DNA of 27,724 nucleotides from a virus, in the IMG/VR virus record IMGVR_UViG_3300028844_001097, positions 1 through 27,724 of that record, one strand, 5' to 3'. Made by a program: the position numbers and the translations under genes. The notes below the pieces were generated by a model, which saw only the letters and a program-made list of their open reading frames with translations, did not search any database and was not told the origin of the DNA. Positions within the stretch are counted from its first letter, which is position 1. Every line of letters begins with the position of its first letter. Below, piece after piece: positions 1 through 27,724 of the stretch.

Positions 1-1851
1 CTGACCTTCGCTCCAAGGTGTCTGGATGACGCCGCCAGAGTTAATCAGCGGCATGTGACGGTCGAGGTTTTCAGCGACCAAGACGCCGCCAGCGTGGCGT
101 GAGATGCTACGCATATTGCCGAACAGGTTATCAACGTGAGTAGCAATGTGTGGATACTTGTCGAAGAAAGCCTGGAGTGTTTCACTGTATTCTTTGACTT
201 CATCAAAGGTCGGTGTATAGACACCAGCAGTTTGACCGTGAGCCTTCTTGGCTAGAGGGGTTGCTTCCGCCATCATCACACTGGTCACCTTATTGACCTC
301 GGTAAAGGGAACTTCATAGAACTTCCCAATGTCCTTAATCAGGGACCGCAACTGAAGCGTGTTGAAATTGCTGATTGGAACAACTGTGGTCTGTCCCCAG
401 TCGTCAGCAAGCATCTGTTTGAGGAGCATTGGATTTTCTAGATCATAATCAATGTCCGGATAGCCTGTGCCGCCCTTAGTCAAGAACCTCTCGAACTGAA
501 GGTTGTACTTGATCGGGTCAATCTGTGTGATATCTAAAACATAGGACAGGAGTGAGCCAGCGGCTGAACCTCGTCCAAGACCCACAAGCATTTCTTCCTG
601 AGCCTTATCACTAATCGCCTTCATCGTCAGGAAGTATTGAGCGAAGCCACGGTCTTTAATAATATTGAGTTCGTACTTGAGACGATCAACATACTCTGGT
701 TCCGTTAGTTCTTTATTTTTTAGTCCCGTCAATGCGTCAGCCGTGAGAGCCTGGATAGCAGTCTTGCCTTCAGGTACCACGAACTCGGGCAAGCGAACCT
801 CATCGTTAGGAACGAAGTCTTCACAGCGATCAAATGCAATGTGGTGAGTACGCTCAATGCTATCCCGAATGAAGTGATCTTCATACTCGACCTTGGATCG
901 CTTGGAGTAGTTCTTGTAACTCTCCCACATCTGATCGCCGTTCTTGGGATAGAGTTCGTAGCCGACATCATCAACCGACTCAGGCAGGGCGTTTGGATCT
1001 TCTGCCCAGGCTGGAGCTTTGCCTGCCCAGCCGATGCGTTTATACATCTCACGGTCTTTCCAAAGTTCTGGTCGTGGGTAGTGACTGTCGGCAGTGCTGA
1101 TAACCTCGACACCCATTTCCATACAAGCCTGGATGATGTAGTTGTTTCCTAGGTGCTGCTCGGGAATACTGTTCCACTGGACCTCGCCATAAAAGCGATC
1201 GCCGAAGATCTCCTTGAACTGTGCAATCGTGTTCCGCATGGCAGACAAGACATGCTCTTCGCCCTTGTCTTTGTTCTTCCAGAAGTCTGCGAACAATGGA
1301 CCAGACATACAGGCACTGCTGATGATGAGCCCCTCGTTGTACTTGTCCAGCATCTCGAAATCCATACGTGGATATCGGTAGAAGTTTTCTGGGCGATAGC
1401 TATCTGAAATTAACTGGAACAGATTGTTTAGACCTGTTTGGTTTTGAGCAACCATCACTAGGTGACGGCGTTCGTTTAGGGGATTTCTTTTCTTGCCTCG
1501 GTCCTCGTCCTCGACCGTCATCCCATATTCTTCTTTCTTTTGCCGCTTCTTCGCATTGGCTTTGTGCTCTTCGTACATTGTACGCCATTTACGATGGGAC
1601 TTAATGAAGTAGGATTCACATCCGTAGATGGCTTTGAACTCCTTGCCGTCTGCACGCATTTTCTTCAAATGCTCGACCTGAAACGAGAGACCGTTCATGT
1701 GTCCGTGGTCTGTGAGAGAGTGGGCGTTCATCCCATTCTCATAGGCGAAGTCCATATGTTCGCCAGGCATTCCCAGTCCGTCAAACGGCGAGAGTCCAGA
1801 GTGAGCGTGCAATCCCACGAATGGGATCTTGCTTTCAATGCGGTTGGTCAT
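1..1851 (-). CDS. dnaE: DNA polymerase III alpha subunit, C family (DnaE type), 3' end outside window
   Basis: The reading frame is open for 617 codons from an ATG at 1851 to the left edge, so the C-terminal part (fingers, clamp-binding and OB regions) is not seen. Residues 8-260 form a PHP domain: LHAHSGLSPFDG with H15 and H17, SLTDHGHMNG at 45-54, YGCESYF at 76-82 and STADSHY at 252-258, so the usual metal ligands look intact. The palm follows, with GRGSAAGS at 426-433 and the catalytic PDIDYD at 465-470, then RHAGGVLVA at 585-593. There is no inserted DEDD exonuclease, so this is DnaE-like rather than PolC-like. The role is template-directed DNA synthesis at the phage fork; intact PHP domains in this family can supply 3'-5' proofreading. 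A GAAAGG ribosome site lies 8 nt before the ATG, and the gene has its own promoter. Family assignment is very secure; role as main replicase is inference. Confidence 0.96.
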   Translation of the reverse strand, partial: MTNRIESKIPFVGLHAHSGLSPFDGLGMPGEHMDFAYENGMNAHSLTDHGHMNGLSFQVEHLKKMRADGKEFKAIYGCESYFIKSHRKWRTMYEEHKANAKKRQKKEEYGMTVEDEDRGKKRNPLNERRHLVMVAQNQTGLNNLFQLISDSYRPENFYRYPRMDFEMLDKYNEGLIISSACMSGPLFADFWKNKDKGEEHVLSAMRNTIAQFKEIFGDRFYGEVQWNSIPEQHLGNNYIIQACMEMGVEVISTADSHYPRPELWKDREMYKRIGWAGKAPAWAEDPNALPESVDDVGYELYPKNGDQMWESYKNYSKRSKVEYEDHFIRDSIERTHHIAFDRCEDFVPNDEVRLPEFVVPEGKTAIQALTADALTGLKNKELTEPEYVDRLKYELNIIKDRGFAQYFLTMKAISDKAQEEMLVGLGRGSAAGSLLSYVLDITQIDPIKYNLQFERFLTKGGTGYPDIDYDLENPMLLKQMLADDWGQTTVVPISNFNTLQLRSLIKDIGKFYEVPFTEVNKVTSVMMAEATPLAKKAHGQTAGVYTPTFDEVKEYSETLQAFFDKYPHIATHVDNLFGNMRSISRHAGGVLVAENLDRHMPLINSGGVIQTPWSEGQ

Positions 1852-1880
1852 ACACGACCTTTCTATTTTGGTGCGATACT

Positions 1881-1908
1881 ATTATAGCAGAGATTCTAAA
1901 TTGTTCAA
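1881..1908 (-). promoter_or_regulatory. sigma70-like promoter for the C-family polymerase gene
   Basis: On the minus strand a perfect -10 TATAAT (1881-1886) lies 16 nt downstream of TTGAAC (1903-1908), which matches the -35 consensus at its first four bases. The -10 is about 30 nt before the polymerase ATG. The -35 immediately follows the T tract of the terminator at 1910-1943, so the pair separates the polymerase gene from the operon upstream. Confidence 0.75.
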
Positions 1909-1909
1909 G

Positions 1910-1943
1910 AAAAAAAATGAGCGGGGCACCATCTCCCCGCTCA
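1910..1943 (-). terminator. intrinsic (rho-independent) terminator after the glycosyltransferase gene
   Basis: Read on the minus strand, TGAGCGGGG (1943-1935) pairs perfectly with CCCCGCTCA (1926-1918) across an 8-nt loop and is followed at once by eight T (1917-1910). A 9-bp GC-rich stem plus T8 is a textbook intrinsic terminator. It lies 45 nt beyond the stop codon at 1989 and should end leftward transcription of the 4346-1989 gene group. Confidence 0.93.
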
Positions 1944-1988
1944 GCCACCTGCCGTAACAGGGTTCTCCATTAAGGGTATATAGTATGG

Positions 1989-3248
1989 TTATCCTAAAGG
2001 AGAAATATATCCGTCGCTATGATCAAGTTTATATTCCAAATCTACAATGTATTGTGGGAGTTCGGGCTCAATGTCGGGACTAAATAAATTAGCTATAAGA
2101 GTCTGGTGACCACGCACGTTATCATAACTTCCGTAATGAAACTTCTTGACCACCCCCTCGCACAACTCGTTATATTCGTCTAGATCATCTCGATGTTCGT
2201 GTACCAAGGCTGCCTCGATTTGTGTTGCCGCATCAGTTAAGTTAGCTCGCTTATAATAATATCCAAGCTCAGGCATAAACTCTGAATTGTGTACGACTGG
2301 GAGTCTCAAGGTTGCTGCCTCTAGCATCGTGTAGTTCAAACCATTTTCAAAATGATGATGGAACATCACTTGAGCGTGCTTTGTTATTGTTGAAAATTTC
2401 CAACGATCTTCAAAATATACTTTCTTATCCTTTAGTAATTTCATTGACTGAAAATATTCTTGGATTGGCTTATTGTGGAGCCTGTGATGTCGGGAACCAA
2501 AAAGAAGTATTTCGCCAAAATTAGGGTTTTCTCGTTCCACAACTAGATTTGCAGCCTGGAATGGGAAAAGTGATGTCTTCAGTACATTGATGTTCGGTTC
2601 TGTTGCAAAAAGGTTTTTATTCTTTGGGTTGCCTGGGCGGAATAGAGGACCATGCTCATCATAATGTTTGTCTTCTTTATACTGCTGCAATAATAAATCT
2701 GGTCCCCATATATACGGACAGACATGTGCTATGGGAGCATCGTACCTATGCTTGATATAGTCCTTTTGCCAAGCAAAATGAGGAGACATCCATACAGCGT
2801 CGATCTTAACGTCTTCTCTCATTAAAGACCTATTTGCAAAATTTCTTTTACCTTCAACAGCGGGCAGAAGATCACCGAAGCACATGGTTTCCTGATCCAT
2901 GACATAGCGATTTCCATAGACGACAGCTACTAACTTTACTCTATTCTTTTTTAATTTGTTGGCAACACTATTATTTAGGGCGACACTTACAAGCAACAAT
3001 GCATCAAGATGATATTTGTCGTAAAAAAGCTGAAGGTTGTAGGCGGTTTCGCCGAAGATCTCTACTTCATCAGGCCACTCTTTCTTACTGGATAATGGAT
3101 AGAACACCAACACTGGCTTGACCATTGGAACTTTTTTTAGGCACTTGTAAAGAAAAAGTGCATTTTGGTGTAACCCATTGGAAAAGTATCCGTTTGGATC
3201 ACCACTTGTTAAAACCCCTATAATTTTGTCTTGCGGCTGGTTGGTCAT
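1989..3248 (-). CDS. GT-B-like glycosyltransferase resembling the DUF2827 family
   Basis: This 419-residue protein opens with a GxxTSGDPNGYFSNGLHQNA region, resembling the N-terminus of DUF2827 proteins (SNGxxQN pattern), which are predicted GT-B glycosyltransferases. The second half has FGSRHHRLHNK near residue 255 and NGLNYTMLEAATLRLPVVHN near residues 320-340. That acidic stretch before a proline-valine strand is the kind of donor-binding segment seen in GT-B enzymes. No signal peptide or membrane segment is visible, so it should act in the cytoplasm. Its substrate (phage DNA base, virion protein or cell-surface sugar) cannot be told from sequence. An AAGGAG site sits 8 nt before the ATG at 3248. 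It is the last gene of its operon, directly before a strong terminator. The family call is from memory of the motif pattern; function is inferred. Confidence 0.72.
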   Translation of the reverse strand: MTNQPQDKIIGVLTSGDPNGYFSNGLHQNALFLYKCLKKVPMVKPVLVFYPLSSKKEWPDEVEIFGETAYNLQLFYDKYHLDALLLVSVALNNSVANKLKKNRVKLVAVVYGNRYVMDQETMCFGDLLPAVEGKRNFANRSLMREDVKIDAVWMSPHFAWQKDYIKHRYDAPIAHVCPYIWGPDLLLQQYKEDKHYDEHGPLFRPGNPKNKNLFATEPNINVLKTSLFPFQAANLVVERENPNFGEILLFGSRHHRLHNKPIQEYFQSMKLLKDKKVYFEDRWKFSTITKHAQVMFHHHFENGLNYTMLEAATLRLPVVHNSEFMPELGYYYKRANLTDAATQIEAALVHEHRDDLDEYNELCEGVVKKFHYGSYDNVRGHQTLIANLFSPDIEPELPQYIVDLEYKLDHSDGYISPLG

Positions 3249-3265
3249 AGGAAATCTCCTTTTGT

Positions 3266-3276
3266 TAATAAGTAGT
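3266..3276 (-). repeat. variant copy of the intergenic motif ACTATTTATTA
   Basis: The minus strand reads ACTACTTATTA, one mismatch from the three exact copies at 21877, 23640 and 26656. Like them it lies between genes and ahead of a start codon, here 17 nt before the glycosyltransferase ATG. Confidence 0.5.
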
Positions 3277-3299
3277 TTCCAGACACCAGCGGCGGACGG

Positions 3300-3653
3300 T
3301 TATTCTTCTTTATTTTCTTCTTCCGGCTTGCCGCCGTAAACGTCCTTGTGTCCGTCCTGATAGGTAATGATTGTTTGATTGGCTGGATGAGGTTCAATAT
3401 GAACTTTCACAAAATCGCTCATACTATCAAAGATAGCAATGCCTCCACGGGGTGGCGGATAGAGCCAATGAACAACACACTGTCCAGTTGCCATTACAAC
3501 ACCCTCAATCACGACACCTTCACCTGAAACTCCCGTCTCATCTTGTTGGCGGAAAACTGTAAAACTCGTGATCCCTCGTGGTGCCAGTTTAGAAGGTGGC
3601 TTAGGTATTAGGTCGTCAGTAACCTCTTCTACTTGATTATTTTCATCGCTCAT
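3300..3653 (-). CDS. small conserved phage protein with GVSGxGVVxEGV motif, function unknown
   Basis: The 117-residue protein has a disordered acidic start, then a compact block: TVFRQQDETGVSGEGVVIEG, GQCVVHWLYPPPRGGIAIFD and a segment around residue 90 ending in TIITYQDGHKD. This layout (charged 'R..D.TGVSG.G.V..GV', a W strand, a V/I-F-x-S segment, then an xxIxxxDG end) is shared by a widespread family of small phage proteins, including actinophage ones, with no assigned role. The ATG at 3653 is chosen because GGAGAG lies 8 nt upstream and the ATG overlaps the end of the preceding gene by 11 nt. The frame stays open further upstream but that part only shadows the neighbouring gene. The tail is rich in E and K (EEENKEE). 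Confidence 0.75.
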   Translation of the reverse strand: MSDENNQVEEVTDDLIPKPPSKLAPRGITSFTVFRQQDETGVSGEGVVIEGVVMATGQCVVHWLYPPPRGGIAIFDSMSDFVKVHIEPHPANQTIITYQDGHKDVYGGKPEEENKEE

Positions 3654-3933
3654 TTTGATACTCTCCGTAAGATTCCAAGACATCATTGAGCCACTCGGGA
3701 TCAATAAACGTAACCTCATCTGATCTATATACTTCCTTGTGATATACTTCATCAAGAAGACTTGATCGGTGTGCTTGACTAGCCTCATATGCTTGGTCTT
3801 CAAAAAAGTGTATATTATAGTTTGCCCAACCATCAGAGTCTTTCTTCATAGCCTGAACAACTCCTAGTCTAGTAATCCCCTTATGGCGGTTCATTACCAT
3901 ACGCCCAATTGCGTGGTTCTCTCTTTTAATCAA
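3643..3933 (-). CDS. hypothetical protein, about 96 residues, TTG start
   Basis: I do not recognise this protein. It has a basic start with MNRHKGITRLGVVQAMK, a central NYNIHFFEDQAYEASQAHRS stretch and an acidic end (FIDPEWLNDVLESYGEY), with no membrane segment. The frame is open further to a weak TTG at 3987, but the better start is the TTG at 3933. An AGAGG site lies 5 nt before it, and it overlaps the TGA of the preceding 53-residue gene in a TTGA junction, which suggests coupled translation. Its own stop at 3643 overlaps the next gene by 11 nt. The HFFEDQ and hydrophobic stretches suggest a small folded beta-rich protein; function cannot be assigned. Confidence 0.65.
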   Translation of the reverse strand: MIKRENHAIGRMVMNRHKGITRLGVVQAMKKDSDGWANYNIHFFEDQAYEASQAHRSSLLDEVYHKEVYRSDEVTFIDPEWLNDVLESYGEYQNER

Positions 3934-4091
3934 AATAACCTCTTCATTTCTTTTAGTCTTAATTTTAGAATCTGTGAGTGGTGCCAACGAGACTTTGCTG
4001 TTCTGGAAAGATCATAGGACTTATCGATCCTATCAATTATTTCCTCAACCAAGGAGGAGGGAACTTTAATATAACTCTCGGCTTTGGTCAT
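3930..4091 (-). CDS. small basic hypothetical protein, 53 residues
   Basis: An ATG at 4091 opens a 53-codon frame (start MTKAESYIKVPSSLVEEIID, end LKLRLKEMKRLF) that fills the otherwise empty stretch between the GroES-like gene and the next gene. It starts 3 nt after the upstream stop and ends in a TTGA overlap with the downstream TTG start. Composition is helical and rich in K and R, with a heptad-like SSLVEEIIDRIDKS segment. No strong ribosome site is visible, so translation would depend on coupling to the co-chaperonin gene. The tight junctions on both sides are the main evidence; function is unknown. Confidence 0.55.
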   Translation of the reverse strand: MTKAESYIKVPSSLVEEIIDRIDKSYDLSRTAKSRWHHSQILKLRLKEMKRLF

Positions 4092-4094
4092 TAT

Positions 4095-4346
4095 CTATTC
4101 TACACAGATCAGGTGGTTTTCGCCAATAAAAGTATAAGTCTTCCCTCTCACTGTTACCTCTTCTTTCCCGAAAGAATGAACAACAACAGTTTGTCCAGTG
4201 AGATCGTTAGTGCAATCAGGGGCACAGGAGATGACCTTGGCTGTTAAGAACTCTTCAACTTTTTCTTCGACGGGTACAAAGAATACCCCCTGCTCTAGCT
4301 CCTCCTCGGTTATCTCTATAAGTAGTCTTCTATTTAAAGGTTTCAT
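4095..4346 (-). CDS. GroES-like (Cpn10/gp31-type) co-chaperonin
   Basis: The 83-residue protein follows the Cpn10 pattern: KPLNRRLLIEI at the start, a mobile-loop-like segment with a hydrophobic tip (EQGVFFVPVEE), AKVISCAPDC, then LTGQTVVVHSFGKEEVTVRG and ENHLICVE at the end. GroES and phage gp31 cap GroEL so that phage proteins, in T4 the capsid protein, can fold; no GroEL gene is in this window, so it would use the host's. There are two adjacent ATGs at 4349 and 4346; the second is better placed, 5 nt after AAGGAG. It is slightly shorter than GroES (97) and gp31 (111). It leads an operon with three small genes and the glycosyltransferase. Fold is fairly secure; partner is inferred. Confidence 0.82.
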   Translation of the reverse strand: MKPLNRRLLIEITEEELEQGVFFVPVEEKVEEFLTAKVISCAPDCTNDLTGQTVVVHSFGKEEVTVRGKTYTFIGENHLICVE

Positions 4347-4368
4347 CATAACTCCTTTTGGTAAGTAT

Positions 4369-4374
4369 ATTATA
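4369..4374 (-). promoter_or_regulatory. candidate -10 element before the co-chaperonin gene
   Basis: A perfect TATAAT on the minus strand lies in the 43-nt gap after the ribonucleotide reductase stop, about 20 nt before the co-chaperonin start. No convincing -35 is present at 16-18 nt, so this may be weak or need an activator. Confidence 0.4.
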
Positions 4375-4392
4375 TCTTATTTTTTGTTTCCG

Positions 4393-6264
4393 TTAAGAAA
4401 CTTCACAAGCACCGCCAGCACAAGCCAGTTCGCCCTTGAGGTCAGTGTTGTCGTCTTCTTCGATGACCTTGGAAAGATCTACAGAGGCAAGCTTTTTGAG
4501 CATAGCTTCGTAGTGTTCCCTGGTGCAGTCCTCAAAAGGAGCCTGCTGATAAGAGCCACCATCGTGAGGAAGCACAGCAAGTCCGTTGTAGGCATTACGG
4601 TTGTCCCACATCCACTCGCCAGCATCTGCCCATTCATTCTCACGAAGAGAGATAGTTGCAGAGACGTTGTGTCCGTTTTGACCTGATCGGTGTCCAGCTT
4701 TGACCCACTCACTAGTGATTTTCTTTACTCTCCGTAAAAGTTGGAAAGCACTTTCGGTGCGGAAGATAGAGCCTTCGGGAGCCATCTGTGGAACCGAGAT
4801 GACGGCTGTGTCGTGAGGTCGGAAGAACTCGTCTTCTACAAGCTCTGGGTGGTGAATGGCGAGGTGCCAGTAGATTGGTTCATTCTTGCCGACACGAATA
4901 CGACGGATGTAGTAATCATTGTGCCAAGCGTGAATACCGCTAGAGGTTCCCAAGGTTAAGCTTGTGGTTCCTGCTGGCTTTACACAGGTAGTACGGGCAG
5001 CTTTGTTGATACCAATGACCTGGGCAACACGAGCGTTCTCTTCTTTGACCACATGAGCAGCCGCAGTTAGATCGATATCATCAGCCAATACACGACCTGA
5101 AGCAATACCCGTCATAGATACGCCGATAAGGGCATCCTTTTCAGTAGTCCGCTGCCAGACTGGGCGAAGATAGTGAAAATCTGTGTAGCCCGCTTGGAGC
5201 GTACCGATGAAGGCAGCCGCACGAACACGATCCTCAAGGTCTTGCTGGTCCTTGATGTTGCTTACATTGACTTCTGTAAGATTGCAGAACTGGAATGGTC
5301 GTAGACCGATCTCACAGCAGGGGTTGGTCCCCCAGTCCTTGTCGTTGGACAAGTAGATGCCGGGCTCTCCAGCGTTGGATGCCTCAACACGTTTCCATAA
5401 GTCTAGGAAGAATTCTTTTGTTACTCTGTGCCGCAAAAGTACAGCCGAGTTGTTGGCTCGTCCTCGCTGTGGGTTGGTCTCCCACCAGTTGCCTGATTTA
5501 CAAGAGATCATCTCGTTATCACTTGCCGAGAACAAAGAAATTAGTGCAGCACGACGGATACCGCCAGCCAATACGGCGTCAGCAATATGGCATACAATAT
5601 CGTGGACCTCAATAGCTGAAAGCTTTTGTCCGTCCTCTTTTTCAGCCAAGACGCCTTCGACCTTTACCAAGCACTCCTTAAGAGGCTGAGGCCCAGGAGC
5701 CTTTCCGCCAGAAGTTACAAGGCGAGCACCTTTAGCACGAATATCGCTAAAATCAAATCGTAGCTTTGAGCCACCATAGAAATAGCTGCGGATAAGATGC
5801 TTGACGGCATCAGCCCATCCTTCAATACTGTCATTTATCAAATACCTCCTTGATCGGTTAATGTTAGGTTTGTGAATTTCTGGCAGTTCATCAACGTGAT
5901 GTTGCTGGACAGAATAGCCAACGCCAGTTCCCCCGAGCAACAAAAACATAATCTCACCAAAAACACGCCAGTCATCAACTGGAGCATATGCACAGTTGAA
6001 AACACGGTTAGGTGAAATCTCAATTGGCTTTCCAGCAAACTGCATGGATCGCATAGAAGGTAGCACCTTCTTCTCAAATACATTCTTATATGTCTCTACA
6101 ATCTCGCCCTTAAGTTCTGGGTACTTCTTGACGTGCATCTCCATATTTCGAGATACAAGTTCATCCCAGGTTTCTCGTCGCTGCTGCTCAGGCAGATAAC
6201 GAGCGTATTTCATATACACTGTGATGTCTGATAGGATTTGGGTTGATAGTTGTGTGTTACTCAT
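4393..6264 (-). CDS. nrdJ: class II (adenosylcobalamin-dependent) ribonucleotide reductase
   Basis: The 623-residue enzyme reduces ribonucleotides to deoxyribonucleotides for phage DNA synthesis. It resembles the monomeric Lactobacillus-type class II enzyme. The active-site cysteine and partners are in NPCCEIG (N314, C316, E318), the buried redox pair is C91 (RVFNCAY) and C327 (FQFCNL), and the C-terminal relay pair is C615/C620 in CAGGAC. GGTGVGYS at 111-118 and KPAGTTSLTLGTSSGIHAW after residue 425 are also typical. There is no class I radical-subunit gene nearby, which fits. At 623 residues it is about 100 shorter than the L. leichmannii enzyme (739). Its ATG overlaps the helicase stop as ATGA, so the two are translationally coupled. 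Activity would depend on host or environmental B12. The class call is strong; NTP versus NDP substrate is not decided by sequence. Confidence 0.94.
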   Translation of the reverse strand: MSNTQLSTQILSDITVYMKYARYLPEQQRRETWDELVSRNMEMHVKKYPELKGEIVETYKNVFEKKVLPSMRSMQFAGKPIEISPNRVFNCAYAPVDDWRVFGEIMFLLLGGTGVGYSVQQHHVDELPEIHKPNINRSRRYLINDSIEGWADAVKHLIRSYFYGGSKLRFDFSDIRAKGARLVTSGGKAPGPQPLKECLVKVEGVLAEKEDGQKLSAIEVHDIVCHIADAVLAGGIRRAALISLFSASDNEMISCKSGNWWETNPQRGRANNSAVLLRHRVTKEFFLDLWKRVEASNAGEPGIYLSNDKDWGTNPCCEIGLRPFQFCNLTEVNVSNIKDQQDLEDRVRAAAFIGTLQAGYTDFHYLRPVWQRTTEKDALIGVSMTGIASGRVLADDIDLTAAAHVVKEENARVAQVIGINKAARTTCVKPAGTTSLTLGTSSGIHAWHNDYYIRRIRVGKNEPIYWHLAIHHPELVEDEFFRPHDTAVISVPQMAPEGSIFRTESAFQLLRRVKKITSEWVKAGHRSGQNGHNVSATISLRENEWADAGEWMWDNRNAYNGLAVLPHDGGSYQQAPFEDCTREHYEAMLKKLASVDLSKVIEEDDNTDLKGELACAGGACEVS

Positions 6265-7790
6265 GCTGTTTTTGTTCCTTGTTCATCTTGTTCAATAACC
6301 AATTTTTCTTTTAATGCCCGCAGGCTGTTCTTCATATCCGTACTCTTGTCGTGAGTCTCTTTTACCTGTTCCGCTTGTTTCTGTTGAGCGGTTTGAGCCT
6401 TCTTGTCTCGTTGTGCTTTAAACTTTTTATATTTCTGCCGCAAATGTTCGTCTTGCTCTTGCTTGGTCTTTACGACCACCGCATCAATAGATGAGTCTTC
6501 GTCTGGAGGTAGGACCCGAAGATGGACCTTCGCTGTGTTGATCTCCATTGGGAAGACAATGCCGTCAATGCCGTTGCGGTTTTTGGCTACAAACATACGA
6601 CCTTTGTTCGCTGTCTTGTCTTCCATTGTGCGGGAGATTGAACAGATAAAGTCAGCCACAAAGCACTTGCTAAATGCTTCACTAATGGATTCCATCGTGA
6701 TAACCTCGGCGTTCAATCCGCTCCGGTTTGTTTGGGAAGCTGTCCATACTGGGATGTCCCATACCTGACCAATGCCTCGAAGCTCCTCATAGGTATTACC
6801 CAAGCTGTGACGTAGCTCTTGAGTCTTGAATCCAGAAGCGGTAGGCTTGAGCAGGTCAGCATAGTCAACAATAATCATGTCGGGCTCGATGCCTTTTTGG
6901 CGGAGCTTCTCAAGATGAATACTGATAGTTCTAGTAGAAGCTGACTTGGTTGGGTACTCCTTAATAATAAGTTTCCCTGGAATATGCTCAATCGCTTGCA
7001 TAATAGAATCTTTGTGATTCATTAGTTCTTTTAATTCGATAGCAGTGATGCAGGAGTCATAACGTTGACCCACCACAGTGTCTGCTAGCTCTAGGGTATA
7101 ATGGACTACAGTCTTTCCTTTTATTACCGCCATTGCACCGAGATGGGCTAGAGCCATAGATTTGCCGGCTCCAGTTGGAGCTACAACAACCCCAAGCTCA
7201 CGCTTGCCCAGACCGCCTTTGGTAATCAGATCAATCTCATCCCAAGCAGTTGATACTGGGTTTCGCATTTTTAGTTCAAAACGATCGAGAACATCGTCGT
7301 GATAATCGTGACCGTGGTCGTTATCAGCACCAAGGTTCATGGCGTCATTAATGGTTTTTTGAATCTGTTCGAAGCTTTGGCTCTGGAGCAGTCCCACTGA
7401 CTTAAGGATGGCTTCCTTAAGCTTTTGCTTCTTGCAGAAGTCTAGTGACTTCTCCTTGACGTATTCTTGGTCGTCATCGCTGATAGCGTTGGTCTTGATA
7501 CGAGCCAAGAAGTCGATGACCTGTTTAATGATACTACTTGAGTAGTCTTCTGTTTGGGTACGAACCACAGAAACCATGGCTTCGTAGGTTGGATGAGGGT
7601 AGTCCTTCTTGTGCTGGAACATTAGGTCCACAAACACTTGAAGGTATTTAAGCTCTAGATAACTGGTGTCCAGTACCTCTTCCATTTGGTTCGCAAAATT
7701 GCGGTCAAAGAGGATAGTTTTTACGAGCTTTTCTTGGAAGGTTTTCCCGAACTTGCTGAAAGTCTCTATATCAACTTGATGCTCAGCCAT
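6261..7790 (-). CDS. replicative DNA helicase, DnaB/gp41-like
   Basis: This 509-residue protein should unwind DNA at the fork as a ring helicase on the lagging strand. The N-terminal 170 residues are helical, as in DnaB/gp41. The RecA-type motor begins near residue 177 (NPVSTAWDEIDLITKGGLGK) with Walker A APTGAGKS at 204-211, Walker B MIIVDYADLL at 305-314, and a WTASQTNRSG sensor segment near 365. A catalytic glutamate is seen in HYTLELAD (about 234). The last 70 residues are rich in K, Q and E and probably form a coiled or disordered tail. No primase domain is fused, and no primase gene is in view. The ATG at 7790 has AAGAGG 6 nt upstream, and a promoter lies just ahead. It is coupled to the ribonucleotide reductase. 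Confidence 0.93.
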   Translation of the reverse strand: MAEHQVDIETFSKFGKTFQEKLVKTILFDRNFANQMEEVLDTSYLELKYLQVFVDLMFQHKKDYPHPTYEAMVSVVRTQTEDYSSSIIKQVIDFLARIKTNAISDDDQEYVKEKSLDFCKKQKLKEAILKSVGLLQSQSFEQIQKTINDAMNLGADNDHGHDYHDDVLDRFELKMRNPVSTAWDEIDLITKGGLGKRELGVVVAPTGAGKSMALAHLGAMAVIKGKTVVHYTLELADTVVGQRYDSCITAIELKELMNHKDSIMQAIEHIPGKLIIKEYPTKSASTRTISIHLEKLRQKGIEPDMIIVDYADLLKPTASGFKTQELRHSLGNTYEELRGIGQVWDIPVWTASQTNRSGLNAEVITMESISEAFSKCFVADFICSISRTMEDKTANKGRMFVAKNRNGIDGIVFPMEINTAKVHLRVLPPDEDSSIDAVVVKTKQEQDEHLRQKYKKFKAQRDKKAQTAQQKQAEQVKETHDKSTDMKNSLRALKEKLVIEQDEQGTKTA

Positions 7791-7813
7791 TATCTACCTC
7801 TTGGTTGTAAAAC

Positions 7814-7842
7814 ATTATACACAGAAAATAAAAATATGTAAG
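7814..7842 (-). promoter_or_regulatory. sigma70-like promoter for helicase and ribonucleotide reductase
   Basis: On the minus strand TATAAT (7814-7819) is preceded at 17 nt by CTTACA (7837-7842, 4 of 6 to consensus). It lies in the 61-nt gap between the exonuclease stop and helicase start, about 23 nt before the ATG, so transcripts would have a short leader. Confidence 0.6.
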
Positions 7843-7851
7843 AAATCCTCA

Positions 7852-8805
7852 TTATTTTTTATGAGAATTCAACATAAGCATTAGTTCATCTATGTTTAGA
7901 GTACCAATACCGTCTTTTAGGAGCATTTTTCTAATTTGGGAGCGGTTAAGATCAACCCCGTCGTTCTTAACCGCATATTTAAGCTTCTGTGTCCCTTGTG
8001 ACGATATGGTAGAGGTATATAGCTGCATAATATCGTAATTTGAAGCAATAATTTCTTCGTTGTCCAGAACGTTTTGATAAGCCTTGATTTTAGAACTATT
8101 ATTTTTTGCGTGCGTCATAATGTCCTTGAGCCCATAGTCTTTATTTTCTGAAAGGAAGGAAAATCTTTTGGCTACAGTTGCTAGCCCAAGACCCTTGACG
8201 CCCTCAAGGTTGTCTGATTTGTCGCCAGTGATAGCTCGTGCCCAGGCAAAATTGCGGGGATGAATATTATACTGTTCGAGAACTTTGTTCTGGTTAAGAA
8301 CTTCTTCGTTCTTTCCAGGGCGGACAAGCACTGTTTTGTCGTCACAAAGCTGAATGAAGTCTCGATCGTTCGAGATGATCAGCTTTTGCCAGTCAGCGTA
8401 CTCACCGCAATGTACCAGCCATGCAATAATATCATCTGCCTCAACGTTCTCTAGTGAAAGCTGAAGTAGTGGGAGATGATCTAGATATTCAGTAAGCCGC
8501 ACTAATTGAGCATACTTGTTCTCTTTCTCCTCCTCGGGGGAATTGAATTCATAAGCTCGGTTTAGCCTTGGAGCTTTGCGACCAACTTTATAGTTTTTGT
8601 TCTTTTCCCTGCGTTTCTGGGAGCCGCCTGGACCTTCCCAGCAGATGACTACTCGGTCGGGCTTTGCTCGGCGGACCTCTTTCTGAAGTGACCGCATAAA
8701 ACCGGTTAGACCGCCAATTGGTTTCCCGTTCACATCTAGCTGTGGGGACATAACGTAGTTCCTGATAAACAGGTTCATTCCGTCAATAATAAGTAACCGC
8801 TTCAT
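7852..8805 (-). CDS. 5'-3' exonuclease (Pol I 5'-nuclease / T4 RNase H family)
   Basis: This 317-residue FEN-like nuclease should remove RNA primers and flaps from lagging strands. The metal-binding acidic residues appear in order: LLIIDGMNLFIR (D8), the ICWEGPGG segment followed by a basic arch (QKRREKNKNYKVGRKAPR), NVEADDIIAWLV, ISNDRDFIQL and ITGDKSDNLEGV. The last runs into a helix-hairpin-helix (KGLGLATVAKRF) that grips DNA. Length matches T4 RNase H (305). Start and stop fit well: the ATG at 8805 overlaps the deaminase stop as ATGA. It completes the lagging-strand set together with helicase and SSB. Confidence 0.93.
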   Translation of the reverse strand: MKRLLIIDGMNLFIRNYVMSPQLDVNGKPIGGLTGFMRSLQKEVRRAKPDRVVICWEGPGGSQKRREKNKNYKVGRKAPRLNRAYEFNSPEEEKENKYAQLVRLTEYLDHLPLLQLSLENVEADDIIAWLVHCGEYADWQKLIISNDRDFIQLCDDKTVLVRPGKNEEVLNQNKVLEQYNIHPRNFAWARAITGDKSDNLEGVKGLGLATVAKRFSFLSENKDYGLKDIMTHAKNNSSKIKAYQNVLDNEEIIASNYDIMQLYTSTISSQGTQKLKYAVKNDGVDLNRSQIRKMLLKDGIGTLNIDELMLMLNSHKK

Positions 8806-9233
8806 TTCTCTTCTCCATCAAACTCTAATATACCTGTTCCGTAGTCAGTCGTAAATACTGCTTTCTTAAAACCATATTTACTGATGAGACCTTGGCACAT
8901 CTTACAGGGGCAAGACATTCCTGCTTGTTGGTTTCTGCCTTTGCGAGCCACGTAAATGGTCGCACCTTTTAAATGCTCTTTGTTCTTTACCTTGAGAATT
9001 GCGTCCATTTCAGCATGGATAGTTCGAGTGAAAACTTCTCCGTCTTCATCAATGCCCACAGCACCAGGGTGGGTCTTATCTCGATTTCTACCTACTGAAA
9101 GGACTCGCCCTGCTTTTACAATAACAGCAGCGTGGCGATGCTGAATGCCTTGGCTGTACTCTTCTCCGTCGATGCGGCGTAACGCCAGTCTAAGAAACTT
9201 ATTGCGGATCTCATTCGTCGGGTCGGATTCCAT
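8802..9233 (-). CDS. zinc-dependent dCMP/cytidine deaminase-type enzyme
   Basis: The 143-residue protein has the deaminase signature: HAE at 73-75 (TIHAEMDAILKVK) with catalytic E75, and SCPCKMC at 107-113 giving the PCxxC zinc ligands C110 and C113. A strand with AAVIVKAGRVLSVGRN precedes the active site. dCMP deaminases of phages make dUMP for thymidylate synthesis, which fits a neighbour to ribonucleotide reductase. The sequence does not show the extra zinc motif of T4 gpCd, so free nucleoside or another cytosine substrate cannot be excluded. The start ATG at 9233 has only a weak ribosome site (ACGAG) and lies 14 nt after the RecA-like gene. Confidence 0.85.
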   Translation of the reverse strand: MESDPTNEIRNKFLRLALRRIDGEEYSQGIQHRHAAVIVKAGRVLSVGRNRDKTHPGAVGIDEDGEVFTRTIHAEMDAILKVKNKEHLKGATIYVARKGRNQQAGMSCPCKMCQGLISKYGFKKAVFTTDYGTGILEFDGEEK

Positions 9234-9247
9234 ACTCGTTGCATTCC

Positions 9248-10318
9248 CTACTTCTTCCCTATTCTATACTCATCTTCGATAATGTCAAGAACTTTATTCT
9301 TGAACTTTTTGTCTTCCAAGAGGGACATGAATTCTTTAGCTTGGAACTTTTTATCTTCGCCGTCAACATTGATAGTATACCAAGCACCACTACGAGTGCA
9401 GCCGGGTGTATTAGCAATAGCACTAAGCCAGGATCCTTCATCATCAACTCCAACTCGATCATTTGCAAGATCGAACAGTACGTCGAACTGGCATGAGCGA
9501 GGGCACGGACCAAAGCGGGACTTCATAGTCTTAGCACTGGTGTGGAACCCAATCACCTGTTTCTTCTCGTTGAGGATCTGACCGTTGGCTTTGCCCTTGT
9601 GTTGAGTGAGCCAGATACGACTAGAAGCGTGGTAGGGCAAAGCCTTACCAGCTGGTTCGACTCGGTTATCCCCAAACATCACGCCGATATTGATCTTCAG
9701 TTGGTTCGTGAAGACTACAGCGATTTGTTCTTTGCCGAGTGCCTCTGTTACTTTACGCATACCTTTGGCTAGTGCCTTAGCAGTTAAGCCGATTCGACTG
9801 TTGGGGTCATAATCGCCCTCAACCTCTGCTCGAACCGGAGTACCAGCAACACTATCCCAAACGATACAAACCAATCGATCGGGGGCTTTCTCCCTGATAA
9901 GACCGATAAGTCTCTCAATGTTCTCGAACACCTCTTCAATGGTTCCGGGCTGTACATAAATAAAGTTATTCTTTGTATCGAGCCCTAGTTGTTCCATGAA
10001 GTCAGGGGAGGCTGCATTTTCAGTGTCGATATAGACCGCCAAGCCTCCCATCTTTTGAGTGTTCGCCAGGATCTGGGTGACGATCAAACTCTTACCACTA
10101 GCAGATTCACCTGCAATAGTCGTAAGCTTGCCCACAGGAATCCCGCCATCACGACGATTAGAGATAATATAGTTCAGAAGAGTTGAACCTGTTGAGATCC
10201 AAGTCTTTACGTCTGTTGGGTTTTCCCCATGCAGATCATATGCAATGTTTTCTTTTGCTGCCTTGTTTAACTCGCTACGCAAGTCATTTACAAGACTCTT
10301 TTGTTTTGTACTAGCCAT
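9248..10318 (-). CDS. RecA/UvsX-like recombinase
   Basis: The 356-residue ATPase should coat single strands and drive strand exchange in recombination-dependent replication and repair. Walker A is GESASGKS at 70-77, Walker B is LVCIVWDSVAG at 149-159, and VVFTNQLKINIG carries the NQ sensor of RecA proteins. IPVGKLTTIAG just before Walker A is typical. The frame stays open 20 codons further upstream, but the start MASTKQKS at 10318 is preferred because GGAG sits 7 nt before it and the upstream part lies in a structured leader. Length is like E. coli RecA (353) and T4 UvsX (391). It follows SSB by 60 nt, so both may share transcripts with separate translational control. Confidence 0.92.
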   Translation of the reverse strand: MASTKQKSLVNDLRSELNKAAKENIAYDLHGENPTDVKTWISTGSTLLNYIISNRRDGGIPVGKLTTIAGESASGKSLIVTQILANTQKMGGLAVYIDTENAASPDFMEQLGLDTKNNFIYVQPGTIEEVFENIERLIGLIREKAPDRLVCIVWDSVAGTPVRAEVEGDYDPNSRIGLTAKALAKGMRKVTEALGKEQIAVVFTNQLKINIGVMFGDNRVEPAGKALPYHASSRIWLTQHKGKANGQILNEKKQVIGFHTSAKTMKSRFGPCPRSCQFDVLFDLANDRVGVDDEGSWLSAIANTPGCTRSGAWYTINVDGEDKKFQAKEFMSLLEDKKFKNKVLDIIEDEYRIGKK

Positions 10319-10323
10319 TTTAT

Positions 10324-10362
10324 CTCCAAAGGTGGAGAGGCACCTGTAACCCCGTGCCTCCC
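10324..10362 (-). promoter_or_regulatory. structured leader with ribosome-site hairpin before the recombinase gene
   Basis: In the minus-strand RNA, GAGGCAC (10360-10354) pairs perfectly with GTGCCTC (10343-10337) across a 10-nt loop. Just downstream CTCCA (10337-10333) pairs with TGGAG (10328-10324) across a CCTT loop, burying the GGAG ribosome site of the recombinase gene. The two stems share one base, 10337. No T tract follows, so a terminator is unlikely; translational control is inferred. Confidence 0.5.
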
Positions 10363-10378
10363 TGCGGGTAGCGGTCAA

Positions 10379-11164
10379 CTATGCTAAAAGATCGTCGAAC
10401 GCTGACTCAATGTCTGAAACACCTTCAAGAGCGTTGCCGCTGTTGGCTGCTGGAGCAGTGGTGGTGTCGTTGTTGTAACGAGTTGTTTCGTTACCACCGT
10501 CGGTTGTTTCAGTCTCACCCAAAGTTTGCATGAGAACCTTTTCACACTGCTCGAAGGTAGTACGTTCGAAGACGTCATCTACTACAGGCAGGGTTTGCAG
10601 AAGAGTGTTGACTTGCTCTTCAGAGTCGGCGAGGGCACTAGTGCGTCGCATTGGACGGATATCGGTAGTTGGGAATGATTGTCCCTGCTTCTTACCGTAG
10701 TCAATGCGAAGGTCAGTACCCTTCTCGGTATCGGTGATATCACCGTATTCTGGATCCAGTACTACATCAAGTAGTGCTTGGTAGGTGGTGCGGGAAAAGC
10801 CCCACCAGCGAACACCCTTGTCCTCTTCGCCACGGACGAGGACGGGAGCAAATACTCGCATCTTAGGCCAGAAACGCTTGGCAGCCTCCTTGGAAGCGTC
10901 AGTGCCTTCGTTCCAAAGCGAAGTGCCGTACTCGGCAATTGGATCATCGTCACCAAAAGTCCGTGGGCTTAGAACGGTCGTGCGACCTTCGGCACCCATT
11001 GAATAATGGTAGTATGCTTCAAAGAACGGATCACCGCTCTCGGGACAGACAAGACGAAGCTGGTGTGTTCCCTCTTCTGGCTTCCAGAAGTAGTCATTGG
11101 TGTCTCCACCTCGATTGGTTAGGGCAGCGTGTTTTGCCCGCATCTTACTTAAGTCAATACCCAT
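10379..11164 (-). CDS. single-stranded DNA-binding protein, gp32-like
   Basis: The 261-residue protein has the plan of T4 gp32: a basic N-terminus (DLSKMRAKHAALTNRGG) for cooperativity, an aromatic-rich core (WKPEEGTHQLRLVCPESG, FFEAYYHYSMG, RWWGFSRTTYQALLDVV) and a flexible Thr/Asn linker ending in an acidic tip, SDIESAFDDLLA, of the kind that recruits replication partners. The zinc-binding Cys/His cluster of T4 gp32 is absent. It would coat single strands at the fork and work with helicase, recombinase and polymerases. A GGAG site 7 nt before the ATG and its own promoter suggest strong expression. It lies directly before the recombinase gene. Assignment rests on architecture and context. 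Confidence 0.85.
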   Translation of the reverse strand: MGIDLSKMRAKHAALTNRGGDTNDYFWKPEEGTHQLRLVCPESGDPFFEAYYHYSMGAEGRTTVLSPRTFGDDDPIAEYGTSLWNEGTDASKEAAKRFWPKMRVFAPVLVRGEEDKGVRWWGFSRTTYQALLDVVLDPEYGDITDTEKGTDLRIDYGKKQGQSFPTTDIRPMRRTSALADSEEQVNTLLQTLPVVDDVFERTTFEQCEKVLMQTLGETETTDGGNETTRYNNDTTTAPAANSGNALEGVSDIESAFDDLLA

Positions 11165-11200
11165 GATATTCTCCTTTACTGGTTAGTTGACCTTGATACT

Positions 11201-11228
11201 ATAGTACCACAGGCTTATACCCTGTAAA
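11201..11228 (-). promoter_or_regulatory. sigma70-like extended -10 promoter for SSB
   Basis: On the minus strand TTTACA (11223-11228, 5 of 6 to consensus) is 16 nt from TACTAT (11201-11206), which is preceded by TGG, the TGn of an extended -10. It lies about 37 nt before the SSB start, in a 121-nt gap that is the longest non-coding stretch inside the replication module. Confidence 0.6.
11209..11225. repeat. inverted repeat in the spacer of the SSB promoter
   Basis: ACAGG and CCTGT form a perfect 5-bp inverted repeat separated by 7 bases, placed between the -35 and -10. This is where an operator for a dimeric repressor could sit. At 5 bp per arm it could also arise by chance. Confidence 0.35.
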
Positions 11229-11285
11229 GCTTTTTATTGATGTTTTTTTGTTTCCGCAAGAATTATAGGAGCTTATCGCTCAACT

Positions 11286-11720
11286 TTATTCTTCGGCTGG
11301 CTCTTCTTCAATTTTGAAGATTTTGCTGACCTCAACTGGGTGTGCTTTGAGTTCTTTTCCCGATGTGAGGAGGATAGAATTCTCGTACTGTGTCCAGTCA
11401 AGCTTGAGATCTCTGCCTGTCTTCCCGTCATGCTGGGAAGCGACAGCGGCATTGAGAGCGTTGATAGTGTATAGAGTATTGGTCTGCTTCTTACGATGCA
11501 TACGCATGGTGAAAAGACGAGGGTTGAAGGGCTTACCCTTTTCTACCACGGCGTTATAAGTAATAATCTTCTTTTCGGGATTATCCTTGTCCTCTAGCAA
11601 AAAAATGAGATTGTTAGTAATCTCAATGTTATTGACTATGAACTCAACCTCTTCTTGTATTTTTTGCTCGTCGTCAGTCATCAGAAACGATGCTAGCAAA
11701 ACTCCACGTCTGTTCGTCAT
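11286..11720 (-). CDS. hypothetical protein, 144 residues, upstream of SSB
   Basis: I do not recognise a family with certainty. Visible features are an acidic helical stretch (TDDEQKIQEEVEFIVNNIEI), a strand LIFLLEDKDNPEKKIITYNA, a basic centre with RLFTMRMHRKKQTNTLYTIN, then DWTQYENSILLTSGKEL and an acidic end (FKIEEEPAEE). No membrane segments are seen. The MHRKKQTNTLYTINALNAAV segment looks like the conserved core. The ATG at 11720 has a GGGGAAA site about 10 nt upstream; an internal ATG 13 codons later is possible. It lies between the FtsZ-like gene and SSB, so a role in replication or its regulation is plausible but only by position. Confidence 0.7.
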   Translation of the reverse strand: MTNRRGVLLASFLMTDDEQKIQEEVEFIVNNIEITNNLIFLLEDKDNPEKKIITYNAVVEKGKPFNPRLFTMRMHRKKQTNTLYTINALNAAVASQHDGKTGRDLKLDWTQYENSILLTSGKELKAHPVEVSKIFKIEEEPAEE

Positions 11721-11751
11721 TTGAGAGTGTTTCCCCTATATCTTAAGCTCT

Positions 11752-11757
11752 ATTATA
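11752..11757 (-). promoter_or_regulatory. candidate -10 element before the 144-residue gene
   Basis: A perfect TATAAT on the minus strand lies in the 57-nt gap after the FtsZ-like gene, about 30 nt before the next ATG. No good -35 is visible at 16-18 nt. Confidence 0.3.
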
Positions 11758-11777
11758 TAGTTTCTAATATCGGGTTT

Positions 11778-12635
11778 TTACTTGCCCGCTAGAGCCTGAA
11801 TATTAGAGGAATAGGCTACACAGAGAACCATCATCGTCTCAAGAGTTGTCTCATACACTGAAAAGCTTGTGGATACATCTTCTGTTTTGTAGCCTTTGAC
11901 GTGCTCTTTTATGCGTTTAACAAGTGTTGTGTCTTCAGCTAGCTCTTCTTTTGGTACCCCATAAAAGAAGTGGATATCTTTAACATCCTCTATGTTGAAA
12001 AGGAGGTTGATATCTTTTTTATCTTCTTCCAGCGAAGAGACCCCGTAAGTTATGACTCTAGCAATTTCAGGGGGGCTGATTGGATTAGCTAGGACGGGCT
12101 TCGTATGATTGAAGAAGTTTATCATCGCTACTACATAAGCCACAAAATAAGAGATGGTTTTCTCGTACTCATTTACTGGAACGTGACCCGCCAACTCTTC
12201 CACCTTCAATTTGTCCACCAGAATGATGTTCTCAAAGAGTCCCGAACGAGCGTATTCCTGCAAGATATTGAAGGCTATCTTGTCGTCACGCTTCTGGATC
12301 TCTGATATCATCTGCCTATCAGGGCAAACATAAAGAACATTTAATTTAACGTCTTTTATAGTTTCTAGGATTTTTAAGGTTGCCCCAGAGATAGGATCGC
12401 CGCCCTCTATAATAAGAAGAACTTGATCTTTTTTCTTGATTGACCGCAGATAAACGCTGACCTCATCAATATCAATATTCGCCTCGAATGAAGCCATGTC
12501 ACCGTGCTCGCCGATGGAAAGGCTCCCACGCTCATCAATATCGCCATCAATCTTGTAAATTCTGTATTCAGGGTAGGCCGTTAGCTCTTCTGCGATTGCA
12601 CAGCCAAGCTTCCCTAATCCAATAACTTTATCCAA
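11778..12635 (-). CDS. divergent FtsZ/tubulin-like protein
   Basis: The 285-residue protein follows the order of the FtsZ/tubulin GTPase domain. VIGLGKLGCAIAEEL at 4-18 matches the first nucleotide loop and helix. A hydrophobic strand then EGGDPISGATLKIL at 77-90 sits where the GGGTGTG signature loop belongs. LNVLYVCPDRQM at 98-109, a long helix, and LFENIILVDKLKVEEL at 133-148 mirror the 'VAVVTKPF ... LITIPNDKLL' region. ANPISPPEIARVITYGVSSL at 183-202 mirrors the catalytic T7-loop region, but the NxDxxD residues are changed to NPISPPE. The signature loop is degenerate too, so GTP hydrolysis is doubtful. Phage relatives (PhuZ, TubZ) build filaments for DNA positioning. The start is a TTG at 12635 with AAGGA 8 nt upstream, overlapping the polymerase stop by 8 nt. 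Fold similarity is by eye and needs a profile search; a Rossmann NAD-binding protein is the main alternative. Confidence 0.55.
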   Translation of the reverse strand: MDKVIGLGKLGCAIAEELTAYPEYRIYKIDGDIDERGSLSIGEHGDMASFEANIDIDEVSVYLRSIKKKDQVLLIIEGGDPISGATLKILETIKDVKLNVLYVCPDRQMISEIQKRDDKIAFNILQEYARSGLFENIILVDKLKVEELAGHVPVNEYEKTISYFVAYVVAMINFFNHTKPVLANPISPPEIARVITYGVSSLEEDKKDINLLFNIEDVKDIHFFYGVPKEELAEDTTLVKRIKEHVKGYKTEDVSTSFSVYETTLETMMVLCVAYSSNIQALAGK

Positions 12636-13848
12636 GTTGTATATCCTTCATAGAACCCAGAGTTTTACCTCTTTTTATATTTACCATGAAATTCCCGAAA
12701 TTCGTGGAACTCATAAGTGTAACCAATGATTTAAGTAGGTGCTCATCCTCTTTTTTCATATCAATTACGATAGCATCGTGGATTAAAAAGGCGATATGAG
12801 AGCCGGCAGACTGCTTTCGTAGGAGGTATTCAAGCTTTAGAGCCTGCTTTAGGGTTAGTTCTGCGGCGGTAGATTGCACCAAATAGTTGAGAGCGTGATG
12901 TTCGCTCGTATCGGGTATTTCCTTCCTAAACGGTGTTCTAACTGTATTGCCGTCCCAGTATTCTTTTAGGAGTCGGTCCTTCTCGTAGAACTCTGCTAGT
13001 TTTAGTACGTCTTGCCTGATGACTGCTGAACGAGAGCCGTATAGCCAGGCAAAAAACGCTATTTTTGCCTTGTCCCTCGTGTGGATGTCTGTGAAGATTT
13101 CCTTAAGGTGGAAGTCATGGACATCTCCCTCTGGTTGTTCCTTGCCGAGAAGACCCAGCAGGGTGCGAACTTCAGCACCGTTAAAATCTAGTTCGATGAA
13201 GTAGTCATTCTGTGGTTTGACGGCTGAACGGAATTCCTTGTTCATTGTGAGGATAGGCACGCAACCCTTTTTAGTTGTAAGGCGACCAGTCTTGGTGCCA
13301 AACTGATTGTACTTGACGCAGGGGGCTGCCTCTATAATGTTTTTGGCATGATGCTTTAGTTTTGGATCCTGTAGATATGCTGATACTCTCTGCTTATCAA
13401 CTGTGACTCTTTTGTGGCTGATATCTTCTAGCATCATTGAGACGTGCTTATAGAAGTCATACCTTACGGGCTTTTCTATGTTCTTTGAGACGTATTCAGT
13501 TATTTTATTTTTTACCTCGCAAAACTCAACCAAGAACCTTTCGGGAACTAGGTCGAAAAAGCAGTTTTCAGAGGTATCGACCTGCGAGATCGCTAGAGAG
13601 CGTTTGAATGCGAGAACTTTATTGGATACGTCCTCCCAGTCATCCTTTAGGTACTCTGGGATTGCGTCGGCAATCTTGCCGCCCTCAAGATATAACGAAA
13701 TGTATTCTATATCCAAGTCCCGTAGGTACGGAGCGTACTTCCAGGTTTGAGTGAGTTCAGGAGGGAACCCCTCTGGGTCGAAGATTAGCTGATTATCGGC
13801 ATAAATGCCGACGCATTCGGTTTTATCGTCAAGAGTCTGAAATAACAA
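12628..13848 (-). CDS. A-family DNA polymerase, polymerase domain only
   Basis: At 406 residues this is far shorter than Pol I Klenow or T7 polymerase and has no 3'-5' exonuclease motifs. The polymerase motifs are in order: KTGRLTTKKG at 186-195, motif A ELDFNGAEVRTLLGL at 219-233 (D221), the O-helix R258-K262-F266-Y270 in RDKAKIAFFAWLYGS, NYLVQSTAAELTL at 321-333, and motif C LIHDAIVIDM at 355-364. The second acidic residue of the usual HDE is alanine here (A359). Phe at 266 corresponds to F762 of Pol I. Residues 100-160 look like a reduced thumb. It would serve repair, gap filling or initiation beside the C-family enzyme. The start is a TTG at 13848, 6 nt after GAGG and 10 nt beyond the stop of the virion gene. 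Family secure; role inferred. Confidence 0.9.
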   Translation of the reverse strand: MLFQTLDDKTECVGIYADNQLIFDPEGFPPELTQTWKYAPYLRDLDIEYISLYLEGGKIADAIPEYLKDDWEDVSNKVLAFKRSLAISQVDTSENCFFDLVPERFLVEFCEVKNKITEYVSKNIEKPVRYDFYKHVSMMLEDISHKRVTVDKQRVSAYLQDPKLKHHAKNIIEAAPCVKYNQFGTKTGRLTTKKGCVPILTMNKEFRSAVKPQNDYFIELDFNGAEVRTLLGLLGKEQPEGDVHDFHLKEIFTDIHTRDKAKIAFFAWLYGSRSAVIRQDVLKLAEFYEKDRLLKEYWDGNTVRTPFRKEIPDTSEHHALNYLVQSTAAELTLKQALKLEYLLRKQSAGSHIAFLIHDAIVIDMKKEDEHLLKSLVTLMSSTNFGNFMVNIKRGKTLGSMKDIQLG

Positions 13849-13858
13849 AGTTGCCTCA

Positions 13859-15367
13859 CTAGGAGTCTATTATATCGCCAACAAAGTTTAATGTTAATGG
13901 CTCAACATCAGCCGGTCCAATAAAATCTTCCTGAATCGCCCTTAGGGATCTTAGATATGCCTGGGGCTGATTGGCTCTAATGCTCAAATTATACACATTC
14001 ATTGCTTGTTGTATTTCATGTACTCTCCGCCTCGCAGGAGTATCGGCTCTCCTCTCCATTGTGCGTGCAAGATAAAATGTTTTAAGTTTCCAACGCTCGC
14101 CATATAAGCTCCGGAATTGTTCTTCGCTAATTGGTTCACGAGCAATAGAAGCAGTTTTAGGAGGACAGTTAGCATTAAAATCTTGTAACGTCTGCACTAG
14201 TACGTTTGGTCGAGCAGCAACGTAGAAATTGTAGAAATACAAAAGATATTTCTCCAGCATGTCCATGTCTATGCGCCAAGTCTCGATATAATCTGTCTGG
14301 AACATAGCCGCAAAAGCCTCTGACTGGATTCTCTTGTTAAAGATAGGCTCCCACTGATTGCCGCTTCGAAGTTTATATCTCCTGTAACCTTCCTCAATTT
14401 GATCGACTCCATCTGCGTCCTTGTATTGGAAAAATGCAACATGTCGTAGAACATCTTCGAAACCAGGAATCTGAGAGAATCCATAAGCCCTAGGCGGAAG
14501 CTCTACATCTCCGACCAGAGGGTCACATTCGTACTCAACATTTTCGCCGGTGATTATGCCCTCAATTGGGACACCCAACATATATTCTAACATAGCTGGG
14601 TTTCTTAAATCTGCGACTAATCTCCAGGGAATATTTTTATCGACAGAGAAGCCATATTGAGCAGCAATATTTGCTACAAAAGAAAAATTACGGTCACCGA
14701 ATTTATAAGCTTTATTAAAGTCGTCATCATAGTTGTCGTTAGATATCTCGATTACAAGTCCTGAAGTATATAATGGTGCATACGAGCCCTCTATGAGCCC
14801 AGACAGAGTTACAGGACCAGCCTTAATCAAGGTTTGCTCTATAAAGGTATCAACTTGGTCAATAAATGACTTTATGTTTCTAACTTTTTTATTGTGGTCC
14901 CCAAATCCCATAAAGCCATTAAAAAATACAGGATAAACCTCTTCACGCATATACGTGTCGTAGTCATCATTTATGGGAGCCCAAGCTTTCACAACGAAAG
15001 GTTTTGCCCAGGGGCTATCACGAAATATAACGTTTGTGTCTGCAAGATCTCTTATTTTCTTGGCAAAGTCATACCAGGCATCAGCCACAAAGTCAAGAGC
15101 ATATTGATTCTGAGAGCCTTCTTTTACAAATTGAAGTGTTTTGAGTCGGCGAATTTCAGGATATACAGCATTCCCGCTGGTGTTTATTAAACCATAAAAA
15201 CGGTCTGTTGTCCAAGTCTGTATAAAATTATTTGCTATGAACTCAGGGAAAATATAATTATTATATTTTTGGCGCTCAATAAAGATTGACCTTGAACCCA
15301 ACTTGTTAGAGCCATAGGAATACAATTCAGGATTTGTACGTGGGTCTAGTCTTATTTGCCTCGCCAT
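13859..15367 (-). CDS. virion (probable baseplate) protein, 502 residues
   Basis: I do not recognise a named family. The protein is soluble, rich in aromatic residues and asparagine, with motifs such as FIANNFIQTWTTDRFYGLIN near the start, DFVADAWYDFAKKIRDLAD, PWRLVADLRNPAMLEYMLG near the middle, and a basic C-terminal part (LARTMERRADTPARRRVHEI). The last third resembles a structural protein with long helices. Its place at the end of the tail operon, right after the large baseplate-type gene, argues for a baseplate or tail-fibre-attachment role. The ATG at 15367 has AGGAG 8 nt upstream. The stop lies just before the A-family polymerase start, with no terminator between. Confidence 0.7.
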   Translation of the reverse strand: MARQIRLDPRTNPELYSYGSNKLGSRSIFIERQKYNNYIFPEFIANNFIQTWTTDRFYGLINTSGNAVYPEIRRLKTLQFVKEGSQNQYALDFVADAWYDFAKKIRDLADTNVIFRDSPWAKPFVVKAWAPINDDYDTYMREEVYPVFFNGFMGFGDHNKKVRNIKSFIDQVDTFIEQTLIKAGPVTLSGLIEGSYAPLYTSGLVIEISNDNYDDDFNKAYKFGDRNFSFVANIAAQYGFSVDKNIPWRLVADLRNPAMLEYMLGVPIEGIITGENVEYECDPLVGDVELPPRAYGFSQIPGFEDVLRHVAFFQYKDADGVDQIEEGYRRYKLRSGNQWEPIFNKRIQSEAFAAMFQTDYIETWRIDMDMLEKYLLYFYNFYVAARPNVLVQTLQDFNANCPPKTASIAREPISEEQFRSLYGERWKLKTFYLARTMERRADTPARRRVHEIQQAMNVYNLSIRANQPQAYLRSLRAIQEDFIGPADVEPLTLNFVGDIIDS

Positions 15368-15383
15368 ATCATAAGCTCCTTAC

Positions 15384-18300
15384 TCAATTTACCACTCTTA
15401 GTTCAAAAACACAATCTACAGTTGTTTCATAGCCTCGGTTGCTAATCGTGTGACTAGACCTTATGACCCTGTAATAACCACCGATACCTAGTACTGGACC
15501 TGCAAAAGTTCCTAGCGATGGGCGGCTATCTACAAACAGAAGATCTCCATTTTTATGAACTCCATTACCAAACATCTGGATATTCACATTCTGCGGCAAA
15601 AACAAGGCTTGTATCTGATCTTCGGCATTATTCGACTCAATCAACATTTCTTGAAAGTATTGAGTATCTTGTCGAGAGAAGTTAAAATTCTTTGCTAACC
15701 CTCGGTCAGTCCCTATTACATAGTGAAAAATACCTTCAGATTCATCTTGACGGCGTTTGCCAGTGCGGTTTTTATGTGACGTGCGGCGACTAAAAACACT
15801 GTAAAAATGATGAAACTTTACGCCGCTGCTTTTAAGCGGGTTGATCTCCCCAAGCCCGATTTTACCAAGATTGTCCTCGCCAAGCTTAAAACCCATGTTT
15901 CTACCTGATGTCTCTGAAGAGACAACTGTGTAATCAAAAGAGATTCTTTCAGCCGTGTCGGGGTTCTGGTTAATCATGCGAGCCACAAGTCCTAATATGT
16001 CATCCAAGAAGTTCCTAAATGGATATACTTTAAGTTTATTGGCGACTACTCTATTATAAAAATATTGCCCAAAAGTATCAAGAGTTATAGGCAAATCATA
16101 AAGTGAATATTCTGTGCCGCTTTTATTTTGAATATTCCCCAAGATTAGACTTATATCTTCCCTCAAATCAGCATTAGCCATGGCTGATCGGAGGATGTCC
16201 CCAAGTCGCATATAATATACTAGGGTAGAAGAACCTGACTCAGGCTCCAAGTCACCGTCGGGTTTATAGAGACTCACTCCATCCGTGCTCCCATCCCGAG
16301 GCACCGACATTTGGCGATCTTCTTCCAGTCTTTGGATCTGGGTCGCTCTCTCACGCTCTGTGGCTACGGCGGGATCTAGTACTATTTTTGCCTTTGCGGG
16401 CAATGTATCACCCACCTCAATTCTAGCCTTATAAACCCCACTGTCGTCAATCATCCTTCGTAGGAACTGCGAATAAAGATCACGAAGACGTAAATTACGA
16501 GCCCTTTCATATAAGAGTACGATATATTCACCTCGGCGGCGGATAGCTGCAACCTTGCGGTCTTCAGGATCCTTCTTTTGTAAGTTAGCCACCTTAAGTT
16601 GAGTCAGGGCTAATTCCTGTGCGGTCTTAAGTCCAGCTAAGGTGACTCGCAAAGTTGGCTCTCCCTGGGTACTTGTACCTCTCCCTACAGTATTAAGGTA
16701 TGGGTCTTTAGCTTTTAAAGGGTCAATCTTAAAACCATTAGCTAGCGCCCTTGATACCTCCGCAGCATTAGAGCTACTATTGGAATCAATAATTTTTCCC
16801 TCATAGTTTATAAAGCCGGCGGTAGAAACCTCTGTTTCTTTATATATCAAAGAGTTGTTTAAATCTTTGTAGTTGTTTGAGCCAAAAATATCAGATCCGC
16901 CAGTAGCCAAGTAGTTATCACTAGATCCAAGATATTTAAGACTTAGAGTCGTTGGACCTTCTTGCTGAAACTCCACATTATAATCATAAAGATTTAAGAA
17001 GATCGCCCTAGAAGTTGCCTTAATGCCTCGGCGGAAAGCCTCGTATTGCTTTTTATTGTCGAAGGTCTGCATTAGCTGTTTCTGGCTTCCCTGTGGGAGG
17101 GACCAACCTACTACAACTTTAAGTTGCCTAAACTCTCTTTTCTTGGCTGCGATGTCCTCCTTGAACCCGTCACTTAATGTTCTTATTTTTTTGTTGCCTT
17201 CGGAAAGCACCTCAGCATACTTCGTTACTTTTTCCGTCAATCTATGAAGGGCGTCCTGTTGAGTGTTGCCCCGACCGGTAGATCGCTTTTCTTCTTTTTT
17301 CCGCACGCTCTTTGACTTAGTAGAAATATCTTTAGCTAGATCAGCAGCGCCGCCAGTTGGGAACAAAAATTGCAAATAATTAATATTAGCAAGCTCAGCT
17401 AAGCTACCAAAATACAGTTGCAGGTCAGCCTCAATAATATAATCACCCTCATGCTTATTGTTGTAATTCCAAGTAAATGATTTAATGCCTGCATCGGACC
17501 CTCTTTGATTTCGAGGTTTAAGAAAATCATTGATTGTCCCACCAGCACGTAAGTCTGCTATATCTTTAGCATATTTGCCTGTTGTATAGTCACTAAAGTA
17601 TATCTCATCTTCATTACCTTCTTGGTCAACCATGAAGAACCTCAAGAGGGGCTGCAAATGAGCTAGTTGGGCAGGAGTGGCGTGGATAAACCCTCCCATA
17701 ATTGGGTCGCCATCAGCATTGACTACGCTCTTGCGAGACATGTAATTGCTAAATACGCCGGGGGGGATTTGACCCTGGAGCTTATGGATGTTAACAGAGG
17801 TGTCTCTGTCCAAGTTATCGAAGACTTGCTTAAACTTCTCTATTTCATTAATAAAAAGAGCTTGAGCATTCTCCATATACTTTTTAGTGGCGTCATTAGT
17901 TGGACGCCGACTTTCTTCTGCCTTGAGAAGCTCGTTTTCCCAAAACTTATTATCTTGCACCTGCTGCGTTTCGGCTGCCTGTGCCGATAAAGCCTCATTA
18001 GCCTGAACTGCCCCGATTAATACGCTGGCTTCCTGGGGAGACACTCGGCGACCGTCTGCGTTATAGAACCAGCCTGTTTTTTCGTCCTGGTAGACACCCT
18101 CTACAATCTGTCGTTTATTGTATTGAACAGGGGCAGAGCCTTTGGTGCGTGCAATGAAAGCCTCTTGTTTTCTTCTATTCTTTTCTATAATGTCTTCCCG
18201 CTGGAGGTCTCTTGGGGGCTCCTTTTCTAGAGCCTCCTTTCGTTCCTTTTCTCTCATTCTTTGCGCCTGAGCTATCTGAGAGCGAGATCGGTCAAGAGCC

Positions 18301-18410
18301 TCCTTGACGAGCCTCTCCCTTTTTGCTTTTAACTTTGCATCAGCTTCAGCCTCGGCCGCAGCCCGAGCAGCTTCAATTTCCGCCATAAGTGGGTCGATAT
18401 CATCAGCCAT
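15384..18410 (-). CDS. large baseplate-type virion protein, 1008 residues
   Basis: Residues 1-100 are a charged coiled-coil-like helix full of A, E, K and R (EAARAAAEAEADAKLKAKRE). A long middle follows with several beta-rich segments, including IKSFTWNYNNKHEGDYIIEA and LNLYDYNVEFQQEGPTTLSL. The last 90 residues (FLPQNVNIQMFGNGVHKNGD, then a GIGGYYRVIRSSHTIS region and VDCVFELR) look like the beta domain at the end of hub proteins, where a short ligand-like loop and a 'YxVxxxxHxI' strand recur. Together with its place after the tape measure and LysM-like genes this suggests a hub or central baseplate component. No enzyme motif is seen. The ATG at 18410 follows a GGGGG tract. Exact T4 equivalent is not established. 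Confidence 0.65.
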   Translation of the reverse strand: MADDIDPLMAEIEAARAAAEAEADAKLKAKRERLVKEALDRSRSQIAQAQRMREKERKEALEKEPPRDLQREDIIEKNRRKQEAFIARTKGSAPVQYNKRQIVEGVYQDEKTGWFYNADGRRVSPQEASVLIGAVQANEALSAQAAETQQVQDNKFWENELLKAEESRRPTNDATKKYMENAQALFINEIEKFKQVFDNLDRDTSVNIHKLQGQIPPGVFSNYMSRKSVVNADGDPIMGGFIHATPAQLAHLQPLLRFFMVDQEGNEDEIYFSDYTTGKYAKDIADLRAGGTINDFLKPRNQRGSDAGIKSFTWNYNNKHEGDYIIEADLQLYFGSLAELANINYLQFLFPTGGAADLAKDISTKSKSVRKKEEKRSTGRGNTQQDALHRLTEKVTKYAEVLSEGNKKIRTLSDGFKEDIAAKKREFRQLKVVVGWSLPQGSQKQLMQTFDNKKQYEAFRRGIKATSRAIFLNLYDYNVEFQQEGPTTLSLKYLGSSDNYLATGGSDIFGSNNYKDLNNSLIYKETEVSTAGFINYEGKIIDSNSSSNAAEVSRALANGFKIDPLKAKDPYLNTVGRGTSTQGEPTLRVTLAGLKTAQELALTQLKVANLQKKDPEDRKVAAIRRRGEYIVLLYERARNLRLRDLYSQFLRRMIDDSGVYKARIEVGDTLPAKAKIVLDPAVATERERATQIQRLEEDRQMSVPRDGSTDGVSLYKPDGDLEPESGSSTLVYYMRLGDILRSAMANADLREDISLILGNIQNKSGTEYSLYDLPITLDTFGQYFYNRVVANKLKVYPFRNFLDDILGLVARMINQNPDTAERISFDYTVVSSETSGRNMGFKLGEDNLGKIGLGEINPLKSSGVKFHHFYSVFSRRTSHKNRTGKRRQDESEGIFHYVIGTDRGLAKNFNFSRQDTQYFQEMLIESNNAEDQIQALFLPQNVNIQMFGNGVHKNGDLLFVDSRPSLGTFAGPVLGIGGYYRVIRSSHTISNRGYETTVDCVFELRVVN

Positions 18411-18421
18411 AGCCTAGCCCC

Positions 18422-18763
18422 CTAACCTACGTACTCTAAAACCTCGTCTAGAGGGAGCGGAACATAATATTCGTCGCCAACCTTAAACTCAGCTTCGGAA
18501 GCTTTTTGATTGTACCAGGCGATGACCCACCAATATTCAGGGGATCCATAGTACTTTGCCGATACATTGTATAATTTATCTGTGGCTCCCCAAACCATAA
18601 GAAGACTTGTTAGATTTCGAATCTCACTAGGATTTGGGAAAGCAATCTGAGGAGAGTCGTACTGAAAGACTTGCTCCATGTCTCTATTTTTAAAGAAAAC
18701 GTTTTTATAGTTTCTGTCGTTGTTGAGGAAAATCTCTCTCCTACTATATCTTGAATAAGGCAT
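18422..18763 (-). CDS. LysM-like baseplate wedge protein, gp53-like
   Basis: The 113-residue protein begins with a basic segment (MPYSRYSRREIFLNNDRNYK). It ends in a LysM-type fold signature: WGATDKLYNVSAKYYGSPEY, then WWVIAWYNQKASEAEFKVGD and YYVPLPLDEVLEYV. Small LysM proteins of this kind bind the end of the tail tube or join wedge to hub in contractile tails (gp53 in T4). T4 gp53 is longer (196). The ATG at 18763 overlaps the upstream stop in a TAATG junction, with a G6 tract 9 nt before. It lies between the conserved virion protein and the large baseplate protein. Domain call is good; the T4 name is by analogy. Confidence 0.78.
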   Translation of the reverse strand: MPYSRYSRREIFLNNDRNYKNVFFKNRDMEQVFQYDSPQIAFPNPSEIRNLTSLLMVWGATDKLYNVSAKYYGSPEYWWVIAWYNQKASEAEFKVGDEYYVPLPLDEVLEYVG

Positions 18764-19548
18764 TAGTCATTCCCCCCAAAAGGGTCCCGAGCCCTACCGA
18801 CTGGATCAGGGGGTCGAGTAGTTTGTTCATTTACTGAGGCTGATTGTCTTGCTGCTTGAATTGCGGCTTTATGGATAGCAAGAGCCTCCTTGCCTCTGGG
18901 TGCTAGACTTGTAGCATAAGGATAATTTGTCTCATCAAGAGCCTTATCTGTAAAAGAAAATGTTTGTCCTTTGCTGCCAGCAGTCCTCTTGAAGCCTAAA
19001 GAATGCTCATGTAGTACGTTTAGCTCAGTATTAAGTCTGAAAGTCTTTGGGTAGTATTCTACAGGGACGTTTTTTGTGCCCTTCAATGCCTTGGGTTGAT
19101 TATGAAACATACCAAATTCTACAGCAGGGTCAGAGGTAAAACCATTAGCATACCCCAATAAGCCTCTCCCTGTCTTAGCATTTCTAACAAGATTGCCAAA
19201 ACTTATTCTTATTAGAGGGGATTGGTTAATAGCAGTTGCGCCGGGCGCATCTCCATTACCCGGTTCTTGGTCATAAAGGGGATATAAAAAGCTCATTAGC
19301 TTATTAACTTTTTCTAGATTTGCCTTAGCATCGTTAAATGAAGTTGCTGGGACATTCCAGGCAAGAGATAGGGAGCGCCTAGTGTTAGTAAATGTAGCTA
19401 TAGGGTCCATACGTCCATAAACATCTTCTGCATTCCAGTTTGAGGAATACTGGTCACTAAACATTTCTATGTATGCAGGAAAAGATACCTTCTTGTTTGT
19501 AGGTACGTGTTCTATTACTAACTGCATTTTCTGTGTAGGTAATACCAT
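18763..19548 (-). CDS. conserved virion structural protein (tail/baseplate), 261 residues
   Basis: Recognisable segments are AYIEMFSDQYSSNWNAEDVY, GRMDPIATFTNTRRSLSLAW followed by NVPA, and a later NKLMSFLYPLYDQ and PLIRISFGNLVRN. The VYGRMDPI-type motif recurs in structural proteins of many large contractile phages, with the role usually given only as virion or baseplate-tube protein. The C-terminal 60 residues are low in hydrophobics and end in a P/R/D-rich tail (PPDPVGRARDPFGGND). It sits directly after the tape measure, where tube-initiator or hub proteins are common. The ribosome site AAGGGA is rather far (about 12 nt) from the ATG across an AATAAATAAATA stretch. Confidence 0.65.
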   Translation of the reverse strand: MVLPTQKMQLVIEHVPTNKKVSFPAYIEMFSDQYSSNWNAEDVYGRMDPIATFTNTRRSLSLAWNVPATSFNDAKANLEKVNKLMSFLYPLYDQEPGNGDAPGATAINQSPLIRISFGNLVRNAKTGRGLLGYANGFTSDPAVEFGMFHNQPKALKGTKNVPVEYYPKTFRLNTELNVLHEHSLGFKRTAGSKGQTFSFTDKALDETNYPYATSLAPRGKEALAIHKAAIQAARQSASVNEQTTRPPDPVGRARDPFGGND

Positions 19549-19563
19549 TATTTATTTATTCCC

Positions 19564-21507
19564 TTAATTAGGTCTAACTGGGTCAAGGCGGACGTTCATT
19601 ACTTTTGCGACGGCTTTTCCAAACTTATCCTTATCCATTATAATCTCAGAACGTAAAACTAATTCTTTGACTATGACCTGACCATTCGCACTGGCGATCA
19701 TGGCTGCCTCTCTGTTTTGGCTCATTGTAGTATTCATCTCTGCGTTAGTAGTTGAAGGTCCGCTTGGCGCACCGAAGATTGTATCATAAATTCCATGACC
19801 GATTTCACTGCCGGCTACACCCCCAGTAGCACTTAGACCGAGACCGATTGCGAGACCTGCGCCGCCGGAGGGGATAGCACTAGCGATGCCGCCGATTAAG
19901 GGAAGGCCTGCCCCAATTAATCCCCCAACTAAGCCAGCAGCCTTACGACCAAAACCGTCTTCGCCTTTTCCCCTCATCGATGAATACCCCATTGAGCCCA
20001 GAGCACCCACCGCAGCGATCTTTTTAAGCGGAGACATTCTAAGAATTGCGCTGCCGATTCCGCCGGCGACGCCGTGCAGGAGGCTACCGAGTCCTCCTCC
20101 TCCTCCTCTACCTCCTACGGAGAGGAGGCCGCTTATACCTCTAACACCTTTTATAGCAAGAACCGCACCTGCAATTATAGGAACCCACTTCGAGATGACG
20201 TCATAATTCTTTTTAACGAACTCGGCGATTTTTAAAAGGTGTTCAGATAGTGGTAAGGCTATTTTCTGCATTAGGTTGGTCATCTGCTCCTGCATTTTTA
20301 CCATGTCAGTAATTGTTTTTTCTTCTACCTTTTCTTTTTGGAATCGAGAAATATCCATATTATCGCCCAATAAGCGGGCAGCGGTTTCCTCGTCCTGACC
20401 TAAAATATTGGCTATCATCTGCTTTTGGCGGCGACCCATGGATTCAAAGTTTTTCCCCTGCAACTGGAATTCAGATCGCAATATGTCGAGACGCTCTTCT
20501 GAGCTAGCCTTCATTATTTCTACAGAGTTAAGTTGCAGTCCCAACTGGGCATTTAATCGTCCGGCGATATTCGCAGCGCCTTCAAAAGTATCAAAAAGTT
20601 CGCTGACGTCGAAAGCCTGCTTAGTTGTCAGACCCAGTTCCCTGGCTTGGGTAGCAAGTTTGCGGAATACCTGAATACCCTGCTGACCAAAGCGACCAAG
20701 GGCTGGACCTATATCATTGAGATCCTGAACCACTGAATCGAGGGGTTTGCCTATTTCTGAGGCTAGTCCTTCTAGGTTTTTGCCGGCTTCAGCCGCTGCT
20801 TGACCTGTAAGACCGAAGGCATAGTTAATTGTGTCTAGGGCTGACCCAAACTCCTTAGAGTCTACGCCGAGTCTCATAAAGCGGGCGCTAATATCTTCTA
20901 AAACACTTTGTTGAGCGTCTCCCAATGCATTAAACCGAGCCATTCCTGTACTCAGTCCAGAAATAATCTGTGCGGATTCAGTTAAAGAAATGCCTAATGC
21001 TGCATTTCTCTTAGTTAATCCAGTCAGGTTGTCTGCAAAGTCTTTAGTATAGCCCGTTGTTCGAGCAAGCCCAATACTCTGGGACTCTAGGGCAAATGTA
21101 ACATTGACAATGTTATCGAAAAACCCTTTCATACTCGTAATCGAGGATATGGTAGAGTTGGTAAGTTTATCAAGACCGGCTCGGAAAGTTGCTATTCTTT
21201 TTTCAGTTTTAGCCAACTGCTCTCTTTGAGCTTCAATAGACTCCGACTGTCTCTCTATCTCCTCAGTCATTTTTACCACTTCTTCTTCGGTATTCTCCAA
21301 AGACGCCCGGTAAATATCAACCCTTTCTTTTAACTCTTCAATGTTGCCAATTCCTGTGCGTTCCGCCAGGGCTAGCTTGTTTTTGGCCTTCAGATACTCC
21401 ATGATCTGACTATTCTCTTCTTTGAGAATTTTCATATAGTCGTTTTTAAGAGCGGTTAACTCTTTTAACTGTTCGGCCTGTTTATTTAGACTTTCTTCAT
21501 TCGCCAT
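19564..21507 (-). CDS. tail tape measure protein
   Basis: The 647-residue protein has the usual build: a long coiled coil at residues 1-105 (EEVVKMTEEIERQSESIEAQ), helical repeats in the middle (GLASEIGKPLDSVVQDLNDI), and a Gly/Ala-rich hydrophobic region about 430-590 (GAVLAIKGVRGISGLL, GGLIGAGLPLIGGIASAIP) with a GGRGGGGG linker. Tape measures set tail length and are ejected first; the hydrophobic part may enter the host membrane. At about 0.15 nm per residue the tail would be near 95-100 nm, as in T4 (gp29, 590 residues). The place after the tube and chaperone-type genes is diagnostic. The ATG at 21507 has GAGG 8 nt upstream. Confidence 0.85.
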   Translation of the reverse strand: MANEESLNKQAEQLKELTALKNDYMKILKEENSQIMEYLKAKNKLALAERTGIGNIEELKERVDIYRASLENTEEEVVKMTEEIERQSESIEAQREQLAKTEKRIATFRAGLDKLTNSTISSITSMKGFFDNIVNVTFALESQSIGLARTTGYTKDFADNLTGLTKRNAALGISLTESAQIISGLSTGMARFNALGDAQQSVLEDISARFMRLGVDSKEFGSALDTINYAFGLTGQAAAEAGKNLEGLASEIGKPLDSVVQDLNDIGPALGRFGQQGIQVFRKLATQARELGLTTKQAFDVSELFDTFEGAANIAGRLNAQLGLQLNSVEIMKASSEERLDILRSEFQLQGKNFESMGRRQKQMIANILGQDEETAARLLGDNMDISRFQKEKVEEKTITDMVKMQEQMTNLMQKIALPLSEHLLKIAEFVKKNYDVISKWVPIIAGAVLAIKGVRGISGLLSVGGRGGGGGLGSLLHGVAGGIGSAILRMSPLKKIAAVGALGSMGYSSMRGKGEDGFGRKAAGLVGGLIGAGLPLIGGIASAIPSGGAGLAIGLGLSATGGVAGSEIGHGIYDTIFGAPSGPSTTNAEMNTTMSQNREAAMIASANGQVIVKELVLRSEIIMDKDKFGKAVAKVMNVRLDPVRPN

Positions 21508-21517
21508 CTAAGGAACC

Positions 21518-21850
21518 TCAGTTACGAATGGGCCAATTGATTTTGGCCTCCCTCTCAAATCTCTTAATTGCAACGTCAAGCTTAGACTTTTGCTTATAGG
21601 TCATTGGATCATCAAGACCATATTTCTTGATATAGTCCATATATCTTTTTTCATTGACTAGGGTGTCGGTAAATCTTTCTACTTCTATTCTGTTCCCTTT
21701 GACACGAACAGGAATTCGGCGACCCTTGTACATCTTGGACAAGAGATACTGAATCCAGGCAGCAAAAACATTTAGAATATTTTCATTGAGTTGCTGCTCC
21801 TCACGGAGAGCAGTTAAATCAAGAACTTCATTTTCAAAATCAATATTCAT
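21518..21850 (-). CDS. small hypothetical tail-module protein, 110 residues
   Basis: The protein is helical and charged, with NENILNVFAAWIQYLLSKMY near the start, RRIPVRVKGNRIEVERFTDT in the centre and a basic end (DVAIKRFEREAKINWPIRN). I do not recognise the family. It lies between the gp26-like/extension pair and the tape measure, where small tail-assembly factors are common. The ATG at 21850 has GAGG 9 nt upstream and follows a copy of the ACTATTTATTA motif, suggesting it can be expressed separately from the gene before it. Confidence 0.65.
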   Translation of the reverse strand: MNIDFENEVLDLTALREEQQLNENILNVFAAWIQYLLSKMYKGRRIPVRVKGNRIEVERFTDTLVNEKRYMDYIKKYGLDDPMTYKQKSKLDVAIKRFEREAKINWPIRN

Positions 21851-21876
21851 ATAGGCAAACCTCGTGAATGTGTGCC

Positions 21877-21887
21877 TAATAAATAGT
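21877..21887 (-). repeat. intergenic motif ACTATTTATTA, copy 2
   Basis: Exact copy on the minus strand, 26 nt before the ATG at 21850. Here it forms the loop and 3' arm of a CCTAA...TTAGG stem. See the matching copies at 23640, 26656 and, with one change, 3266. Confidence 0.6.
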
Positions 21888-21902
21888 TGTTAGGTATAAT
21901 TA

Positions 21903-22166
21903 TCACTCACTGTATTTAAATGTAGATGGGGATGACATACCTGAAGAATTACTATTCAGAGCGGCATTTTCTTCTTGTTTTTGAGTTACTAGCCTCTGAA
22001 GCATCCACACCCGAATATTTACCGGCAAGTTATACGCCTCAAAAAAGCTCCATCCTCCGTAATATTTCAGATGGAACAATTGCTCATAGACAGCCTCAAT
22101 GTAGTCTTCACTTAGGCCAAAAAAAGTCCACGCCGAGCGGGACCTCCATTTCAGCCTCATGACCAC
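21903..22166 (-). CDS. shifted-frame C-terminal extension of the gp26-like protein
   Basis: An open frame overlaps the last 59 nt of the gp26-like gene in another frame. Its nominal start is a GTG (22166) without a ribosome site, and its first residues (MVMRLKWRSRSAW) look like read-through of the other frame. The protein-like part begins just after the T7 run: LSEDYIEAVYEQLFHLKYYG then GWSFFEAYNLPVNIRVWMLQ, a pattern I associate with small proteins next to gp26-like genes in T4-like phages. A +1 (or -2) shift on the run would join residue F291 of the gp26-like protein to G17 of this frame, giving about 362 residues. The layout matches frameshifted tail assembly chaperones between tube and tape measure. 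Independent initiation at the ATG at 22160 is the alternative. Confidence 0.65.
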   Translation of the reverse strand: MVMRLKWRSRSAWTFFGLSEDYIEAVYEQLFHLKYYGGWSFFEAYNLPVNIRVWMLQRLVTQKQEENAALNSNSSGMSSPSTFKYSE

Positions 22167-22992
22167 ACTCAGTACATTCGAAAGATTGTTGGAGGTCTAT
22201 ATTGGGTAATACCTGGTTATATATGGTTCGCAAATGTCTAGCATCCCTAGCAGGCATGGCTTGGATAAAAGACTCTATGGTAAAAGGATTAGTGTCTCCA
22301 TTTATCGAGACTAAAAAGGCACGAAAGGCATCTGTAGTCGTAGAAGACTCAATTTTACGTTTTACTTTCCTCTCTGTTTCTTTCACAATACGGGCTTCGT
22401 CTTCGCCATTTAACAAGCGGCACTCTACTACTACTTCAGTCATAGGTAAAGTGATAGAGACGGTTCCCGTAGAACTATACTGAACACCCAACTCTCTGGC
22501 TTTAGATTTAAAATCATTTACAGGGGGAGAAGAAATGTCGAAAGAATGTTCTATAGAGCTTGCACACTGTGGACAAGAAACTGAAGTGGTGTATTCAGGA
22601 CCGTACCCGGTGCGCCGAGCAGCTACCAAGAGAGCGTTTTTGTCTCCAATAAGAAGAGAGTTGATATTAAGACTCTTGTCAATTAAAATATTCTGTAGCA
22701 TCCTATCAAGAGCCACACCAGCTTTCAAGAGGGACCGAGAAGTTAGAATATCTTCTTCTTTTGCCGTCATATATCGTATTTCAACAGTGGCCTGGTTATG
22801 TAGCGGGTGACCTGGTGGGTAAAACAGTCCCTCGCTTGGTAACTGTACAAATTCTGTAGGAACAGACCAACTAAAACTAGGAGATTCTCCTGCTGATGGT
22901 ACACCAAGACCTACAGCAGCAGTAGTTGCCGCAGGGGTGTCGTCTTGTGTTGGGTTATCGTCTAGGCCTAATCGCCCCTCATTTCTACTCAT
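22108..22992 (-). CDS. gp26-like baseplate hub / tail assembly protein with two zinc-type CxxC motifs
   Basis: The 294-residue protein has FVQLPSEGLFYPPGHPLHNQ then ATVEIRYMTAKEEDILTSRS, the hallmark of the T4-type baseplate family annotated as gp26 in cyanophages. Two CxxC pairs, VSCPQCASS (about 140) and ECTECGHEAE (about 275), probably form a zinc site. The N-terminal 40 residues are disordered. It acts in baseplate hub assembly in T4 by family; here it also holds the position of a tail assembly chaperone, between tube and tape measure. The last codons run over seven T, where a shift into the 71-residue extension can occur. The ATG at 22992 has GAAAGG 8 nt upstream, and a hairpin separates it from the tube gene. 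Confidence 0.82.
   Translation of the reverse strand: MSRNEGRLGLDDNPTQDDTPAATTAAVGLGVPSAGESPSFSWSVPTEFVQLPSEGLFYPPGHPLHNQATVEIRYMTAKEEDILTSRSLLKAGVALDRMLQNILIDKSLNINSLLIGDKNALLVAARRTGYGPEYTTSVSCPQCASSIEHSFDISSPPVNDFKSKARELGVQYSSTGTVSITLPMTEVVVECRLLNGEDEARIVKETERKVKRKIESSTTTDAFRAFLVSINGDTNPFTIESFIQAMPARDARHLRTIYNQVLPNIDLQQSFECTECGHEAEMEVPLGVDFFWPK
22119..22125 (-). promoter_or_regulatory. candidate slippery run (T7) for programmed frameshifting
   Basis: The minus strand reads GAC TTT TTT TGG in the frame of the gp26-like gene, four codons before its stop. A Phe tRNA can re-pair perfectly after a +1 or -2 slip and continue as GGC CTA AGT GAA in the extension. A -1 slip ends at once (TTG GCC TAA). 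Confidence 0.5.
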
Positions 22993-23023
22993 ATTATAAC
23001 CTTTCTTTTTTATATTGTAACTT

Positions 23024-23045
23024 GTTCTAACTTAGACGTTAAAAC
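23024..23045 (-). other. RNA hairpin between tube gene and gp26-like gene
   Basis: In the minus-strand RNA GUUUUAAC pairs with GUUAGAAC over 8 bp (one G-U) around a 6-nt loop. It lies right after the tube stop codon with no T tract, so it may protect or process the abundant tube message rather than end it. Confidence 0.4.
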
Positions 23046-23051
23046 TTTTAT

Positions 23052-23621
23052 TTAACTGCGAGTAGAAGCTGGTACGTTAGCGGAGACACCGCTTCGAGTA
23101 AGCTCAGCCCAATCATAAGTAATTTCAGCGGTCACTTCAGACATCTCGTCTGAGTCGTAAGATAGCGTACCACCAAAGTCAATGTTTGTAATAATTGGAT
23201 TAACAAGCTCCCAGCGTTCTATTTCTTTGCCGGCAGCATCTAGTTGCTTAATTACGACAGAGCCAATAGTATTCTTGAAAGCCTCTTTGCTTAAACTGAC
23301 TTTAGAAATAGCAGCAGTATCAGGATACTTGTATCCAGCAGCACCAAGAACGTCAAGGAAGGCAAAGGACAGGTCAGGATTAACCGGATCAACTAGGGTC
23401 ACCGTAATTGGCTGCCAAGTTACACGACCTGGGAAGTTGAATGTGTGGTCAATATATTGGTGAGTGATTGTAGAGATCTGAGCCACTGGTTTAGTGGCTG
23501 TCTTTACGGTCCAGACGGGAATATCCCCTGGTTGATCACCATTTCTAGAAGTGAAACTTAACTCAAACCGAAATTGACGTTTTGGTTCGGCGTTTGCTTG
23601 ACCCCAAAATAGACTTGCCAT
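23052..23621 (-). CDS. tail tube protein, gp19-like
   Basis: The 189-residue protein fits the tube subunit of contractile tails: a start with RQFRFELSF, an extended WTVKTATKPVAQIS segment, HTFNFPGRVTWQPITVTLVD (a 'FPGR..W.PI..T' strand typical of gp19-like proteins), and IITNIDFGGTLSYDSDEMSE followed by TAEITYDWAEL. Such subunits stack as hexamers inside the sheath. T4 gp19 is 163 residues. It follows the sheath gene by 41 nt, the standard order. The ATG at 23621 has GAGGAG about 11 nt upstream and an ACTATTTATTA motif just before it. Confidence 0.92.
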   Translation of the reverse strand: MASLFWGQANAEPKRQFRFELSFTSRNGDQPGDIPVWTVKTATKPVAQISTITHQYIDHTFNFPGRVTWQPITVTLVDPVNPDLSFAFLDVLGAAGYKYPDTAAISKVSLSKEAFKNTIGSVVIKQLDAAGKEIERWELVNPIITNIDFGGTLSYDSDEMSEVTAEITYDWAELTRSGVSANVPASTRS

Positions 23622-23639
23622 TGCTTACTTAGCTCCTCG

Positions 23640-23650
23640 TAATAAATAGT
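23640..23650 (-). repeat. intergenic motif ACTATTTATTA, copy 3
   Basis: Exact copy on the minus strand in the 41-nt gap between sheath and tube genes, 18 nt before the tube ATG and right before the GAGGAG ribosome site. It is preceded by TTTATAA. Confidence 0.6.
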
Positions 23651-23662
23651 TTATAAAGCGGA

Positions 23663-26590
23663 TTAATCTTCAAAAGATGCTCCACTGTTAGTGATAACAA
23701 AGTCGATGGCGAAGAACTCTACTGAACGAGTTGGCTTCACATACAACTTAGCATAAATGATGTTACGATCAATGAGGTCTGGTGTTGTGGTAGATTCGTC
23801 TAGGATCAGACGGAAATCATCAATACCGAACTCGGATTTTACATCACGTAGTAGTGGGTTTGCTTGACCCAAGAATCGATCCCAAGTTGCTTGTGCGTTA
23901 GGCGCAAATAGAAGTCTTGAGGCAATGAATGAAATCTCACGCTTCAAGTAAATCATCAAGCGGCGAACATTGATCCGGTCGAGAGCACTAGCAGTTTGTT
24001 GTAGTGTTTTCTGTCCGAAGATCACGATGCCTTCAGCAGGGAACTTAGCGATTGGGTTAATATTGTTTTCATACAAAGTATCACGATCATCAGATGTTAG
24101 TCTGCGTGATACATCCAATACTGGTACGCCAGCAGCGCCCTCACTCAACCCACCTCGGGTAAATCCAGCAGGCGCAAACCATGGTGCTTGCAACCTATCA
24201 GTGTTGGATAAGACACCCAAGGCGGCTACCGAAGGCGGCGACCACAGGGTCTGGTTAGTGTTGGTATCAAGAATACGTACCCAGGGGTAGTATGTTGCAC
24301 CATAGCTGTTATTGATACTACGACCAGCTAGATTGTTAGCAGCAGCGGTAGGAGTATTACCTTCATTACCAACAGCTTCGGTGTCGGGTGTATATGCAAA
24401 AGGAATATCAATGATAGCTAGTGTATCAGCACGATCTTCAGCAGTATCGAGAAGGTAGTTAGTCACAGTAGCGTTTGTAATCCCTGGAATAGTCATTGCA
24501 TTCATCTGTACATCGTCTGGGTCAGCAACAATATTTATTGCTTGACGAAGAGAGAATAACTCATAGGAATCCTTCTCGTCCGTTGCGGCACTAAATGCAG
24601 AGTTACGGAAGGGATCACGCTCAGTGATATCATAGCCGTCGAAACCACCGTGTAAAGTAGTTGTAAAGCGATCTAGACCGGCAGCAAGCGAAGCGGTATA
24701 TGAACTTAGAGCAGTAACACTGGAGCCATCGGCTCGGTAGCTAGAGTTGTAAGCATAGTTCGCAGCAGCAGAGCCAGAAATATTGTCTAGAGAGAATACC
24801 CAAGCAATTTCGTATGCTTGTGATCCGGTGTAGGTTGTAGTCTCCCCAGCAACATCAGCCAAGGTAGTAGAAGGGTCAGGGTTCTGGTCAAAAGACCGTG
24901 GTCTTAGGCAGTCTGCAATTTCAGGGTTAAAGAAAGTATCATTATTTTCCCGACCTGTCCAAGCACCCCAATAAGTGTTACGAAGGCTGCGTGGGCTACC
25001 CCAGGTACTTAAGCGACGAAGCGGGACGCTGGGGAATTGGATAGAGCCGCTGAAGGATGTTCCTCCGACAGCCGCAAGAGAAAGGATATTGTCGTTAGCA
25101 GCTAAGTGACCAGCAGGTCCGTAGAACGCAGAGCCGGAGCGATCAAGCATGGTCTGTACAGCGCCTCGTGTCCCAGCAGCAGGAGCACCAAGTGATGTAC
25201 TCCAGCCACTCGACCCACTGACTACAGCAACATCACGGTACTTAAGAGGACCGAAGACACCGAATGGAAGCCAGCGAGTCTCACCAGAACCAACAGCAAC
25301 GTCATCATTCATTACAACACGAATGAAGTTAGATTGATTGTCGAATTCTCCGTACTCTACATTGCGTAGTTCGCTTTGGCTATAAACTTGATAGCGGTCT
25401 CCGATTCTCTTAGCAATGTAGTTTTCAGATGCTGGATTAAGGTTTAGTTCGTCGTAACGTTCTAGGATAATTGGTCTAGCATCTGTGTCGGTGATATCAC
25501 GTACCAAGACTGAGAAAGAACCATAATTCTGATAGTCCCCTGTAGGAGCCTTAATGTTAGAGATAGATATTTTTATTTCCCGTTGAGCCCACTCACCAGC
25601 GGTGAGCGCCTCAAGGCGGAATAGCTGCTGCTGAGTGCGAGCGGAGTACGAAGCAGTGTTATCCGACAGATCCTGAGAGATAAACCAGCCTGTAGTAGCA
25701 GCGGTTCCAGCGCCTCTGAAGTTATTCTGCTGGACGCTCGATGTTCCATTTACAGCCATTGGGAGGACAGCAGCGTGATACTTAGTAGCATCGCCACCAG
25801 CCAACAAACCAAAACTAGAACCAGTTGGAGCTATAGAATACTCATAAGACTCGCCGAGCCAGTAAGAACCACTCTGGTAAAAGTTTCGAGTAGAATCGGT
25901 AGTAATACTGGAGTTAGTAATTGTTGCGTTAGTATTTAGTGCTTTTCTGATGAAGTTTTCAGAACTTGGATTAAGACTGACTGTAACCTTTTCGTCCGTG
26001 CCGCCAGGAGGGGTGAAGACTAGATTAAAGTCGTTCTGAGAAGTGACCTCATATAGAGTAGAGCCATTCTTTGCTCCAACGGCGTCCTCTAGAAGGACAC
26101 GCCCAGTACTATAAAATTGTGCAGCAACTGCACCAGAAACTACTGTAGAAGAGTTGATAGAGGCAGAAGGCCATACAACAAGGGCAAAAACACCACCGTC
26201 GTTGCCGTCGTCAGCGGCTGGGACTTCCCAGCCTGCTTTACCAGCATCCGTGGCGTTAGTATCTTGACTACCCAAGGCACGAACGAATGTTAGTGGTGAG
26301 TTGTTACGAAGCCATGCTTTAGCAGCGTATGCAGCGTAAGTTGGGGCAGTATTGTTGCCCTCACGCCAAGTATCGCCGCCTTCGTTACCAGCGACAGGAT
26401 TGCCGAAAGTTTGAACAAAGTCCGAAAAGGAGCTTACCTGAACGGGTTTGTTTGCGGGACCCTTACGAGATCGACCAATTACTACTGGTCCTACCTCGGT
26501 AGGTGTGGCTGGAAGTTGTGATTGATCGATCTCATCGATGAATACTCCAGGCGAAATGAACTTAAACTTTTTGGAAGAGTTGTCAGCCAT
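23663..26590 (-). CDS. tail sheath protein, gp18-like, enlarged
   Basis: The 975-residue protein forms the contractile sheath around the tube. The start SPGVFIDEIDQSQLP and TEVGPVVIGRSRKGPANKPV is the standard sheath opening. Near the end come EGIVIFGQKTLQQTASALDR then INVRRLMIYLKREI, and the protein ends LYVKPTRSVEFFAIDFVITN, very close to gp18 of T4-like phages. It is about 300 residues longer than T4 gp18 (659). The extra mass is in the middle (about 150-600), rich in S, T, N and G, and probably a surface domain. The ATG at 26590 has GAGGAG 10 nt upstream after a 103-nt gap. Confidence 0.95.
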   Translation of the reverse strand: MADNSSKKFKFISPGVFIDEIDQSQLPATPTEVGPVVIGRSRKGPANKPVQVSSFSDFVQTFGNPVAGNEGGDTWREGNNTAPTYAAYAAKAWLRNNSPLTFVRALGSQDTNATDAGKAGWEVPAADDGNDGGVFALVVWPSASINSSTVVSGAVAAQFYSTGRVLLEDAVGAKNGSTLYEVTSQNDFNLVFTPPGGTDEKVTVSLNPSSENFIRKALNTNATITNSSITTDSTRNFYQSGSYWLGESYEYSIAPTGSSFGLLAGGDATKYHAAVLPMAVNGTSSVQQNNFRGAGTAATTGWFISQDLSDNTASYSARTQQQLFRLEALTAGEWAQREIKISISNIKAPTGDYQNYGSFSVLVRDITDTDARPIILERYDELNLNPASENYIAKRIGDRYQVYSQSELRNVEYGEFDNQSNFIRVVMNDDVAVGSGETRWLPFGVFGPLKYRDVAVVSGSSGWSTSLGAPAAGTRGAVQTMLDRSGSAFYGPAGHLAANDNILSLAAVGGTSFSGSIQFPSVPLRRLSTWGSPRSLRNTYWGAWTGRENNDTFFNPEIADCLRPRSFDQNPDPSTTLADVAGETTTYTGSQAYEIAWVFSLDNISGSAAANYAYNSSYRADGSSVTALSSYTASLAAGLDRFTTTLHGGFDGYDITERDPFRNSAFSAATDEKDSYELFSLRQAINIVADPDDVQMNAMTIPGITNATVTNYLLDTAEDRADTLAIIDIPFAYTPDTEAVGNEGNTPTAAANNLAGRSINNSYGATYYPWVRILDTNTNQTLWSPPSVAALGVLSNTDRLQAPWFAPAGFTRGGLSEGAAGVPVLDVSRRLTSDDRDTLYENNINPIAKFPAEGIVIFGQKTLQQTASALDRINVRRLMIYLKREISFIASRLLFAPNAQATWDRFLGQANPLLRDVKSEFGIDDFRLILDESTTTPDLIDRNIIYAKLYVKPTRSVEFFAIDFVITNSGASFED

Positions 26591-26655
26591 CGAAATGTAT
26601 TCTCCTCGGTCTTATACGGATAGTAAGGTATCTAACAATTTATACTAAATACCAA

Positions 26656-26666
26656 TAATAAATAGT
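26656..26666 (-). repeat. intergenic motif ACTATTTATTA, copy 4
   Basis: Exact copy on the minus strand 65 nt before the sheath ATG, in the 103-nt gap between the gp15-like and sheath genes. The same gap holds TATAAATT (7 of 8 to the T4 late promoter TATAAATA) about 45 nt before the ATG. Confidence 0.6.
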
Positions 26667-26693
26667 AGGGCAGTATTCCAAACTCCTTGTTCA

Positions 26694-27557
26694 TTATCTT
26701 CTGTATTTATCTTTTCTGCCCGCATGGAACTCGGGCTCGTCGCCGAGCACAACTCTTTCACGCCCAATTGTTACTTCAGCGGCGGATTCTCGGACAGTTA
26801 CAGTAGGAACGTCATCGTTTTTGTTGGACCCTATTATATACCCAAGCACTGTAATCGTGGTAGTGCTTTTAAATAGTCTCTCCTCGGTGCCTAAGCCAGA
26901 GTTATTTCCCTCATTAGTGAAGGTTTCATCTCCAAATGCTTCATATACATTGCCTTCGTGTTGGATATTGAAAGCAACAGGAGTAGAGAAAGTCGCCATG
27001 AAGGATTCCATGATCTGGTTCATTTGCTGTTGGTATTCAGAGATTAGCTTTATCTCATAGGCAATCTCTACATAAGTTGGCATTGGAACATACAAAGTAT
27101 CATACACCACCTTTTCATTATCAAAAGGGAAAGTGTTTTGATTAAATCTTTTTTTTGCCGTGAGATTCGCACGTTCTCTTGTTTTCTCTTGGTTCACACG
27201 CCGAGCAAACGGAATTGCGCCACCTTTCTTATAAAAACCATAATAGGGTGGGATATACACACCATACTTTCCTTTGTTCTGAGGATTGTTGACCAGAGAT
27301 CCTCGAACAAGGGAAATAAGAGGGTAGTCTAATGTTCTCCCATTAGGTCTTAGATTTGGATCATCTTTAATTGAGAAAGCTCTCTCGGGAGAAGCGAAGA
27401 GAACAGGGACTTTCTTGAAGCCCTCGTTTGTGTCGCAAAAGATATTTAGATCGTCGTTTACGTAGTTAAAAAGGGCGGTATCGATGTCCTCTAGGGTAGA
27501 GGGTCGAAAACCATATGTCGCCTTTAAATCTTGGTTTAACTTTGTTCTTTTAGGCAT
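26694..27557 (-). CDS. tail sheath stabiliser / completion protein, gp15-like
   Basis: The 287-residue protein matches T4 gp15 (272) in layout: an early KVPVLFASPERAF (gp15 has 'RVPITYAS'), TLYVPMPTYVEIAYEIKLIS, QQQMNQIMESFMATFSTPVA, and KSTTTITVLGYI late, where gp15 has 'MIYELSIFTRYEDDMFQIVEQI'. The end is charged and disordered (FHAGRKDKYRR). It caps the finished tail and joins it to the neck. It stands just before the sheath gene and after the neck fragment, as expected for the order 14-15-18. The ATG at 27557 has GGAA 9 nt upstream. Confidence 0.78.
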   Translation of the reverse strand: MPKRTKLNQDLKATYGFRPSTLEDIDTALFNYVNDDLNIFCDTNEGFKKVPVLFASPERAFSIKDDPNLRPNGRTLDYPLISLVRGSLVNNPQNKGKYGVYIPPYYGFYKKGGAIPFARRVNQEKTRERANLTAKKRFNQNTFPFDNEKVVYDTLYVPMPTYVEIAYEIKLISEYQQQMNQIMESFMATFSTPVAFNIQHEGNVYEAFGDETFTNEGNNSGLGTEERLFKSTTTITVLGYIIGSNKNDDVPTVTVRESAAEVTIGRERVVLGDEPEFHAGRKDKYRR

Positions 27558-27568
27558 CGTTATTTTTC

Positions 27569-27724
27569 CTAGATTCCCTTGCCGGGATTAAAGAGTCCTT
27601 TGCGTGCCTGTAGGCACTGGGCTTGGACCGAAAATGCAATGCCGTCGGCAAAATTCTTGTCTTGACCGAATAGGAATCTAGCATCCTCAAACACATCCAC
27701 AATCTCAAAATACATCATATCATA
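27569..27724 (-). CDS. C-terminal fragment of a neck protein, possibly gp14-like (5' end outside window)
   Basis: The frame is open from the right edge for 51 codons to a TAG at 27569. The fragment reads MMYFEIVDVFEDARFLFGQD near its start and ends KGLFNPGKGI. A 'FEIxxVxxxxxFLxGQ' pattern followed by a strand and a short tail resembles the end of the gp14 neck protein fold, and the place before the gp15-like gene supports that. Too little is visible to be sure. Confidence 0.45.
   Translation of the reverse strand, partial: YDMMYFEIVDVFEDARFLFGQDKNFADGIAFSVQAQCLQARKGLFNPGKGI

Follow-up and report, generated by a model that had tools for sequence, protein, structure and literature searches.

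A predicted tubulin-fold protein lacking the usual GTPase elements is encoded downstream of a family-A DNA polymerase in T4-like phages

Results and discussion

A degenerate tubulin relative encoded behind a phage polymerase

A large family of phage proteins, referred to here as pseudo-tubulins, is predicted to have kept the tubulin fold while losing the parts that serve polymerisation and hydrolysis, and wherever this could be tested its gene lies behind that of a DNA polymerase. The member analysed here is encoded in a 27,724-nucleotide stretch of viral DNA (IMG/VR record IMGVR_UViG_3300028844_001097; hereafter the window). The loss of the GTP-splitting parts, taken together with the place behind polA, suggests a cytoskeletal protein re-used in replication or repair. 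A role of this kind is likely, and the reading that we favour overall, with modest confidence, is a non-hydrolysing pseudo-tubulin which would work with the phage PolA or its neighbours in these processes. Related phages offer a system for asking how a cytoskeletal protein turns into something else, with an intermediate state, in which the guanine site is kept, found beside an end state in which it is lost and an intact tubulin is encoded as well.

The mapped features are listed in Table 1. The open reading frame is as given by the original prediction, as are the segments it quoted, namely VIGLGKLGCAIAEEL (residues 4–18), EGGDPISGA (77–85), LNVLYVCPDRQM (98–109), NIILVDKLKVEEL (136–148) and NPISPPEIARV (184–194), whose order mirrors that of FtsZ in the structural models. 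The TTG start, with four in-frame codons to the upstream stop, is retained in 12 relatives (one 100% identical), and across 46 loci the equivalent site holds TTG, GTG or ATG, with the start a few codons upstream in five. Purifying selection on the gene is strong, with dN/dS values of 0.029, 0.043 and 0.043 in the three of 11 pairs of relatives whose synonymous sites were unsaturated. Within the family signature LQEYARSG the Q, R and S are invariant in 56/56 rows of the family alignment (A3).

Table 1. Features of the pseudo-tubulin locus and of the TubZ-like genes in related contigs. Positions refer to the window unless a locus is named.
Feature	Position	Strand	Basis
Pseudo-tubulin gene, 285 aa	11778..12635	(-)	ORF, conserved TTG start at 12635, fold
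Short family-A DNA polymerase (polA), 406 aa, constant upstream neighbour	12628..13848	(-)	
Eight-base overlap between polA (3' end) and pseudo-tubulin gene (5' end)	12628..12635	(-)	coordinates
144 aa protein, downstream neighbour in window clade	11286..11720	(-)	
gp32-like ssDNA-binding protein	10379..11164	(-)	
UvsX/RecA-like recombinase	9248..10378	(-)	
Start of DNA polymerase III alpha gene (PHP and DNA_pol3_alpha domains)	1..1851	(-)	
419 aa protein with DUF2827 match	1989..3248	(-)	
T1 loop and H1 start, residues 4–11 VIGLGKLG; G6, G8, G11 conserved	12603..12626	(-)	model, alignment
T4 (tubulin signature) position, residues 77–85 EGGDPISGA, degenerate	12381..12407	(-)	model, alignments
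Family signature LQEYARSG, residues 125–132, H5 end	12240..12263	(-)	alignment
T6 guanine-site position, residue K142	12210..12212	(-)	alignments
Central helix H7, residues 154–176	12108..12176	(-)	model, alignments
T7 position, residues 181–193; without NxDxxD, without H8 in model	12057..12095	(-)	models, alignments
TubZ-like gene, ~378 aa	L146:4511-5647	(-)	
TubZ-like gene	L147:4744-5877	(+)	

Structural and sequence relationship to tubulins

An AlphaFold2 model of the window protein, built on a 41-row alignment, reached a pLDDT of 92.7 and a pTM of 0.91, and a second model, of the relative at locus L110 (33% identity with the window protein, 56 rows), a pLDDT of 95.3. Both have the layout of the tubulin superfamily, that is an N-terminal GTPase-type domain, a long central helix H7 and a C-terminal domain. 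All 50 Foldseek matches listed from the PDB were FtsZ or TubZ (best E 5e-13; TMq 0.63–0.73, with one row at 0.42), and VIA-align placed the archaeal tubulin-like CetZ first (3zid, Z 25.3, 3.1 Å over 264 residues), followed by FtsZ (2r6r, Z 23.9), TubZ (4ei7, Z 23.8) and tubulins (Z ~22), so that every PDB match listed was FtsZ, TubZ, CetZ or tubulin. The L110 model likewise matched CetZ (Z 25.0, 2.7 Å over 254). In the viral structure library BFVD the top matches of both models were phage FtsZ and PhuZ-like proteins (best phage FtsZ TMq 0.75–0.78), the tubulin rows having at most 16% identity and neither list containing a close relative. On these models the window protein almost certainly has a tubulin/FtsZ fold.

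Ordinary sequence and profile searches left room for another reading, in which an NAD- or nucleotide-binding Rossmann protein is misread as FtsZ. The window protein matched no tubulin family in Pfam and no PhuZ PHROG up to an E value of 1, and a sequence search of the PDB with the protein or with profiles A1 or A3 returned no tubulin. Through its GxGxxG start, 22 of 56 family members reach the Pfam family TrkA_N (best 8.8e-6), compared with 3/56 that reach the tubulin family PF00091 (best 0.011), and the best profile match in the PDB was the Rossmann protein KtrA (1e-3). When A3 was compared with eight FtsZ sequences by hhalign, 240 columns aligned in the correct order (E 0.019; the window clade profile A2 likewise gave E ~0.02), and E. 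coli TrkA scored close to FtsZ but over 26 columns. The FtsZ and TrkA scores thus leave the choice between Rossmann and tubulin undecided.

The choice was decided by a bridge through TubZ-like proteins encoded by some of the phages themselves (described below). The family profile A3 aligned with the TubZ-like profile A7 over 255 columns (probability 93.4%, E 2.6e-7), and residues 100 onward by themselves gave E 5.8e-6, whereas with the same two queries the E values for reversed A7 were 0.16 and 0.13, and all reversed-profile and polA controls lay at E 0.055–0.70. A7 in turn matched FtsZ at E 2.9e-10. The window clade alone (A2) aligned with A7 along no more than 59 columns (E 0.005). By profile comparison, then, the family is homologous to undisputed members of the tubulin superfamily, the TubZ-like phage proteins. 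As tubulins fill the PDB lists, the absence of Rossmann enzymes there proves nothing; in BFVD, however, epimerases and oxidoreductases ranked far below the phage tubulins, aligning over 161–237 columns at TMq 0.30–0.37 (one row with 340 columns at 0.23). The N-terminal third does resemble TrkA_N, but residues 100 onward match the TubZ-like protein and the two models match the tubulin fold over their whole length, and a Rossmann protein is extremely unlikely. The predicted fold, C-terminal domain included, is therefore backed by two models and by the sequence bridge.

Loss of GTPase elements and of the guanine site

The tubulin signature of loop T4, GGGTG(S/T)G, is not matched in the family, which has EGGDPISGA in the window protein and GxGxxSG in most aligned relatives. 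The original prediction held that the G-rich loop was lost; a proper T4 is indeed gone, but the loop is degenerate rather than absent. Loss of the NxDxxD acids of T7, proposed for the window protein, extends to the whole aligned family, which also lacks the T3 loop (alignment with TubZ-like proteins and two models). Helices H8 and H9 are missing in both models, with no helix between H7 and S7. A canonical GTPase cycle is, judging from the alignments and models, very likely absent.

The residues expected to hold guanine are the T6 Asn and the H7 motif [FY]xxx[ND]. Outside the window clade N138 is found in 44/46 rows, N158 in 45/46 and H166 in 45/46, and both the T6 Asn and the H7 Asn are retained in 44/46; the T6 Asn is also present in the TubZ-like proteins. 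The window protein has K142, E158, S162 and A170, the last three standing where most outside relatives have Tyr, Asn and His. Among the 43 window-clade rows of a larger alignment the T6 Asn and the His were found in none and the H7 Asn in four. In a tree built without the guanine-site columns the window clade is a single branch (SH-aLRT 99), and the state of having both Asn maps onto the tree with a minimum of two changes. Two loci depart from the simple pattern. L073 falls with the window clade in the tree and retains neither Asn, and the separately placed L088 no longer has the T6 Asn. A TubZ-like gene was not seen in the contigs of either, hence loss of the site does not strictly go with the presence of TubZ.

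A fixed place in the replication region

The predicted location beside an A-family polymerase holds well beyond the window. In the window itself the two genes overlap by eight bases, which makes translational coupling likely. With PolA as query, the best 80 of at least 593 relatives (599 matches) were kept, of which 77 had enough downstream sequence, and a pseudo-tubulin lay downstream of polA in 77/77, within 600 bases in 71; these contigs are in part identical to those from the pseudo-tubulin scan. Other neighbours of the pseudo-tubulin are gp32, UvsX, dCMP deaminase, 5'-3' exonuclease, DnaB-like helicase and ribonucleotide reductase genes, with baseplate, tape measure, tail tube and sheath genes on the opposite side of the replication genes. 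At 101 loci the usual order, as far as the fragments allow, was baseplate gene, ~500 aa gene, polA, pseudo-tubulin, gp32, UvsX, exonuclease and helicase, with small genes interspersed at many loci. The 144 aa neighbour found in the window clade has no family match in Pfam or PHROGs and belongs to a cluster of 40 ORFs (C8). The phages encoding the family are a large, T4-like group, as had been predicted from the window, which encodes gp32, UvsX and a tail sheath; a T4-type terminase is present in one relative, and the long contigs measure 155–204 kb.

Within the window clade, pairwise distances between pseudo-tubulins follow those of PolA closely (r 0.91, 105 pairs), compared with 0.27 for gp32 and 0.13 for UvsX, and r is 0.67 for the gene on the other side of polA (cluster C3). 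This correlation with PolA could equally arise by linkage if the gp32/UvsX block has recombined. PolA does not stand out in the wider family (r 0.68, against 0.80 for UvsX; partial r 0.35 for polA and 0.49 for C3). The gene overlap, the constant order and the distance pattern are most simply read as the mark of a protein that is produced alongside PolA and acts with PolA or its neighbours.

The fixed place also bears on one of the two roles suggested by the original prediction, inhibition of host FtsZ by mimicry, in which the protein would bind FtsZ ends and block division during infection. Phages are known to target FtsZ, described proteins including T7 Gp0.4, lambda Kil and P1 Icd, and an FtsZ-like fold without catalytic acids would suit such an inhibitor. 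Beyond the fold nothing speaks for it, however, and a constant position behind polA in a replication operon, the occurrence at hundreds of loci and the lack of a T7/H8 surface with which to mimic the longitudinal contact make it very unlikely. Host-takeover genes do not usually occupy fixed places in replication operons.

The short PolA is probably active, as D221, R258, K262, Y270, H357 and D358, presumably the residues of family-A motifs A, B and C by likeness, are invariant in the 17 rows of the polymerase alignment (A8). DNA polymerase III alpha (~1140 aa) is encoded in 11/14 long contigs and its gene begins within the window, so PolA is not necessarily the replicase, and its task may lie in repair, recombination or lagging-strand work instead of bulk replication. 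The pairing of polymerase III alpha with a short PolA seems unusual for a T4-like phage. The Pfam sliding clamp family PF02916 had no match in nine long contigs and its control was equally silent, from which nothing is concluded.

Several smaller genes of the region were also noted. The same gene run as the start of polymerase III alpha includes the 419 aa protein with a DUF2827 match (1.3e-47). In part of the wider family polA and the pseudo-tubulin are separated by a gene of ~105 aa starting KLVRDRIPEII, which by eye looks MazG-like (cluster C11, L126:7684-8001 and 21 other rows of the 101-locus set), and a gene that looks Hsp20-like by eye (cluster C17) precedes gp32 in L002, L004, L006, L013, L037, L042 and L044. 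The gene order of Flavobacterium phage immuto agrees with that of these loci (polA, two small genes, ssb, recombinase, exonuclease, helicase), but nothing of pseudo-tubulin size is annotated in the interval from its polA to ssb.

A second, intact TubZ-like tubulin

When 12 long contigs were searched with the family profile, a second, partial match appeared in 4/6 window-clade contigs and in 0/6 others. It corresponds to an ORF of ~380 aa that is TubZ-like, with PF00091 (Tubulin) at 37.2 bits against a cut-off of 33 bits, PF22453 (TubZ-like_C) above cut-off, a match to TubZ in the PDB at E 7.8e-12 and the loops GGSGGG (T4), GAGK (T3) and DATDYD (T7). Among the 80 TubZ-like loci kept (L155–L234), 78 were 89–100% identical to the query and two were at 85% and 65%, and the only match in a sequenced phage was Bacillus phage G gp137 (21.8%, E 3e-7). 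The gene lies ~30 kb from the pseudo-tubulin. On one side it is flanked by small proteins, of which two appear by eye to be membrane-bound or secreted, and on the other by terminase and portal genes (portal by eye). Around it, at four loci, a search for tubC-like iterons gave two-copy repeats only, which were taken as chance.

With the TubZ-like profile the gene was found in 15/40 window-clade contigs (two of them, L240 and L241, reached via the TubZ-like gene itself) and in 0/40 others. Of 38 window-clade contigs found through the pseudo-tubulin, all 12 with at least 30.5 kb upstream carry it, one with 29.3 kb holds part of it, and the remaining 25 (longest 29.6 kb upstream) are too short and lack it; the pseudo-tubulins of L026 and L027 are identical. 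The window has 15.1 kb upstream and the 100%-identical L001 24.8 kb, neither reaching the place of the TubZ-like gene, hence for the window's own virus a second tubulin is inferred. The gene was present in none of the seven wider-family contigs with more than 50 kb upstream, one of which is L073, and 84.6 kb of contig G030, which has the 65%-identical TubZ-like gene, contained no pseudo-tubulin.

The other role raised originally, a filament partner that co-assembles with, caps or regulates TubZ-like filaments which position or segregate phage DNA, gains weight from this second, intact tubulin in window-clade relatives and from the TubZ-like protein being the family's strongest match among the profiles compared. 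Against it stand the seven wider-family contigs just described, the ~30 kb between the two genes and the missing longitudinal T7/H8 interface. Moreover, in ten contigs with both tubulins the mean identity was 94% for the TubZ-like protein (UvsX 93%, gp32 85%, PolA 63%) but 59% for the pseudo-tubulin, whereas the partner of such a highly conserved protein might itself be expected to be conserved. Such a partnership is possible for the two-tubulin clade only, and overall we consider it unlikely.

An unconventional tubulin that still polymerises by other surfaces, as the sole phage cytoskeleton of the wider family, would be in keeping with the Asn pair retained in most outside rows and with the lack of a TubZ-like gene in the 40 outside contigs, most of which are fragments. 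The family has neither T3, T7 acids nor H8, however, and the base site is lost in the window's clade, which makes continued polymerisation quite unlikely.

Proposed role and comparison with known systems

We return to the favoured reading, a pseudo-tubulin at work in replication or repair. A minimal, degenerate tubulin/FtsZ member would have been recruited into the replication operon as the fixed companion of the short PolA, co-made with it by way of the overlapping genes. It would neither hydrolyse GTP nor build ordinary protofilaments, and may bind PolA or adjacent replication and recombination proteins, acting as a structural adaptor or regulator. PolA itself is quite possibly the direct partner. 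In the wider family bound nucleotide may remain a switch, and in the window clade the protein would work without nucleotide. Where a TubZ-like protein is co-encoded, the pseudo-tubulin could join PolA-bound DNA to the TubZ-like filament, a link that is the least certain step and improbable at present. A fuller version, in which a non-polymerising tubulin-superfamily protein is obligatorily paired with a family-A polymerase, is nucleotide-sensing at first and later nucleotide-free in the TubZ-like-carrying clade, and there perhaps ties PolA-bound DNA to the filament, is put forward tentatively and is on balance doubtful.

Among known systems the TubZ of plasmids and phages (TubZRC) is the nearest in sequence, a relation that runs via the TubZ-like protein of these phages, and shares the fold (VIA-align Z 22–24); the pseudo-tubulin differs in being ~100 aa shorter, in lacking T3, the T7 acids and H8/H9 (models), and in its place in a replication operon. 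FtsZ has the two-domain fold with central H7 and the loop order in common, but the pseudo-tubulin has no GGGTGTG and no NxDxxD, is 11–18% identical in structural alignments, and its window member goes undetected by PF00091. PhuZ of the nucleus-forming jumbo phages is likewise phage-encoded with a tubulin fold, yet hhalign against two PhuZ gave E 0.1 over only 27 columns, PhuZ retains a G-rich T4, and the phages studied here are T4-like. CetZ, the best structural match (Z 25), belongs to archaeal cell-shape GTPases, which are not known from replication operons.

Phage tubulins to date, PhuZ and phage TubZ, are described as filament-forming GTPases that position or segregate DNA (PMC7950403), and two distinct FtsZ/tubulin representatives are reported from jumbo phages (PMC7824862). 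Searches confined to open-access PMC papers listed none on a phage tubulin that is degenerate or linked to a polymerase. An analogy of principle only is offered by AlpA/AlpC of prophage CGP3, a viral cytoskeletal system with an adaptor, reported to be needed for efficient phage DNA replication; it is actin-like and its adaptor is a DNA-binding protein (PMC4446434).

Occurrence of the family

In IMG/VR, 13 loci were found with the single protein as query, 50 with an alignment of ten and at least 566 with an alignment of 41 rows (among 599 pattern matches, 80 of which were kept). Pattern scans with A1 or A3 of genome contigs representing 84,980 species by a single genome each gave no relative, nor did tblastn of 50,697 phage records with five different family members. 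All members to date come from environmental sequence data. A subgroup of the wider family (L066, L067, L085, L102 and others) has a conserved acidic C-terminal tail, LDDQ(D/E)I(S/G), which recalls the tails of SSB or FtsZ and is absent in the window clade. Ordinary-looking bacterial ftsZ genes were noticed in several records deposited as phage (Listeria phage LM, Acinetobacter phage MD-2021a, Enterococcus phage Efs and a faecal Bacteriophage sp.), and these may be host contamination.
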